From contig CAIUAN010000018.1 in the NCBI GenBank assembly GCA_903897145.1, positions 114,889 to 178,888 on the forward strand: a DNA stretch of 64,000 bases, read 5' to 3'. A program made the position numbers and the translations under genes. The notes below the pieces were generated by a model that had not been told where the DNA came from, ran no database searches, and worked only from the letters and a program-made list of their open reading frames with translations. The DNA is from an uncultured Bacteroidia bacterium. GTDB lineage: Bacteria; Bacteroidota; Bacteroidia; Bacteroidales; Prolixibacteraceae. Positions 1 through 64,000 of the stretch are shown here, piece after piece. How positions within the stretch are numbered: the first letter of the stretch is position 1; every line of letters starts with the position of its first letter.

Positions 1-135
1 TTCCTATCGTAGACGGTTTTTTTACAATGAGGCACAACTCGTTTATAGGTCTGTTGAAGTCAGTTGTATGCACCATATTTAGGGTGAATAGGCCTGTAAA
101 GGTGTCATTCTTATTTTAAGGGTGAAAGTAGTGAT
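1..135. other. Left-edge non-coding flank of the recombinase
   Basis: This is the flank 3' of the minus-strand recombinase, and no gene is visible in it. The octamer AGGGTGAA occurs twice (81-88 and 119-126), 38 bases apart in direct orientation. Recombinase target sites often contain short repeats, but these lack the inverted symmetry of a Xer or att core, so I do not call an attachment site. The region is cut by the window edge. Confidence 0.4.
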
Positions 136-1092
136 TTATTTGTACAAATCATCAAACGGAGACCTGATCTTCTGTATACTCTTCTCCGTTACATGCGTGT
201 ATATTTCGGTCGTCTTGCTGCTTCTGTGACCTAATAATTCCTGAATATACCTTAAATCCGTACCCGACTCTAATAAATGGGTGGCATACGAATGCCGAAG
301 CCAATGTAACGTTACCGGCTTCGATATCCTCGCCTTCCGAAGCGCTATCTTTAAAACACTCTGGATGCTTTTTTCACTATACTGCTCACCCGGATACTGC
401 CCCTCAAATAACCAAACCCTAGGCCGGTAATACCGATAGTATTCCCTCAAAAGCTCAATTAGATTGTCGGAAATAGGCACCACCCGGTCTTTTCTCCCCT
501 TCCCATTAATTATTAATAATAAATGTCGCTTAGAATCGATGTGCACTGGCCTTAAATTTAATAGCTCACCTCGTCTCAACCCACAAGCATAGATTACTGT
601 TAACATCATCCGATGCTTCATGTTTGTTGAGGCCTTTAAAATTAGTCCAACTTCCTCCTTGCTCAGCACGTTCGGTAGCTTGTGCTCATGACGTGGACGA
701 TCTAAATGCTCGGTTATCAATAAGGACCCTCGGATAGTTTTGAAAAATAACTTTGCTGCATTTATTGCCTGGTTCTGGTACGAAAAACTTAGATTCCGAG
801 GAATCATGTATGAATTAACAAATTGCCGCATGTCATTATTCGTCGCTTCTGAACTAGTCTTTGGCTTGATAAACCTAAGAAATGTTGTGATCGCCATGAT
901 ATACGTCTTCACCGTAGAGTCACTATATCTCTTTTGCTCCATCCATTGCTTAAATGTTGCGATTTCCTGAAGAGTGTCAAAATCTAATGTGGGCAAGGAA
1001 TGACTAACTGCTAGGTTTTTGGGTTCTTCATTTGATGAAGAATCAAGCATCGTATTAACCAATTCTTTTGACTTGATTCTCAGAGTTGCCAT
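136..1092 (-). CDS. Solitary tyrosine recombinase/integrase (XerC/D-like)
   Basis: This 318-residue protein belongs to the phage-integrase (tyrosine recombinase) family and would cut and rejoin DNA through a 3'-phosphotyrosine intermediate. An N-terminal SAM-like core-binding domain (about residues 45-125) is followed by the catalytic domain. The full catalytic set is visible: Arg in CGLRRGE, Lys in GKGRKDR, His/Arg in HWLRHSYATH, His in LLGHRSS and Tyr in IYTHV, so the enzyme is probably active. It lacks the extra helix that marks integron IntI proteins. The family is known in Bacteroidota as stand-alone genes and as partners of some IS91-like elements. No transposase, phage gene or tRNA target is visible here, so the substrate is unknown. 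It is divergent from the ilv operon. Family certain, role unknown. Confidence 0.9.
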   Translation of the reverse strand: MATLRIKSKELVNTMLDSSSNEEPKNLAVSHSLPTLDFDTLQEIATFKQWMEQKRYSDSTVKTYIMAITTFLRFIKPKTSSEATNNDMRQFVNSYMIPRNLSFSYQNQAINAAKLFFKTIRGSLLITEHLDRPRHEHKLPNVLSKEEVGLILKASTNMKHRMMLTVIYACGLRRGELLNLRPVHIDSKRHLLLIINGKGRKDRVVPISDNLIELLREYYRYYRPRVWLFEGQYPGEQYSEKSIQSVLKIALRKARISKPVTLHWLRHSYATHLLESGTDLRYIQELLGHRSSKTTEIYTHVTEKSIQKIRSPFDDLYK

Positions 1093-1476
1093 CTATTGAA
1101 AGTTGAATTCTTGTGACCTACTCACTGAGCGGCGAACCTGAACTCAGTTAAAAGTCTGTACAATAGCTAGTTGATTAGATCTTGTTGGGCAATTGATTCC
1201 GTTGTGCTTCGACTTTTATTGTTGAGGTTTTAGTCCCTTGATTAGCTGATTACTTAAACCTATTAAATATACCACTTTAAAAACTCGAAATTCTCAAATA
1301 ATAGCAAAATGATTAAATAGATGTCGAATTGACTGAAAAAAATCAAAATTGCTTACGAATTTATTTTGCGGTCAGAATATTATTCTTAATTTTGTCGTCA
1401 AGTTTAGAATTAACACACTTAAAAAGCGTTGTGATTGAACAAAATAAACTTGATTATCGTTATCTGTTAAAAAAGA
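1093..1476. other. Intergenic region between recombinase and ilv leader
   Basis: A 384-base AT-rich stretch between divergent genes with no protein gene. Its right part carries the candidate ilv promoter (1365-1394), and the transcribed leader would begin near 1400. The left two thirds hold no clear promoter for the recombinase in the TAnnTTTG form and no strong hairpin that I can see. Confidence 0.5.
1365..1394 (+). promoter_or_regulatory. Candidate promoter of the ilv-leu operon
   Basis: A -7 element TAATTTTG (1387-1394) matches the Bacteroidota consensus TAnnTTTG. A TTTG (1365-1368) lies 18 bases upstream, close to the usual 19-21 spacing of the -33 box. Transcription would start near 1400, leaving about 75 bases before the leader peptide. 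The match is seen directly; its activity is inferred. Confidence 0.55.
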
Positions 1477-1542
1477 ATGAAAAACATACTTTCACATAAC
1501 CTTCTACTCGTGGTCATCCTAATTCTCGTCTATCCAGGCTGA
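1477..1542 (+). CDS. ilvL: Branched-chain leader peptide (ilvL-like)
   Basis: A 21-codon open frame, too short for ordinary gene callers, sits 88 bases upstream of ilvD. Codons 9-18 are ten consecutive branched-chain codons reading LLLVVILILV, and further Ile and Leu codons occur at positions 4 and 5. The frame ends with TGA at 1540-1542. Such a run directly before a dihydroxy-acid dehydratase gene, followed by mutually exclusive RNA hairpins, is the hallmark of ribosome-mediated attenuation of ilv/leu operons, best known in enterobacteria. The product would have no function of its own; its translation speed reports the level of charged Leu, Val and Ile tRNA. The symbol is used by analogy of role, not homology. 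Confidence 0.88.
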   Translation: MKNILSHNLLLVVILILVYPG

Positions 1543-1587
1543 GGAAGGTTTACTATTTGTATGATGAAACATATAAAAGCCTTTCTC
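1498..1587 (+). promoter_or_regulatory. Attenuator: protector (1:2) and antiterminator (2:3) hairpins
   Basis: Three segments can pair in alternative ways. Segment 1 (1498-1509, AACCTTC then CTC after a two-base bulge) pairs with segment 2 (1541-1550, GAGGAAGGTT) over 10 base pairs. Segment 2 (1541-1551) can instead pair without interruption over 11 base pairs, two of them G-U, with segment 3 (1577-1587), which is the 5' arm of the terminator. A ribosome stalled in the Leu/Val/Ile run would cover segment 1 and free segment 2 to sequester segment 3, allowing read-through. A ribosome at the stop codon (1540-1542) would cover segment 2 and let the terminator form. Without translation, hairpin 1:2 also favours termination. 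The pairings are seen in the sequence; the mechanism is inferred from the classic model. Confidence 0.82.
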
Positions 1588-1610
1588 AAAACCGAGAAGG
1601 GCTTTTTTTT
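1575..1610 (+). terminator. Intrinsic attenuator terminator upstream of ilvD
   Basis: A 13-base-pair stem (1575-1587 with 1594-1606, one G-U pair) closes a six-base loop, and the following T run extends to 1610. It lies between the leader peptide and ilvD on the coding strand, so it must be regulated to allow expression of the operon. It is segment 3:4 of the attenuator. Confidence 0.9.
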
Positions 1611-1629
1611 AAATTGAAATTTTAAGACT

Positions 1630-3462
1630 ATGAAGTTTAATCTTAGAAGCGAAACAACAACAATGGGTCGTCGAATGGCAGGGGCTCGTAGCCTCTGGAG
1701 AGCTAATGGAATGAAAGAAGAACATTTCGGGAAACCTCTAATCGCCATCGTTAACTCCTTTACTCAATTTGTACCCGGTCATGCCCATTTGCATGATATC
1801 GGACAAATGGTGAAGGGTCTAATCGAGAAAGAGGGTTGCTTCGCAGCCGAATTTAATACCATCGCCATCGATGACGGTATCGCCATGGGTCACGATGGGA
1901 TGCTATACTCGCTTCCATCACGCGACCTGATCGCCGATAGCGTCGAATATATGATCAATGGTCATAAAGCCGATGCGATGATTTGCATCTCGAACTGCGA
2001 CAAGATAACTCCGGGCATGCTGATGGCTGCCATGCGACTTAACATCCCTTGTATCTTCGTCTCGGGTGGTCCGATGGAAGCTGGCGTAGTCGATGGTAAA
2101 AAATACGACCTTGTCGATGCAATGGTGATGGCTGCCGATCCTTCGGTAGACGAAAAATTGCTTCTTCAAGTCGAACAAGATGCTTGTCCAACCTGTGGCT
2201 CATGCTCTGGTATGTTCACCGCTAACTCGATGAACTGCCTTACTGAAGCGTTAGGCCTTTCACTTCCCGGTAACGGAACGGTTGTGGCTACACACTCCAA
2301 CAGAAAGAAACTTTTCGAAAAAGCGGCTAAACGCTTAATCGAGATCACTGTTGACTATTATAAAAATGGGAACGAAAGTGTGCTGCCTCGTGCAATCGCT
2401 TCTCGCGCTGCCTTTATGAACTCCATGACACTCGATATCGCGATGGGCGGATCAACCAATACGGTGTTGCATATGTTGGCCGTCGCTCATGAAGCGGGCG
2501 TCAACTTTACCATGAAAGATATTGATAACTTATCGAGAAAAGTTCCTTGTATCTGCAAGGTATCTCCTAACTCTCACTACCACATCCAAGATGTAAATCG
2601 CGCTGGTGGTATCATGGGTATCTTGGGGGAACTCGAAAGAGGCGGGCTACTTGACACTTCGGTGTCGCGTGTGACTGAAGGGACACTTGGTGAGGCTATT
2701 AAAGCTTGGGATCTTCTTCGCTCTACCGCAGTGGATGATGCTAAAAATGTATATGGTTCGGCCCCTGGAAATATTGGTCGAAATTTAGTGATGGGTTCTC
2801 AAAGTGCAATCTTTGCTGAATTTGATCTTGATCGTGAGAAAGGGTGTATCCGTAGTGTGGAGAATGCCTATACCAAAGAGGGTGGTCTTGCTATTCTTTA
2901 TGGCAATATTGCCCGTAAAGGGTGCATTGTTAAAACGGCAGGTGTTGATCCTTCGGTATTTCAATTTAGTGGTGTAGCGCGAGTCTATGAGTCGCAAGAT
3001 GATGCCTGTGAAGGGATCCTTAAACGCCAAGTTAAAGCTGGAGAGGTGGTGATCATCCGTTACGAAGGTCCGAAAGGTGGACCAGGAATGCAGGAGATGC
3101 TTTATCCAACTTCTTATCTTAAAGCTTCAAAGCTTGATAAGGTGTGTGCGTTACTTACCGACGGACGATTCTCTGGAGGGACTTCAGGGTTGTCAATTGG
3201 TCACGTGTCTCCTGAAGCAGCAGCTGGAGGAGAGATCGCACTTGTTCAAGATGGCGATCGCATTGACATTGATATTTCACAACGTAAAATAGAATTAATC
3301 ATCTCAGATCAAGAGCTGGAAGCACGTAAGAAAGCAGAAGAGGCGAGAGGTAAGATGGCTTATCAGCCTGCAAATAGAACTAGAATAATCAGCAAAGCCT
3401 TAAAAGCTTATGCTAGCCTTGTGGCTTCGGCAGATATGGGTGCAGTACGTATTATAGACTAA
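1630..3462 (+). CDS. ilvD: Dihydroxy-acid dehydratase
   Basis: Dehydrates 2,3-dihydroxy-isovalerate and 2,3-dihydroxy-3-methylvalerate to the keto-acids of valine and isoleucine, in the cytoplasm. At 610 residues it matches the length of E. coli IlvD (616) and resembles it closely throughout. Iron-sulfur and metal motifs are visible: NCDKITPG with Cys123 and Lys125, [12 protein letters not shown] with Cys186, Cys189 and Cys192, and the Asp81-Asp82 pair in [10 protein letters not shown]. The segment FTQFVPGH near residue 45 is as in the enterobacterial enzyme. The ATG lies 20 bases after the attenuator's T run. It is the first structural gene of the operon, with ilvB starting 15 bases downstream. 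Confidence 0.97.
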
Positions 3463-3477
3463 ATAATTTCAGAAGAT

Positions 3478-5205
3478 ATGACAACAAGTTCAAACGACAA
3501 AACAACAGAGATTACTGGTTCAGAAGCGGTAATTCGCTCGCTGATCGCTGAAGGCGTAGACCTGGTTTGGGGCTATCCTGGTGGTGCGATCATGCCAATA
3601 TATGATGCTTTATTTGATTATCAAGATCAGCTAAGACATGTGCTTGCGCGTCATGAGCAAGGTGCTATTCATGCCGCTCAAGGGTATGCGCGAGTAACTG
3701 GTAAAGTGGGTGTTTGTATGGCGACTTCAGGTCCAGGTGCAACAAATCTAGTAACCGGCATTGCAGATGCGTTAATCGATTCAACACCATTGGTTTGTAT
3801 TACAGGACAGGTAATCTCAAGCTTATTGGGAACCGATGCGTTTCAAGAGTCTGATGTGATCGGTATTACTATGCCAATCACGAAGTGGAATTATCAAGTT
3901 ACGTGCGCCGAAGAGATTCCTGAAGCCATTGCTAAGGCATTTCATATTGCATCAACTGGACGACCAGGACCAGTGCTTTTAGATATCACTAAAGATGCTC
4001 AGTTTTCAAAACTGAACTATTCATACCAGAAATGTACCAAGATTCGTTCGTATGTTCCTGAATATCCATCTGATAAAATTGCGATTGCCAAGGCTGCGCA
4101 AATGATCAACCAAGCGAAGAAACCTTTCTTGCTTTATGGTCAAGGTGTAATGCTTTCAAGCGGCGAGCAAGAATTGATCAAGTTCTTGGAGAAATCTGGT
4201 ATTCCAGCCGCTGGAACCTTGTTAGGTTTATCCGCAATTCCAACCGATCATCCCAACAATATGGGTATGTTGGGAATGCATGGAAACTATGGTCCGAACA
4301 TTAAGACCAATGCTTGTGATGTATTGATTGCTGTCGGTATGCGTTTCGATGACCGTGTAACGGGTAATACTCAGACTTATGCTAAACAGGCTAAGATCAT
4401 TCATATTGAGATTGATCCAGCCGAAATAGATAAAAATATTAAAACCGATGTGGCTGTCATTGGTGATGCTAAGCATACGTTAGCTCTCCTTTATGATCTA
4501 GTCGAGAAGAAGCAATATCCAGAATGGTTAGCTGAATTTAAAGCTGCGGATGAGATCGAAAACAGAAAAGTTGTAAATGCTGAACTGAATCCAACAAAGC
4601 CTGGTTTAACCATGGCTGAAGTGGTTCGCATGACTGCTGATATTACCAAGGATAATGCAATTGTCATTACCGATGTGGGTCAAAATCAAATGGCTGCTGC
4701 TCGTTATTCTAAGTTTGTGGGTTCTCGCTCATGGGTGACCTCTGGTGGACTTGGAACGATGGGTTTTGGTCTTCCTGCAGCGATGGGTGCTGCCATGGGT
4801 GCACCTGACCGCGATATTGTTATCTTTACCGGCGATGGTGGAATGCAAATGACCCTTCAAGAGTTGGGTACCATTGCACAAGAAAATTTAGCTGTTAAAA
4901 CAGTCATTTTGAATAACCATTTCTTGGGAATGGTTCGTCAATGGCAAGAGCTGTTTTTCGAAAAAAGATATTCATTCACAGAGATCTTAAGTCCTGATTT
5001 CGTTAAGGTTGCAGATGCTTATGGTATCCCTGGGGCTGTAGTTCACACCCGCGAGGAACTTGAACCTGCCATGAGGAAGATGATCGCTCATAAAGGACCA
5101 TACTTACTTGAGGTAATGATCGAGAAAGAGGATAATATCTTCCCGATGGTACCGGCAGGAAAATCAGTTGCAGAGATCATTTTAAGCTCTGATGAGTTGA
5201 AATAA
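3478..5205 (+). CDS. ilvB: Acetolactate synthase large (catalytic) subunit
   Basis: Condenses two pyruvates to acetolactate (valine/leucine route), or pyruvate and 2-oxobutyrate to acetohydroxybutyrate (isoleucine route), using thiamine diphosphate. The 575-residue protein has the expected N-terminal TPP-binding domain with catalytic Glu60 in [10 protein letters not shown], a central FAD-type domain, and the C-terminal TPP/Mg motif running from GDGG (about residue 453) to NNHFLGM (about residue 480). It is followed 36 bases later by the regulatory subunit gene. No anomalies are seen. Confidence 0.97.
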
Positions 5206-5241
5206 GTGTTTTCGAATCAGGAATAACTAAAAAATAGTACG

Positions 5242-5799
5242 ATGAAACAAGAATATATTATCACAGCCTACAGCGAAAACCATATTGGTTTGCTTAATCG
5301 GATTACCATTATCTTTACACGTCGTAAAGTGAATATTGAGAGCTTAACTGTTTCTGAATCTGCGTTAAAAGGGATCAGTAAATTTACAATCGTTGTCAAT
5401 GAAACAACCGATAAGGTGATTAACATTGTGAAGCAAATCGACAAGCAGATTGAGGTACTTAAGGCATTTTACAACACTGACGATGAGATGATCTCTCAAG
5501 AGATTGCCCTTTATAAAGTTTCGACTAGTGCTTTGATGGAGAGTGATCAGATTGAGAAACTTATCCGCTCACACAATGCTCGTATCCTAGAGATCACTAA
5601 AGAATATACCGTCATTGAAAAGACTGGGCATAAAGAAGAGACGCAAGAGCTTTTCGAAGGTCTTAACTCATTTGGCGTTTTGCAATTTATCCGTTCGGGA
5701 AGAATCGCAATCACTCGCTCTCCGATCGAACGTTTATCTGAATTCTTAAAGGAGCGCGACTCGCTTTTTGATGCGATCGAAGCGAAAAAAAATAGTTAA
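5242..5799 (+). CDS. ilvN: Acetolactate synthase small (regulatory) subunit
   Basis: The 185-residue regulatory partner of IlvB. The N-terminal ACT domain (about residues 1-75) begins with the family-typical pattern of a short strand, then [10 protein letters not shown] and the RRKVNIESL segment. It is followed by the C-terminal domain that contacts the catalytic subunit. ACT domains of this family bind valine for feedback inhibition; that is family knowledge and not shown by the sequence. The length is typical of the long IlvN/IlvH type rather than the short E. coli IlvN or IlvM. It is encoded in the operon immediately after ilvB. Confidence 0.95.
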
Positions 5800-5843
5800 T
5801 TGGCCTTATTGTAGGGCTTACAAATAGATTAAAATTAGTAGTT

Positions 5844-7364
5844 ATGGATAATAATCGTGTATTTATTTTCGATACCACCTTACGCGACGGCGAGCAGGTT
5901 CCAGGTTGTCAGTTGAATACTATCGAGAAGGTTGAAGTGGCAAAGGTATTGGAGCAATTGGGCGTTGATGTGATTGAAGCAGGATTCCCAATATCTAGTC
6001 CAGGTGATTTTAAGTCCGTTGTGGAAATATCGAAGGCTGTAACTTGGCCGGTGATCTGCGCACTAACTCGTGCTGTAGAGAAAGATATTGATGTAGCTGC
6101 TGAATCCCTGAAATATGCCAAACGCGGTCGTATCCATACCGGTATTGGTACATCGCCGTATCATATCCAATCGAAATTTAATTCGAATCCCGATGCAATT
6201 ATTGAGCGTGCTATTGCTGCCGTAAAATATGCGAAGAAATATGTCGAGGATGTAGAGTTTTACGCTGAAGATGCTGGTCGTTCTGATAATGTGTATTTAG
6301 CACGTGTAGTTGAAGCCGTTATTAAAGCTGGAGCTACCGTGATAAATATTCCAGATACTACTGGTTATTGTTTGCCAAGTCAATATGGTGAAAAGATCAA
6401 ATTCCTAATGGAAAATGTTCCTAATATCCACAAAGCGATCCTCTCGACTCACTGTCATAACGATTTAGGTATGGCAACTGCGAACTCTATTGCTGGGGTT
6501 ATGAATGGAGCTCGCCAGGTGGAGGTAACCATCAATGGTATCGGTGAGCGTGCAGGAAATACAGCACTCGAAGAGGTTGTGATGATCCTTCGCTCTCATA
6601 AAGAGCTTGATTTACATACGAATATCAATTCAAAAAATATTTATAAAACTAGTCGACTAATCTCAAGTTTGATGAATATGCCCGTGCAGGCTAACAAGGC
6701 CATCGTTGGTCGTAATGCTTTTGCACATTCTAGTGGCATTCATCAGGATGGTGTCTTGAAAAATCGTGAGAACTACGAAATCATCGATCCAGTTGAGGTT
6801 GGAATTAGTGAGTCAACGATTGTTTTAACGGCCCGTAGTGGTCGTGCAGCACTTAAGCATCGTCTTGAAATATTAGGTGTTAAACTTGAGAAGGAAAAGT
6901 TAGAAGAAGTTTATGCAGATTTCTTAGCTTTGGCGGACAAGAAAAAAGACATCAAAGAGGATGATTTATTAGTCCTTGTAGGTGATCTTGGCAGGGGTGA
7001 CCGTCGTATTAAACTTGATTTCCTTCAGGTAGTTACGGGCAAAAATCTTGTCCCAATGGCTACCGTTAGTCTGGATATCGCCGGAGAGAAATTCTCGGCT
7101 ACTGAATCAGGAAATGGGCCAATTGACGCCTCTATAAAGGCTGTTAAGAGCATCATTCACCGTAAAGTTAATCTGCAGGAGTTTCTAATTCAGGCGATCA
7201 ACAAGGGTAGTGACGATATTGGGAAGGTGCATATGCAAGTTGAATTTGATGACAATATTTTCAACGGATTTGGTGCCAACACCGATATTATTACCGCTTC
7301 TGTAGAGGCTTTTATTGATGCGATCAATAAAATTGGAAATGCGGAGAAAGCTGCTGCTAAGTGA
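5844..7364 (+). CDS. leuA: 2-isopropylmalate synthase
   Basis: Condenses acetyl-CoA with 2-oxoisovalerate, the first committed step of leucine synthesis. The 506-residue protein has the HMGL-like TIM barrel with [11 protein letters not shown] near residue 11 and the metal-binding [11 protein letters not shown] (HxH near residues 203-205). The NGIGERAGN motif and the linker follow, and the C-terminal LeuA dimer/allosteric domain covers about residues 380-500 with the GNGPIDAS motif. All of these are typical of LeuA rather than homocitrate synthase. It is one of two LeuA-like genes in this operon; the other lies between leuD and leuB. Confidence 0.95.
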
Positions 7365-7415
7365 TTAGCTAAGAATTGAAATGACATCTAAATAATAATC
7401 TTAATTATATTCATT

Positions 7416-8813
7416 TTGGAACCAAAAACACTTTTTGATAAAATCTGGGACGCCCACATTGTTAAGCAGGTGAAAGACGGACCTGATGTACTTTATATTG
7501 ATAGACACTTTATCCATGAGGTAACTAGTCCAGTTGCTTTTTTAGGTTTGAAAAACCGTGGCATGAAGGTGTATAGTCCCAAAAATACTATTGCAACGCC
7601 CGACCATAACGTACCAACGATCAATCAGCATCTTCCGATTAAAGAAGAGCTTTCGCGTGTGCAGGTTGATGCTTTAAAAGCAAATTGTGCCGCTAACGGC
7701 ATCGAATTATATGGTTTAGATCATAAATATCACGGTATCGTTCATATCATTGGTCCTGAGCTTGGGATTACCCAGCCGGGCATGACCATTGTTTGTGGCG
7801 ATAGTCATACCTCTACGCATGGTGCTTTTGGTAGCATCGCTTTTGGCATTGGAACAAGTGAAGTGGAGATGGTTTTTGCGAGCCAGTGTATCCTTCAGCC
7901 GAAACCTAAGAAAATGCGTATCAATGTAGAAGGTGTCTTGCAAAAAGACGTTACTGCAAAAGATATTGCACTTTATTTTATCTCACAGATCTCTACTTCA
8001 GGTGGTACTGGTCATTTTATTGAATTTGCTGGTTCTGCTATTCGTAGCTTATCTATGGAGGGTCGTATGACACTTTGTAATATGAGTATCGAATGTGGTG
8101 CTCGTGGTGGCATGATCGCTCCTGACGAAACAACATTTGAATACATTCATGGTCGTGAGTTTGCGCCTAAAGGTGCCGACTGGGATCAGAAATTAGCCAC
8201 ATGGAAACAGTTGAAGTCTGATGATAACGCTGTTTTTGATGCTGAATATAATTTTAAAGCCTCTGATATTGAGCCAATGATCACCTATGGTACAAATCCA
8301 GGAATGGGTATCGGTGTGAATGGTACTATCCCTACTGGCCAAGGTCTTACTGGTTCTGATCTGATTACTTTTACGAAGTCTTTAGAGTATATGGGTCTTA
8401 ATCCAGGTGATAAGATCAAAGGTAAAAAGATCGACTATGTCTTTATCGGTAGCTGTACCAACGGACGAATTGAAGACTTTAGACTGTTTGCGAACTTTGT
8501 GAAAGGAAAGCAAAAAGCGGAGTCTGTTACGGCTTGGATCGTTCCGGGTTCTAAAAAAGTGGAGCAACAAATTAGAGAAGAAGGTATTGTTGAGATTTTG
8601 GAAGCTGCTGGATTTGCCTTACGTCAACCTGGCTGTTCAGCTTGTTTAGCCATGAATGACGATAAAGTCCCAGAAGGTAAATATGCTGTTTCGACTTCAA
8701 ATCGTAATTTTGAAGGACGACAAGGACCAGGTGCTCGCACGATGTTAGCCAGTCCATTGATGGTTGCTGCAGCAGCAATTACTGGAGTAGTCTCTGATCC
8801 AAGAGATATTTAA
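7416..8813 (+). CDS. leuC: 3-isopropylmalate dehydratase large subunit
   Basis: With LeuD it isomerises 2-isopropylmalate to 3-isopropylmalate through a [4Fe-4S] cluster, and can usually also act on citramalate. The three cluster cysteines are visible: Cys347 in GSCTNGR, and Cys407 and Cys410 in PGCSACLA. The substrate and catalytic motifs [12 protein letters not shown] and [14 protein letters not shown] are present. At 465 residues it is full length. The start is TTG at 7416: it gives the usual N-terminus [10 protein letters not shown], and no ATG or GTG in frame is close by. It lies 51 bases after leuA. Confidence 0.96.
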
Positions 8814-8855
8814 GAGTTGATTTAAAGTTAATAACGATATTCAAAAATAGAAGAG

Positions 8856-9443
8856 ATGGCAATAGAAAAATTCCAGAAACTGGTCAGCAGCGTTGTTCCA
8901 CTTCCAATCGAAAATGTGGACACCGACCAGATCATTCCTGCTCGCTTTTTAAAAGCAGTGGAACGTAAAGGTTTTGGAGATAATCTTTTCAGAGATTGGC
9001 GCTATAAAAAAGATGGCTCGCCAAATCCTGATTTTGTGATGAATAACGCACGCTTTAGTGGTAAAATTTTAGTTGCAGGAAAAAATTTCGGCAGTGGATC
9101 AAGTCGCGAGCATGCCGCTTGGGCTGTTTATGATGCAGGATTCCGTGTAGTGGTATCTAGCTTCTTCGCTGATATTTTTAAAAGCAATGTGTTAAATAAT
9201 GGCTTACTGCCTGTTCAAGTTTCAGATCAATTTTTAGCTGAAATTTTCGCAACTGTTGAGGCCGATCCAAAAGCACAATTTGAAGTTGATTTGATTGGTC
9301 AAACAATTGTCAATCTAAAGACAAATTCAACCGAGAACTTTGAGATTAATGCTTATAAAAAAGAGTGCTTGTTGAATGGCTATGATGATATTGACTATTT
9401 AATTAGTCTGAAAGCTGAGATTGCGGCATTTGAAAAAGCTTAA
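8856..9443 (+). CDS. leuD: 3-isopropylmalate dehydratase small subunit
   Basis: The swivel-domain partner of LeuC, 195 residues. The family motifs are visible: [19 protein letters not shown] near the N-terminus, and the [16 protein letters not shown] segment that closes over the substrate. It starts 42 bases after leuC and is followed 18 bases later by the LeuA-like gene. Length and sequence are ordinary for the bacterial LeuD family. Confidence 0.96.
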
Positions 9444-9461
9444 TTATTCGTAAATTCATCC

Positions 9462-11003
9462 TTGGAAACAAATACAAAGCATATGATCTATATCATGGAT
9501 ACTACCCTGAGGGATGGGGAACAGACCTCAGGCGTCTCCTTTTCTGAACACGAAAAGCTTAGCATCGCAAAGATTCTGCTCGAAGAGATTCGGATAGACT
9601 TTATTGAGGTGGCATCTGCTCGTGTTTCTGATGGTGAATTGAGAGGTGCTAAAAAGGTTTTAGATTGGGCCAAAGGAGCTGGATACCTTGATCGGGTTGA
9701 GATTCTTGGTTTCGTGGATGGAACAGCTTCATTGGATTGGATTCAAAAAGCAGGCGGAAAGGTGATGAACCTATTGGCCAAAGGCTCTTTGCGACATGTA
9801 ACACAGCAACTAAAGAAAACTCCGGAAGAACATCTTGCAGGGATAAGAAGCTCGTTGCAGCTAGCTGAGAAAATGGGCATTCGGGTAAATATATACCTTG
9901 AAGATTGGTCAAATGGCATGCGTAATTCGCCTGAATATGTTGATTTTATGCTGGAAGGTCTGCGTAAAGAGAAACTTGGTCGAATCATGCTTCCTGATAC
10001 GTTGGGTATTTTGAATCCTACCGAATCGTATACTTACTGTGCTTCAATGATTCAAAAATTTCCTGATCTAAGCTTCGATTTTCATGCCCATAACGATTAC
10101 GACTTAGCTGTTGGTAATGTCGATGCTGCCATTCGTGCTGGCATTAAAACAGTACATACGACCGTTAATGGTCTTGGTGAGCGCGCTGGTAATCCACCAC
10201 TTTCAAGTGTTGTGGCTTTGCTGAACGATCAATTAAAACTTCCAAATTCTATTAACGAAGAGAAATTAAGCTTGATCAGTCGAATTGTTGAGAATTTCTC
10301 AGGGATTCGAATCTCAGGAAACAAACCTATTATTGGCGAAAATGTATTCACACAATGTAGTGGAATCCACGCTGACGGTGATAATAAAGACAACTTATAT
10401 TTTAACGATTTATTGCCAGAGCGATTTGGTCGTATTCGTAAATATGCTTTAGGTAAAACATCTGGTAAGGCTAATATTGCAAAGAATCTTGAGGATCTAG
10501 GTATTAAACTTGATCCTGAAGATCTAGTTCGTGTGACCAATAAGGTTATTGAATTAGGAGACATGAAAGAATCGGTCACTTCAGATGATCTTCCATATAT
10601 CCTTTCGGATGTGTTGAAGAACGAATCGGTTAGTGAGAAAATTAAATTGCATAATTATACTATCCTGCACTCATTGGGCCTTCGTCCGATGGCTACTGTA
10701 GCCCTAGACTTAGATGGTCGTCTTTTCGAAGAGTCTGCTTCTGGCGATGGTCAGTATGATGCATTTATGAATGCTGTTCGTCAGATCTACCAAAATCAAG
10801 ATAAGCAGTTTCCTACATTAGTCGACTATTCGGTGACTATTCCCCCTGGTGGTAGAACCGATGCTTTAGTTGAGACGTTGATTACCTGGGAGTTTGGAAG
10901 AGAATTTAAAACCCGTGGTTTAGATCCAGATCAAACCGCCGCGGCCATTAAAGCAACGATTAAAATGCTTAATATCATTGAAAACGATAGTGCTATTTTT
11001 TAG
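9462..11003 (+). CDS. Second LeuA-like synthase, probable (R)-citramalate synthase
   Basis: A 513-residue HMGL-like acyltransferase paralogous to LeuA. The barrel motifs [11 protein letters not shown] (about residue 14) and FDFHAHNDYDLA with the metal-binding HxH are intact, as are NGLGERAGN and a C-terminal LeuA dimer domain with SGDGQYDA. It differs from LeuA in the substrate-facing segments: TSG instead of VPG after GEQ, and HAHND instead of HCHND. It is also placed between leuD and leuB. With LeuCD and LeuB, a citramalate synthase would make 2-oxobutyrate from pyruvate and acetyl-CoA for isoleucine. No threonine deaminase gene is in the operon, which supports that reading. A second isopropylmalate synthase or a related chain-extending enzyme remains possible. 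The start is TTG at 9462 or ATG at 9483. Confidence 0.7.
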   Translation: METNTKHMIYIMDTTLRDGEQTSGVSFSEHEKLSIAKILLEEIRIDFIEVASARVSDGELRGAKKVLDWAKGAGYLDRVEILGFVDGTASLDWIQKAGGKVMNLLAKGSLRHVTQQLKKTPEEHLAGIRSSLQLAEKMGIRVNIYLEDWSNGMRNSPEYVDFMLEGLRKEKLGRIMLPDTLGILNPTESYTYCASMIQKFPDLSFDFHAHNDYDLAVGNVDAAIRAGIKTVHTTVNGLGERAGNPPLSSVVALLNDQLKLPNSINEEKLSLISRIVENFSGIRISGNKPIIGENVFTQCSGIHADGDNKDNLYFNDLLPERFGRIRKYALGKTSGKANIAKNLEDLGIKLDPEDLVRVTNKVIELGDMKESVTSDDLPYILSDVLKNESVSEKIKLHNYTILHSLGLRPMATVALDLDGRLFEESASGDGQYDAFMNAVRQIYQNQDKQFPTLVDYSVTIPPGGRTDALVETLITWEFGREFKTRGLDPDQTAAAIKATIKMLNIIENDSAIF

Positions 11004-11073
11004 TGTGTTTTCAATCTAAACATAAAACCTGTATAGGTTAAAGTATAAATAGAATATAAATTTATCATAAAGA

Positions 11074-12144
11074 ATGAAGCTTAACATTGCAGTCTTACCC
11101 GGCGATGGAATCGGACCGGAGATTATGGAGCAGGCGCTACGCGTCACGAAATTAATTTGTCAGAAGTTCGGTCATGAGTTAATTACCAAAACAGCTTTGG
11201 TAGGCGCTGTGGCAATTGATGAAGTAGGAAATCCGTATCCGGATACTACTCATGATTTATGTATGAATTCTGATGCGGTCCTTTTTGGAGCTATCGGTCA
11301 TCCTCGTTTTGATAATGACCCATCTGCAAAAGTGCGTCCAGAGCAAGGTTTGCTTGCTATGCGTAAGAAATTGGGTCTTTATGCGAACATTCGTCCTGTC
11401 ATAGTTTTTGATTCTTTATTAGATAAATCACCGCTTAAACTTGATCGTATTCAAGGGGTTGATTTTGTAGCAATCCGCGAGCTTACTGGAGGTATCTACT
11501 TCGGTCAGCCACAAGGTCGTTCTGAAAATGGAGACACTGCTTTCGACTCTTGCGTTTACACCCGCATGGAAGTTGAGCGTATATTAGAGCTAGCTTTTCA
11601 GTTTGCAATGAAACGTAATAAAAGACTTACTGTAGTCGATAAGGCAAACGTACTTGCTACCTCACGTCTATGGCGTCAGATTGCCAAAGAGATGGAACCA
11701 AAATTTCCAGAGGTGACTGTTGATTATATGTTCGTGGATAATGCGGCGATGCAGATCATTCAATGGCCTAAGAAATTTGATGTGATGGTAACTGAGAATA
11801 TGTTTGGTGATATCTTGACCGATGAGGCTAGTGTGATATCTGGATCTATGGGACTTCTTCCATCGGCATCTATTGGTATCCACACTTCCGTATTTGAGCC
11901 TATTCATGGATCATATCCTCAGGCTGCTGGGCTGAATATTGCCAATCCTTGTGCAACAATCCTTTCTGCTGCAATGATGTTCGAATATGCCTTCTCTTTG
12001 ATGGAAGAGGGTGCTTTGATTCGCAAAGCTGTGGAGGCTTCAATTGTAGCTGGTGCGGTAACAGAAGATCTAGCCGATGATAAATCAAAAGCTTTGAGCA
12101 CTTCAGCCGTAGGCGATTGGATCATCGAATATTTAAGCAAATAG
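11074..12144 (+). CDS. leuB: 3-isopropylmalate dehydrogenase
   Basis: NAD-dependent oxidative decarboxylation of 3-isopropylmalate to 2-oxoisocaproate. The 356-residue protein starts with the family pattern [10 protein letters not shown], carries the substrate-binding arginine loop (GLYANIRP), the lysine motif [14 protein letters not shown] and the metal-binding stretch from VDNAAMQI to [14 protein letters not shown], and ends with the nucleotide-binding segment [15 protein letters not shown]. If the preceding gene is a citramalate synthase, LeuB would also act on 3-methylmalate. It lies 70 bases after the LeuA-like gene and 43 before ilvC. Confidence 0.96.
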
Positions 12145-12187
12145 TAATTAAAATAGCGTAAAATCAAATCCTATAAAAAATAATAAA

Positions 12188-13663
12188 ATGGCAAATTATT
12201 TCAATACCTTACCACTTCGTCTTCAATTGGCGCAACTGGGAACTTGCGAATTCATGGATAGTTCGGAGTTTACGGATGGGGTAAAAAAATTAGCAGGTAA
12301 AAAAATTGTAATCATTGGATGTGGAGCTCAAGGGTTACACCAAGGTTTAAACTTACGTGACTCTGGTTTAGATGTCTCTTATACGTTAAGAGCTGAAGCA
12401 ATCAAAGAAAAACGTCAGTCGTATAAAAATGCATCTGAGAACGGATTTAAAGTTGGGACTTATGAGGAGTTTATTCCTACAGCTGACTTATTGATCAATC
12501 TGACTCCAGATAAACAACATACCAGTGTTATCAATGCGGTGATGCCTTTGATGAAAAAAGGGTCTACCTTATCGTATTCTCACGGATTTAATATCGTTGA
12601 AGAGGGGATGCAGGTTCGTAAAGATATTACTGTGATCATGGTTGCTCCAAAATCACCAGGTTCTGAAGTGCGTGCTGAGTATGTTCGTGGCTTCGGTGTT
12701 CCAACACTGATTGCAGTTCATCCTGAAAACGATCCTAACGGTGATGGCTTCGAGATTGCTAAAGCATATTGTGTAGGTACAGGCGGCGACAGGGCAGGGG
12801 TGTTGAAATCATCTTTTGTGGCTGAAGTAAAATCTGACTTGATGGGCGAGCAGACTATCCTTTGTGGTATTCTTCAGACTGGTTCCATCTTATGTTTCGA
12901 TAAGATGATCGAGAAGGGTATTGATGCTGGTTATGCGTCAAAACTTGTTCAGTATGGTTGGGAAGTTGTTACCGAAGCGTTGAAACATGGTGGTATTACC
13001 AACATGATGGATCGTTTATCGAATCCAGCTAAGATCAAAGCGTACGAACTTTCAGAAGAACTAAAAAATATCATGCGTCCTTTGTTCTGGAAACATATGG
13101 ACGATATTATGTCGGGTCATTTCTCTAAAACAATGATGGAAGATTGGGCGAACGACGATAAAAATCTTTTGACTTGGCGTGCTGCAACAGGTGAGACTGC
13201 TTTTGAAAAAACTCCTGCTGCTGAGGTGAAGATCTCAGAGCAAGAATATTTCGATCATGGTACCCTAATGGTTGCTTTCGTTAAGGCTGGTGTTGAGTTA
13301 GCTTTCGAAACGATGACCGAAGCTGGTATCAAAGAAGAATCGGCTTACTATGAGTCGTTACATGAAACTCCGTTGATCGCTAACACCATTGCTCGTAAGA
13401 AATTATTCGAAATGAATCGTGTAATCTCTGATACTGCTGAGTATGGCTGTTATTTATTCGATCATGCGGCTAAGCCTTTACTTGCAGGGTTTATGAAAAA
13501 TATCGATACCAATGTGATTGGTAAAAACTTCAACGCTGGTATCGACGCACATGTTGACAATAAGAGACTTATTCAAATCAACGAAGAGATTCGCTTCCAC
13601 GAAGTAGAGTTGATTGGCCAAGAGTTGCGTGAAGCAATGGACGCCATGAAAGCGATCCTCTAA
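12188..13663 (+). CDS. ilvC: Ketol-acid reductoisomerase, class II (long form)
   Basis: Converts acetolactate or acetohydroxybutyrate to the dihydroxy acids that feed IlvD, using NADPH and Mg. At 491 residues it is exactly the length of E. coli IlvC and shares the long class II architecture. The Rossmann motif is GCGAQG at residues 44-49. It is followed by two knotted domains with the metal-binding motifs [12 protein letters not shown] and the repeat around [10 protein letters not shown]. Placing ilvC last, after leuB, puts the second valine-pathway enzyme at the far end of the transcript, 8.5 kb from ilvD. A strong terminator follows 18 bases after the stop codon. Confidence 0.97.
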
Positions 13664-13680
13664 GGTTATTTCAACCTCAT

Positions 13681-13722
13681 AAAAATAGCCCTGAACATCA
13701 ACTGATGTTCAGGGCTATTTTT
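13681..13722. terminator. Bidirectional terminator between ilvC and batE
   Basis: A perfect 20-base inverted repeat (13681-13700 with 13703-13722) begins with an A run and ends with a T run, so it can work on both strands. It separates the convergent ilv-leu and Bat operons. Confidence 0.93.
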
Positions 13723-13759
13723 ATACCCGCAAATTTGATTTTAAACCCTTTTAAGCTGT

Positions 13760-14533
13760 TTATATCCTGATGACGGATGTTTCCTTGATCCAGCCCTTGT
13801 TGCCGTCAGGAAGACTTATATTGATCCATTCGCCAAGTTTATCGGTTAATTGGATGGTTACTCCTTCGTGAACGATAAATAGCTCTGTTCCCGTCTCGCT
13901 AGGTGAGGATTTAACGTGAACACTTCGGTCGATTACGACTGCCGTATTGTGATGAGTAAGTTTTGAGCTCAGATTAGATCCAAAAGCAAATGTCAGTACA
14001 GAGATCCCAATCGATAGAATAGAGAACCAGAAAGCTAATCGTTTGGAGCGATATGAACTCGATAGCAGGAATAGTCCAAAGAGTGATAGGAATGAGAAAA
14101 AGGTGATCAAGCTCAGTGTTCCCCAGAAATTAATCGACTGCGAACTGATCAATTGTTTCCACCAGCGCATAAACCCTGGCTCAGGAATGGTGACAATATT
14201 GTCGACAATCTGAGTACGTGCAAGGTCTAAGTTATACCGGATATCTTCGTCGTTCGGTGCAAGTTTCTTAGCTCTTTCGTAATTTAAAATAGCATAGGTG
14301 GCATTTCCAGTTTTATAGTAGGCATTGCCAAGATTAAAGTACAGATCAGCCGATTCGAACCCTTGCGCTGTAACATATTGGTATTTCTGAATGGCATTCT
14401 TGTATTTGCCTGCCGTAAATAACTGGTTGGCGGCGGTTATAGAATCTGTTAGGGCAGAAGATTGACCTTTTGAACCCAAGCCGATTACCACCAGCACGAC
14501 AATTAAACCATATTTTTTGAGTAAGTTTTTCAT
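13760..14533 (-). CDS. batE: BatE, TPR and SH3-like exported membrane protein
   Basis: The last gene of the Bat operon, 257 residues. A signal peptide or signal anchor (about residues 1-24) is followed by two or three TPR units (about 30-105; NLGNAYYKTGNATYAILNYERA is one). Two membrane segments follow (about 130-185), with a C-terminal bacterial SH3-like domain to the end. This order is typical of Bacteroidota BatE. Bat proteins have been linked to oxygen tolerance and cell-envelope integrity in Bacteroides and Leptospira; the molecular role is not settled. It starts 34 bases after the batD stop codon. Confidence 0.85.
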   Translation of the reverse strand: MKNLLKKYGLIVVLVVIGLGSKGQSSALTDSITAANQLFTAGKYKNAIQKYQYVTAQGFESADLYFNLGNAYYKTGNATYAILNYERAKKLAPNDEDIRYNLDLARTQIVDNIVTIPEPGFMRWWKQLISSQSINFWGTLSLITFFSFLSLFGLFLLSSSYRSKRLAFWFSILSIGISVLTFAFGSNLSSKLTHHNTAVVIDRSVHVKSSPSETGTELFIVHEGVTIQLTDKLGEWINISLPDGNKGWIKETSVIRI

Positions 14534-14567
14534 TTTACATTTTCTCTTTTCATTTTACCTTGAAATG

Positions 14568-16370
14568 TCAATTGATCTCTTTCTCCATCTGGCTCATCAC
14601 ATCACAAGCCTCTTCATAAATCTCCTGCATCTTCTGATTGGCATCGCCTGGCGCAAACCGGGCAAATTCACAGGTGTCGATGATTTGTATAAATCGAGTT
14701 ACCACTTCTGAGGATGCTTTATGTTTTGAAAGCTCAGCTGCTCCCGATTCTTTGGTTAGGTCTGCAAATGGAATAGACATCTTATCGCTAAGATAGCCCC
14801 AGAAGGCACGTGTCACAGCTTCGTAGAACTTCTCTGTCGATCCGGCTTGAAGGTGTGTATTGGCCTCTTTAAGTCGCTTTAATGCGATCTTGCTTGCTTT
14901 CTTATTCTTTATCCCAGCAACATTTGCATTTTCACGAATCTGCTTTTGATACAGCAGATAAAGTCCCAATAATCCCAAAGCACCAAGCAGGTAAATCAGG
15001 TAAAAACTAAATGATCCAAAGAAAAGGTCCCCTTTCGCTTTAAGTTCGGTGTTTCCTTGTTTGATAAAACGAATATCTTTTCCTAAATATTTAACATCCT
15101 CCTTGGATACTGTGCTGCTGACATTTTTCGATTGTGATCCATCACCTTTTGCAACATGAATCTTAAATTCTTGCGACGATTTAGTTACGTATTTTCCAGC
15201 ACTTGGATCAAAATAGATAAAGTCGACAGGTGGGATCGTGTATTCTCCAGCAAATCGCGGCAGAAAGAGATACTCGAATGAAATATTCCCATTTACACCA
15301 TCTGCAGTAGCATTGAAATTACTTTGCGTCTTTGGATCGTAAACTTCAAAATCAGCTGGTAATTTTAGTTTGGGGGCATTAATAAGTTTGATATTCCCAT
15401 TTCCGTTAACATCCAATTTTAAAGTTATCGCATCATTCTCTTTGACATTAGCTGAAGTTATGGATGAGCGGAGGTCAAATCGACCAACTGCACCTGAGAA
15501 ATTAGCAGGAGCACCTGGTAATGGATTAACCGTAACTGTTATAGGATCGCTAGTAACTGTAGCTTTTACATTGGCGAAATTGTCAAAGAAGTCATCGAAG
15601 AAGCTTTTCGATTGTTTTACCCGTTGTTGAACCACACAGTCGATCTTGACTTTCCCTATGGTTATCGTGCCCGTTTGTTGCGGAAACAGAAGTGTCTTTT
15701 TCAATGTCCCTACGTTGTAAATCTCTCCATTGTAGGATTCACGTTGAAGTGATATCTGCTGTGGTAATACAATGTCTTGCGACCAGAACCCTTCGAAACT
15801 TGGAAGGGTAATATCTTCAAATCCGTTTAGATTAACTTTCGAGTAGATCTTTATCGTCGCCATGGCATGATCACCCTTGTATAGGCTTTTGCGATCTAGG
15901 ATCAGGCGAACAAATAGATCTGATTTAGGCACAGATCCAGGAGAGGCTGTTGGTTGTTCCGTTCCGCCTCCGGTTGGTTTAGCCGAACCCTTAACAACTT
16001 CAATGGTTATGGAATTAGAGGATATGGATTGCCCATTCACTGAAATGGTTGCAGGATTAAGTGTAAATCGACCAGCAGTTTTGGCTTTTAAAACAAATAA
16101 GTAGGAGAACGAAACAGATTGTGAACTAACTCCATTGATAATTTGAAATGAGCTACTTTGAGACGTCGAAGGTCCCATAAGGACGCTGAAATCTGATAAT
16201 TCGGGTAGTTTTAAGTTCTGACCTTGTGCATTTACGGTAAAGGCAAGACGAAATTGTTCGCCTAGCTCAACTATTTTAGGAGCTTCCATGGTGAAATTCA
16301 CCTGTTGTGAAAATCCAGGTATGCTTAGTAATAGAACACAGACTAATAGATAGATATTTTTTAACCTCAT
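14568..16370 (-). CDS. batD: BatD, large exported Ig-like membrane protein
   Basis: A 600-residue protein with a signal peptide (about residues 1-21), a long extracytoplasmic region of immunoglobulin-like strands (about 25-430; the oxygen-tolerance family domain with KAPKI/LPEL-type motifs), one transmembrane helix (about 452-475) and a cytoplasmic basic, helical tail. It is the largest Bat protein and probably the periplasmic interaction platform of the complex. It lies between batC and batE in the usual order, with a 50-base gap from batC. There are no internal breaks. Confidence 0.88.
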   Translation of the reverse strand: MRLKNIYLLVCVLLLSIPGFSQQVNFTMEAPKIVELGEQFRLAFTVNAQGQNLKLPELSDFSVLMGPSTSQSSSFQIINGVSSQSVSFSYLFVLKAKTAGRFTLNPATISVNGQSISSNSITIEVVKGSAKPTGGGTEQPTASPGSVPKSDLFVRLILDRKSLYKGDHAMATIKIYSKVNLNGFEDITLPSFEGFWSQDIVLPQQISLQRESYNGEIYNVGTLKKTLLFPQQTGTITIGKVKIDCVVQQRVKQSKSFFDDFFDNFANVKATVTSDPITVTVNPLPGAPANFSGAVGRFDLRSSITSANVKENDAITLKLDVNGNGNIKLINAPKLKLPADFEVYDPKTQSNFNATADGVNGNISFEYLFLPRFAGEYTIPPVDFIYFDPSAGKYVTKSSQEFKIHVAKGDGSQSKNVSSTVSKEDVKYLGKDIRFIKQGNTELKAKGDLFFGSFSFYLIYLLGALGLLGLYLLYQKQIRENANVAGIKNKKASKIALKRLKEANTHLQAGSTEKFYEAVTRAFWGYLSDKMSIPFADLTKESGAAELSKHKASSEVVTRFIQIIDTCEFARFAPGDANQKMQEIYEEACDVMSQMEKEIN

Positions 16371-16420
16371 TGTACTCTTATCGCTTTATAGGTTTCAATA
16401 CTGTTCAAAAATAGTTATTC

Positions 16421-17182
16421 TTACCAGTTTTTATCAACTTTTCGTTTTTCAGCCCGTTGTGCCTGTGCTTTTTTAACCTTGTCTTGAGTCTGCTTCTCAT
16501 CATTCTCTAACGCTTTTAAAATCTGCTCAGCACTCTGCTTAGAGATCTTGTTCTCTTGCGGCTTTTGTTGATCTTTATTCTCTTGGTCTTTATTCTGATC
16601 CTTCTTATCCTTATCCTTGTCTTTATCCTTGTCTTTATCTTTGTCCTTATCTTTATTTTTATCCTTGTCTTTATCTTTGTCCTTATCCTTATCTTTCTTT
16701 TTTTGTTCTTCGTCTTTCTTTTTCATCTTCATGGCATAAGCCAGATTGTATTTGGTCTCTGGATCGCTCGGATTGATGCGAAGTGCTTTTTTGTAAGCGA
16801 CAATGCTAGGATCGAACTTCTTTTGCGCCAGCAACGAATTTCCCATGTTATGATAGACCAAAGTTTTCTCCAAGGAATCTTTAGTCTTATCTAGGAGTTT
16901 TTCAAATTCGCTAGCTGCCTGTTCGGGTTTGTTTTGCTTGTAAATAGAGTTCGCAAGGTTGAATTGCCAATGAAAATCTTCGGGCTTAATTTCTAATGCT
17001 CTGCGGTAAGCCACCTCTGCTTTACCAAAAGTGACGGTGTCTAATTTAGTGGTGTCTTTTAGTCCGTCGTTGTAATAGCCATTTCCCTCGCGAATAAACT
17101 TGCGTTCTTTCTGGGCGAATGAGTTTAAGGCCAGTAAGCAGATCAAAACGATTAGTATATTTTTCTTCATTACCATACTCAT
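16421..17182 (-). CDS. batC: BatC, exported TPR protein with Lys-Asp repeat tract
   Basis: 253 residues. The signal peptide (about residues 5-23, ending in SFAQ) is followed by TPR repeats (about 35-150). A nearly pure Lys-Asp dipeptide tract (about residues 161-195) is encoded by a degenerate hexanucleotide repeat at 16601-16705. After it comes a conserved short C-terminal segment (about 212-253, SKQSAEQILKALENDEK and a final basic DKNW). The start ATG overlaps the batB stop codon in an ATGA arrangement, indicating translational coupling; a second in-frame ATG lies at 17170. The charged tract probably acts as a flexible linker. It is a TPR partner of the VWA proteins BatA and BatB by operon position. 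Confidence 0.87.
   Translation of the reverse strand: MSMVMKKNILIVLICLLALNSFAQKERKFIREGNGYYNDGLKDTTKLDTVTFGKAEVAYRRALEIKPEDFHWQFNLANSIYKQNKPEQAASEFEKLLDKTKDSLEKTLVYHNMGNSLLAQKKFDPSIVAYKKALRINPSDPETKYNLAYAMKMKKKDEEQKKKDKDKDKDKDKDKNKDKDKDKDKDKDKDKDKKDQNKDQENKDQQKPQENKISKQSAEQILKALENDEKQTQDKVKKAQAQRAEKRKVDKNW
16601..16705. repeat. Degenerate hexanucleotide repeat encoding Lys-Asp
   Basis: About 17 copies of a six-base unit (variants of CTTATC, CTTGTC and TTTATC on the plus strand) lie inside batC and encode alternating Lys and Asp. Synonymous third-base variation breaks up exact identity. Gain or loss of whole units would keep the frame and change only the linker length. Confidence 0.9.
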
Positions 17183-18216
17183 TTTTGGTTGCCAAATAAC
17201 CTGAAGTTACGAAGCCATTTATTTCTTCGATCTAGGATTAAGAAATCGATCAATATTAAGATGAATGCCAATACAAGAAAGAGGGGAAACTGATCGTCGT
17301 ATTCAGAATAATCTCTTGAATTTAATACAGATTTCTCCATTTTCTCAATTTCATTAAATAGGTTGTTTAGGCCTACCTCTGCATTGTTTGCTCTGATGTA
17401 GGTTCCTCCACCTGCAGTGGCAATCTGCATCAACATATTTTCGTCGAGTTTAGTAACCACTACATTGTTATCTTTATCTTTCATGAAATCTTTATTTCCT
17501 TCACCAATAGGTATTGGAGCTCCTTGAGGCAGTCCCATGCCAATGGTATGTACGATCATCTTTTTCTCTTGTGCTTGTTTGGCTGCTCCAACGGCATCGT
17601 CTTCATGGTTTTCACCATCTGTGATTACAATCACAGCTTTGCTGCCATTAAAGGTGGGAGTGAACGATTTCATAGCTAGTTGAATGGCCGATCCAATCGC
17701 TGTCCCTTGTACAGGGACAATACCGGTGTTAATAGCGTCAAGGAATAACTTAGCAGATACATAATCTGTTGTTATAGGGAGCTGAACATAAGCTTGTCCA
17801 GCAAAGACAATCAATCCAAGCTTGTCGTCGCGGAGTCTTTCCGTAAGTTTTGCGATCGCTCTTTTAGCCCTTTCTAAACGATTAGGCTTTATATCTTCAG
17901 CCATCATACTGTTGGAGACATCTAAAGCAATCATCAGCTCAATTCCTTTTCTTTTAGAGGTGAGCAACTTAGAACCAAATTGTGGCTGAGCTAATGCGAC
18001 AATAAGAAGTCCAATGGCTGCGATCCAGATGCTAAATTTGAGTATTGGACGACTGCTTGATACACTTGGCATCAGTTGAGTAATTAAACTGTGATCCCCA
18101 AATTTTCGCAACAAACGGTGTCTACTTATTCGGGAAAGGATAAACAGCACAACAAATACTGGAATTACCAGTAGGATGTATAAATATTCAGCATGTGCAA
18201 ATCTAAATGATTCCAT
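17179..18216 (-). CDS. batB: BatB, membrane-anchored VWA-domain protein
   Basis: 345 residues. Two N-terminal membrane helices (about 11-30 and 60-77) precede a von Willebrand factor A domain (about 92-290), and another membrane helix lies near the C-terminus (about 312-330). The metal-ion-dependent adhesion site is intact: DVSNS at residues 99-103, with the later TTD and ITDGENHE elements. It is the paralogous neighbour of BatA. The gap from batA is 22 bases and the stop codon overlaps the batC start. In the Bat system, BatA and BatB are thought to form the membrane VWA core partnered with a MoxR ATPase. Confidence 0.93.
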   Translation of the reverse strand: MESFRFAHAEYLYILLVIPVFVVLFILSRISRHRLLRKFGDHSLITQLMPSVSSSRPILKFSIWIAAIGLLIVALAQPQFGSKLLTSKRKGIELMIALDVSNSMMAEDIKPNRLERAKRAIAKLTERLRDDKLGLIVFAGQAYVQLPITTDYVSAKLFLDAINTGIVPVQGTAIGSAIQLAMKSFTPTFNGSKAVIVITDGENHEDDAVGAAKQAQEKKMIVHTIGMGLPQGAPIPIGEGNKDFMKDKDNNVVVTKLDENMLMQIATAGGGTYIRANNAEVGLNNLFNEIEKMEKSVLNSRDYSEYDDQFPLFLVLAFILILIDFLILDRRNKWLRNFRLFGNQK

Positions 18217-18238
18217 AATTCACAATTTTTCTTTCACG

Positions 18239-19231
18239 TTAAGGAATGTGTCGGAAAACGACCAGTTGTAATACTAAAGCAAATAGTGCCAGAATAAGTG
18301 CCGCTAAGGCATAGCGACGATATTCTTCATTCTTTTTGCTGAATTCCTTATTTTGAATCTTTGATCGTTCTAGGCGATCAATCTCTTTATAGACCTCTGC
18401 AAGTGTTTTGTTATTCGTGGCACGGAAATATTTTCCATCTGTCAAAGTGGCTATTTCTTGCAGCGTTTTCTCATCAATTTTTACCTCTACATCACGCATC
18501 TGAACTCCAAAAGGTGTCTGAACGGGGTAGGGAGCAGTTCCGATTGTACCAACGCCAATGGTGTACACACGAATGCCAAAGGTTTTTGCAATCTCTGCTG
18601 CGGTGATTGGTGCTATCTCGCCACGGTTATTTTCACCATCAGTCAGAAGTATAATAACTCTACTTTTTGCTTCGCTGTCTTTTAATCGGGATACAGCATT
18701 CGCAAGTCCTAAGCCAATAGCAGTCCCATCTTCGATCATTCCACTCTGCACATCTTGCAACAAATTAACCAATACAGAGCGGTCAGTGGTTAGTGGACAT
18801 TGGGTAAAACTCTCGGCTGAAAAAACCACCAATCCTATTCGGTCATATGGTCGGCCAGCGATAAATTTCGTAGCCACAGCCTTAGCTGCCTCTACTCTAT
18901 TCGGCTGGAAGTCACGAGCAAGCATTGAGCTTGATAAGTCAAGTGCAATCATGATATCAATACCTTCAACCGTTTGATTTTGCCAGTTATCAGCTGATTG
19001 TGGTCTAGCTAAACAGGTAACTACAAGGGTTAGAACAGCTAATTGCAATACGAAAACAAGATGGCGCAATGCATGTTTCCATGTTTTGGGCGATTGTTTA
19101 AGTGATTCAATAGAGCTAATCTGAATACTTGCCTTGGATCTTGTCTGGCGCAAAATATACCAAGCTATCATTGGGATTAGCCCAATTAATAGGTAGAACA
19201 GTTCCGGTTTGGCAAATGTAATTTGGTTCAT
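18239..19231 (-). CDS. batA: BatA, membrane-anchored VWA-domain protein
   Basis: 330 residues, with N-terminal membrane helices (about 10-27 and 57-75), a VWA domain (about 90-290) and a C-terminal membrane helix (about 308-327). The MIDAS residues DLSSS (98-102) and the later LTTD and LLTDGENNRG elements are present. It is translated almost immediately after the preceding Bat-operon membrane protein, with a two-base gap. BatA and BatB are clearly paralogous. Confidence 0.93.
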   Translation of the reverse strand: MNQITFAKPELFYLLIGLIPMIAWYILRQTRSKASIQISSIESLKQSPKTWKHALRHLVFVLQLAVLTLVVTCLARPQSADNWQNQTVEGIDIMIALDLSSSMLARDFQPNRVEAAKAVATKFIAGRPYDRIGLVVFSAESFTQCPLTTDRSVLVNLLQDVQSGMIEDGTAIGLGLANAVSRLKDSEAKSRVIILLTDGENNRGEIAPITAAEIAKTFGIRVYTIGVGTIGTAPYPVQTPFGVQMRDVEVKIDEKTLQEIATLTDGKYFRATNNKTLAEVYKEIDRLERSKIQNKEFSKKNEEYRRYALAALILALFALVLQLVVFRHIP

Positions 19232-19233
19232 AA

Positions 19234-20253
19234 CTAAACTTCTTCTTTATGTCCTGTCAGTTCAGTAGCCTGATCTGCTTTTATTTCTGGCTGAGCAGGC
19301 TCGATTTTTTCTGCAGCCGACTCTATTTTAGTTTCCTTGACGAATAAATAGGCGTTATTAAGCATGTTGAAATTCTCATCTGGCAACGGATTAAGTTTTG
19401 CAAATTTCACCAAATCGGCAAGTTCTAAGATCTGCTTCAGTTCGAGGATGGATTTATTCTCGACCTTCGTTTGAAGATTCTTAAAGCCTTGCAATATCTC
19501 TGGAGTGGTCTGCTCCATTGCTGCCATAGTAAATCGCTCTTCGATATACTCTCGCACGATATCGGTTAGCCTTGTATAGTACTCCTTAACTTTTTCTTGT
19601 TGCCATAGCTGCTCGCTTTTTAGTTTGTCTAACTCTTGAATAGCTAAGATATGCGCCGGTATTTTCGGTTTTGCTGGTCGCTCAAACAGTGGTCTATTTT
19701 TATTTCTACGACTGATGTAATAAATAACCAAAAATACGATAGCAGCCAAGAGTATGATTCCGAGTATCCACGGTGCTATTTCCTTAAAAGTAATCGGTGC
19801 AGCGAAAGGTTTCTTGATGTCAGCAGGTCCTTTTTTAAGATCTACAGGAGGAAATTTAACGTTTAAGGTTAATTCTCCACTTTTTAATGAGTCGGTATGA
19901 GCACCATTTACAACCTTGAAATAATACGAAGGTATCTGATGTGCACCACTGTCGAAACAGGTAATTAGATAGGTTTGCTTGATCTGAATGCGTGTTCCAT
20001 CTAATTTAGAAGTGTCAATTTTTGACCTTTTTAAGATCTCAATTTTCTGAATCGTATCAGGTAGATGAGGTAACGTAATCTTATCACCCTTTGAAAGCTC
20101 AGCTACAACAAGTAGCTTTATTTGGTCGCCAAGCCAGATGGAGTCGCGCTCAAGAGCTGCTTTCACTCTAATCTCTTGCGCCGCAGCAAAAGAGACCGAA
20201 AGCAAGATTGCAGCTAATGCAAAGGTGAAATATTTAGTTAGGATTTTGCTCAT
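19234..20253 (-). CDS. Bat-operon exported membrane protein (DUF4381-like)
   Basis: 339 residues: signal peptide (about 1-25), a beta-rich extracytoplasmic domain (about 27-150) resembling the strands of BatD, one transmembrane helix (about 162-182), then a cytoplasmic helical domain with the conserved-looking segment YYTRLTDIVREYIEERF. Proteins of this layout lie between the DUF58 gene and batA in many Bat/MoxR clusters; the resemblance to DUF4381 is from arrangement and motif memory, not a search. It overlaps the DUF58 gene by four bases. The C-terminus is acidic and low in complexity. Function unknown; probably a structural subunit of the Bat membrane complex. Confidence 0.7.
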   Translation of the reverse strand: MSKILTKYFTFALAAILLSVSFAAAQEIRVKAALERDSIWLGDQIKLLVVAELSKGDKITLPHLPDTIQKIEILKRSKIDTSKLDGTRIQIKQTYLITCFDSGAHQIPSYYFKVVNGAHTDSLKSGELTLNVKFPPVDLKKGPADIKKPFAAPITFKEIAPWILGIILLAAIVFLVIYYISRRNKNRPLFERPAKPKIPAHILAIQELDKLKSEQLWQQEKVKEYYTRLTDIVREYIEERFTMAAMEQTTPEILQGFKNLQTKVENKSILELKQILELADLVKFAKLNPLPDENFNMLNNAYLFVKETKIESAAEKIEPAQPEIKADQATELTGHKEEV

Positions 20254-21131
20254 AACTTATGTTCTCTTTTCTTGAATAGCGAAACTAGTGATTTGACGTA
20301 GTCCTCACGCGTACTGATGTTTACATAGTCAATGCCGGCACGCTTAAGAACGCTGTCCAGCTGTTTATTCCGCTCTATCCAATGTTGATTGTAAGTTTCT
20401 CTAACTTTACTATTTGAAGAGTCTACCCAGATATATTCTCCGGTTTCGGCATCTTTGAATTTGATCATTCCAACCGATGGCAGTTCCGTTTCCCTTTCGT
20501 CGTAGATACGAAGACCAACCATGTCATGCTTGTTATTTGCAATTGATAGGGCCTGATCCATCGCTTCTGGCTTGTCCATTAGGTCAGAGATGATAAAGGC
20601 TGTTACTCGGCGTTTCATGGCATTGGTGAGATAGCGTAATGCAACGGAGATGTCCGTTTTGCGAGATACTGGTTCAAACTCTATTAGCTCACGAATAATA
20701 CGCAAGGTATGTGTTCTTCCCTTCTGAGGTGGGATAAATTTTTCAACCCGATCAGAAAAAAATAGTACGCCAATCTTATCGTTGTTCGAAATTGCAGAGA
20801 AGGAGAGGATCGCAGATAGTTCAACGATGACATTCTTTTTCGTCCGTTCAACAGTTCCAAAATCACGCGAGCCGCTAACGTCGACTAGCAACATCACCGT
20901 TAGTTCACGTTCTTCTTCAAATATTTTGATAAATGGATGACCATAGCGAGCCGTGACATTCCAATCAATATTTCGGATGTCATCCCCAAACTGATATTCG
21001 CGTACTTCGCTAAATGCCATACCGCGCCCTTTAAAAGCACTGTGATATTCGCCTGCGAAAATATTACGGGATAGCCCTTTGGTCTTTATCTCAATTTTTC
21101 GAACTTTTTTTAATAGTTCCGATGCTTCCAC
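20250..21131 (-). CDS. DUF58 protein (VWA-like MoxR partner)
   Basis: 293 residues, soluble. The DUF58 core is clear: GMAFSEVREYQFGDDIRNIDWNVTARYG-type residues near 35-62 (see the run around RNIDWNVTAR), followed by LLVDVSGS, which supplies a MIDAS-like metal site in a VWA-like fold. DUF58 proteins regularly pair with MoxR AAA+ ATPases and are thought to act as adaptors. It is the second gene of the Bat operon, 77 bases after moxR, and overlaps the next gene by four bases. Confidence 0.9.
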   Translation of the reverse strand: MEASELLKKVRKIEIKTKGLSRNIFAGEYHSAFKGRGMAFSEVREYQFGDDIRNIDWNVTARYGHPFIKIFEEERELTVMLLVDVSGSRDFGTVERTKKNVIVELSAILSFSAISNNDKIGVLFFSDRVEKFIPPQKGRTHTLRIIRELIEFEPVSRKTDISVALRYLTNAMKRRVTAFIISDLMDKPEAMDQALSIANNKHDMVGLRIYDERETELPSVGMIKFKDAETGEYIWVDSSNSKVRETYNQHWIERNKQLDSVLKRAGIDYVNISTREDYVKSLVSLFKKREHKL

Positions 21132-21208
21132 TTTTCTTTTTTAATGAATCGTTAATCAATAAGAATACTTGTCAGTAAATCAAGATAATATTCTAGGTGA
21201 TTCTTCCA

Positions 21209-22204
21209 CTAAGGGACTTCAATGGTGTTTAGTATTTCGCTGATGATGTCTTCGGAAGTGAGATTGTTCGCTTCAGCTTCATAGCTTAGCCCAATACGAT
21301 GTCTTAAAACATCATGACACACTGCTCTGATATCCTCAGGAATAACGTACCCACGCCTTTTAATAAAGGCATACGCTTTCGCGGCTTGAGCTAGACTTAT
21401 TGAAGCACGCGGTGAAGCACCATACGTGATCATCTCCGCAAATTGAGTTAGTCCGGCAGCTGCAGGTTCACGCGTCGCAAATACGATATCTACAATATAT
21501 TTCTGAATCTTCTCGTCCATATAGACCTCTTTGACGATTTCTCGTGCCCGAATGATGTCTTTAGGCTTTAAGACCTTTGCCGCTTTCGGAAAGTCTTTTA
21601 AAAGATTCATCTTAATAATCAATTGCTCTTCGTCCTTTTTTGGGTAATTCAAGACCACCTTAAGCATAAAACGGTCAACTTGGGCTTCTGGTAGACGATA
21701 GGTTCCCTCTTGTTCAATCGGGTTCTGTGTCGCCATAACTAAAAACGGGTTTTCTAATGGATAGGTTTGTGATCCAATAGTCACTTGTCGTTCTTGCATC
21801 GCCTCAAGCAGAGCCGATTGAACCTTTGCTGGTGCACGGTTTATCTCATCCGCTAATACGAAATTAGTAAAAATTGGCCCTTTACGAACGACGAATTCCT
21901 CGTTTTTCTGACTGTAAATCAGCGTTCCAAGTAAATCGGCAGGTAAAAGGTCGGGGGTGAATTGTATTCGAGCAAATTTTGCATCAATGGTATTTGCAAG
22001 TGTGTTGATGGCGAGCGTTTTAGCTAGTCCGGGCACACCTTCTAAAAGGATGTGGCCATCGGAAAGCAAGCCGATCAATAAACTTTCAACCAGGTGCTTC
22101 TGCCCGATAATTACCTTATTCATCTCCATGGAGATAAGGTCTACAAATGAACTTTCTTGTTGAATACGTTCGTTAAGTTCTCTAATGTCCATTGTTTGAT
22201 TCAT
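21209..22204 (-). CDS. MoxR-family AAA+ ATPase
   Basis: A 331-residue AAA+ ATPase of the MoxR type. Walker A is GVPGLAKT (about residues 56-63), Walker B is VLADEINRAP, sensor 1 is ATQNPIEQEGTY and the C-terminal lid follows. MoxR ATPases are believed to act as chaperones that load or remodel VWA-domain partners, here probably BatA, BatB and the DUF58 protein. It is the first gene of the minus-strand Bat operon, with a candidate promoter at 22246-22253. Confidence 0.94.
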   Translation of the reverse strand: MNQTMDIRELNERIQQESSFVDLISMEMNKVIIGQKHLVESLLIGLLSDGHILLEGVPGLAKTLAINTLANTIDAKFARIQFTPDLLPADLLGTLIYSQKNEEFVVRKGPIFTNFVLADEINRAPAKVQSALLEAMQERQVTIGSQTYPLENPFLVMATQNPIEQEGTYRLPEAQVDRFMLKVVLNYPKKDEEQLIIKMNLLKDFPKAAKVLKPKDIIRAREIVKEVYMDEKIQKYIVDIVFATREPAAAGLTQFAEMITYGASPRASISLAQAAKAYAFIKRRGYVIPEDIRAVCHDVLRHRIGLSYEAEANNLTSEDIISEILNTIEVP

Positions 22205-22245
22205 AATCCAAAAGATAATTAATTTTTATTCGTTAAAACGGATAC

Positions 22246-22253
22246 GAAAATAA
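22246..22253 (-). promoter_or_regulatory. Candidate -7 element of the moxR-bat operon
   Basis: On the minus strand this reads TATTTTCG, one base from the TAnnTTTG consensus. It would place the transcript start about 35 bases before moxR. No matching -33 TTTG is seen at the standard distance. Confidence 0.4.
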
Positions 22254-22484
22254 CATTTTGTATTGTTCAAAAAATCATTTTTTGATTAAAAAATGTTAAG
22301 TCAAGTGTAAGATTAGTTTTCTAGGAAGATAAATATAGCTTTAAATCCCATATATCCCTGTTTTTGATGTCTGGTAATTAATAAAATAGTAAAATTATTC
22401 TTTGATATCTTCGCATTAATGAGGATCATTTTACTGTTTTAAACGATGCGAATAGTTTTTATATCGTTCAATTAATTTAAATCC

Positions 22485-22492
22485 TACTTTTG
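22485..22492 (+). promoter_or_regulatory. Candidate -7 element of truA
   Basis: TACTTTTG matches TAnnTTTG. A start site near 22498 would give a leader of about 75 bases. No -33 box is seen. Confidence 0.4.
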
Positions 22493-22571
22493 TTTGGTTA
22501 AGGTTGGTCTGAGTATAACATCTTTTAGGGCGTTATGGTTCAACCTATATTAGTTTGAAGAATTATTTTTT

Positions 22572-23336
22572 ATGCAACGCTATTTTATTCAGCTTTCTTA
22601 CGATGGGACTAATTACCACGGTTGGCAATTTCAGCCCAACGGTCTCTCTGTGCAGCAAGTGCTGGAGCAAGCTTTGACCATTGTGGCCCGTGAAGATATT
22701 GCTGTTACCGGTGCCGGTCGAACAGATGCTGGCGTTCATGCAAGTTTCTTTGTGGCTCATTTTGATGCCGAAAATTCAACTCTTGATGCCGAAAAAATTA
22801 CCTATAATTTAAATAGTCTTTTACCGTCTGATGTGGCTGTACAAAAAATATACAAGGTTTCAGAGCTGGCTCATGCTCGCTTCGACGCTCTAAGCAGAAA
22901 ATATAACTATTATATCGTCAAGCAAAAGAATCCATTTAAGCGTCAGTTTGCAACTAAAGAATCTCGTATCCCAGATTTAGAGTTGATGAATCAAGCAGCA
23001 CAAAAACTATTTAACTATATCGATTTTACAAGCTTTAGTCGTGTAGGCACGGATGTGAAGACAAATAATTGCAAAATTGTTCTCGCCCATTGGACGGAAC
23101 AGCCCGATGGTTATGTTTTTACAATTACCGCTGATCGCTTTTTGCGAAATATGGTTCGTGCGATCGTTGGAACGTTGCTTGAGGTTGGATTTAGAAAACT
23201 TACCATCGATGAGTTTTGCGCAATTATCGAAGCAAAAAATCGATCTTCGGCGGGCGCCAGCGTTCCTGCAAACGGATTATTTTTAGTAGATATTGTTTAT
23301 CCTCCTGAAATGTCTCAGGGTCTAGTGCGACTCTAA
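22572..23336 (+). CDS. truA: tRNA pseudouridine(38-40) synthase
   Basis: Isomerises uridine to pseudouridine at positions 38-40 of the tRNA anticodon arm. The 254-residue protein carries the catalytic aspartate, Asp52, in GAGRTDAGVHA. It has the N-terminal LSYDGTNYHGWQ motif and the C-terminal FLRNMVRAIVGTLLEVG segment of the family. Length is typical. It is convergent with aroE, with only four bases between the two stop codons and no terminator visible there. Confidence 0.96.
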   Translation: MQRYFIQLSYDGTNYHGWQFQPNGLSVQQVLEQALTIVAREDIAVTGAGRTDAGVHASFFVAHFDAENSTLDAEKITYNLNSLLPSDVAVQKIYKVSELAHARFDALSRKYNYYIVKQKNPFKRQFATKESRIPDLELMNQAAQKLFNYIDFTSFSRVGTDVKTNNCKIVLAHWTEQPDGYVFTITADRFLRNMVRAIVGTLLEVGFRKLTIDEFCAIIEAKNRSSAGASVPANGLFLVDIVYPPEMSQGLVRL

Positions 23337-23340
23337 AATT

Positions 23341-24087
23341 CTACTTATTCCAGATATCCCAAGCTGCAAGAGCTTGAAGGTGTAGCATTTCCAATCCGTT
23401 TTTTGTAGTCGAACCACGTTCGATACCCTGCTTAAGAAAAGCTGTAACTTCTGGATTGTACACCAAATCAAACAATAGATGATTCGAGTTGATATAGGCA
23501 TAGGGGATCTCTGGGCTCTCTTCGACTTTTGGATAAGTGCCTATCGGTGAAGTGTTCACAATGATGCTAAAGTGACTTAGTGTTTGTTCGTTCAAGCTGG
23601 AATAGCTAATCTCATTGTTCGATTTCGGACTGCGCGACACCAATTGGGTTTCGATGCCTAAATTGTTAAGCGCTTTTACGATTGCTTTTGAAGCTCCTCC
23701 AGTACCTAAAACCAGTCCGTTTTTTTGGTGCTCTTGTAAGATTGGCCGAATCGATTCCTGGAATCCATGGATGTCGGTGTTGTACCCATGTAATGAATAG
23801 GAAGAGCCGTTTCGAACTATTTTAACTGTATTCACAGCTTTAATCTCTTTTGCTGCATCTGAGATCTCATCTAAATAGGGGATGATCTGCTCTTTATAGG
23901 GGATTGTAATATTGAAACCCTCTAAGTTAGGATTTGCAACTATCAATCCGGGTAAGTCAGCAATTGAAGGAATCTCGAAGTTCAGATATTCGGCATCAAG
24001 ATTTTCGTTTGCGAATTTTTCAGTGAAAAATCTTCTCGAAAAGGAGTGTGTAAGCGGATAGCCAATAAGTCCGAATGTACGTTTCAT
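23341..24087 (-). CDS. aroE: Shikimate dehydrogenase
   Basis: NADPH-dependent reduction of 3-dehydroshikimate to shikimate in aromatic amino-acid synthesis. The 248-residue protein has the substrate-site SHSFS-type start (PLTHSFSRRFF), catalytic Lys65 in NITIPYKEQI, Asp105 in YNTDIHGF, the nucleotide-binding loop GTGGASKAI and the NTSPIGTYP motif. It is somewhat shorter than E. coli AroE (272). It lies 35 bases after the TPR gene and is probably the last gene of a DUF4301-TPR-aroE transcript. Confidence 0.95.
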   Translation of the reverse strand: MKRTFGLIGYPLTHSFSRRFFTEKFANENLDAEYLNFEIPSIADLPGLIVANPNLEGFNITIPYKEQIIPYLDEISDAAKEIKAVNTVKIVRNGSSYSLHGYNTDIHGFQESIRPILQEHQKNGLVLGTGGASKAIVKALNNLGIETQLVSRSPKSNNEISYSSLNEQTLSHFSIIVNTSPIGTYPKVEESPEIPYAYINSNHLLFDLVYNPEVTAFLKQGIERGSTTKNGLEMLHLQALAAWDIWNK

Positions 24088-24122
24088 AGGTTTTAAGTTA
24101 TTGGCCAGAGTAAGCTTTAAGC

Positions 24123-25541
24123 TTAGATTTGATCATTGATCAGCTTTATAATCCAACGTTTGGATTGAAGCTGAGGGAAATCAAGAAGCATATCTTTATG
24201 TAGGAGGTAATTTAGGGACAAGGCAGCTTTAAAATAGCTCTTCGCAAGTTGCAGATTTTTATTTTCGGCAAGATAACCTGATAGCTTATAAAGAAGTTGA
24301 GCATTGCCACTAATAGTTTTCTCAGCTTCAAACAAGGTTTGAATTGCAAGATCTGTTTGGTCGTAATGGTAGAAGAAATCAGCTAATGCAAGCCAGAAAT
24401 CACCATTGGATTCTTCTATTTCTACCGATTTGCGAAAGGCAATAAGAGCGTCTTCATAATGATCAAGGGCTGCATTTACTTTTCCAAATGCATTCCAGAA
24501 ATCGGCACAGCTATTGTCAAGTTTAATAGCTTTTTTGAGGAAAACTAGACTTTCGGCTAGGTTCTCTTCAACCATTAACACCACACCTGCACCATACCAG
24601 GCATCAGCATTTTTCGAATCTAGCTGTATCGCTTGTTTGTAAAATTGATATGATTTTGAATATTCCCCCAATTGGAAATAGCATTCAGCAACATATACCT
24701 TCGCGTCCGATGAGTTTTTGTCAAAACGTAAATACTCGAAATAATAGGTTAGTGCCTCAGAATAGCGTTCTAAAGTTGAAAGAGTATTTGCTTTATTAAA
24801 AAGGGCAGAGGCATAATTTTCATCAATGGCTAAGGCAAAGTCATAAGCCTCGATGGCTTTGTTATATTCTTCCCGTCTGGTATAGATAATGCCGAGGTTG
24901 TACCACGCCGATTCAGCAAAAGGATCAACATCAAGGTATTCGTTGTAAAGTCGGATGCTCTTCTCGTCGTCGCCCAGTTTGTCGTAACAAAATGCTAAAT
25001 CGTATAAAACACTGTCATTTTTTGAATTTTCTGTGTATGCTTTTTCTAAGAAATAGATCGCTTTTGTGTAGTCCATATGTTGCACATAGCCTGCACCAAT
25101 ATTATAGAGTAGATCATCGCGATCTTCAAAAGAAAATTTCTCGGCTTTTTGATAGCAAGCATAAGCTTTATTCGAATCTCCTTGAATGCTGTAACAATTG
25201 CCAAGCATCAGCAGAAGTTCTGGATTTGAGTTCTCAATCTTTACAAGCATCAAAAGTAACTCGAGTGCTTTTTCAGTCTTTAGTTGACCAATTAGTACTT
25301 GGGCTTTTTTGACTTTTACCATCAATGAGTGTGGGTGCTGCGAGATGGCTATTTCGCAGGCTTGCAGCGCATTGGTGAGTTGGTTTTTTTCAATATAGTG
25401 ATCTGCAATATGTTCAAAGTCAGCCACGTCAAAGAATCCCATCTGTTCTTCAGATAGCATTTCTTTGTAACGTTTAACGACTCCGGCAAACTCCTTACTT
25501 TCGGAATTCTCTCTTGCCCCTTCCCACATCGACATACTCAA
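24123..25541 (-). CDS. Tetratricopeptide-repeat protein
   Basis: 472 residues made almost wholly of tandem TPR units from about residue 40 to 450; I count roughly eleven, with typical positions such as WYNLGIIYTRREEYNKAIEAYDFAL and DAWYGAGVVLMVEENLAESLVFL. There is no signal peptide or membrane helix, so it is probably cytoplasmic and a protein-interaction scaffold. The N-terminus (MSMSMWEGAREN) offers three nearby ATG codons. It sits between DUF4301 and aroE with gaps of about 35 bases on both sides, suggesting co-transcription. Partner unknown. Confidence 0.85.
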   Translation of the reverse strand: MSMSMWEGARENSESKEFAGVVKRYKEMLSEEQMGFFDVADFEHIADHYIEKNQLTNALQACEIAISQHPHSLMVKVKKAQVLIGQLKTEKALELLLMLVKIENSNPELLLMLGNCYSIQGDSNKAYACYQKAEKFSFEDRDDLLYNIGAGYVQHMDYTKAIYFLEKAYTENSKNDSVLYDLAFCYDKLGDDEKSIRLYNEYLDVDPFAESAWYNLGIIYTRREEYNKAIEAYDFALAIDENYASALFNKANTLSTLERYSEALTYYFEYLRFDKNSSDAKVYVAECYFQLGEYSKSYQFYKQAIQLDSKNADAWYGAGVVLMVEENLAESLVFLKKAIKLDNSCADFWNAFGKVNAALDHYEDALIAFRKSVEIEESNGDFWLALADFFYHYDQTDLAIQTLFEAEKTISGNAQLLYKLSGYLAENKNLQLAKSYFKAALSLNYLLHKDMLLDFPQLQSKRWIIKLINDQI

Positions 25542-25574
25542 ATCAATTTAATAGTACAAAGATAATAATTCGAG

Positions 25575-27128
25575 CTATACTGGTTGATGCTCGCTGCGTA
25601 AAAGATCATTTATCGTTTTAACTGGATTGAAGGTGATAATTGGAACTTCTACAAATAGCGTGATCCAGTCGGCCATGGCCCCATTCCATAGTCCAGGAAG
25701 CTCTTGTGCCTTAAGCGTTTTGCCATCTTTCGACTTGATTGAAATAAACCCAGTTTCAGGATCTCTATAGGTCATTAAATCGAATTTATCTCCTTTGTAA
25801 TCCCGTACGCCACAGATAAGATCAACTGGATTAAAATGGGTCGATTGGCTAAGAACTAGCTTTTGCGATGAGTTGTTTGGATCGATCTGACTGCTTTCTA
25901 CTACCTGAAGGGAGATCGATCCATCGCTATTCTCAGCCCAGAATGGACCTCCTCCAGGTTCGCCTTCATTTTTTACCATGCCACAGACCCTGATGGGTCG
26001 GTTTAGTTTTTGAACTAGAAATGTGGCTAGGCTAGAGGGGCTGTTTTCTGTCTGAATTGGACAGCTGATATTTAATTCCTCCGTTGCAAATATTTTAATC
26101 TCTTGAAGTTCTTCTTGAGAATAGTTTTTTGAATCCAAGACTTTTAAGTAGTCAAAGATCCGTCTTTGATATTCAACCAATCGTATTGTTAAGCCCATTT
26201 TTGAAAGCGTAGTCTCTTCTTTAAGTCGGTCAGGGACTACGTTGTCGATATTTTTAATAAATAGAATGTCTCCATCTACGTCGTTCAGATTATCTAATAA
26301 GGCCCCATGGCCTGCTGGTCTGAATAATAGCTTGTTGTCATTCAACCGAAATGGTTGGTTGTATTGATCTACCGCAATGGTATCTGTATATGTTTTCTGT
26401 TCTGAAAAAGTTATATCGTAATTTACACCGTATCTGGTTTCGAGTTCTCCTTTTTTCTCTTCGATTTTTTGCTGGAAGAGCTTAAGATGCTCTGGCGAGA
26501 CTGTAAAGTGAAGTTTTACTTGACTGTTTTTATCGGCACTATACAAGGCTCCTTCAACCATGTGTTCCTCTACTGGCGTGCGTGCTCCTTCTAGATAAAG
26601 ATGAAAATCTAGTAGTCCTTTAGGCAAGAACCCATAGTTAAGCCCACGCTCGGAAAGCAACATGTCGAGGATCTCAACGTATTTAAGTCTCCCATTTTGC
26701 ATAAGCTCTCCATCTAAGGCTGCAATCAGTTTTTTGTAAAAGGCAAACTTAGAAAGTTGATCAAAAAATAAATTAACATTCTTGAACTGCTCTTCCTGCA
26801 ATAGATTGTAGGCTTTGTCATTTGTGTCAGCTAGCTCTGAGAAAGCGAATAAAATTTGAAACATTCGACTGGCAGCTCCAGAGGCTGGAACGAATTTAAC
26901 TGGCTTAAGACCGGTTTCGATTAATTGCATATAACAAGCAATTATTTCGCTGCTTTTCTTTGCTTCAAGCTTAATGATTCCATCTCCTAATGTCGCTGCT
27001 CTTAGCACTTTCAGATAAGGAAAGCCTTTCTTGAAATAGGTCAGTTGCTGCTCTACATCAGCAAGATGACTTCCTCTTAAGGCAATTTGTATTTGATCTT
27101 CGGATGTAAGCATGGTGTGGTGGTTCAT
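25575..27128 (-). CDS. DUF4301-family protein
   Basis: A 517-residue soluble protein of the DUF4301 family, which is largely confined to Bacteroidota. The family motif KFVPASGAASRMF is visible near residue 80, and further conserved-looking segments include LLFRPAGHGALLDNLNDVDGDILFIKNIDN split across about residues 265-300. The SGAASRMF and GHGALLDN segments recall nucleotidyltransferase-like sugar-nucleotide enzymes, an inference from pattern only. No catalytic assignment is safe. First gene of the putative DUF4301-TPR-aroE transcript. Confidence 0.82.
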   Translation of the reverse strand: MNHHTMLTSEDQIQIALRGSHLADVEQQLTYFKKGFPYLKVLRAATLGDGIIKLEAKKSSEIIACYMQLIETGLKPVKFVPASGAASRMFQILFAFSELADTNDKAYNLLQEEQFKNVNLFFDQLSKFAFYKKLIAALDGELMQNGRLKYVEILDMLLSERGLNYGFLPKGLLDFHLYLEGARTPVEEHMVEGALYSADKNSQVKLHFTVSPEHLKLFQQKIEEKKGELETRYGVNYDITFSEQKTYTDTIAVDQYNQPFRLNDNKLLFRPAGHGALLDNLNDVDGDILFIKNIDNVVPDRLKEETTLSKMGLTIRLVEYQRRIFDYLKVLDSKNYSQEELQEIKIFATEELNISCPIQTENSPSSLATFLVQKLNRPIRVCGMVKNEGEPGGGPFWAENSDGSISLQVVESSQIDPNNSSQKLVLSQSTHFNPVDLICGVRDYKGDKFDLMTYRDPETGFISIKSKDGKTLKAQELPGLWNGAMADWITLFVEVPIITFNPVKTINDLLRSEHQPV

Positions 27129-27238
27129 TTAAGGATAAAATTATATAAAATACCAGATAGTTGTTGGGTTGATTTTCAATTAAGAGGTCTCAATTATCAA
27201 CAAAAAGTTAACAGAACTCCAATAGATAAGTATGTATC

Positions 27239-28477
27239 TTACTTGAGGTACAAATTAGAGTCGCCAAAGCTCAGAAAGCGATAGTTATAGGCTAGGGCAT
27301 GCTGATAGATTTTTTTCCAGTCGTCACCTAAAAATGCCGCAATAAGCAATAAGAGTGTACTTTGTGGTTGGTGAAAATTGGTGATCATCCCACTTATGAT
27401 GTTGAAGGTGTAACCTGGTGCTATTATAATTTGTGTGGAGCAGTTTAGATTTTTTAGGCGGTTCGTTTGCAAGTAATTCAGTAGAGCCTGAAGTGCGTCT
27501 CTCGAAGTCGGACGTTGCACGTCGTTTTGATATGCATCCCATTGCTGAACATTCAGCTCTTCTATTTTGATTTGTGGGTTGCTTAGGATCATGCATCCCA
27601 GGAAATAAAGACTCTCAAGAGTTCTCACGGCAGTGGTGCCAACAGCAATAATTGGACCTGAGTAAGTTATAAGCTCAACAATAAACTCTTTTGAGATCGT
27701 GAATTGTTCAGCATGCATCGTATGGCCGCCTATTGTATCGGCTTTTACTGGTTGAAAAGTGCCAGCTCCAACATGAAGGGTGATCTCTCTGCAGTTTATT
27801 TTCTTCTTTTTTAAAGCTTCAAAAATTGAGGGGGTAAAATGAAGTCCAGCAGTTGGAGCCGCTACAGAGCCTTTTACTTTGGCATACACCGTTTGATACC
27901 TCGTGATATCTTCCTCTTCTGTTTCTCGATTTAGATAGGGAGGGATCGGCAGGTTACCTGTATATTCTAAGATTTGTCCAAAGGTAACTTCTGGATTATT
28001 CCATTTAAACTCTATTTCGAAGGCATTGTTGGGTAGTGATTGTATTTTTTGTGCGCTAAAAGAGAAGTCTGATCCAGCATGATGAACACGCTGAACTAAG
28101 ATCTCATCTTTCCATCTTTTTAAGTTTCCAACTAAGCATTTCCATCGACACGATTGATTTTGTGAAAACGATCGTGCATAGTCGTTTGGGGTGATCGGTT
28201 CAAGACAAAATAGTTCAATCTTTGCTCCTGTCGATTTACTAAAAAATAGGCGTGCATTAATAACCTGTGTGTTATTAAAGACCAACATCGCATTTTTAGG
28301 TAGCAGATCAGGAAGATTTTGGAAATTGTGATCCTCAATAATTCCATTTTTCCAGGATAATAGTTTTGAGTCATCTCTGTTTTTAAGTCCATAGATAGCT
28401 ATGTTTTCTTCCGGAAGGGTGTAATTGTAATCTTGAGTGGAGATATTATAAACTTGATCCATGGAGCGCTTCATCAT
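27239..28477 (-). CDS. queA: tRNA preQ1(34) ribosyltransferase-isomerase QueA
   Basis: Transfers and isomerises the ribose of S-adenosylmethionine onto 7-aminomethyl-7-deazaguanine at tRNA position 34, the penultimate step to queuosine. Family signatures are visible: the N-terminal YTLPEENIA(I/H)Y-type start, the RPTAGLHF-equivalent VAAPTAGLHFTP, the THVGAGTF-equivalent TLHVGAGTFQPV, and the MITNFHQPQSTLL segment. The open frame extends to a TTG at 28489; ATG codons at 28477, 28474 and 28462 are all plausible, and 28477 is given here. At about 410 residues it is longer than E. coli QueA (356), as usual in Bacteroidota. It lies just downstream of the RNase P RNA gene on the same strand. Confidence 0.94.
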   Translation of the reverse strand: MMKRSMDQVYNISTQDYNYTLPEENIAIYGLKNRDDSKLLSWKNGIIEDHNFQNLPDLLPKNAMLVFNNTQVINARLFFSKSTGAKIELFCLEPITPNDYARSFSQNQSCRWKCLVGNLKRWKDEILVQRVHHAGSDFSFSAQKIQSLPNNAFEIEFKWNNPEVTFGQILEYTGNLPIPPYLNRETEEEDITRYQTVYAKVKGSVAAPTAGLHFTPSIFEALKKKKINCREITLHVGAGTFQPVKADTIGGHTMHAEQFTISKEFIVELITYSGPIIAVGTTAVRTLESLYFLGCMILSNPQIKIEELNVQQWDAYQNDVQRPTSRDALQALLNYLQTNRLKNLNCSTQIIIAPGYTFNIISGMITNFHQPQSTLLLLIAAFLGDDWKKIYQHALAYNYRFLSFGDSNLYLK

Positions 28478-28540
28478 AAAATTGGTCAAAAAAACAGGGA
28501 AAACAAGTCTAAATCATCAGTGCTCTAACAGGTAAAAAAA

Positions 28541-28916
28541 TCGCAGGCCTGTAAGCCGGGTTCTGTTTTTCATTCTATCATTTATCTAGTACTATTGTCA
28601 CCAATAGTCTCATGCAGCCTACCCCTTATGACTCTTAATCAATTTGCATTGGTCAAAACCAGGGCGGGCAGCCCTGTGTTCCGAGGAACTCATAATATAT
28701 TTGGCCTTACAATCCATGAGGCGTACGGCTAATTATGTTGCCATAACTACCGGTAGGCTCTTACCCTACCTTTTCACCCTTATCCGTCAGTTGACGGACG
28801 GTTATTTTCTGTTACACTACTGCGAACTTACACCCGCCTTCTCGTTAAGAAGCATGGCGCCCTGTATTGCCCGGACTTTCCTCCCCGATAAATCGAGGCG
28901 ATAGAACAGCCTGCGA
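28541..28916 (-). ncRNA. rnpB: RNase P RNA (class A)
   Basis: The catalytic RNA of ribonuclease P, about 376 nucleotides on the minus strand. The universal core is visible: GAGGAAAGTCCGGGC near the 5' end (about 28877-28892) and ACAGAACCCGGCTTAC near the 3' end (about 28551-28566), which together form helix P4. The GGTAAGAGCCTACCGG-type region lies in the middle. The terminal P1 helix pairs GCAGGC with GCCTGC at the two ends. The 5' end is placed from the -7 element at 28922-28929 and may be off by a few bases. Confidence 0.95.
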
Positions 28917-28921
28917 AGCTG

Positions 28922-28929
28922 CAAATTTA
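28922..28929 (-). promoter_or_regulatory. -7 promoter element of rnpB
   Basis: On the minus strand this reads TAAATTTG, a full match to TAnnTTTG, placed 5-6 bases before the 5' end of the RNase P RNA. Because the RNA end is known independently from its P1 helix, this is one of the better-supported promoters in the window. Confidence 0.7.
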
Positions 28930-29019
28930 CAAAATGAAATCAGATTTATTTTTACTATCAGCTAGTTTATTTTGGTTTTACACGATAAGGCTCCTAAATA
29001 ATTTGCTTAACTTAGCCGA

Positions 29020-32000
29020 TTGGTAATTATACCGAATGCCAAGCCTCGCTTCGTTTGGTGTTTAAAACAGAATTCAATCCTCGTGGCACAAAAATTTATC
29101 GTTGCAGTTTCGGAACATCGGCTATTTGGCTATCTAATTTTACCATATCTAGCCGATGAGGATGCTGGAAGTAAATATCTATCCATCACTAAGCGTCTGC
29201 GTACTCATGATTTGCTTGATGCGAACAGCTCATTTACGGCAACGCAGATTGAGCTCATTCGAATTGCTGAATTGTATGCCGATGAAAACCTAGCCAAGAA
29301 GTACAATCCCAAAGGGACATTAAATGATTTTTATAAAAATATCAAGACCGAGGTTTTCACAAAAAACCTTCTCCCTTTTATTGACCATGTCATGGCTCGA
29401 TGCCTGGAATTATTGAAAAATGAGCATGTCCCAGTCTACTTTAAACGGGCCAAATACAGCAATATCTACGAAGATGATTTAATAGAATTGTGCTATCAGG
29501 ATACAAAGGCAGTTTATAATTTTCATAAGTCCGACGAGGAAACAAGGTATTTTTTGACAATTCGTAATGGAGATAAGCAGATCTCGTTGCTTCACCAGTC
29601 GATGGTGATTCTCGTCAATGAGCCATGTCGAGTTTTCTATAACAACAAGCTATATTTTTTTGATGATATTTCTGGAACCAAAATGGCTCCTTTTTTTGAG
29701 AAGGAATATATTAGTATCCCACGTTCAGTGGAAGTGAAGTATTACAGCTCTTTTATTCTAAATGCAATTAAGAATCACGAAATTAGTTATTCGGGATTTG
29801 AAATTATAGATGGTTCTGCTCGTAAAGATGTTTTACTATCTGTGGAGATTGATTTGCAAGGTTTTCCTGTTTTTATTCCATTTTTTAAATACAACGATCA
29901 ACTTATCCCAGCTGGTGATGAAGGGTCTAAAATTGCTACTTTTTCTGTGATTCATGATTCCTATGTCTTTCATCGATATGAAAAGGATACGGCTTGGGAA
30001 GCTCAGGTGATTGGCGATCTGCAAAATATGGGTCTGACTGGATCAATGTCGGCACTCTATTTGCCTAATTTAGAAGAGTCGAAAATACAGACTATTTACA
30101 ATGCCCTTAGCTGGATCTCAAAAAACTCAAAAACGCTGAGCAGCCTTGGCATTGAAGTGATGCAAGATAAATTGGATCATGTTTATTTTATAGGAAGCCA
30201 GTCCATTGAACTGGCAATTGATCATCAGAATGACTGGTTTGATGTGAATGCGGTGGTTATATTTGGTGATTTTAAGATCCCTTTTGTTCGACTTCGTAGA
30301 AATATTCTCGGCCATATTCGCGAGTTTAAGTTGCCCGATGGAAGTGTCGCTATTCTCCCAGTTGAGTGGTTTGCTAAATATCAATCTATATTTAATTATG
30401 GTAAAGTAGGTGAAAGCGCGATCCGGCTTCAGAACTATCATTATATGCTAATTGATGAGGTTGCAGATGATTCTAGTGCCAAGTATAATGATGAGTTTTT
30501 AAACTCGGCGCATTTTCTTGTCGTTCGTCAAGAAAAACCTGTTGGATTGTGTGCATCGCTTCGGAGTTATCAGCAAGATGGCTTCGACTGGCTGGCCCAT
30601 CTGCATAAAAATAAATTAGGTGGTTGTCTGGCAGATGACATGGGTTTAGGCAAAACAATTCAAGCACTAGCATTATTGCTGAAATTTAAAAAAGAGTCAA
30701 CAGAGTTTATTAGTCCGACTGAATTAGAGACAGGTCAGCTTTCGCTATTTGCCAATGAAGAAGACGCGCAAGAAAGGCCTCAGCCTGCTTCTTTGATTGT
30801 CTTGCCTGTTTCGCTGGTGCATAATTGGGAACGTGAGATTCAAAAATTTGCTCCCTCACTGGGGACCTATGTTTACAGCGGTGCAAAACGTCGAGAAAAG
30901 AATGTTTTAAATCAATTATTGCTGAATTTCGATTTGGTTCTAACCACTTATGGTACAGTTAGAAACGATGCGGACAAGTTAGCCCAGTATGAATTCTTTT
31001 ATTTGATTCTAGACGAAAGTCAGACAATTAAAAATAGCGAGTCGAAGACTTATAAGTCGATTATGAGCATCCGTTCGCAGCATCGAATAGTCTTAACTGG
31101 TACCCCCATCGAAAATTCATTGTCTGACCTTTGGGCACAGATGAATTTTTTAAACCGAGGTCTTCTAGGTAACAAAAATCATTTTAAGGAGACTTTTATA
31201 TTGCCTATCGAACGGGATAATCTAACCGAGCCTCGAGAGCAGTTGCATAAGTTAATAGCTCCCTTTATGTTGCGTCGGACAAAAGAACAGGTCGCAAAAG
31301 ATTTGCCTTCCTTGACTGAAGAGACCATCTTCGTTGAGATGCCAGCAGAGCAATTGGCTTTGTATGAGTCCGAAAAGTCGGCTATTCGAAATGCTTTGTT
31401 GGAAACCTATCAGCCAGATGGATTAAAGCAATCGGCATTCTATGTTTTGCAAGCACTAACGCGCCTTAGGCAAATCACGATCCATCCTAAATTAATTGAT
31501 CGTACATTTGAACATGAATCTGGGAAATTTAATGAGATAATGTCTATGCTCTCAATTCTTGTGGCCGAGAACCATAAGATATTGGTTTTTTCTTCATTTG
31601 TTAAATCTCTTAAACTCTTTGCTTCTGAATTTTCAAAGCAAAATTGGGAATATAGCATGCTTACTGGTCAGACTGCCGATCGGAAACAGATTATTGATGA
31701 TTTTCAAGGCGATGCCAATAAAAAGATTTTTTTGATCTCCCTAAAAGCTGGGGGCGTGGGGCTCAATCTTACGGCTGCTGATTATATTTTTATTACCGAT
31801 CCTTGGTGGAATCCCGCTGCAGAGATGCAGGCGATTAGTCGAGCTCATCGAATAGGTCAAGATAAAAAGGTTTTTGTCTATCGTTTTATTGCTGAAAATT
31901 CCATTGAACAGAAAATTCAAAAGCTTCAGGAGCGTAAATCAAAACTAGCAAATGAGTTTGTTTTGGCTAACGACCCCTTAGGATCGATCTCAACTGCGGA

Positions 32001-32022
32001 GGTGCTCGATCTATTTGATTAA
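29020..32022 (+). CDS. SNF2-family DNA helicase/ATPase
   Basis: A 1000-residue SWI2/SNF2 ATPase. The first half (about 1-510) has no domain I can name with confidence. The helicase core begins near residue 515 (SYQQDGFDWLAHL). Walker A is DDMGLGKT (about 538-545), the DEAD-equivalent is LDESQTIKN (about 665), and SAT-like and LTGTPIENSLSDLWAQ motifs follow. The C-terminal lobe contains LISLKAGGVGLNLTAAD and SRAHRIGQDKKVFVYR. Such proteins translocate on double-stranded DNA and remodel protein-DNA complexes; stand-alone bacterial members are of unclear role. The start is TTG at 29020. The N-terminal region could be a SNF2-associated domain. Monocistronic, closed by a terminator. Confidence 0.92.
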   Translation: MVIIPNAKPRFVWCLKQNSILVAQKFIVAVSEHRLFGYLILPYLADEDAGSKYLSITKRLRTHDLLDANSSFTATQIELIRIAELYADENLAKKYNPKGTLNDFYKNIKTEVFTKNLLPFIDHVMARCLELLKNEHVPVYFKRAKYSNIYEDDLIELCYQDTKAVYNFHKSDEETRYFLTIRNGDKQISLLHQSMVILVNEPCRVFYNNKLYFFDDISGTKMAPFFEKEYISIPRSVEVKYYSSFILNAIKNHEISYSGFEIIDGSARKDVLLSVEIDLQGFPVFIPFFKYNDQLIPAGDEGSKIATFSVIHDSYVFHRYEKDTAWEAQVIGDLQNMGLTGSMSALYLPNLEESKIQTIYNALSWISKNSKTLSSLGIEVMQDKLDHVYFIGSQSIELAIDHQNDWFDVNAVVIFGDFKIPFVRLRRNILGHIREFKLPDGSVAILPVEWFAKYQSIFNYGKVGESAIRLQNYHYMLIDEVADDSSAKYNDEFLNSAHFLVVRQEKPVGLCASLRSYQQDGFDWLAHLHKNKLGGCLADDMGLGKTIQALALLLKFKKESTEFISPTELETGQLSLFANEEDAQERPQPASLIVLPVSLVHNWEREIQKFAPSLGTYVYSGAKRREKNVLNQLLLNFDLVLTTYGTVRNDADKLAQYEFFYLILDESQTIKNSESKTYKSIMSIRSQHRIVLTGTPIENSLSDLWAQMNFLNRGLLGNKNHFKETFILPIERDNLTEPREQLHKLIAPFMLRRTKEQVAKDLPSLTEETIFVEMPAEQLALYESEKSAIRNALLETYQPDGLKQSAFYVLQALTRLRQITIHPKLIDRTFEHESGKFNEIMSMLSILVAENHKILVFSSFVKSLKLFASEFSKQNWEYSMLTGQTADRKQIIDDFQGDANKKIFLISLKAGGVGLNLTAADYIFITDPWWNPAAEMQAISRAHRIGQDKKVFVYRFIAENSIEQKIQKLQERKSKLANEFVLANDPLGSISTAEVLDLFD

Positions 32023-32027
32023 AATTG

Positions 32028-32059
32028 AAAAGGATAGAACCGGGCGGCTCTATCCTTTT
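32028..32059 (+). terminator. Terminator of the SNF2 helicase gene
   Basis: An 11-base stem (32028-32038 with 32049-32059) bounded by A and T runs, with further GC pairs in the loop. It sits six bases after the stop codon. Confidence 0.9.
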
Positions 32060-32379
32060 ACTAAAACTAACTAACCTAACTAAACCTAAACTTATGAAAA
32101 AAAATGTACTACAAAGATACAGTAGTTGGGTAGATGTTTGCAACTATTTTGTGTTAAATAATTGTAAATAAGGTTCTTTTTTGGTTTTAAGAGCTTAAAA
32201 GTTTAATTTCTGAGCATCCTGGGGATGAATTTAAATGCTGTTTTTGATGATCATGGCTCTTTTTCGAAGTGAAACATTTGAATTTACCCATTTTATTGTG
32301 GAAAAAATAAATATCTTTGCCTCCTAAGTTTTTCGACTATTTATTATAATTCAATATAGAAAATTAAACCTTTGAACCA
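32060..32379. other. Intergenic region with CTAAC-rich tract and possible mini-gene
   Basis: About 320 bases between the helicase terminator and secDF. At 32060-32090 there is a tract of CTAA/CTAAC/CTAAAC units. It leads straight into an ATG at 32094 that opens a 25-codon frame (to 32171) beginning MKKNVLQRYSS with no recognisable match. This layout resembles the leader and start of a Bacteroidota outer-membrane protein gene and may be a relic or a tiny real gene. The right end holds the secDF -7 element. Nothing else is recognised. Confidence 0.35.
32312..32319 (+). promoter_or_regulatory. -7 promoter element of secDF
   Basis: TATCTTTG, a full match to TAnnTTTG, 60 bases before the secDF start codon. 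No -33 TTTG lies at the standard distance. Confidence 0.6.
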
Positions 32380-35300
32380 ATGCAGAATAGAGGATTGATA
32401 AGGCTTTTAGCCATCTCGTTAGCTTTAGTATGTTTTTACCAATTGTATTTCACTTTTGTGACCTACCAGGTTGAAAAGGATGCAAAAGCATATGGCATCA
32501 AACAAGCTAAAATTAAGAAAGCAGGAGCAACAGCCTTGGAATCAGAGGCCTTTGCTGAGCGCACTGAAGCTATTTACTTAGACTCTATCGCTAGTAAGCC
32601 TGTTTATAATTTCTTAGGAATACATAAATATACCTATCGTGAGGTTAATGAGTACGCTATTCCACTCGGTCTGGATTTAAAGGGTGGTATGAATGTTACC
32701 CTAGAGATCTCTGTTGTTGATCTTGTGAAGGCGATGTCCGGATATAGCACTGATTCAACATTTACGAGGGCAATCGCACTAGCACGCAAGAACCAGCTTA
32801 CCAATGGTCAAGATGATTTTGTGACTATTTTCGGAAAAGCTTTTGAGACTGTTGACCCAAATGCTAAGCTAGCAGCGATCTTTAACACCTTGGATCTTAG
32901 AGATAAAGTAAACTTTAATTCTTCTAATTCTGATGTTTTAAAAGTTATTCGCAAAGAGACTGATGCTGCTATTGATAACTCATTCCAAATCCTTCGTACA
33001 CGTATTGATCGATTTGGTGTGGCTCAACCTAATATCCAACAACTACAAACAAAAGGACGTATCCTTGTGGAGCTTCCAGGGGTAAAAGATCCTAAACGTG
33101 TTCGTAAACTTTTACAAGGAACTGCAAACCTAGAGTTCTGGGAAACTACTGAAAATAGCGAAGTTTATCCATACCTTTTAGAAGCGAATAAACGTCTACG
33201 TGAGATTAATGAAGCAAATAAAGCGATTTCAGCTTCAAAAACATTAGCTACTGCGCCTATTGTAAAGAAAGATGCAGCAAAACCAAATGACCTTATAAGT
33301 GAGGTTAAAAAAACAGGCAAAGATTCGTTGGCCGCTAGCTCAACAGAAGATATTGCCAAAAACTTCCCATTGTTCTCTGTTCTTTCTCCAAGCACTTCAC
33401 GTGATGGTCAACTTTATAGAGGTCCAGTAATTGGATACGCGCATAGCAAAGACACAGCGACAGTTAGTGAATATCTTGCTCTGCCGCAAATTAAAGCTCT
33501 ATTCCCAAGAACAATGTTGTTCAGATGGGCTGCGCAGCCAACGGAAAAAGAGGGTAACTTCTTCCAGCTAATTGCCCTTAAAGTAACAAATCGTGATGGC
33601 CGCGCTCCTCTTGATGGCGATGTTGTGGTTGATGCTCGCCAAGACTTTGGTCAAAATAAGTCCAATAGTGTTGTTGAGATGAATATGAACGCTGAGGGAG
33701 CTAAGATTTGGCAACGTATGACTCGCGAAAACGTGGGAAAAAGTGTTGCTGTAGTTCTTGATAATTACGTTCAATCATTTCCAACTGTTCAAGGCGAGAT
33801 TCCAAATGGTCGTACAGAGATCTCTGGTAACTTCACTGTTGAAGAGGCAAAGGATCTAGCGAATATGCTAAAGTCAGGTAAGATGCCTGCTTCTGCAAAT
33901 ATTGTTCAAGAAGAGATCGTAGGGCCTACCTTGGGTAAAGAATCTATCCAAAGTGGAATGATCTCGTTCTTTGTCGCTTTCCTATTGGTATTGACTTATA
34001 TGATTGTATTTTACTCTCGTGGTGCGGGTCTGGCTGCGAATATGGCACTGGGCGTTAACCTCGTGTTCGTAGTTGGTATCTTAGCTTGTATCGGTGCAGT
34101 ATTGACACTTCCTGGTATTGCAGGTATGGTCTTAACCATTGGTATGGCGGTGGATGCAAACGTATTGATCTATGAGCGTATCGAAGAAGAGGTTCGAGCA
34201 GGCAAAGGCGTAAAACTGGCTATTAAAGATGGCTTCTGGCATGCTTACTCTGCGATCATCGATGGTCACGTAACTTCCTTACTGACTGGTATTGTGCTTT
34301 ACGTTTTTGGATCAGGACCAATTAAGGGTTTTGCGACAACTTTGATTATCGGTATTATTACCTCCCTGTTTACTTCAATCTTTATTACTCGATTGATTTT
34401 CGAACGTTGGTTGGATAAAAATAAAAAAATCACCTTCATTACAGACTGGTCTAAAGAGTGGTTGCGTCATGCAAACGTTCCATTTATTCAAAGTCGTAAG
34501 TTCTTCTACTATTTCTCAGGTTCGCTGATTATCATCTCTGTCCTTTCATTAACTTTTAAAGGTTTGAACTATGGAATTGACTTCAAAGGTGGACGTACCT
34601 ATGTTGTTCGTTTCGATCAAGATGTAAATGTTGAATCTGTCGTGCAATCTTTGTCTGGTTCATTTGGAAACGCTCCTGAAGTAAAAACCTACGGTGGTAA
34701 TAACCAAGTTAGAATTACAACTGATTATAAGATAACCGAAAATGGTGAAAGCATTGATGCCGAAATCGAAGGATTATTATTCAAAGGTTTGAAGCCTTAT
34801 CTGAATGCAAGTGTTACTGAAGATAAGTTTGTGGCTAACTACCAAATGAGTTCTCAGAAAGTTGGTCCTACAATCTCTGATGATATTAAAAGACAAGCTG
34901 TATATGCTGTAATCTTTGCGTTGCTGATCATCTTCTTATATATCGCCTTCCGATTTAGAAATTGGTCAATGGGTATTGGTGGTTTAGTCTCGTTAGCGCA
35001 TGATGCGATCATTTTATTGGGTACCTATTCATTACTCGATGGTTATCTATCTTTCTCGCTATCGGTCGACCAATCCTTTATCGCGGCCATCTTAACCGTA
35101 CTTGGATATTCGATCAATGATACAGTGGTGGTCTATGACCGTTTACGTGAGTATTTGCACCTACATCCAAAACAAGAAACATTAAAAACTTATAACGATG
35201 CAATGAATAGTACGTTGCGCCGTACCTTTAGTACCTCTCTTACTGTATTAATCGTGTTGGTGGCTATCTTCCTGTTTGGAGGTACCTCCATTAAAGGATT

Positions 35301-35418
35301 TATCTTTGCGATGTTATTTGGTATTTTTGTAGGTACTTATTCTTCGGTATTTGTGGCTACTCCAATAGCTTACGATTCATTGCCTAAAAGCAAAAGAATA
35401 GAATCAGAGAAGAAATAG
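32380..35418 (+). CDS. secDF: Protein translocase SecDF fusion
   Basis: A 1012-residue fusion of SecD and SecF, inner-membrane subunits that use the proton gradient to help complete protein export. SecD part: an N-terminal membrane helix (about 8-25), the P1 head region with GLDLKGGMNVTLEI, and six-helix bundle motifs including GMAVDANVLIYERIEEE. SecF part from about residue 700: GIDFKGGRTYVV and GYSINDTVVVYDRLRE, with the second membrane bundle. An Ala/Lys-rich stretch (about 280-325) in the periplasmic domain is an insertion relative to E. coli SecD. Fused SecDF is usual in Bacteroidota. Monocistronic. Confidence 0.96.
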   Translation: MQNRGLIRLLAISLALVCFYQLYFTFVTYQVEKDAKAYGIKQAKIKKAGATALESEAFAERTEAIYLDSIASKPVYNFLGIHKYTYREVNEYAIPLGLDLKGGMNVTLEISVVDLVKAMSGYSTDSTFTRAIALARKNQLTNGQDDFVTIFGKAFETVDPNAKLAAIFNTLDLRDKVNFNSSNSDVLKVIRKETDAAIDNSFQILRTRIDRFGVAQPNIQQLQTKGRILVELPGVKDPKRVRKLLQGTANLEFWETTENSEVYPYLLEANKRLREINEANKAISASKTLATAPIVKKDAAKPNDLISEVKKTGKDSLAASSTEDIAKNFPLFSVLSPSTSRDGQLYRGPVIGYAHSKDTATVSEYLALPQIKALFPRTMLFRWAAQPTEKEGNFFQLIALKVTNRDGRAPLDGDVVVDARQDFGQNKSNSVVEMNMNAEGAKIWQRMTRENVGKSVAVVLDNYVQSFPTVQGEIPNGRTEISGNFTVEEAKDLANMLKSGKMPASANIVQEEIVGPTLGKESIQSGMISFFVAFLLVLTYMIVFYSRGAGLAANMALGVNLVFVVGILACIGAVLTLPGIAGMVLTIGMAVDANVLIYERIEEEVRAGKGVKLAIKDGFWHAYSAIIDGHVTSLLTGIVLYVFGSGPIKGFATTLIIGIITSLFTSIFITRLIFERWLDKNKKITFITDWSKEWLRHANVPFIQSRKFFYYFSGSLIIISVLSLTFKGLNYGIDFKGGRTYVVRFDQDVNVESVVQSLSGSFGNAPEVKTYGGNNQVRITTDYKITENGESIDAEIEGLLFKGLKPYLNASVTEDKFVANYQMSSQKVGPTISDDIKRQAVYAVIFALLIIFLYIAFRFRNWSMGIGGLVSLAHDAIILLGTYSLLDGYLSFSLSVDQSFIAAILTVLGYSINDTVVVYDRLREYLHLHPKQETLKTYNDAMNSTLRRTFSTSLTVLIVLVAIFLFGGTSIKGFIFAMLFGIFVGTYSSVFVATPIAYDSLPKSKRIESEKK

Positions 35419-35436
35419 GCTGATCTTAATGGATAG

Positions 35437-35474
35437 AAAAGACCCGGCTTCTATGAAGTCGGGTCTTTTTTTTG
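35437..35474 (+). terminator. Terminator of secDF
   Basis: A 15-base stem, AAAAGACCCGGCTTC with its complement (one G-T pair), a TAT loop and a run of T. Located 18 bases after the secDF stop codon. Confidence 0.92.
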
Positions 35475-35513
35475 ATTCGTTTGAAGTGCCTAACGTTTAA
35501 GGTTGAAAAATTA

Positions 35514-35521
35514 TATCTTTG
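35514..35521 (+). promoter_or_regulatory. -7 promoter element of tatA
   Basis: TATCTTTG, a full match to TAnnTTTG, only 18 bases before the tatA start codon, implying a leader of about a dozen bases. Confidence 0.6.
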
Positions 35522-35539
35522 TGATAAACTAATTTTAAT

Positions 35540-35809
35540 ATGGGACAGATACTTCTTTTTTTTAGTGGTGGAGAGATCATGGTTGTGGTATTTTTTGCAT
35601 TGCTCTTTTTTGGTGCTGATGCAATACCTGGCTTAGCGCGCACCGTTGGTAAAGGGATGCGTGAATTTAATAAAGCTACTGCTGACCTTAAAAATGAATT
35701 CGAAAGTCATACCTCCGATATCAAACAAGATCTCACCAAGATGACCGATAAACTTGAAAAAGGGGTCTCGGAAACAAAACGAAAGATCGATGAAGAACTA
35801 AAGGACTGA
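35540..35809 (+). CDS. tatA: Sec-independent translocase protein TatA
   Basis: An 89-residue TatA/TatE-type protein, the pore-forming component of the twin-arginine export system. It has an N-terminal membrane helix (about 4-24), the hinge FFGADAIPGLARTVGKGMREF with the conserved FG and proline, and an amphipathic helix. A charged Lys/Glu tail follows. TatC is not in the window. A likely client is the twin-arginine protein at 56987-58468. The gene is monocistronic or co-transcribed with the ABC ATPase 158 bases downstream. Confidence 0.92.
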   Translation: MGQILLFFSGGEIMVVVFFALLFFGADAIPGLARTVGKGMREFNKATADLKNEFESHTSDIKQDLTKMTDKLEKGVSETKRKIDEELKD

Positions 35810-35921
35810 GGATTCATAAGATTCTAAGTGGATAGAAGTATTGATCGAACGAATATGACCAACAAATTTTTCTAAACATTAACAATAAATTCAAGACTCA
35901 AATGTTCAAATGCAAATTTTA

Positions 35922-35949
35922 AACTTTGACTTTTGAACTTTGACTTTTT
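35922..35949. repeat. Tandem 14-base repeat upstream of the ABC ATPase gene
   Basis: Two adjacent copies of AACTTTGACTTTT (35922-35934 and 35936-35948), period 14. They lie 20-46 bases before the ABC ATPase start. The role is unknown; the spacing does not form a standard promoter. Confidence 0.6.
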
Positions 35950-35967
35950 TATTCTCCTCTCATCCTG

Positions 35968-36621
35968 ATGCTTAAAGCTGATCTACTTCTTAAATCATAT
36001 GGAGACCTTAATGTACTAAAGGGGATCTCACTTCATGTTCGAAAAGGAGAGATTGTTTCGATTGTAGGATCAAGTGGTGCAGGTAAAACAACCTTACTTC
36101 AAATTTTAGGTACTCTAAGCAAACCCGACTCAGGAAAAGTTTGGATCAACAATAAAGAGGTCTTTGCCATGGGTGAGAAAGAACTTTCTCGCTTTCGAAA
36201 TCAAGAAATCGGCTTCGTATTTCAGTTTCATCACCTGCTGCCTGAGTTTACTGCATTAGAAAATGTCTGTATCCCTGGTTATATCGCTGGAACTCCTCAG
36301 AAAGAAGTCGAAAGTCGGGCGAAAGAGCTTCTTGGTATTTTAGAGTTAAACGACCGTTTCGATCATAAGCCATCTCAACTTTCAGGCGGAGAGAAACAAC
36401 GTGTTGCCGTCGCACGCGCCTTAATCAATAATCCTTCCATTATCTTGGCTGATGAGCCATCAGGAAATTTGGATTCAAACAATCAAGAAGAACTCTATCG
36501 CCTGTTTTTTAATCTGCGCGAGAAATTTGGACAAACCTTCATTATCGTTACTCACGACACCCATTTTGCTGGACTTACAGACCGTATGATCCAAATTAAA
36601 GACGGTGTTGTAGTTGATTAG
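35968..36621 (+). CDS. ABC transporter ATP-binding protein, LolD-like
   Basis: A 217-residue ABC ATPase of the MacB/LolD/FtsE group. Walker A is GSSGAGKTT (about 33-41), the Q-loop lies in [18 protein letters not shown], the signature is [15 protein letters not shown], Walker B is [12 protein letters not shown], and the switch histidine is in VTHDTHF. The [13 protein letters not shown] segment is typical of LolD, which powers release of lipoproteins from the inner membrane. No permease gene is adjacent: the next gene is convergent. The LolD assignment is therefore by sequence type only; a MacB-type exporter ATPase is the alternative. Confidence 0.87.
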
Positions 36622-36680
36622 TTATTTTGGACTAATTTGCTCCATCTGCTTTCAAATCTCGAAGCTAATATTCTATTGTT

Positions 36681-37454
36681 TTAAATTATCCCAAACCCTA
36701 ACAAGGCCGAAAATAAAAGTAATACGATTGCAACAAAGATTTGTAGCGTTTTGATGGTTATTTTTTTGACCACTTTATTTCCAATATAAACCCCTAAGAA
36801 GGCACAAAAAACTGCAATGACCAACAGTGTCATCTTGGTCGAATCAATCCCTTTAAGGGTTGTGGAGGCATAAAGAGAGAGTCTTGTGATATCAACTAGA
36901 CAGGCAATAACCACTCCTGTGCCGATAAATAGTTCTTTCGATAAGCCAGCTCGAATTAAAAATGAACTTCGCAAAGCCCCTTGATTGCCCGATAGTCCTC
37001 CAAAGAAACCACTAAGGAACCCTCCAAGAGGCATATACTTCTTGTCGAATTGCATCCCAGATAGTTTGGGGATTAATTCAATCAAGGAGAAGATCAATAA
37101 TAGCAGTGAAATGGTGAGTTTGATGGGAGTAATAATCATGACCTTCTCATATAGTGTGTAGGTCATGATGGGACTCAAATTAGAGAGTGTATTTAAAAAG
37201 TATGCTCCAACAAAGGCTGCTATCACTGAGGGTATACCAAATCGGACAATAATTCTCCAATCGATGTGTCGGTAGTAAAACCCTAACTTGATAAGATTAT
37301 TCGAAAAATGGACAATGGCTGTAAGAGCAATGGCAATCTCAATCGGGAAGAAAATTCCGAAAACAGGCATCAATAGGGTGCCAAGACCAAACCCTGAAAA
37401 TAAGGTTAGTCCGGCGCCTAAAAAGGTAGTCAATCCAATGAGTATATATTCCAT
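36681..37454 (-). CDS. TSUP (TauE/SafE) family membrane permease
   Basis: A 257-residue protein with about eight membrane helices and the internal repeat typical of the TSUP family: an N-terminal LTTFLGAGLTLFSGFGLGTLLMP segment split over residues 8-30, and GGFLSGFFGGLSGNQGALR in the second half. Known members move sulfite, sulfonates or related organic anions across the inner membrane; substrates cannot be read from sequence. It begins 26 bases after the TonB-dependent receptor stop codon on the same strand and is probably the third gene of that operon, which suggests a linked uptake route. Confidence 0.88.
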   Translation of the reverse strand: MEYILIGLTTFLGAGLTLFSGFGLGTLLMPVFGIFFPIEIAIALTAIVHFSNNLIKLGFYYRHIDWRIIVRFGIPSVIAAFVGAYFLNTLSNLSPIMTYTLYEKVMIITPIKLTISLLLLIFSLIELIPKLSGMQFDKKYMPLGGFLSGFFGGLSGNQGALRSSFLIRAGLSKELFIGTGVVIACLVDITRLSLYASTTLKGIDSTKMTLLVIAVFCAFLGVYIGNKVVKKITIKTLQIFVAIVLLLFSALLGFGII

Positions 37455-37480
37455 TTTATATCCTTGTTAGGGTTTCAAAA

Positions 37481-39898
37481 TTAAAGATTAAAAATTAATT
37501 TCAGACTTACATTTCTCCCCATATTGTAAACACCCATCTTGTTTGTTAAGGGGTTTAAAGGTCCATATTTAAGTCGACTTAAATGACTTTGGTAGGCTAT
37601 GTCAGCTAGATTTTCAGCACTTAGATAGATACTCAGAAAATTGGCTCTTTTGTAGGCTTTTATATTGGCACCCATTCCTGCACTTAGCAGTGTATAGGCT
37701 GGTGTTGGAGTTTCGGTATGATAGGCTTTGAAATAATGGTCTTGTTTGAAGTAATAATCAATTCCAAATTTCAGGTATCCATTGGTTAGCGATTTTCCAA
37801 TTTTCTTAAACTTTGCCATTAATTCTCCATTGTATTTTGGAGGAGGTATGAATGTTAGATATTTAGTGCTGTCAGGTTGATGGTTTTGGGTCGCCTGAAC
37901 AAATGAAAATGAGTTCTCAATATGCAACCAGTCTAACGGATGGGGATGGATGTCGAAATAGATTTCACCTCCTTTTAACGTTGCATTTCCTTGAGCAAAT
38001 TTAAATGCTGGTACCGGATCTGATGGATTTGGTATCGAATCACCACCAGCAATATTGCTCAGTTTACGTGAATAGATATAGTTCGAGATGAAATTCACAA
38101 ATGGGGTTGCCTCAAAAGTTAAATGGTCGGTATTTAAGAAATACGCTACATCTATTTGGTGGCTTAGCTCTGGATTTAAATTAAATGTCCCATATTCATA
38201 CCTAAAAGAGCCTTCGTGCCTGCCATTTGAAGCAATCTCTGCAATGTTTGGAGCTCTAAAACCTCGAGATAGATTTAACTTAAAGGTTGATTGTTGGTCT
38301 GCTTGGTAGGATAGTCCAATGCTGCCCGAATAACTAGTGTAGTTGTTGTTAAGGGCCTTGAACTTCAAAGTATTTAAGCTATTTGTTTGATTTGTTGGGG
38401 CACCAAGTGGATCCAGAATTAGTTTTTCCGAAGTAATAGTTCTAGAGTCCACTCGAAAGCCTCCGGCTAAGATTAGATCTTTTGCGACAGTCTTTTGTCC
38501 AAATACAAATGCACCAATGTCAAATAAGTGATAATCTGGAATTAAGAATTCTAATCCTTTATTTTTACTCTCTTGAACGATTCCATTTATTCCGGTTGAG
38601 ATCTCCCAGTCATTAATCTCTGCTAGATTGTATCGTAGGTTGTAATTAAAGGTGTTTAGATCAAAATAGAGCGCCTTATTATTTGGATTTAAAACATCAC
38701 CGAATTCTTTACGCGTATTATTCTGAAATCCTAAGTCAAAATTCAGTGTCCCCTTTTGTAGGATGAAAAAGTTGTTGGCTAATACTCTTAGGTGATCAAC
38801 TTGTTGATGCGGAAAGCCGATTTTAAAACCAGATAGATTATTTTCTGTAGCTGTAACTGTCTTGGTTGAGCCATTGCCATCAGGTGTTAAGAAGGTAAAA
38901 CGGCCCAATTGATCTCGATCTCCTTCAATCATGTTTAATGTCGTGCTGAAAGAACTTAAATCGACATGAGAATAACCCCATTTTTTGTTTAATCCTAAAG
39001 CCAGACTCTCGCTATGTTCTTTAAAGCCAGAATTATAGACTTTTCCATCTGATCTGTTTTGATAATTCCCTGCTATCTTATTGCTGATACGACCAAGCCA
39101 TTGAAATCCATTCTTATTTCCTGCATTTGAAATGGAAGTGCCAATTAGATTGTTGTTTGTTTGGTAGTCAGTAACTAATTGTGATTTTAATTCATTCGCG
39201 TGAGGTGCCTTAGGTGAGATGAAATTAATTACCCCTGCAATGCCATCTGATCCGTACATTAAACTACCAGGTCCTTTAACAATTTCCACTCGCTCAATCG
39301 CATATTCATCAATTTCAATTCCATGCTCATCGCCCCATTGCTGTCCTTCTTGGCGAATACCATTATAAAGTGAAATGATTCTGTTGTAGCCTAATCCTCG
39401 AATAATAGGCTTAGAGATACCAGCGCCTGTGGTAATCTGATTGACTCCAGGAATATTTTTTAAGGCGTCAATTAGATTCGTAGAGCTAGTCTGATTGAGT
39501 GTTTCTAGGTCAACAGGCTTAATGATGATCGGACTGAGTTTAAGTTCGGTAGAACGTGATAGCGCAGTTACCACAACGTGATTTAATTCAGTGGCAGCCT
39601 CACTTAGTGTAAAGTTTAATATGGTATCGGCACGGATTGAAAGTCGTTGCGTCACTCTTTTATAACCTAGCAAGCTAACCTCGATAAGATAATTGCCTTT
39701 TCTTATTGGACCAATATGATAGGCTCCGTCCAGGTTGGTTGCAGTTCCTGTCTTAAGCTCGGTTACGTAAATAGTGGCTCCGATAAGGTTTTCTTTACTC
39801 AGCTGATCTGTTACGCGGCCGCTAAGCTTATGTTGACCATAGGCTGATTGGAGTGCACTTATTAACACAATTATGATAGTGACAATTGTATGTTTCAT
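37481..39898 (-). CDS. TonB-dependent outer-membrane receptor
   Basis: 805 residues. A signal peptide (about 1-21) is followed by a carboxypeptidase-regulatory-like domain (about 23-105, GRVTDQLSKENLIGATIYV start), a plug domain (about 110-230) and a 22-strand barrel to the end. The plug contains PIIRGLGYNRI, LYNGIRQEGQQWGDEHG and VEIVKGPGSLMYGSDGIAGVINF. The QQWGDEHG-type segment is reminiscent of receptors in the metal (zinc/copper) group rather than SusC-type glycan receptors; this is inference from motif memory. There is no SusD partner. It follows the small His/Cys-rich gene by 60 bases. Confidence 0.9.
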   Translation of the reverse strand: MKHTIVTIIIVLISALQSAYGQHKLSGRVTDQLSKENLIGATIYVTELKTGTATNLDGAYHIGPIRKGNYLIEVSLLGYKRVTQRLSIRADTILNFTLSEAATELNHVVVTALSRSTELKLSPIIIKPVDLETLNQTSSTNLIDALKNIPGVNQITTGAGISKPIIRGLGYNRIISLYNGIRQEGQQWGDEHGIEIDEYAIERVEIVKGPGSLMYGSDGIAGVINFISPKAPHANELKSQLVTDYQTNNNLIGTSISNAGNKNGFQWLGRISNKIAGNYQNRSDGKVYNSGFKEHSESLALGLNKKWGYSHVDLSSFSTTLNMIEGDRDQLGRFTFLTPDGNGSTKTVTATENNLSGFKIGFPHQQVDHLRVLANNFFILQKGTLNFDLGFQNNTRKEFGDVLNPNNKALYFDLNTFNYNLRYNLAEINDWEISTGINGIVQESKNKGLEFLIPDYHLFDIGAFVFGQKTVAKDLILAGGFRVDSRTITSEKLILDPLGAPTNQTNSLNTLKFKALNNNYTSYSGSIGLSYQADQQSTFKLNLSRGFRAPNIAEIASNGRHEGSFRYEYGTFNLNPELSHQIDVAYFLNTDHLTFEATPFVNFISNYIYSRKLSNIAGGDSIPNPSDPVPAFKFAQGNATLKGGEIYFDIHPHPLDWLHIENSFSFVQATQNHQPDSTKYLTFIPPPKYNGELMAKFKKIGKSLTNGYLKFGIDYYFKQDHYFKAYHTETPTPAYTLLSAGMGANIKAYKRANFLSIYLSAENLADIAYQSHLSRLKYGPLNPLTNKMGVYNMGRNVSLKLIFNL

Positions 39899-39958
39899 CG
39901 TGAATTTTCAATAAAATAAAAGGGAAATTGCAAGACCGTTACAGTTTTACAAAACAAA

Positions 39959-40342
39959 TTAAGCCAGAAGTGATGAAATGGTTGGCGGTCCTCTGTTGAC
40001 AGAGCTTCCTGGATTAAGAAAGTGGGCGACTTGGTTGTTGATCAGGTAATCAATCGACTGCTCATTGGAAACCCATTGGATGTTAAATGGATCAAGTGAG
40101 TGGGGGGTGACAATGTGAAGGTCACATAAAACACATTTTTCTGGAGCTTTTGTGAGATGTGTTTTGTGATTAAGATTAAGATCTTTCTCGGCGAAATAGA
40201 TTGCTTTTTCACAAGCCGAAGCTTGCAGATAGGCAACTTTAGTCGATTTATGATGGTGAACTAAAATAGATGGGGCAAAGCTGAATAGATAAATCAGCAA
40301 GAACATAAACCCTTTTAACCCTATTTTAATTTTTTGTCTCAA
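39959..40342 (-). CDS. Small membrane-anchored His/Cys-rich protein
   Basis: An unrecognised protein of about 127 residues. A basic N-terminus and one hydrophobic segment (FLLIYLFSFAPSILV) are followed by HHHK, then a CVLCDLH motif and a C-terminal RGPP. The histidines and CxxC suggest metal binding, and the general layout recalls DUF2946-like small proteins next to metal-related TonB receptors; both are inference. The longest frame reaches a TTG at 40378, but that start lies at the -7 element 40365-40372. I therefore prefer the TTG at 40342 or the ATG at 40306. First gene of a three-gene operon with the receptor and TSUP permease. Confidence 0.6.
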   Translation of the reverse strand: MRQKIKIGLKGFMFLLIYLFSFAPSILVHHHKSTKVAYLQASACEKAIYFAEKDLNLNHKTHLTKAPEKCVLCDLHIVTPHSLDPFNIQWVSNEQSIDYLINNQVAHFLNPGSSVNRGPPTISSLLA

Positions 40343-40364
40343 TCTGTCGTTCTTTATAAGATCA

Positions 40365-40372
40365 CAAATATA
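40365..40372 (-). promoter_or_regulatory. -7 element of the receptor operon
   Basis: On the minus strand this reads TATATTTG, a full match to TAnnTTTG. It predicts a transcript start near 40359 and so excludes a start codon upstream of that. Confidence 0.55.
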
Positions 40373-40402
40373 GAACAATGATCAGTATTTCGATTGAGGT
40401 TT

Positions 40403-41173
40403 CTAGAATTTCTCGAATACCCCCAATCCAAATAAAGCAAAGTCATATTTTACAGGGTCTGTAGGATCTAATAATCTTAAATTATGATCTAACTCAGCCA
40501 CTGCTTTCGCATCATTTTGAGACCGAGTAAGGAGTCCTAATTTGCGAGCAACATTCCCCGAATGGACATCAAGAGGGCAGGAGAGCTGGCTAGGAGAAAT
40601 AGAATTCCATAATCCAAAATCTACGCCACACGTGTCTTTTCTCACCATCCATCTTAAATACATATTGATCCGTTTTGCTGCTGAACCACTCATTGGATCA
40701 GAGATATGTTTGGCTGTCCTTGCTGGATGCGGAAGGCAGAAGAACTCATTTTTGAACATTGAGATAGCAGTCTGAGTCGAGGTGTTAGTTAATTTTTGCG
40801 AAAGAACGACCTCCAATCCCCCTTTGTTTGTATAGATATGTTTTAATGCAGTGATAAAATAGGCACAGTCTGTTTGATTAAATGTGCGGTGCACAAACCC
40901 CTCGAGTCGATCGAGATGGTGTGGTTTGTGATTTAAAACGAAATCATACGGAGCATTCCCCATGAGATTCATCAGCTTTAAACCATTACTGATGATCATT
41001 TTCCGATTTCCCCAGGCTATGGTGGCCACTAAGAATCCAGAAATCTCAATATCTTCCTTTAATTGGTATTGATGAGGAATGGTTATTGGATCTGATTCAA
41101 TAAATTTAGGATTGTTATATTTAACAACCATCTCATCTAAAAATTCTTTTATTTCGGGGTTAAAGCTGCTCAA
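40403..41173 (-). CDS. TIGR02757/DUF2400 family protein
   Basis: 256 residues. The family pattern is clear in the C-terminal half: CPLDVHSGNVARKLGLL, then SQNDAKAVAELDHNLRLLDPTDPVKYDFALFGLGV in pieces over about residues 200-252. The helical layout and the PLDVH/aspartate pattern resemble helix-hairpin-helix DNA glycosylases, which is an inference; no function is established as far as I know. Own promoter at 41196-41203; divergent from trmN6. Confidence 0.88.
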   Translation of the reverse strand: MSSFNPEIKEFLDEMVVKYNNPKFIESDPITIPHQYQLKEDIEISGFLVATIAWGNRKMIISNGLKLMNLMGNAPYDFVLNHKPHHLDRLEGFVHRTFNQTDCAYFITALKHIYTNKGGLEVVLSQKLTNTSTQTAISMFKNEFFCLPHPARTAKHISDPMSGSAAKRINMYLRWMVRKDTCGVDFGLWNSISPSQLSCPLDVHSGNVARKLGLLTRSQNDAKAVAELDHNLRLLDPTDPVKYDFALFGLGVFEKF

Positions 41174-41195
41174 ATTGACTTAAATTTACCAGAAC

Positions 41196-41203
41196 AAAGT
41201 TAA
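41196..41203 (-). promoter_or_regulatory. -7 element of the DUF2400 gene
   Basis: On the minus strand this reads TAACTTTG, a full match to TAnnTTTG, 22 bases before the start codon. Confidence 0.55.
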
Positions 41204-41251
41204 TTAAAGATCTAGTAGTTGGTTGAATTTCATCAACTCTAAAACAGATAT

Positions 41252-41965
41252 ATGCGAAGGAATCCTTGGTTCGAGTTTAAACAGTTTCGTGTTGAACAAT
41301 ATAAGTCTGCCATGAAAGTTAGTACCGATAGTGTATTAATTGGAGCATGGGCTACTGTTGACCTAGCTCAACGGATTTTAGATGTTGGCACGGGTACTGG
41401 TGTTATTGCATTGATGATGGCTCAGCGCTCTTTAGCAACTGTTGTGGCAATTGAGATTGAGGCGGCGGCTTCTCAGGAGGCTCGACAGAATTTTAATCAA
41501 TCACCTTGGACCGAACGATTATCACTTTTAAATGATGATTTCTCGGTTTTTGCGAATCAAAAGTCGCTGAATTTCGATTTAATTGTGAGTAATCCTCCAT
41601 TTTTTGCCGATTCACTAAAATCGAAAGATAAGGCACTTGCTACTGCTCGGCACACCGATGACTTATCGCATAAACAACTTTTGATGGGAGCTAAGAATTT
41701 GCTCGCTCCGAACGGTCTTTTAAGTGTTATATTGCCTTATACTTGTTTTAGTGATTTTAAGGAAGAGGCTAGATTAATTGGTTTTTATTTGAAACGACGG
41801 ACTGTCGTCATTCCAAAGATTGGGAAACTGCCAAAACGCGTTTTGATTGAATTAACCCTCGAGGCCTGTTACCCTGTATTAGAGGAACTTGCAGTCTTAG
41901 ATGGTAATGGTGATTATACTCAAGAATATAAGAGCTTAACAACGGAATTTTATCCAGCTTTTTGA
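41252..41965 (+). CDS. trmN6: tRNA1(Val) (adenine(37)-N6)-methyltransferase
   Basis: A 237-residue class I SAM-dependent methyltransferase. The SAM-binding motif is ILDVGTGTGVIALMMAQ (about residues 41-57) and the amino-methylating NPPF motif is in IVSNPPFF, typical of N6-adenine enzymes. The N-terminal FKQFRVEQYKSAMKVSTDSVLIGAW is characteristic of the TrmN6 (YfiC) group that modifies adenine 37 of valine tRNA. Assignment to TrmN6 rather than a paralogue rests on that N-terminal pattern. Confidence 0.9.
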   Translation: MRRNPWFEFKQFRVEQYKSAMKVSTDSVLIGAWATVDLAQRILDVGTGTGVIALMMAQRSLATVVAIEIEAAASQEARQNFNQSPWTERLSLLNDDFSVFANQKSLNFDLIVSNPPFFADSLKSKDKALATARHTDDLSHKQLLMGAKNLLAPNGLLSVILPYTCFSDFKEEARLIGFYLKRRTVVIPKIGKLPKRVLIELTLEACYPVLEELAVLDGNGDYTQEYKSLTTEFYPAF

Positions 41966-41991
41966 TGTTATTTTACAATTAAGGATAAACA

Positions 41992-42411
41992 ATGATCTCT
42001 CAGTTTTTCTGTCATCTGAATATTTGGGCTGCCTTGTTAGCTGCCTTGGTTCGGTTAATACTAGGAAGTTTCTGGTATTCGCCTTTGTTGTTTGGTGATA
42101 AATGGATGATCGCAAACCGATTTACTGAAAAAAGTCTCGAGAAAGGTCATTCACTGCGAATGATCGCCTTAATCTCCTTCACCCTTTCGTTTTTGGGAGC
42201 TTTGGCATTAGGACTCTTTATTACCTCCGACTCAACAGCATTTTCTGGCGCTGGCATGGGGGCTTTGGTCGCTCTGTTTTGGATCTCAACTTCTAAGGCC
42301 AATACATGCTTATTCGAGCATCAATCGCTTCAATACTTCCTGATTCATGCCGGTTACGATTTGGTTGGTTATGTTGCGATGGGAGCTATCCTTGGCTTTT
42401 GGCACTCCTAG
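41992..42411 (+). CDS. DUF1761-family membrane protein
   Basis: A 139-residue protein with four predicted membrane helices. The family-typical segment LIRLILGSFWYSPLLFGDKWM or a close variant is seen near residues 20-40, with later helices around 55-75, 83-100 and 115-137. DUF1761 proteins have no established function. It starts 26 bases after trmN6 and is probably co-transcribed. Confidence 0.78.
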   Translation: MISQFFCHLNIWAALLAALVRLILGSFWYSPLLFGDKWMIANRFTEKSLEKGHSLRMIALISFTLSFLGALALGLFITSDSTAFSGAGMGALVALFWISTSKANTCLFEHQSLQYFLIHAGYDLVGYVAMGAILGFWHS

Positions 42412-42441
42412 TTTTTCCATTCTTTTAGAAGTTGGGTTTTA

Positions 42442-42474
42442 TTTGATCATCACAACAAGAATTTATTACTTTTG
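42442..42474 (+). promoter_or_regulatory. Promoter of the DUF4105 gene
   Basis: A TTTG (42442-42445) lies 21 bases before TACTTTTG (42467-42474), a full match to the Bacteroidota TTTG-N(19-21)-TAnnTTTG form. The element contains the TTG at 42472 that would otherwise be the longest start, so it fixes translation at the ATG of 42499. Confidence 0.7.
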
Positions 42475-42498
42475 ATTCGAAACCCAAAATTCTTATCC

Positions 42499-43674
42499 AT
42501 GAAGCTTGTATGGCTTTGCTTGTTGCTCATTCTCTTCTTTGTACCAAAGACTAAGGCTTTGGTTTTATCACCTGACGCGAATATTTCGCTGCTAACCTGT
42601 GAGACAGGCGATGAGATTTATTCCTATTTCGGTCATAGTGCAGTTCGGATAAATGATCCCAAAGCGGGTGTCGATTATGTGTTTAATTATGGGGTCTTTA
42701 GCTTTGATACTCCCAATTTTGCTTGGCGTTTTATGAAGGGAGAGACCGATTATATGATCGCCGGACAGCGTATGAATTCTTTTCTTGAAGCTTATGTGGA
42801 GGAGAATCGGACTGTTTATGAGCAACTATTACAACTCACACCTATCGAGAAGCAAGCGCTTTTCGATGCGCTGCTTGAAAACTCAAAAGTTGAAAATAGG
42901 CTTTATAGGTATCGTCATTTTTCAGATAATTGCTCGACTCGGGTTCGTGATCAATTTGAGAAATGTGTAAACCTTACCTTGCGATACGACACTTCAAAAG
43001 ATCTAAAACTGACATACAGAAAGCTTATTGATCAGTGTGTTCCTGTAGATAGCTGGGATGGGTTTGGGATAAAAATTGCTCTTGGAATGCCAGCAGATCA
43101 GCAAACAACTTTTGCTCAGAAGATGTTTTTGCCTATCTATCTGATGAATAGCATGGCTAGAGCAACGGTCGAAAGAGATGGTGTGAAGAAGTCGTTTGCA
43201 CAGCCTAAGACTATTCTATATAAATCGACTTCAAAGGAAGGGGGTTTTGATTTTACTTCGCCAGTTGTGTTTTTTATGGCTTTGTTCATACTAATACTTG
43301 GACTTACAGCTTTGGAAGTTTATCGAAAGAGCCGTTTTGTATGGCTTGATTTTATGCTCTTCCTCTCATTGGGAGGATGTGGTTTATTATTATCTTTCCT
43401 TTGCTTTGTCTCTTTGCTGGAAGCTACTGGATCAAATCTTAATCTTATCTGGGCATTGCCCACTCATTTTGTCTTTGCAATTTTGTGGCTATTTAAATCT
43501 TTACGCCCCTGTTTGTTAGGGTATTTGAAATTTACGTTTTTTAGTTCTGCTTCTTTTTTAGCCCTTATGGCATTCTTACCCCAGACCTTTCATTGGTTGG
43601 TTATTCCAATCTGTTTGATTATCATCTTGCGTTCAGGAAGTGCTCTGCTTTATCGAGATCATATTGTCGTTTAA
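42499..43674 (+). CDS. DUF4105-family exported/membrane protein
   Basis: 391 residues from the ATG at 42499. A signal peptide (MKLVWLCLLLILFF onwards, about 1-20) precedes a periplasmic DUF4105 domain (about 22-240) with the family-typical LLTCETGDEIYSYFGHSAVRI and HFSDNCSTRVRDQFE segments. The conserved His and Cys suggest an enzymatic, perhaps NlpC/P60-like, site; this is inference. The C-terminal part has five or so membrane helices (about 255-385). No function is established. It has its own promoter. Confidence 0.83.
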   Translation: MKLVWLCLLLILFFVPKTKALVLSPDANISLLTCETGDEIYSYFGHSAVRINDPKAGVDYVFNYGVFSFDTPNFAWRFMKGETDYMIAGQRMNSFLEAYVEENRTVYEQLLQLTPIEKQALFDALLENSKVENRLYRYRHFSDNCSTRVRDQFEKCVNLTLRYDTSKDLKLTYRKLIDQCVPVDSWDGFGIKIALGMPADQQTTFAQKMFLPIYLMNSMARATVERDGVKKSFAQPKTILYKSTSKEGGFDFTSPVVFFMALFILILGLTALEVYRKSRFVWLDFMLFLSLGGCGLLLSFLCFVSLLEATGSNLNLIWALPTHFVFAILWLFKSLRPCLLGYLKFTFFSSASFLALMAFLPQTFHWLVIPICLIIILRSGSALLYRDHIVV

Positions 43675-43792
43675 TTTTGAAAAATAGGTCAACTCAATGT
43701 GAATAATTTTGATTCGCTATTTCTATACACGATTTGTTGAAAACTTGCATGTTTAAGTTTTTTTGAAAAGATCTTTCATCGGTCGATTGTCT

Positions 43793-43800
43793 TATCTTTG
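43793..43800 (+). promoter_or_regulatory. -7 element of mutS
   Basis: TATCTTTG, a full match to TAnnTTTG, 31 bases before the TTG start of mutS. The nearest upstream TTTG is 27 bases away, which is too far for a standard -33 box. Confidence 0.6.
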
Positions 43801-43831
43801 TTTATAATGTCTGTTTTTTAATCTTTATCCC

Positions 43832-46450
43832 TTGACAACACCACCGAATAAGTACGCCGAGACCCCTTTGATGAAGCAATATTATGCGGTTAAGAATAAA
43901 TATCCTGACGCAGTGTTGCTTTTTAGAGTTGGTGATTTTTATGAGACTTTCGGAGAGGATGCGATTAAAGCTTCTGGAATTTTAGGAATTACCCTGACTC
44001 GTCGTGCCAATGGATCGGCAAGCTTTGTTGAACTAGCAGGCTTCCCCTATCACTCTTTAGATACCTATCTTCCAAAACTTGTTCGTGCGGGTCAACGTGT
44101 GGCGATCTGCGAACAATTAGAAGATCCCAAGCTAACTAAGAATATCGTTAAAAGAGGGATTACTGAATTGGTAACTCCAGGGGTTTCTATCGATGATAAT
44201 GTTTTAGAACATCGTGAGAATAACTTCTTGGCTTCTGTGCATATCGATAAAACTTTGGCTGGCGTTTCGTTTCTGGATATCTCGACAGGTGAATTTTTAA
44301 CCGCTGAAGGATCGTTTGAATATGTCGATAAACTCTTAAGTAGTTTTCAGCCTAAAGAGGTTCTCTTTCAGAAAGGGAAGGAGAAGCTTTTTGTGGAGCT
44401 TTTTGGGAGTAAGTTTTATACCTATAAGTTGGATGATTGGATTTATACTGAAGATGCAGCCAACGATCGTCTTTTACGTCACTTTGAGACCGTCTCTCTG
44501 AAAGGATTTGGAGTCCAGGCATTGCAATTAGGTATTATCTCCTCAGGTGCAATTTTGCATTACCTTGACTTCACTCAGCATTCTAAAATACAGCATATCA
44601 GTGCTTTGTCGAGAATTGAGGAGGATCGATATGTTTGGCTTGATCGCTTTACGGTTCGTAATCTTGAACTTTTCCATTCCCTAAACGAAGGGGCCAAAAC
44701 TCTTGTGCAAGTTATCGATCATACGATTAGTCCAATGGGTTCTCGTCTTTTAAAACGATGGGTTGCCTTGCCATTGAAAGATATTCAGCGCATTAATGAT
44801 CGATTAGAGGTGGTGCAGGAATTTTCTGACAATGCAGATTTAAAACTTTCTATCGAAGAGCAGCTTCATCATATTGGTGATTTGGAGCGAATCATTTCAA
44901 AGGCCGCTGTTGGACGCGTTAATCCTCGAGAGGTTGTGCAACTAAAAGTTGCGCTTTGTGCGATAGAGCCCATTAAAGAGATTTGTACTGGATCAAAAAA
45001 CAAAGTCTTAAATAGATTGGGTGAGCAACTTAATTTATGTCAGACTATTCGAGATCGAATCGAACATGAGCTTTTTAATGATCCTCCGATGCTAATTTCA
45101 AAAGGGCATGTTATTGCTCAAGGTGTTTCTTCGGAGCTCGATGAATTACGCGACCTAGCTTTTACGGGTAAAGATTACTTACAGAAAATGCAAGAGCGTG
45201 AGATCGCCTCGACAGGTATCAGTTCATTGAAAATTGCTTTCAATAATGTCTTTGGGTATTTCATTGAAGTACGAAATATGCACAAAGATAAGGTCCCTGA
45301 ACATTGGATACGTAAACAAACACTGGTCAATGCTGAACGTTATATTACGGAAGAACTCAAGGATTATGAATCAAAAATCCTTGGGGCTGAAGAGAAAATA
45401 TTAGCCATTGAAATCAGGTTGTTTAATGAACTTGTCTCAGCACTGACGGAATATATTTTGGCTATTCAGTTAAATTCTAATCTGTTGGCTCAAATAGATT
45501 GCCTGCTGTCATTTGCAACGGTGGCTAGTCGTAATAATTATCAGAGACCTCTTCTGGATGAATCAAATGTCCTTGATATTAAGGGTGGTCGACATCCTGT
45601 TATTGAGCAATCACTTCCTATAGGTGAAAAATATATTACCAACGATGTTTATTTGGATAATGAAGAGCAACAGATCATTATCATTACAGGGCCGAATATG
45701 GCTGGTAAGTCTGCTTTGTTGCGACAGACTGCTTTGATCGTTTTGATGGCTCAAATGGGCTCTTTTGTCCCTGCGGATGCTGCTTCGATTGGTTATGTCG
45801 ATAAGATTTTCACTCGAGTTGGGGCATCTGATAATATTTCGCAAGGTGAGTCTACCTTTATGGTTGAGATGAATGAGGCAGCAAGCATCTTAAATAACAT
45901 GTCCGATCGTAGTCTGATTTTATTGGATGAACTGGGTAGGGGAACGAGCACTTATGATGGGATTTCGATTGCTTGGTCGATTGTGGAATATATTCATGAA
46001 TACCCAAAAGGGAAAGCTAAGACTTTATTTGCAACCCATTATCATGAATTAAACGAGATGGAGAAGTCGTTCTCTAGGGTTCGGAACTTTAATGTTACGA
46101 TTAAAGAGGTAGGGAACAAGGTTATTTTCTTACGAAAGCTAGTCCCAGGTGGCAGCAATCATAGTTTTGGTATTCACGTGGCGCAAATGGCAGGTATGCC
46201 GAAGAGCGTTGTGAATCGCGCAGGGGAGATCCTTAAGCAGCTTGAACAAGCGAATCGAAAAGAACTTCCTGCCAAGCGGGTAAAAGATCTTGCCGAAATG
46301 CGTGAAGGATTTCAGCTAAGCTTTTTTCAGTTAGATGATCCCATCTTAAAGCAGATCAGGGATGAGATTAAAAATCTTGATGTGAATAATCTAACCCCAA
46401 TGGAGGCGTTGAATAAGTTAAATGAGATTCAAAAGATAATAGGCAAATAG
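43832..46450 (+). CDS. mutS: DNA mismatch repair protein MutS
   Basis: Recognises mismatches and small loops and starts repair. The 872-residue protein has the mismatch-reading Phe-X-Glu in [13 protein letters not shown] (about residues 30-42), the connector and lever/clamp domains, then the ATPase. Walker A is [15 protein letters not shown], Walker B is [16 protein letters not shown], and the C-terminal dimerisation helix-turn-helix region follows. The start is TTG at 43832: no ATG precedes the conserved [12 protein letters not shown] segment, and the -7 element fits. The stop codon is one base from the convergent amtB stop codon. Confidence 0.97.
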
Positions 46451-46451
46451 C

Positions 46452-47684
46452 TTATTCTACTCTGGCCACTTCTCCATGAATATGTAGGTCGAGACCTACT
46501 TTTTGCACCGTATCGCTTACCTTGACAGGAACAAATCGATTGATGGTGTGAAGCATAACCCACGTGAATGAGCTTGCCCAAACAATTGAGATCAGTAAGG
46601 CGACAAATTCTTTGAATAATAAGAGTGATCCTCCGCCATAAAACAGACCATTTGGTGTCGACTGGTTAATAGCTGTTGTTGCGAATACTCCCAGCATTAG
46701 GGTTCCAAATATTCCTCCTACGCCATGGACACCCCAGACATCTAAGGCATCATCCCATTTCATTCGGTTTTTAAACTCAACAGCTAGATAGCAGACCATT
46801 CCAGCAAGTATGCCAATAAATGCAGCTGCACCAACAGTCACATAGCCTGAGGCTGGTGTTATGGTGGCAAGACCAGCGACTGCCCCTGTCATTAAACCAA
46901 TAAATGTTGGTTTCCGCTTTCCTCTGTTCCATTCAATGAGAAGCCAAGTAACTGCTGCAAAGGAGGCAGAAACATCGGTATTGATAAATGCTGCAACTGT
47001 TACATCATCCATGTCTAGCTCACTTCCGGCATTAAATCCATACCAGCCAAACCAAAGAAGGGTTGTGCCGACTGCCACCAGTGGAATGTTGTTAGGCTCA
47101 TGATCACCTCCCTTTCTTTTCCCTACAAATATCGTTGCCACTAATGCTGCGAATCCTGCTGTTGCGTGCACTACAATGCCACCCGCAAAATCAAGTACGC
47201 CCCATTGCTGTAATATTCCACCACCCCAGATCATATGCACAAATGGATAGTAGACTAATATCTGCCAGAAAATTAAAAAGATAACATACGATTTAAAGGT
47301 TACTCGATTTATAAACGCTCCAGTTATTAAAGCGGGTGTTATAATTGCAAACATCATCTGATAGGCAAAGAATACATATTCTGGAAAGGCCTTGCCCGGC
47401 ATGATCGTTTTTGGGGTAATTCCATTCAAAAAGGCTTTGTCGAGATTGCCTATGATTCCAAACAGATCGGTACCATTGGCTAGGGTACCACTAAAGCACA
47501 ACGAATAACCAAAGCTAAACCATAGAACTGTTGTCAGTCCCACGGATACAAAGCTTTGCATCATAATGTTAAGGATATTCTTTTTGTTTCCTAGCCCGCC
47601 ATAGAAAAATGCAAGCCCAGGTGTCATTAGCATCACTAAACTAGTTGCTAATATCATAAACGTAGTAACCCCTTTATCAATCAT
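46452..47684 (-). CDS. amtB: Ammonium transporter (Amt family)
   Basis: A 410-residue ammonium channel with about eleven membrane helices. The conserved pore histidines are present: one in FAGGIVVHATAGFAALV and one in VWGVHGVGGIFGTLMLG. No PII gene (glnK) is adjacent, although amtB and glnK are often paired. No dedicated signal sequence is certain; the first helix starts near residue 5. Candidate promoter at 47718-47725. Confidence 0.95.
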   Translation of the reverse strand: MIDKGVTTFMILATSLVMLMTPGLAFFYGGLGNKKNILNIMMQSFVSVGLTTVLWFSFGYSLCFSGTLANGTDLFGIIGNLDKAFLNGITPKTIMPGKAFPEYVFFAYQMMFAIITPALITGAFINRVTFKSYVIFLIFWQILVYYPFVHMIWGGGILQQWGVLDFAGGIVVHATAGFAALVATIFVGKRKGGDHEPNNIPLVAVGTTLLWFGWYGFNAGSELDMDDVTVAAFINTDVSASFAAVTWLLIEWNRGKRKPTFIGLMTGAVAGLATITPASGYVTVGAAAFIGILAGMVCYLAVEFKNRMKWDDALDVWGVHGVGGIFGTLMLGVFATTAINQSTPNGLFYGGGSLLLFKEFVALLISIVWASSFTWVMLHTINRFVPVKVSDTVQKVGLDLHIHGEVARVE

Positions 47685-47717
47685 CGTTGGAAAAGTTTAT
47701 ATTTTAGTTAGTTCCTG

Positions 47718-47725
47718 CAAAAATA
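47718..47725 (-). promoter_or_regulatory. -7 element of amtB
   Basis: On the minus strand this reads TATTTTTG, a full match to TAnnTTTG, 33 bases before the start codon. Confidence 0.5.
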
Positions 47726-47954
47726 TAAAAAAAATCCTGATAAGTACTGATTTTTTTGGGGTTTTAGGGGATTATTTTGTGTTTTTTAGTTTTAAATTAT
47801 GAAAAATTTAGGGGTATATCAGAAAAAAATAAATTATTCTTATGATACATCCTCTCCTTGGGTTCTACTCTTATTTGGTATACAAACATTTATTAATTGA
47901 CTATTGATTGACTTTTCATCCTAGATTAAAAACTTTAGGATGAGTTTTCTTAAT

Positions 47955-48821
47955 CTAATCTTCATGAAATTCTGTCGAGACAAATTCCAGAACTTTTGGC
48001 AGGGCTGCGCGCCAGTAGGTCCAGTTGTGTTCACCATCGCGAGTTCTGAACTCATGAGGAATATTTTTCTTACGCATAGCGATATGTATCAGCGCATTTC
48101 CTTCGTAAAGGAAGTCGTCATCACCGCAGTCGATATACCAACGCACCGCCTTTTTCTGATCTTCAGGCATTTTATTTACAAGTTCGATCGCATTATGATT
48201 TTCGTAATATGTTTTGATTTGAGTTTCATCTGTGATCTCTGGATTACTTTTTTTTACTCTAGATTTGGCCTCGTCCATATTCAGTGGGCCTACATAAGCA
48301 CTTAATGGACAGGCGGAAGAGAATAGTTCAGGATGGTGTAGTGCGTACATAAATGATCCCCCGCCACCCATCGATAATCCTGCAACAGCTCGGTAGTGTT
48401 TGTTTGCTCTAATTCGGTAAGTTTTTTCAATCGTAGGGATAAATTCTTGAAAGAAAAAGTCCTCATAATTCCAGTTTCCAGCAATATTGTTGAAATAGCC
48501 CATTTGGCCAGTATCAGCATCTGGCATCACGATAATCATAGCAGTGGCTGTTCCCTCTTCAATGGCCTTGTCGGCAATGCGCTGAACTTCGCCAAATTGT
48601 ACCCATCCAGTCTGATTATCTGAAGCGCCATGTAATAGGTAAAGCACGGGATAACTGCGCTGTGAAGTTTCGTATCCAGGGGGAAGATAGATGGCATATT
48701 TCCGATCACTTTTTAGAATTTTACTTGGCATGGAAAGTTCATCAAAAACTTTGCTTGGTTGAGCGTAGGCTAGTAATCCGCAGCAGGCAATAAGGATAGA
48801 TAATCCAATGGTTTTTTTCAT
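47955..48821 (-). CDS. Exported alpha/beta-hydrolase, esterase family
   Basis: A 288-residue protein of the putative-esterase (esterase D/feruloyl-esterase-like) family. The signal peptide spans about 1-20. The nucleophile elbow GLSMGGGGS carries the catalytic serine, the oxyanion region is YLLHGASDNQTGW, an acidic residue lies in DCGDDDFLYEG, and the histidine is in GEHNWTYWR. Such enzymes release acyl groups from polysaccharides or other esters in the periplasm; the substrate here is unknown. The aldo/keto reductase gene lies 59 bases upstream on the same strand. Confidence 0.85.
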   Translation of the reverse strand: MKKTIGLSILIACCGLLAYAQPSKVFDELSMPSKILKSDRKYAIYLPPGYETSQRSYPVLYLLHGASDNQTGWVQFGEVQRIADKAIEEGTATAMIIVMPDADTGQMGYFNNIAGNWNYEDFFFQEFIPTIEKTYRIRANKHYRAVAGLSMGGGGSFMYALHHPELFSSACPLSAYVGPLNMDEAKSRVKKSNPEITDETQIKTYYENHNAIELVNKMPEDQKKAVRWYIDCGDDDFLYEGNALIHIAMRKKNIPHEFRTRDGEHNWTYWRAALPKVLEFVSTEFHED

Positions 48822-48880
48822 CGTGTTTTGATTGATTTATTTGTTGGTTATTTGAGATTTTTGGTTTCTTTTGAACGCAC

Positions 48881-49930
48881 TTAACGTGCTGGAAGATAAG
48901 GGTAATTCTCATCTATTAATCTTGCTTCTACCATTTCTTGCCAGAATTCAGCTGGTACTTTTGTCGTCACAGTTTTAATGTTTTCTTTGACTCGCCGAGG
49001 GTCAGATGTATTTAGAGCTATGCTTATAACACCTGGAGGTGAAATCCCGAAGGCAACACAAGCTTGGGCAGGTGTTATCGTAAATTTTTCACAAATCAGG
49101 TTAAATGTCTTTCGATATTCAAAAAGTGACCTGTTTTTTTGGTTGTCTTCATTGGTTGGTTGATAATCAAAATAGTTGCCGCCAGTAAGAAATCCGGAAT
49201 GAAAAACAGCTGAATTAATGATGCCGATATTCTCACGGTGAAGTTCTGAAATAAAGTCAAGTAAGTCCGTCGGATGTTTCATAATCGTCATGCTATTGGC
49301 GATCATCACCCAGTCGAGATCGACTTCAGTTGTAAGGGCTCTGATGATTTTCCAGTTTTTTGCTCCTACGCCTATGGCCTTAACTTTTCCTTCCTTCTTT
49401 AATTCAGCCAAGGCATGATAAGCATCAACAATGTTATCAAAACGATTCGTCCAATCTAAGCCATCTTTAGCAGCGGCCAAATATTCATCTGGATCATGTA
49501 CAGATACCATCTTAGGTTTATAACGGCCTCCTAGCAATTTATTCCCCTGTTCCCAGCATTCTAATATTCCTTCATAGCTAATTCGCTGCTCAGCGTCATT
49601 CTTTAGTCCAATCCATGCACCAGGTTCAAAGGTTGGTTCTGGCGTTTTTAATGGCTTTGCGATCCATCCAAGCTTATTGCTAATGATGACATCGTGGTTT
49701 GAAATTCCCAATGCCTCTAAATTTTCTCCCAACACTTCAAGTGCAAGCCCAGCACCATATTTCCCTGCAGAATCTAGAACAATCGGCCCAGCAATATTAT
49801 TGATGCATTCTCTGATAATTTCGTGTTTTGTTTTATAGGGTTGTTCTACAAAGAGATTACCTAATGCACTGGTCCCAAATACAATGGATGGTATTTTGAT
49901 TTCTGTATTGCCTAGTTGGTGATAATCCAT
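48881..49930 (-). CDS. Aldo/keto reductase family oxidoreductase
   Basis: A 349-residue TIM-barrel NAD(P)H oxidoreductase. The catalytic tetrad is visible: Asp and Tyr in LDSAGKYGAGLALEVLG, Lys in ISNKLGW and His in VSVHDPDE. The N-terminus (LGNTEIKIPSIVFGTSALGN) matches the subgroup of sugar dehydrogenases such as D-threo-aldose/L-fucose dehydrogenase; the specific substrate is a guess. It is probably co-transcribed with the esterase, which would fit breakdown of an acylated sugar. Confidence 0.87.
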   Translation of the reverse strand: MDYHQLGNTEIKIPSIVFGTSALGNLFVEQPYKTKHEIIRECINNIAGPIVLDSAGKYGAGLALEVLGENLEALGISNHDVIISNKLGWIAKPLKTPEPTFEPGAWIGLKNDAEQRISYEGILECWEQGNKLLGGRYKPKMVSVHDPDEYLAAAKDGLDWTNRFDNIVDAYHALAELKKEGKVKAIGVGAKNWKIIRALTTEVDLDWVMIANSMTIMKHPTDLLDFISELHRENIGIINSAVFHSGFLTGGNYFDYQPTNEDNQKNRSLFEYRKTFNLICEKFTITPAQACVAFGISPPGVISIALNTSDPRRVKENIKTVTTKVPAEFWQEMVEARLIDENYPYLPAR

Positions 49931-50034
49931 CTGTTGTCTATCTTTTTATCCGTGAATATAAGTTAAATAGTTCACCTCTCGTATAGGTATTAAAATATAA
50001 ATAGGCACCAATCTTTTTTTGCTGCAGAATTAAT

Positions 50035-50078
50035 CGACATAAAAAAAGCCACTCGTTAAAGCGGCTTTTTTTATGTCG
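50035..50078 (-). terminator. Terminator downstream of the PpiD-like gene
   Basis: A 16-base perfect inverted repeat (50035-50050 with 50063-50078) with A and T runs lies 10 bases beyond the stop codon of the minus-strand PpiD-like gene. Confidence 0.9.
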
Positions 50079-50088
50079 TGGAATTTTT

Positions 50089-52194
50089 TTAATAAAACTT
50101 AGCTCTTTTATCTACGATCTTAGCATTCTCACGTAAGGCTTCGAAAGCATACATGCTTGTGCGATAACCGTTAGAAGCCGAGAGTTTTTGTTTGTTTGAT
50201 TTAATATCCTGATCAGTTCCTAGATTAACTGATGTCGCTTTAACAACAAATACACCATTAGTGCCTGCAACAGGTTTTGATATTTGATTGCTTTCTAATG
50301 CGGACGATGCTCCTGCAACAGCTGGCTCATATCCAACACCTGGAATAGAATAAGTCTCAAAGCTTATATCTTTAGCTTCGCTTAAAGTTGCCCCTAAAGA
50401 AGTTAGACTGCTTAGGTCTGATTTTCCTGACATCTTTTCAATCATTTCTTTTGCTTTCTTCTCTTTTCGAACTTCTGATGTCACACGAGCTTTAACAGCA
50501 CTTAAAGATGCAGTGCCTTTTTCTTGCTCGCCTGTCACATAGGCTACAATAAATTGATTGCCTAATTCAAATATTGGAGATTGCTCTGTTCCTGCAACGA
50601 CACTTCCTGGAGCAGCTTTGTAGGCTGCGCGAATTAATGATCGAGAGTTTTCAATTCCTATTACATCTTTATCATTTTCATGGATATTTGCAATCCTCTT
50701 GTTTAATCCTTGTGCAACAACTGCAGCATTGAACTTTTTCAGGTCTGAAGCCGTTGTAGCAAATTTTGTTGCCGTTGTGTAGGTTGCTTGATAGGTTTGA
50801 CTGCTTGGCTCAATTACCCGATCAATCGTTGCCAATTGAACATTAGGAGCGGTTTTGCCTCTGTTTATAATTTGCACGAGGTGTATGCCATATTGTGTTT
50901 TGACCACCTGAAGATCTTTAACTTTTCCAAAGAAAATAGCCTCTTCAAAAGGTTTAACCATTTGTCCGCGACGAATCCATCCTAATGTCCCACCATTGTT
51001 GGCTGATCCATTGTCTTGTGAGTTTTTGCGAGCAATATCTTCAAATTTCTCACCTTTGATAGCGATAAGGTTTTTTAAACTGTCAATTTTTAATGCTGCT
51101 TTAGCTGCTTCTTGTGCTGAGGCAACTTTAACTAAAATATGACGGGCCTCTACAGAGTCAGGAAGTTCTTCGAATTTTTGAATTTTAGTTAATTTCCAGC
51201 TATTGTTTACTTTGTATGGACCATAGATATCTCCAACTTTTCCAGTAAAAGCAAAGTTTCCAATTTCTGGTGAGAGTTCTCCTTTTTTGAAATATGATGC
51301 GTCAAATGGAACATCAGAGTTGATATTTACAAAAGCAGCTGGATCAGAAATGGTTGCAAATTCAGCTTTAATGCCATTTGACCATTTGATCAATTTGTCT
51401 TCATCAGCTTTTGAGGCTACTACAGGAAAAGCAACATACTCAATGTTCCGATTATTCTCTTGTTTGAACTTATCTTTGTTTTTATCGTAATAGCCTTGAA
51501 GATCAGAGTCTGATACTTTAATAGTACTATCAGAAACAGTGCTAAAAAGTTTAGAGACAACCTGAATGTTAGCCTTGTGATTGCGTCCTTTTAAATCACT
51601 TTTGGCCTCCTCTGTTGTTGTGTACAGCCCTTTAGCCACTAGGTTGTTGTATTTCGTAAATGAACGATCTTCAACAATCTGGTTTTCAATAAACAGCCAG
51701 TAGTTCCGCTCTTTCCCACTTGGATTAGTCTGCTGGTATTTAAGAAATTGAATCAGTGCACCACGGTTAATTGAACCTGAATTTTGATCACGGAAGATAT
51801 TTTGAATAATAGCATGCGGGTTTTTACCTTGAACTAAATCAAAAAGCTCAACAGAGGTTACTCCAATACCTAGATTTTCATACGTGTCTTTCATGGTGAT
51901 GTTACGCACCATTCCTTGCCACGATTGCTCTCTGATTTGCTCAAGCGTTTTAAGATCAATCGTCGTTTTACCAGAGTTCATCTTGTAAACCTCAGAGATC
52001 TCATCTACCTTTGCTTGAAACTCAGGATAAGTAACACTTTTTCCTGCTATTTCTGCAATCTCCATTTGCTTGCCACGCATAATAGAACTTGACGATTTAA
52101 ATAAGTCACCAAGAATAAATGCGGCTAATGCCAAGCCAATAAAAATTGCAATTCCAATTCCGGCACGGTTTCTAATTTTTTGTAATGTTGCCAT
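50089..52194 (-). CDS. PpiD-like peptidyl-prolyl isomerase/foldase
   Basis: A 701-residue inner-membrane protein facing the periplasm. An N-terminal membrane helix (about 11-30) is followed by a SurA/PpiD-type N-terminal region (about 35-190). A parvulin rotamase domain (about 345-445) starts at EARHILVKVASAQEAAK and includes NNGGTLGWIRRGQMVKPFEEA and YGIHLVQI. The C-terminal region is less conserved. PpiD assists outer-membrane and secreted proteins emerging from the translocon. It lies 245 bases after lptC and has its own candidate -7 element (TATATTCG, minus strand, 52234-52241). Confidence 0.9.
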   Translation of the reverse strand: MATLQKIRNRAGIGIAIFIGLALAAFILGDLFKSSSSIMRGKQMEIAEIAGKSVTYPEFQAKVDEISEVYKMNSGKTTIDLKTLEQIREQSWQGMVRNITMKDTYENLGIGVTSVELFDLVQGKNPHAIIQNIFRDQNSGSINRGALIQFLKYQQTNPSGKERNYWLFIENQIVEDRSFTKYNNLVAKGLYTTTEEAKSDLKGRNHKANIQVVSKLFSTVSDSTIKVSDSDLQGYYDKNKDKFKQENNRNIEYVAFPVVASKADEDKLIKWSNGIKAEFATISDPAAFVNINSDVPFDASYFKKGELSPEIGNFAFTGKVGDIYGPYKVNNSWKLTKIQKFEELPDSVEARHILVKVASAQEAAKAALKIDSLKNLIAIKGEKFEDIARKNSQDNGSANNGGTLGWIRRGQMVKPFEEAIFFGKVKDLQVVKTQYGIHLVQIINRGKTAPNVQLATIDRVIEPSSQTYQATYTTATKFATTASDLKKFNAAVVAQGLNKRIANIHENDKDVIGIENSRSLIRAAYKAAPGSVVAGTEQSPIFELGNQFIVAYVTGEQEKGTASLSAVKARVTSEVRKEKKAKEMIEKMSGKSDLSSLTSLGATLSEAKDISFETYSIPGVGYEPAVAGASSALESNQISKPVAGTNGVFVVKATSVNLGTDQDIKSNKQKLSASNGYRTSMYAFEALRENAKIVDKRAKFY

Positions 52195-52439
52195 TCTTTA
52201 TAATTTTATTAATCTGAATTCATTAAGAGTTTGCGAATATAGTAATTTTCGGCTTTTGATTTACTCCGTTTTAGTGAAATTTAAGGCCCAAACACCATTT
52301 TAGCGATTGATTTTCGTAGTTTTGATGTTGTAAGGCTTAAGTAGTTTTAAATTAGTTACTTAACTTGATCTGAAAATCTGTTTTAATGTAATAAATTACG
52401 GTTCATAGATTTTTTAAACCTATTTTTCAACTCCGAATC

Positions 52440-53048
52440 CTACTTTTCTATGACAAATATATGCCCAGTGGTCTTTTTAAAGGACCATTTTTTCATTTGT
52501 GAATCCGATTCAAAACCTCCAGTACCAGTAATGTCTTGATCCCCTTTTTTGATGTTCACAAATTTTTCAGAGTATATTCGGTCTTCTTTGATGAGGTAAG
52601 TGAGCTCTTCTGTTCGCAACGTATCTCCCTTGTTGTTGACCATGATTACATTACCTGTTGCAATCCATTTTTGTTCTACTTCGAAGTTCTTTCCGTAATT
52701 TCCTGATAATTCCGAAAGGATTTTTTTATTTGCATCGAATTGCTGCATATGAAATCCATCAGGAAATTCTTTGTATGGTGATTTCTCATGATTAAAAATC
52801 AATAATCTTGGTGTCTTCAGAAAGTATCGAACAATATTTGAATCGGTATAGTAGGTTTCAAAATTGAAGGCTTCGACTGTTGGGATTTTCTTTGCTGCGA
52901 TCAGGTCTATCGGTATATCCGGAACTTTAGAAGTACACGATGAAATAAACACTAATAAGCCAACAATACAGGAGAATATATAGTTATTTGCAATGAGAGA
53001 TGTCCATTCACCCTGTTTTTTCAACCTATTTGCTGTAAGAGATGGCAC
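52440..53048 (-). CDS. lptC: LPS export protein LptC-like lipoprotein
   Basis: 202 residues. A hydrophobic segment (about 25-40) ends in FISSC, a lipoprotein box, so this is probably an inner-membrane lipoprotein facing the periplasm. The remainder is beta-rich with repeats of the LptC/OstA type (about 60-200). In Bacteroidota this size and fold fits LptC, the bridge between the LptBFG transporter and LptA. It starts two bases after the coaX stop codon and so is likely coupled to the nad-coaX operon. Confidence 0.82.
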   Translation of the reverse strand: MPSLTANRLKKQGEWTSLIANNYIFSCIVGLLVFISSCTSKVPDIPIDLIAAKKIPTVEAFNFETYYTDSNIVRYFLKTPRLLIFNHEKSPYKEFPDGFHMQQFDANKKILSELSGNYGKNFEVEQKWIATGNVIMVNNKGDTLRTEELTYLIKEDRIYSEKFVNIKKGDQDITGTGGFESDSQMKKWSFKKTTGHIFVIEK

Positions 53049-53050
53049 AG

Positions 53051-53797
53051 TTAATTCGTTTTAGTGTATTCTAAGATCCTGTCTAGTCCAATAAGTGTTA
53101 ACTCTGGCTTGACAAAGATGGGCATTTTTAATTTTTGTTCAAATAGTTCTGCATCTCCACCTGTAAGTATTATATGGCACTTTGGCCATACTGCTAATCG
53201 TTGATTTATAGCTCCTTCTATTTCAAAAATAATTCCTTGCTGCACTCCAGAACGAATGGCGTCTTCTGTATTTTTCCCAAATTCTGGCCATTGCTTTGCT
53301 GCCTTGACTTCTGGTAGCTTTGACGTAAATTGATTTAAGGCCTTGAATCTCATGGCTAATCCTGGGGAAATACTGCCGCCTAAAAACCTATTGTCCTTAT
53401 CGATTAAGTCATATGTAATCGCAGTTCCAGCATCTATTACCAAAAGCTCTCTATTTGGGAAAAGTGTTAATGCTCCAACTGCTGCAGCCAGTCGATCAAG
53501 GCCAAGCGTTGATTTTGATTCGTAATGATTCTTGATTGGAATTGGTGTTTGTGAATCAAAAACAAGGAATAAATCTAATTCCGCTTTCAATTGCTTAATA
53601 AGCTCGTTGTTATAATCTGCTACTGCCGATAGGATCCCCTTGGTTATGGTGCTATATTGACTTTTTAATTGGATATAAAGCGCTTGATCAAAGATAGGTG
53701 TGTGAATAGTCTGCACGATCTTTCCTTGGTCAAAAATGCCAACTTTAGTCTGACTGTTTCCTATGTCGATAATTAGATTCAAGTTGCTATGATTCAA
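53051..53797 (-). CDS. coaX: Type III pantothenate kinase
   Basis: Phosphorylates pantothenate, the first step of coenzyme A synthesis. The 248-residue ASKHA-fold enzyme carries the type III motifs: the phosphate loop IDIGNSQTKVGIF (about residues 10-22), GLDRLAAAVGA and VIDAGTAITYDLID. No standard CoaA is needed if CoaX is present. The start overlaps the end of nadC by 11 bases, and lptC follows directly. Confidence 0.94.
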   Translation of the reverse strand: MNHSNLNLIIDIGNSQTKVGIFDQGKIVQTIHTPIFDQALYIQLKSQYSTITKGILSAVADYNNELIKQLKAELDLFLVFDSQTPIPIKNHYESKSTLGLDRLAAAVGALTLFPNRELLVIDAGTAITYDLIDKDNRFLGGSISPGLAMRFKALNQFTSKLPEVKAAKQWPEFGKNTEDAIRSGVQQGIIFEIEGAINQRLAVWPKCHIILTGGDAELFEQKLKMPIFVKPELTLIGLDRILEYTKTN

Positions 53798-54650
53798 TGT
53801 TCATACTAATATCAAAGGCTATCACCGAATGTGTTAAAGCTCCAATCGAAATGTAGTCGACTCCTGTTTGGGCAACCTCCTTAAGTCGATTGAATGTCAT
53901 GTTTCCGGATGCTTCAATTTTTGCTTGATCTCCAATGAGTTTTGCACACTGAGTCATCATCTCTGTGGACATATTGTCCAACATAATAATGTCGGCCCCT
54001 TGCTCTAATGCCTCATGAACTTGCTCAATAGTTGTCGTTTCGACCTCTATTTTAAAGTGTTTTGAATTATGTTTTCTTACTTGAGCGATGGCATTGGTAA
54101 TACCACCGGCAATTTTGAGGTGGTTGTCTTTTAGCAAGATCATGTCGTAAAGACCAATTCGATGATTGGTTCCTCCACCCATTAAAACAGCATATTTGTC
54201 TAGAAGACGCAATCCGGGAGCTGTTTTTCGAGTGTCTAATATTTTTGCATTCGTTCCTAATAGCTCTTGTGCACATTGGTAAGTCATGGTTGCAATGCCA
54301 CTCATGCGCTGCATGAAATTTAGGGCTAATCTCTCTCCGGTAAGAAGTGCACGATATGAGCCTGTAATTTTAAGAATAGTCTCCCCATTTTTAGCCGGTT
54401 GGCCATCTCGTATAAAGACCTCTACACTGCAATTTGGATCAAGGATTTTGAATATATATTCTGCTACAGTATTTCCAGCTATGACTCCAGTTGTCTTCGC
54501 AGTCATGGTGGCAGTAGTCTGAAGATCGAGTGGAATAATAGAATTGGTTGTTATATCACCCGATCCGATATCTTCACGAAGTGCAAAATCGATGATCGGT
54601 TTTATGAGAGCAAAGTCGATCTCTTTAGTTGGCAGTTCTGACGGCTTCAT
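53787..54650 (-). CDS. nadC: Nicotinate-nucleotide pyrophosphorylase (quinolinate phosphoribosyltransferase)
   Basis: Converts quinolinate and PRPP to nicotinate mononucleotide. The 287-residue protein contains LDTRKTAPGLRLLDKYA, GGTNHRIGLYDMILLKDNH, and EVETTTIEQVHEALEQGADIIMLDNM, which supply the substrate site. The frame extends 26 codons further upstream into nadB, but the ATG at 54650 gives the family-standard length, and the upstream part has no conserved pattern. It overlaps the nadB 3' end by 26 bases and coaX by 11. Confidence 0.95.
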   Translation of the reverse strand: MKPSELPTKEIDFALIKPIIDFALREDIGSGDITTNSIIPLDLQTTATMTAKTTGVIAGNTVAEYIFKILDPNCSVEVFIRDGQPAKNGETILKITGSYRALLTGERLALNFMQRMSGIATMTYQCAQELLGTNAKILDTRKTAPGLRLLDKYAVLMGGGTNHRIGLYDMILLKDNHLKIAGGITNAIAQVRKHNSKHFKIEVETTTIEQVHEALEQGADIIMLDNMSTEMMTQCAKLIGDQAKIEASGNMTFNRLKEVAQTGVDYISIGALTHSVIAFDISMNIES

Positions 54651-56202
54651 AATGAATATTTTTACCTTTTTCTTGTAAAATATGATGGAGCTGTTCTTTA
54701 ATTTCAAATGGATAGTCTGTCCGCACATGGCCTCCTCTGCTCTCTTTTCTTTCGATGGCTGAGAGGGTTATTATTCGACAAATATCTGTTAGATTTATGA
54801 TTTTGTGATAGTTGTAATCTGCACTCTCTATGCCAAATTCATCCGCTATCTCATCTATTCGAGCCAAGGCTTTCTCAAGTCCTAACCCGTTTCTTACAAT
54901 TCCCACATGATCACTCATGATGTTGGCAAGCTCATTTTTAATATCTAAGAAAACATGGTCTGTGTTCCCATTTAGATTGATTGATTTTATTTTAGATTTC
55001 AATGGATTATTCTTATTCAGATGCCGTGCTTTTTCTACAGCTCTTTTGCCATATACCAGGCATTCTAATAACGAATTACTTGCAAGTCTGTTGGCTCCCA
55101 TCACACCTGTTGCTGCGACTTCTCCGCAAGCAAATAATGAAGGTATACTTGTAGCACCGTAAAGATCGGTACGAATACCCCCAACCATATAGTGTGCTGC
55201 TGGCGCGATCGGTATTAAGTCGGTCATAAGATCGATGCCAAGATGTTTTAGGTGCGCTCCAATAGAGCTAAATCGTTCATTTAAGGTGTCGTTGTCTAGG
55301 TGTCTAAGACTTAGGTTGACATTAGCTTCTGTTTCCTGCATTCTTTTAAAAATGGCAGATGCCACAACATCGCGAGGTGCTAGTTCGGCTAGTGGATGTA
55401 TGTCTGGCATAAATCGAACCCCATTGACATCAATTAAATGTGCCCCTTCTCCTCGAACTGCTTCGCTGATTAAATAGGCATCTTCACCATTTATGGCAAG
55501 TGCAGTAGGGTGGAATTGAATAAATTCCATATCAGCAAGTTCTGCGCCAGCTTGCCATGCCAAGGCAATGCCATCGCCTGTTGCAGTGTATGGATTTGTT
55601 GATCGTGAGTATAATCGAGATAACCCTCCAGTTGACAATATGGTTGCATTTCCGAGAAATAAGATATTTTCCCCGGTTGTATAGTGTAGGGCTTGAATCC
55701 CTTTGCAGGTGTTCTCTTCGACTATAATTTTTAATGCCGCGCAATATTCGTAGGTTGTGATTTCTTTTCTTTCTAAGACTTTTTGCAACATAAAGCTGGT
55801 CATCATCTTGCCTGTGGCGTCACCACCTGCATGCAAAATCCGTCGCTGAGAATGCCCACCCTCTAGACCTAAGATTAAAGCTCCCTCTTCGTCTTTGTCA
55901 AAATTCATCCCTTGCGCGATAAGTTCTTTGACGCGCTCAAGACCTTCTTCGACTAACAGTTTTACTGCATCATGGTCGCAAAGATTTCGTCCGGCTGTTA
56001 GGGTATCGTTAAAATGTTCGCTTGTGTGGTCCTGCGCTCCAATGGCGGCTGCAATGCCCCCTTGTGCATGATATGAATTGCTAATGTCTAATTCTGATTT
56101 TGAAATTAGCGCAACACTGCCGTAATCTGCTGCATGATATGCCGCAAGAAGGCCAGCTAAGCCACTGCCGACGACTACAATATCAAATTCAAGGGTTTTC
56201 AT
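54625..56202 (-). CDS. nadB: L-aspartate oxidase
   Basis: Flavoprotein that oxidises L-aspartate to iminoaspartate, the first step of NAD synthesis. The 525-residue protein has the FAD-binding VVGSGLAGLLAAYHAA (about residues 11-26), GGIAAAIG, EFIQFHPTAL, the active-site region SEAVRGEGAHLID and GEVAATGVMGANRLASNSLLE. Quinolinate synthase (nadA) is not in the window. First gene of the nadB-nadC-coaX-lptC operon, promoter at 56237-56244. Confidence 0.96.
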   Translation of the reverse strand: MKTLEFDIVVVGSGLAGLLAAYHAADYGSVALISKSELDISNSYHAQGGIAAAIGAQDHTSEHFNDTLTAGRNLCDHDAVKLLVEEGLERVKELIAQGMNFDKDEEGALILGLEGGHSQRRILHAGGDATGKMMTSFMLQKVLERKEITTYEYCAALKIIVEENTCKGIQALHYTTGENILFLGNATILSTGGLSRLYSRSTNPYTATGDGIALAWQAGAELADMEFIQFHPTALAINGEDAYLISEAVRGEGAHLIDVNGVRFMPDIHPLAELAPRDVVASAIFKRMQETEANVNLSLRHLDNDTLNERFSSIGAHLKHLGIDLMTDLIPIAPAAHYMVGGIRTDLYGATSIPSLFACGEVAATGVMGANRLASNSLLECLVYGKRAVEKARHLNKNNPLKSKIKSINLNGNTDHVFLDIKNELANIMSDHVGIVRNGLGLEKALARIDEIADEFGIESADYNYHKIINLTDICRIITLSAIERKESRGGHVRTDYPFEIKEQLHHILQEKGKNIHYEAVRTAN

Positions 56203-56236
56203 TAAAAAGCTAAGTATTGTCTAATTAAATGAGGCA

Positions 56237-56244
56237 CAAAAGTA
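56237..56244 (-). promoter_or_regulatory. -7 element of the nadB operon
   Basis: On the minus strand this reads TACTTTTG, a full match to TAnnTTTG, 34 bases before the nadB start codon. Confidence 0.55.
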
Positions 56245-56381
56245 ACATTTCAACCTTATAAAATTGCAGAACCGTGTTATATTAATTAAAGATCATCCTT
56301 AAATTGTTTTTTATGTTTACTTGATATTGAAGATCTATTTTAGATTTTCACATAAATTAAACCCCTAAATTGAAAATAAGC

Positions 56382-56389
56382 TATCTTTG
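56382..56389 (+). promoter_or_regulatory. -7 element of the small exported protein gene
   Basis: TATCTTTG, a full match, 28 bases before the ATG at 56418. It excludes the longer frame, which would begin at 56391 on the likely transcript start. Confidence 0.6.
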
Positions 56390-56417
56390 ATTGGTCAAAC
56401 TTAAAACATTTAAAATC

Positions 56418-56912
56418 ATGAATAAAGGTAAGTCGTGGGTGACCAGTAAATGGTCTAAAGTTTTCTCTGTACTCTTTTTTAGTGGTGTTTTTTTTGGATC
56501 TACCGCAACTTCACAAGTTGTAGTTTCAGATCCAGGAAATGGCTCTAAGACTATTCGAATGATCAAGATGAAAGTGGATAAAAACGGACAAAGATCTACG
56601 ATTGATACAACCTTTACTCAGCAAGAGTTAGTTAAGGGTGATTCTATGGTCGGTCGAACTATGATAAAAAGAATTGATGTCGAAAATGATAATTTCATGC
56701 ACATGGGCGGTCGCTGTCCAATGATGAATGGTCTAATGGGAGGTGATCCATTTGCCTTTAATCCAGGTGACAACTCAATTGTCTCCTATAAAAGACGACA
56801 CAGAGGCAATGGGCTCGAAAAAATTACAATTATTCGCAAGAGGCATAGGGGAAATAATGAAGAAAATGAATTTAAAGTTCAGACCGAAGTTTCAACGCAG
56901 GTTGGAAAATAA
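56418..56912 (+). CDS. Hypothetical exported protein
   Basis: An unrecognised protein of 164 residues. The basic N-terminus and hydrophobic stretch (about 12-32, ending near TATSQ) suggest a signal peptide. The mature part has a Met/Gly/Cys-containing patch (MHMGGRCPMMNGLMGG, about 95-110) and two basic RRHRGN-like repeats (about residues 129-148). The Met/His/Cys patch could bind a soft metal such as copper; this is only an inference. Monocistronic, between its own promoter and a strong terminator, and convergent with the Gfo/Idh gene. Confidence 0.65.
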   Translation: MNKGKSWVTSKWSKVFSVLFFSGVFFGSTATSQVVVSDPGNGSKTIRMIKMKVDKNGQRSTIDTTFTQQELVKGDSMVGRTMIKRIDVENDNFMHMGGRCPMMNGLMGGDPFAFNPGDNSIVSYKRRHRGNGLEKITIIRKRHRGNNEENEFKVQTEVSTQVGK

Positions 56913-56935
56913 TTAGACTTTATATATTGGGTTAA

Positions 56936-56971
56936 AATAAAAAAGGTGGAATTGCTTCCACCTTTTTTATT
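56936..56971. terminator. Bidirectional terminator between small exported protein and Gfo/Idh genes
   Basis: A perfect 16-base stem (56936-56951 with 56956-56971) with a TTGC loop, and A and T runs at either side. It serves both convergent genes. Confidence 0.93.
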
Positions 56972-56986
56972 GTTATAGGATGATAC

Positions 56987-58468
56987 TTAAACTGGCATAT
57001 CTGGTAATGACCAAGGTGCACGGTAAGTATGTTTGATTAGTTCTGCAGCATACGCTTTTGCATTGATAGCATCGGTGTATGTTTTATTAAATGTTGGATG
57101 ACCATCATGAATCTCAAATTTATCTTCAAGAACAGTTTTAATCGTTTCTGAATCTTTAAGATTTGTGAATTGCATGTTTGGACCATCCCAATCTAGGATT
57201 TTATCTAATGATTGCAGACGAACAGCTAGTACTCCCATCACAACCATTTCGTTGAATGGTCCTGACTCACTAAAGTCTGAAGCTGTTTTTTGACGAGTCG
57301 CAGGAGATTCTTTTGCTGCACGAACCCAATCCATTTCATGTGATAACTCAACACGACGACGGAATTTAGGAGCATCGGGCTTGCGACCTGACAATAACCA
57401 AGGGCGTGCACCGTAGCAACCGCAGATAAGCTTATCTTTAGTTCCATGGAAAATTACACAACCACCTGCATCGTTAGGATCTCTGCCATCTGGCCAGCCT
57501 GCTGGAAGCATCGGTTTAATACCACCATCATACCATAAAACTTCAACTTTAGGAAGTTTGATTTTAAAATCTTTTGGTTTTGGTCTTTCTGGAAAAATAA
57601 GACTTACAGATTGTGCTGTTGGTGCACTATCCGTAAGAAGAGTGGTCGAATTTCCTTGAGCATGAATAGGATAGCCTAATCTAAGTCCAGCAAATACTGG
57701 ATGCAGAATATGGCAAGCCATATCACCTAATGCGCCTGTACCGAAATCCCACCATCCACGCCAGTTCCAAGGGTGATATAGTTCATTGTACATCCGTTTT
57801 TTCGCAGGTCCAATGAATAAATCCCAGTCAAGCGTTTCAGGAACCCATTGACCATTCTTTGGCGTATTCTGACCTTGAGGCCAAATAGGACGATCGGTAA
57901 ATGCTTCAACTTTGGTAATCTCTCCGATTTCGCCATTTGCAATCCACTCACAGGTAAGGTTTACACCTTCTTGAGACGAACCTTGGTTACCCATTTGCGT
58001 TGCAACCTGGTGTTTTGCTGCAAGCTTAGTAAGTAATCTTGATTCGTAAACGCTATGAGTTAGAGGTTTCTGGCAATAAACGTGCTTGCCTAAAGTAAGG
58101 GCAGTAGCCGATATAATTGCATGCGTATGGTCAGCTGTTGCTACCATCACACCGTCAATAGATTTGCCAATCTCATCGTACATAACTCTCCAGTCCTTGT
58201 ACTTCTTCGCATCTGGGAATTCTTTGAAGGTTTTGTCAGCATATTTCCAGTCTACATCGCATAATCCTACAATGTTTTCTGAACTCATGTTTTTAATATT
58301 ACCATGGCCCATTCCACCAACACCTATTCCTGCGATGTTTAATTTATCGCTAGGGGCGCGGTGTCCAAGACCTGCAATAGTGTTTGAGGGTACTATTGAG
58401 ATCGCGGCAGCAGCTGCTGCGCCGGTTCCCAAGAATCCTCTTCTTGAAACTTTGCTGTTTTCTTTCAT
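56987..58468 (-). CDS. Tat-exported Gfo/Idh/MocA family oxidoreductase
   Basis: 493 residues from the ATG at 58468. A twin-arginine signal, VSRRGFLGTGAAAAAA (about residues 7-22), marks it for folded export by the Tat system. The Rossmann domain follows with GIGVGGMGHGN (about 47-57). The conserved CQKPLTHSVYESR and a C-terminal Gfo/Idh/MocA domain complete it. In this family the EKP motif is replaced by QKP, which is common in exported Bacteroidota and Planctomycetes members. Likely a periplasmic sugar or cyclitol oxidoreductase; the substrate is unknown. The longest frame begins at 58591, but the promoter at 58513-58545 favours the shorter one. Confidence 0.88.
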   Translation of the reverse strand: MKENSKVSRRGFLGTGAAAAAAISIVPSNTIAGLGHRAPSDKLNIAGIGVGGMGHGNIKNMSSENIVGLCDVDWKYADKTFKEFPDAKKYKDWRVMYDEIGKSIDGVMVATADHTHAIISATALTLGKHVYCQKPLTHSVYESRLLTKLAAKHQVATQMGNQGSSQEGVNLTCEWIANGEIGEITKVEAFTDRPIWPQGQNTPKNGQWVPETLDWDLFIGPAKKRMYNELYHPWNWRGWWDFGTGALGDMACHILHPVFAGLRLGYPIHAQGNSTTLLTDSAPTAQSVSLIFPERPKPKDFKIKLPKVEVLWYDGGIKPMLPAGWPDGRDPNDAGGCVIFHGTKDKLICGCYGARPWLLSGRKPDAPKFRRRVELSHEMDWVRAAKESPATRQKTASDFSESGPFNEMVVMGVLAVRLQSLDKILDWDGPNMQFTNLKDSETIKTVLEDKFEIHDGHPTFNKTYTDAINAKAYAAELIKHTYRAPWSLPDMPV

Positions 58469-58512
58469 GATGAAAATAAATCGTATAAAGTTTGATTGTT
58501 CGTAATTGAATG

Positions 58513-58545
58513 CTAAAGATATTGGTTCTTGTTGATAACAACAAA
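58513..58545 (-). promoter_or_regulatory. Promoter of the Gfo/Idh gene
   Basis: On the minus strand a TTTG (58545-58542) lies 21 bases before TATCTTTA (58520-58513), one base from the -7 consensus. A start near 58507 places the longer 58591 frame start upstream of transcription. Confidence 0.6.
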
Positions 58546-58830
58546 TTTTGTGTCTTTTAAATCTGTAAGAATATTGCTTTTTAATTTTCACAATATGCCT
58601 TAGTTAATTTATTGAAAATGAGATGTTTGAATTTTAGCTATCTCCATTTTAGCGGTTTTTTAGTTCGATTGCCATTTCTAGTTAATGACTTAAAATTCTT
58701 TAAACACCATTTTATAGCGAGTTTTACGCCCAATTATGTTCTTAGATTTCATCTTAAATATGGTATGTTTTAAAATGAAATTAGCTTTTAGAGTGCTCTG
58801 ATATTTTATTTTAAAACTGATGTCTCAGTA

Positions 58831-59859
58831 TCATTTTAAAGGGAATGATTTGACTTGAATCTTGACTGGTAAATGGTCACTAGTTCCTCCATGGTAGGTA
58901 GGTCCCATATAGGTCCTAAAAGGTTTGGACCCAAGATATGTTTTATCTGCCTCAAGTAAGAAATTGTAATTGCAAATGCCCTTTACACCCGATTGAACCT
59001 GTATTAATGGATCGGTAAGTAGATTTTTAGTACATATTATTTGATCAAATATCTCCCATTGACCCCCATTCCGAATGGTTCCATCTGCAGATTTCCCCCA
59101 TAAAGTTGAGAGATTAACTAACGAATTTAGATTATCATCACCAGGATAGGGAATAGCCTTTAAAATGGTACTAATACATTTTTCGCTCGGTGCTGCATTG
59201 AAATCACCCATAATTACAATCCGCGTATTGGGATCATCCAATAGCAGCGCATTTACTTGGCTCCTTAGTATAGTTGCAGCGAGCTCTCTTTTAGCTACAG
59301 TCTCGGTATACCCGCCACTTCTTGAAGGCCAATGATTAACATATAGGTGAAATTGTTTGTCGCTAAGCTTAGCTTTTAAATACAGGATGTCTCTAGATTG
59401 AAATCCGTTTTTCCCAATCTTCCCAACCGGTATGAAATCAAAGTCAATCGGTTTTATTATGTCTTTTCTATAAAGTAAGGCCACATCGATTCCACGAGAA
59501 TCAGGTGAATCTTTATGAATTATTCCATAGTGAATCTTACGAAGTGGTGTTTGAGCAATTAACTGCTCTACTACCCAGCGATTTTCCACCTCTGCCAGTC
59601 CGATAATACATGGAAACTGTCCTTCGCTAGCTGCAATGATCGCTTTGTAAAGCATTTGTAATTTTTTTGTTAAGCGCACTGACGTCCAATGCTTGGTCCC
59701 TTGAGGTGAAAATTCTTCATCGGCCGTCAATGGATCATCCCACGTATCGAAAAGATTTTCGACGTTGTAGAAAACTAGCGTGTTTGTTTGCTGTGCTGTG
59801 GCAGTATGGAGCGAAAAGATTAGTGAAAATAGTACAAGCCACTTCACCATGAGTTGCAT
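58831..59859 (-). CDS. Exported endonuclease/exonuclease/phosphatase-family protein
   Basis: 342 residues. The signal peptide (about 1-22) is followed by an EEP (DNase I-like) domain with its metal and catalytic motifs: FYNVENLFD, LAEVENRWV, the NHWPSR histidine, GDFNAAPSE and TSDHLPVKI. Family members hydrolyse DNA, RNA or phosphoinositides/phosphomonoesters; the exported Bacteroidota group is uncharacterised. Alternative ATG at 59850. The SSS symporter lies 89 bases upstream on the same strand. Confidence 0.87.
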   Translation of the reverse strand: MQLMVKWLVLFSLIFSLHTATAQQTNTLVFYNVENLFDTWDDPLTADEEFSPQGTKHWTSVRLTKKLQMLYKAIIAASEGQFPCIIGLAEVENRWVVEQLIAQTPLRKIHYGIIHKDSPDSRGIDVALLYRKDIIKPIDFDFIPVGKIGKNGFQSRDILYLKAKLSDKQFHLYVNHWPSRSGGYTETVAKRELAATILRSQVNALLLDDPNTRIVIMGDFNAAPSEKCISTILKAIPYPGDDNLNSLVNLSTLWGKSADGTIRNGGQWEIFDQIICTKNLLTDPLIQVQSGVKGICNYNFLLEADKTYLGSKPFRTYMGPTYHGGTSDHLPVKIQVKSFPLK

Positions 59860-59948
59860 ATGGTATGATTAGAAAGTTTTAAACCATTGAAAATTCAATG
59901 TGAATCTATTCCACATTAACTAAAGATACAACTTAATTGAGTGGGATG

Positions 59949-61406
59949 TTAAGCTGTTTTAATTAGTGATTTTTTCGTTCGGATCAGCCAGAGTCCCGCA
60001 AAAGTTATGGCTCCATTAAGGATAATTAGCTCGAAGCCTATTTTGTAACCATTTAAAAGTTGAACAGAATTGGCGTCGATAGCCCAAGCAATAAAGGGTG
60101 AGCATACTGCAACATAAGGTACCCATTTGTCTTTGATCTCTTTCTTGGTCATTAAGCCAAAGGCGAATAAGCCGAGTAAAGGACCATAAGTATATCCCGC
60201 CGCTTTAAATACAGCCACTACTACACTTTGGTCATTAATGAGTTTAAAGATCATAATAACCAGAAAAAGCAGCAGCGAAAAGGCAATATGCGTGCGGCGA
60301 AGTAACGATTTTCGTTGTTCCTGAGGCCTTTGATTAATGGCTAAAAAATCGATGCAGAATGCAGTTGTCAGAGAGGTTAGAGCCGAATCTGCACTAGCAT
60401 AATTTGCTGCAGTAATTCCAAGTAAAAAGAATATTCCAATCAAAAGATTCATGTGATTTAAAGCCAGCATCGGAAATAAAAAGTCGGATTTCTCTGGTAG
60501 CTTAATCCCATTTGTACTGGCAAATAGATAAAGCAATATACCTAAGAGAAGAAACATTCCAACTACCACCACAAAGATGGCACTGAAGGTTAACATGTTT
60601 TTTTGTGACTCCTTTAAACTCTTACAGGTGAGATTTTTTTGCATCATATCCTGATCTAAACCAACCATGACAATGGTTACGAAAATTCCTGAAATAAATT
60701 GTTTAAAGAAATATTTGCCTGATTTAACATCCCAATCAAAGATTTTTGAGAATGGATGATCCGTGATTTTTTGTAAAGTCTGACTAACACTCCAATCAAA
60801 ACTTGAGAAGATATAGTAAATCGATAAGACTACGGCTGTTAAAAGAAAGATAGTTTGAAGTGAATCGGTGTAGATAATTGTCTTTACTCCACCTTTGTAG
60901 GTGTAGACCCAGATCAAGAAAATGCTTATCAGAACTGTTGCTGCAAAGGGAATACCTATCGCATCGAAGAGCGCTAGCTGTAACACTTCAGCAACTAAAT
61001 ACATCCGGAATGCGGCTCCAACGGTTCTAGACAATAGGAAGAAAAAGGAACCTGTTTTATAGGAGAATACGCCAAAGCGCTGCTCTAAATAACTATATAT
61101 CGAGATCAGATTAAGCCGATAATAGACAGGTAGAAGGACTAATGCTACAATCCAAAATCCCACGAGATTGCCCATGATAAATTGAAAATAAGTGCTGGCC
61201 GAATTTCCAACCTCACCCGGCACAGAGATAAAGGTAACGCCAGAGATTGTCGTTCCAATCATTCCAAAGGCCACAATAAACCAAGGAGATTTCCGGTTAG
61301 CCGTGAAGAATGTATCTGTTGTTGCTGACTTGCCCGTTAGATGGGCAATGAAGATCAGCATTAGAAAATAACAACCTAAGAGTACTGCGACCAGAATTGG
61401 ATTCAT
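59949..61406 (-). CDS. Sodium:solute symporter (SSS family)
   Basis: A 485-residue transporter with about thirteen membrane helices and the SSS pattern: an N-terminal FIAHLTGKSATTDTFFTANRKSPWFIVAFGMIGT-type start split over residues 18-52, SGVTFISVPGEVG, and YTYKGGVKTIIYTD. The substrate cannot be deduced from sequence. The gene follows the NamZ-like gene by five bases, so the two are co-translated or coupled; a cell-wall sugar, perhaps MurNAc or a derivative, is the natural guess. Confidence 0.88.
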   Translation of the reverse strand: MNPILVAVLLGCYFLMLIFIAHLTGKSATTDTFFTANRKSPWFIVAFGMIGTTISGVTFISVPGEVGNSASTYFQFIMGNLVGFWIVALVLLPVYYRLNLISIYSYLEQRFGVFSYKTGSFFFLLSRTVGAAFRMYLVAEVLQLALFDAIGIPFAATVLISIFLIWVYTYKGGVKTIIYTDSLQTIFLLTAVVLSIYYIFSSFDWSVSQTLQKITDHPFSKIFDWDVKSGKYFFKQFISGIFVTIVMVGLDQDMMQKNLTCKSLKESQKNMLTFSAIFVVVVGMFLLLGILLYLFASTNGIKLPEKSDFLFPMLALNHMNLLIGIFFLLGITAANYASADSALTSLTTAFCIDFLAINQRPQEQRKSLLRRTHIAFSLLLFLVIMIFKLINDQSVVVAVFKAAGYTYGPLLGLFAFGLMTKKEIKDKWVPYVAVCSPFIAWAIDANSVQLLNGYKIGFELIILNGAITFAGLWLIRTKKSLIKTA

Positions 61407-61411
61407 TCGTT

Positions 61412-62617
61412 CTATTTAAAATCAGAATATAGTAGATACTTTTTCCTTATTGTCCGATAATTAGCTAATTCTGCAGCCCAGCTTTTGCTTATTTCCGCGT
61501 CATCTTTTCCTTCCAAAATTAGCTTTAATACCGTGTCATTGCCCATCAGTAGATTAAACCAAGACGCCCGAGTCAAAAACTGATCGCTTTTTTTAAACTT
61601 ATTCAGCCATTGGATAAAGAAGGATAAGGTGAATTTTGGAGCAGTGGCCAATGACCGAAGATCGTCGCCATAGCAGAGCTTATCTTTTTGAAGCGGATTT
61701 AAGTCCATACCCAAGATGCTTTTGGGCGTAAAGGTGAATCTTCCAAAATCAGAATTCGGATATCCAAGAACTTGAAATGGAAATTCAGTCCCTCTTCCTA
61801 CACTCACACTGGTGGCTTCGAAGAAACAAAGCGATGGATAGAGTCTGATCGCTTGCTGATTCGGTAGGTTTGGAGAGGGTTTAATCGGTGGATCAAATAA
61901 TGTCTTATGTGTATAATTCCCAACTTTTATGATCTCAAGATCGGTCTGAACACCACTATTTAGCCATTTCTCCCCATTGATCATTAAAGCTAATTCGCCA
62001 ATTGTACAACCATGAACAACGGGTATCGGATCTAGTCCGACAAAGGATTTAAACGCAGGCTTAAGGACTGGACCTGCGGTGTAATCCCCATTTGGATTTG
62101 GTCGGTCAAGGATCACTAGTTTCTTGTGGTTCTCTGCACAGGCCTCCATGACATAATGCAGCGTGCTTATATAGGTGTAAAATCGACAGCCTACATCTTG
62201 GATGTCAAACACTATAACGTCAATGTCCTCAAGTTGCTTGGATGTTGGCTTTTTGTTCTTTCCATAGATAGATACAATCGAAACACCTGTTTTAGTATCC
62301 TTTGAGTTGGAAATAGTTTCGCCAGCTCCAGCTTCACCCCTAAACCCATGCTCCGGTGCAAAAATTGTCCTTACCGATATTTGCTTTCGAATCAAGAAGT
62401 CAACTAAATGCTCATTTTCTACTGTAGAAGTCTGATTTACAACTAATCCAATCGATTTTCCTTTGAGACGGTCCAAGTATTGCTCAGGCTGATTTGCCCC
62501 AGTAATAACAGGTTTTGAGTTTGCATGAACAATAGAGGTGGCACTGATAAAAATAGATAGGATTATCAGTATCGCCCAGAAATTAAATTGTTTTTGCCTT
62601 TTTTCGTTGTTTTTCAA
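61412..62617 (-). CDS. namZ: NamZ-like exo-beta-N-acetylmuramidase (DUF1343)
   Basis: A 401-residue protein. The signal peptide spans about 10-33. The DUF1343 (GH171) domain shows IFAPEHGFRGEA, DIQDVGCRFYTYISTLHYVMEAC, LDRPNPNG and the VHGCTIGELA segment. NamZ enzymes remove terminal N-acetylmuramic acid from peptidoglycan fragments (known for the family). The start is TTG at 62617; a candidate promoter is at 62698-62705 (TAATTTTG on the minus strand). It is divergent from a GH3 gene of complementary specificity and followed immediately by a symporter. Confidence 0.88.
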   Translation of the reverse strand: MKNNEKRQKQFNFWAILIILSIFISATSIVHANSKPVITGANQPEQYLDRLKGKSIGLVVNQTSTVENEHLVDFLIRKQISVRTIFAPEHGFRGEAGAGETISNSKDTKTGVSIVSIYGKNKKPTSKQLEDIDVIVFDIQDVGCRFYTYISTLHYVMEACAENHKKLVILDRPNPNGDYTAGPVLKPAFKSFVGLDPIPVVHGCTIGELALMINGEKWLNSGVQTDLEIIKVGNYTHKTLFDPPIKPSPNLPNQQAIRLYPSLCFFEATSVSVGRGTEFPFQVLGYPNSDFGRFTFTPKSILGMDLNPLQKDKLCYGDDLRSLATAPKFTLSFFIQWLNKFKKSDQFLTRASWFNLLMGNDTVLKLILEGKDDAEISKSWAAELANYRTIRKKYLLYSDFK

Positions 62618-62697
62618 GGATTTAAATCTAGTAATTGTTGAGACTCGTTGACTTTTAGTATAGTTTGGTTTTCGTAATTCTTGTTGCGAAAGTTCAC

Positions 62698-62705
62698 CAA
62701 AATTA
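62698..62705 (-). promoter_or_regulatory. -7 element of the namZ operon
   Basis: On the minus strand this reads TAATTTTG, a full match to TAnnTTTG. It implies a leader of about 75 bases. Confidence 0.45.
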
Positions 62706-62789
62706 ATCGAATGGTTGAATAATTCTGAAAGTACAACCTTCTTTTTTTTATAAATATCAGATTCGTCTTCTCAGTTCTGTTGTTTTGTC

Positions 62790-62797
62790 TATTTTTG
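62790..62797 (+). promoter_or_regulatory. -7 element of the GH3 gene
   Basis: TATTTTTG, a full match, 36 bases before the GH3 start codon. Confidence 0.5.
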
Positions 62798-62833
62798 AGC
62801 ACATTAGTTTTTAGAGCACATTGAGTAAATAAT

Positions 62834-64000
62834 ATGGTTCGGATAATATTGATTCTTTTTATTGCAATTATAGGCTTGGACAGCAATGGCCAAACAAAAT
62901 TAAGACCTTCATTTTTGAATTATCAGTCTGATCAATGGGTCGATTCGGTATTTAATTCCTTGTCATTAGACCAGAAAATAGGACAGCTAATTGTTGTGCC
63001 AGCATTTTCACAAAAAGGGAGCAAGCATCAAGCACGGCTGCTGAAAATGGTTCGCGAGAACAAAGTGGGGGGGATCATATCGATGCAAGGTGGTCCTGTA
63101 AGGCATGCGAAGATGGTTAATGCTTTGCAAAAAGCCTCTGCAACACCTTTGTTAGTGGCAATGGATGCTGAATATGGCCTCTCAATGCGACTGGATAGCT
63201 GTTTGAGATATCCGTATGGCTTTACGCTTGGATCGGTAGCGAACGATTCTTTGGTTTTTCAGGTTGGATCAGATATTGGAAAACAATGTAAGCGCTTGGG
63301 TATTCAGATTAATTTTGCGCCTGATGCCGATGTGAATAGTAATCCTCTTAACCCAGTAATCGGTTTCCGCTCGTATGGCGACAATCCGAATAAAGTTTAT
63401 CAAAAAGCAGTCCAATATGGTCTCGGACTACAGTCGGAACATGTGTTGGCTACGCTAAAACATTTCCCAGGTCATGGCGATGCTCAAAAAGATTCTCATT
63501 TAACACTTCCTACGATAACCCATTCAAGAGCTCAACTTGATTCTATTGAGCTTTATCCCTTTCGCAAAGCGATAGATCAGGGTATTGGCGGCGTCATGAC
63601 GGGCTTTTTAAATGTCCCTGCACTTGATAGTTCTGGCACTGCAGCTTCTCTGTCAAAATCTATCGTTCAGAAGATCTTGCTTGATGAATATGGTTTTGAA
63701 GGGTTGGTGGTAACAGATGCAATGAACATGGAAGGTGCAGTTGATCAGGATGATAAGATTGGTGATTGTAGTGCCGAGATCAAAGCCTTAATGGCTGGAA
63801 ATGATCTGCTTGAATTTGTAACCAATCCAGGTAGCGTGATTGAAGCGGTAAAGAAGGCCATTTCAACTGGTGAATTAACACAGGAATCTATTGAACGTAA
63901 ATGTCGTAAGATCCTAATGTTGAAGAGATGGGCTGGACTTGATCATTTCAAGCCTATTGAGACCGCCAATCTGTATGCCGATCTAAACCAGTCGAGCTAT
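62834..64000 (+). CDS. GH3 NagZ-like beta-N-acetylglucosaminidase (3' end cut by window)
   Basis: The first 389 codons of a longer gene; it runs off the window. A signal peptide (about 1-20) is followed by a GH3 N-terminal domain with the NagZ signature KHFPGHGDAQKDSH (catalytic His and Asp of the dyad) and the nucleophile Asp in VVTDAMNMEGA. NagZ-type enzymes release GlcNAc from muropeptide sugars. In Bacteroidota such proteins are often about 1000 residues with a C-terminal beta-lactamase-like domain; whether this one is cannot be seen. It is divergent from namZ and probably functions with it. Confidence 0.9.
   Translation, partial: MVRIILILFIAIIGLDSNGQTKLRPSFLNYQSDQWVDSVFNSLSLDQKIGQLIVVPAFSQKGSKHQARLLKMVRENKVGGIISMQGGPVRHAKMVNALQKASATPLLVAMDAEYGLSMRLDSCLRYPYGFTLGSVANDSLVFQVGSDIGKQCKRLGIQINFAPDADVNSNPLNPVIGFRSYGDNPNKVYQKAVQYGLGLQSEHVLATLKHFPGHGDAQKDSHLTLPTITHSRAQLDSIELYPFRKAIDQGIGGVMTGFLNVPALDSSGTAASLSKSIVQKILLDEYGFEGLVVTDAMNMEGAVDQDDKIGDCSAEIKALMAGNDLLEFVTNPGSVIEAVKKAISTGELTQESIERKCRKILMLKRWAGLDHFKPIETANLYADLNQSSY

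Follow-up and report, generated by a model that had tools for sequence, protein, structure and literature searches.

A very probable ribosome-mediated attenuator upstream of an ilv/leu gene cluster in a Bacteroidota genome

The ilv/leu locus

The window, the whole stretch of 64,000 nt analysed here, covers positions 114889-178888 of a contig from a 2.8-Mb draft genome with a completeness of 97%. It carries nine ilv/leu genes, all on one strand and separated by intergenic gaps of 15 to 70 nt. They are listed below with the NCBIfam profiles matched by their products.

1630-3462, + strand: ilvD, dihydroxy-acid dehydratase (NF009103 and TIGR00110, above cut-off)
3478-5205, + strand: ilvB, acetolactate synthase large subunit (TIGR00118, above cut-off)
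5242-5799, + strand: ilvN/ilvH, acetolactate synthase small subunit (TIGR00119, above cut-off)
5844-7364, + strand: leuA, 2-isopropylmalate synthase (TIGR00973, above cut-off)
7416-8813, + strand: leuC, isopropylmalate dehydratase large subunit, TTG start as listed (TIGR00170, above cut-off)
8856-9443, + strand: leuD, isopropylmalate dehydratase small subunit (TIGR00171, above cut-off)
9462-11003, + strand: cimA-like, second LeuA-family enzyme, TTG start as listed (best match CimA NF042433, 656 bits, under the cut-off of 950)
11074-12144, + strand: leuB, 3-isopropylmalate dehydrogenase (TIGR00169, above cut-off)
12188-13663, + strand: ilvC, ketol-acid reductoisomerase (NF003557 and TIGR00465, above cut-off)

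The cimA-like protein contains HMGL-like and LeuA_dimer domains and is probably a citramalate synthase, its best match being sub-cut-off. Elsewhere on the - strand, the window encodes a tyrosine recombinase of the Xer/integron-integrase type, under every NCBIfam cut-off, at 136-1092, and an RNase P RNA of bacterial class A at 28536-28917 (233.7 bits).

The preliminary description of this DNA had placed the whole nine-gene operon under the control of an attenuator. Such an element does lie upstream of the cluster; its reach over all nine genes depends on a single transcript, which is suggested by their spacing, by their common orientation and by intergenic gaps free of terminator-like sequences on the + strand. 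Four sites of this kind were found, all within leuA and leuD. One match to a Bacteroidota-type promoter pattern, which may be due to chance, occurs within leuB at 11776-11806.

The region preceding ilvD contains the following features.

1365-1394, + strand: candidate promoter of Bacteroidota type, TTTG, 18 nt, TAATTTTG (pattern match)
1477-1542, + strand: leader peptide ORF of 21 codons, MKNILSHNLLLVVILILVYPG and stop (sequence, chance test, selection test)
1518-1548, + strand: possible 1:2 protector hairpin, interrupted (minimum free energy fold only)
1540-1551, + strand: segment 2, 5' arm of the antiterminator, opening with the UGA stop of the leader (pairing, shuffles, covariation)
1557-1576, + strand: local 7-bp hairpin stacked within the antiterminator, 1557-1563 with 1570-1576 (minimum free energy fold)
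1575-1588, + strand: segment 3, common to antiterminator and terminator (covariation with segments 2 and 4)
1594-1610, + strand: segment 4 (1594-1606) and T run (1603-1610), intrinsic terminator (fold, shuffles, covariation)

The candidate promoter is one of nine matches to the Bacteroidota-type pattern in the window; 4.8 are expected and 5 of 100 shuffles reach nine, which is weak alone. The pattern TTG-N16..24-TAnnTTTG, which we take to be the Bacteroides sigma consensus, occurs no more than 200 nt 5' of the ATG of the leader at 68 of 75 loci, the mean over 50 rounds of shuffling being 3.5 and the maximum 7. Promoters of the sigma-70 type showed no excess in positions 1-14600 (40 versus 35.9 expected from shuffles) and the Bacteroidota-type pattern was used in their place.

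The leader peptide ORF

As the preliminary description had stated, a leader of 21 codons with ten consecutive Leu/Val/Ile codons is present: codons 9-18 read Leu3 Val2 Ile Leu Ile Leu Val. Such a run of ten was absent from all 102,364 ATG-initiated ORFs of 9-45 amino acids in 100 dinucleotide-shuffled windows, where the longest run was nine; of the 697 ORFs of this kind in the real window, one attains ten and the runner-up six. Selection on the leader was estimated from the first 18 codons of 13 distinct leaders of the same genus, two leaders with deletions being excluded. The values obtained were pS 0.302 and pN 0.129 (pN/pS 0.43), and the contrast is sharper in codons 9-18 (pS 0.240 versus pN 0.030). 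In the two other reading frames the tendency is reversed. Judged from these substitution patterns, the leader codons are a coding sequence under frame-specific purifying selection.

Purifying selection on ten hydrophobic residues is also what would be observed if the peptide had a second role as a small protein acting in trans; peTrpL of Sinorhizobium provides a precedent, as described in PMC7298713. Outside the genus, however, the order of L, V and I changes while their density persists, as codon sensing predicts, and an additional role of this sort appears very unlikely. Codon usage in the leaders is biased relative to the ilvD genes of the named loci, with GTC at 0.52 versus 0.16, ATT at 0.73 versus 0.45 and CTA at 0.22 versus 0.03. 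Synonymous codon choice affects the sensitivity of attenuators in theory, and the bias could be partly due to pairing needs.

Terminator and antiterminator

The terminator pairs 1575-1587 with 1594-1606 in a stem of 13 base pairs closed by a loop of 6 nt, with T residues at 1603-1610, and ilvD begins 19 nt further downstream (1610 to 1630). The antiterminator pairs 1540-1551 with 1577-1588 without interruption, over 11 base pairs or 12 if U1540-A1588 is included, two of them being G-U pairs, and continues into the local hairpin 1557-1563/1570-1576. Both structures had been announced in the preliminary description, and the stretch forming each of them exceeds all of 1000 shuffles in stability. 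Because 1577-1588 overlaps the 5' arm of the terminator, the 2:3 and 3:4 pairings are mutually exclusive. The stop codon had been placed directly before segment 2; instead, UGA (1540-1542) constitutes the first triplet of this segment.

A terminator with a T run would look identical at 1575-1610 if it were a plain or partial terminator following a chance short ORF and devoid of any regulatory role. The neighbouring gene upstream, at 136-1092, nevertheless lies on the opposite strand, and the Leu/Val/Ile run, the frame-specific selection and the covariation of 2:3 described below would be left unaccounted for, which renders this explanation extremely improbable. Metabolite riboswitches and tRNA-binding (T-box) leaders end in a terminator too, and would not involve a sensing ribosome. 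No Rfam family reached its gathering score in the leader, and the whole window yielded just RNase P. A permissive Rfam scan was free of T-box matches, its top matches being PyrR (31.4 bits, cut-off 54) and Bacteroid-trp (25.9 bits, cut-off 49). These negative scans led us to reject a riboswitch or T-box identity as well as membership of Bacteroid-trp. Since the conserved part also contains an ORF with pathway-matched codons, we consider the chances of an RNA switch of this type to be minimal.

Conservation and covariation

The element was scored as conserved when at least 7 of 10 residues were L, V or I, the ORF started with ATG or GTG and a strong terminator followed downstream. Among members of the genus it is present in 18 of the 18 examined, namely the window and 17 relatives, one locus (L088) being cut within the leader by a contig end. 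It was found in 40 of 57 named loci labelled as Bacteroidota versus none of 23 with other labels, these labels being record titles sorted by hand from draft genomes that may be mislabelled. A leader and terminator were lacking by the same criterion in the remaining 17 Bacteroidota-labelled loci, three of which had just 195-224 nt of upstream DNA. A further 50 loci (47 relatives and three of a phylum sample), genus included, contributed 44 occurrences. The phylum sample comprised 247 genomes, 183 of which had a match, and the upstream DNA of 66 further loci (26 + 40) was inspected. In this sample of other families, a leader with at least 6 of 10 L/V/I residues and a strong terminator was encountered in 8 of the 40 loci and in none of the 26; the eight are L164, which starts with TTG, L165, L166, L172, L178, L179, L182 and L183.

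Altogether 94 leader-plus-terminator rows were collected in 85 loci and reduced to 93 by dropping one ORF variant of L092 that shared the terminator of the real one. The 2:3 pairing was matched by at most 10 of 200 shuffles in 79 of these 93 rows, and all counts of geometry, codons, arm swaps and protector pairing given here use these 79 attenuators; as they were chosen by this very threshold at 2:3, the counts are conditional on good 2:3 pairing. Their own 2:3 pairings average -14.1 kcal/mol versus -11.3 kcal/mol when arms are swapped between loci, a value below all 5000 permutations.

Covariation was counted on an alignment of 55 of 67 stretches, near-duplicates and lengths outside 60-100 nt having been removed beforehand; since the 12 stretches left out by hand are mainly divergent, the counts lean towards the main type. 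On these 55 sequences 95.6% of the cells are paired at 2:3 and 99.3% at 3:4, and double changes affect 4 and 5 of the 10 pairs, respectively. Double-change cells amount to 19 for 2:3 (shuffled mean 4.4) and 26 for 3:4 (shuffled mean 5.0), numbers reached by none of 500 shuffles in either case, bearing in mind that the sequences are related and the events not independent. The stricter count of pairs with double changes is reached by 8 of 500 shuffles for 2:3 and by 3 of 500 for 3:4. When the partner is shifted by one to three columns, pairing is reduced to 44-59% (2:3) and 41-70% (3:4). In one column A-T-A is replaced by T-A-T across segments 2, 3 and 4 together in six sequences, a triple covariation. 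These comparative data indicate that both pairings are under selection. The preliminary description had proposed to look in relatives for a kept leader peptide and kept pairings: the former is retained in the members of the genus examined and both 2:3 and 3:4 covary.

Geometry and ribosome position

The 79 attenuators end their leaders with UGA (57), TAA (13) or TAG (9). Relative to the end of the ORF, segment 2 starts 3 to 5 nt upstream in 45 of them, at least 9 nt upstream in 20, one or two nt upstream in 6 and downstream in 8; these starts are taken from the output of the duplex program, which extends them by at most a single unpaired base at the flank. In 46 of the 79, the distance from the start of the last Leu/Val/Ile codon to segment 2 is 11-13 nt, which is approximately the reach of a ribosome.

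Folds of the window's leader were calculated up to 1590 with a mask representing the ribosome. The 2:3 pairing is complete (10.4 expected pairs) with the A site at codons 9, 11, 12, 14, 15 or 17, decreases to 7.5 expected pairs at codon 18 and falls to 0 with the ribosome at the stop. When the ribosome is omitted, 2:3 forms and 1:2 is absent. At equilibrium, the complete leader up to 1612 prefers 3:4 under every mask; the switch must therefore be kinetic and decided during RNA synthesis.

The protector hairpin

The preliminary description had proposed a complete four-segment layout of the enterobacterial type, including a 10-bp protector hairpin as one of several mutually exclusive elements. 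Leader, antiterminator and terminator are all in place and 2:3 does exclude 3:4, segment 3 being part of both, but the 1:2 protector is not supported as a selected feature. Positions 1500-1556 fold best into a hairpin with interruptions, in which 1518-1531 pairs with 1536-1548 and which is equalled or beaten by 159 of 1000 shuffles, and 40 of 100 null leaders built from synonymous codons pair as well at 1:2. Over the 79 attenuators, 1:2 pairing is weakly above such controls, with 19 in the top 10% and a mean rank of 34 of 100. Duplex shuffles, synonymous-codon nulls and window shuffles all being devoid of a convincing signal, we do not claim a protector hairpin.

These results, together with the fold to 1590 that gives 2:3 and no 1:2 without a ribosome, favour an attenuator of three segments with the same ribosome logic and no working protector, in which the antiterminator would be the default and an untranslated leader would consequently mean read-through. 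Against this, at least five expected 1:2 pairs are found in 75 of the 79 attenuators, a count to be read with the nearly equal means of real and null leaders (8.5 and 7.6). Some 1:2 pairing also persists in the full-length fold (2.2 pairs without a ribosome, 7.8 with a ribosome at codons 17-18) and may still form during RNA synthesis. We view the three-segment form as a serious possibility, at somewhat below even confidence. With the protector unsupported, basal termination without leader translation lacks an explanation.

The same platform before other operons

The preliminary description had suggested a covariance search for the segments upstream of ilvD in related genomes. A covariance model of segments 2-4, built without the leader codons, was run on 148 genomes of the order and, under filters that miss weaker matches, found 48 of them at E <= 0.001; nine of the 48, the window's own included, had supplied model sequences. 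Among 29 matching loci examined besides that of the window, 20 precede ilvD, 4 precede leuA, 1 precedes ilvB and 4 precede no gene of the window's operon. Of the last four, one lies before a glutamate synthase gene and the other three resemble it by eye. Seven of the 20 ilvD loci were training sequences, and two encode an IlvD just 34% identical. Sixteen second or third matches of the same genomes were examined and assigned by the next ORF start to leuA (9), ilvD (5) and the gltB-like gene (2). A second copy in the window's genome was found neither by a strict pattern nor by the model with stricter filters. The gene order leuA-leuC-leuD-cimA is conserved in 9 of the 9 leuA loci traced downstream, and leuB in 8.

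The leaders of these two groups of loci differ in composition. The 13 leuA leaders contain 62 Leu, 60 Ile and 8 Val codons, a Val share of 0.05 among the three, versus 310 Leu, 298 Ile and 303 Val (share 0.33) in the 79 ilvD leaders (Mann-Whitney p = 7e-8, relatedness uncorrected). Because the 79 had been picked partly by L/V/I density, the comparison was repeated with 17 model-found ilvD leaders outside the training set, which contain 73 Leu, 51 Ile and 76 Val (share 0.37; p = 5e-6, relatedness uncorrected). One of the 25 model-found ilvD loci (L258) yielded no leader. On this evidence the leader codons track the products of the pathway.

Besides leucine synthesis, LeuCD and LeuB serve the pathway that leads from citramalate to 2-oxobutyrate and on to isoleucine, and cimA is present in these operons. 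None of the seven PALP-family proteins of the window's draft genome, which may be incomplete in this respect, scores over the NCBIfam cut-off for threonine ammonia-lyase; the nearest one (L285) better fits hydroxyaspartate dehydratase, under every cut-off listed. The window's genome likely makes isoleucine via citramalate, with the caveats that the cimA call is sub-cut-off and that ilvA could be missing from the draft. This route would account for the presence of Leu and Ile without Val in the leuA leaders.

We think it more probable than not that a single antiterminator/terminator platform occurs across Bacteroidales and is re-aimed by its leader codons, towards Leu, Val and Ile before ilvD and towards Leu and Ile before leuA-leuCD-cimA, the missing Val reflecting isoleucine synthesis via citramalate, and that some relatives stack two such switches, mostly without cross-pairing. 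If so, leader codons report the wiring of a pathway. The contrast between ilvD and leuA leaders is a natural experiment in favour of both the sensing of codons and isoleucine synthesis via citramalate.

Matches of segments 2-4 were also seen before gltB-like genes. In L245 the gene resembles that of the glutamate synthase large subunit (516 bits, a partial ORF, under the full-length cut-off), and L248, L250, L252, L271 and L275 were assigned by eye, L245 alone being profile-tested. The ORFs ending at segment 2 in these loci have no Glu or Gln run and are not rich in these residues.

Proposed mechanism

The locus combines a leader ORF made of pathway codons, an intrinsic terminator before the first gene and an antiterminator that excludes it, the attributes by which an attenuator is recognized in sequence. 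Conservation, covariation, selection on the leader and leader codons tracking the pathway products make it very probable that the element is a ribosome-mediated transcription attenuator of the ilv/leu cluster. As RNA polymerase moves through the downstream segments, a ribosome would be translating the leader behind it. With ample charged tRNA-Leu, tRNA-Val and tRNA-Ile the ribosome would proceed to the UGA and cover segment 2, in which case 3:4 would pair and transcription would end at the T run near 1610. Should one of these tRNAs be uncharged, the ribosome would stall within codons 9-18 and leave segment 2 free, so that 2:3 would form before segment 4 is made and RNA polymerase would read through into ilvD-ilvB-ilvN-leuA-leuC-leuD-cimA-leuB-ilvC. 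Regulation upstream of the nine-gene cluster through several branched-chain tRNAs, as first proposed, is supported at the sequence level by the conservation, the two-way covariation, the selection on the leader and the pathway-matched leaders.

Relation to known attenuation systems

The ribosome-mediated attenuators of the enterobacterial ilv, leu, his and trp operons form a textbook class. The element described here resembles them by a leader ORF rich in the amino acids of the pathway and by a segment 3 belonging to both antiterminator and terminator; it differs by its UGA located within segment 2, by a protector that is not demonstrable and by its phylum. According to the abstract of Vitreschak 2004, Bacteroidetes/Chlorobi are reportedly among the groups with some attenuation candidates.

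The authors of a 2010 survey knew of leader-peptide systems demonstrated just in Proteobacteria and Actinobacteria, ermC aside, before their own Firmicutes case. In Bacteroidota, Rfam RF01692 (Bacteroid-trp), named in a table of PMC2864571, is a leader-peptide RNA according to its Rfam description. It occurs in 7 of 61 genomes searched, 5 of them above cut-off, the window's genome being without a match, and the seven matches in relatives each carry a short ORF with WWW. This family is related to Trp, whereas the window element is branched-chain. Transcriptomics of Flavobacterium psychrophilum, in the same phylum, provided strong clues of leader-peptide attenuation before amino-acid biosynthesis operons (PMC9723704); the relevant passages of that report name no ilv element or sequence. 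Leader-like short ORFs are mentioned within long 5' UTRs of B. thetaiotaomicron. The preliminary description had considered an attenuator of this kind notable in Bacteroidota. This appraisal fails since RF01692 exists and flavobacterial leader-peptide attenuation has been reported, and many members of the order carry the element itself. It is a well-supported member of a class whose mechanism has long been known and which has precedents in the phylum. Its value lies in being a concrete, testable and well-conserved branched-chain attenuator of Bacteroidota, one to which no Rfam family matches at cut-off in the window.

Tandem switches and other leaders

Eight relatives (L029, L033, L037, L098, L099, L100, L107 and L154) carry two branched-chain leaders in series upstream of ilvD, each with its own terminator and with 20-56 nt between the first terminator and the second leader. 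Their own segment 2 beats the other one for 14 of the 16 segments 3, the exceptions being the first of L098 and of L100. In L098, L099, L100 and L107 the arms read CCATTCT in the first switch and CCTTTCT in the second. Two serial leader ORFs are also described in the Salmonella mgtCBR tandem attenuators (PMC3641672). That system senses ATP and proline, whereas both leaders of the relatives' pairs are branched-chain, and the window has one leader.

A different arrangement was observed in other parts of the phylum, in L115, L116, L121, L122, L173-L176, L192 and L198, where an ORF rich in L and I, frequently about 30 codons long and opening with GTG, lies within about 240 nt upstream of ilvD and in most cases ends about 85-115 nt before it. 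Downstream of the ORF come arms resembling GGTCAATCCC and GGGGTTGACC, without a clear T-run terminator. Nine of these ten loci were scanned upstream of ilvD and none gave an Rfam match. This set perhaps represents a different leader-peptide switch.

Finally, two other operons of the window's genome are preceded by candidate leaders. That of hisG (L226) is MQVLIIHNGHHHLP, a candidate for His followed by a terminator, and that of trpE (L227) is the Trp-rich ORF MTKNKSIWLWWGNTFLC, a candidate for Trp about 290 nt upstream. This genome may make general use of attenuation.
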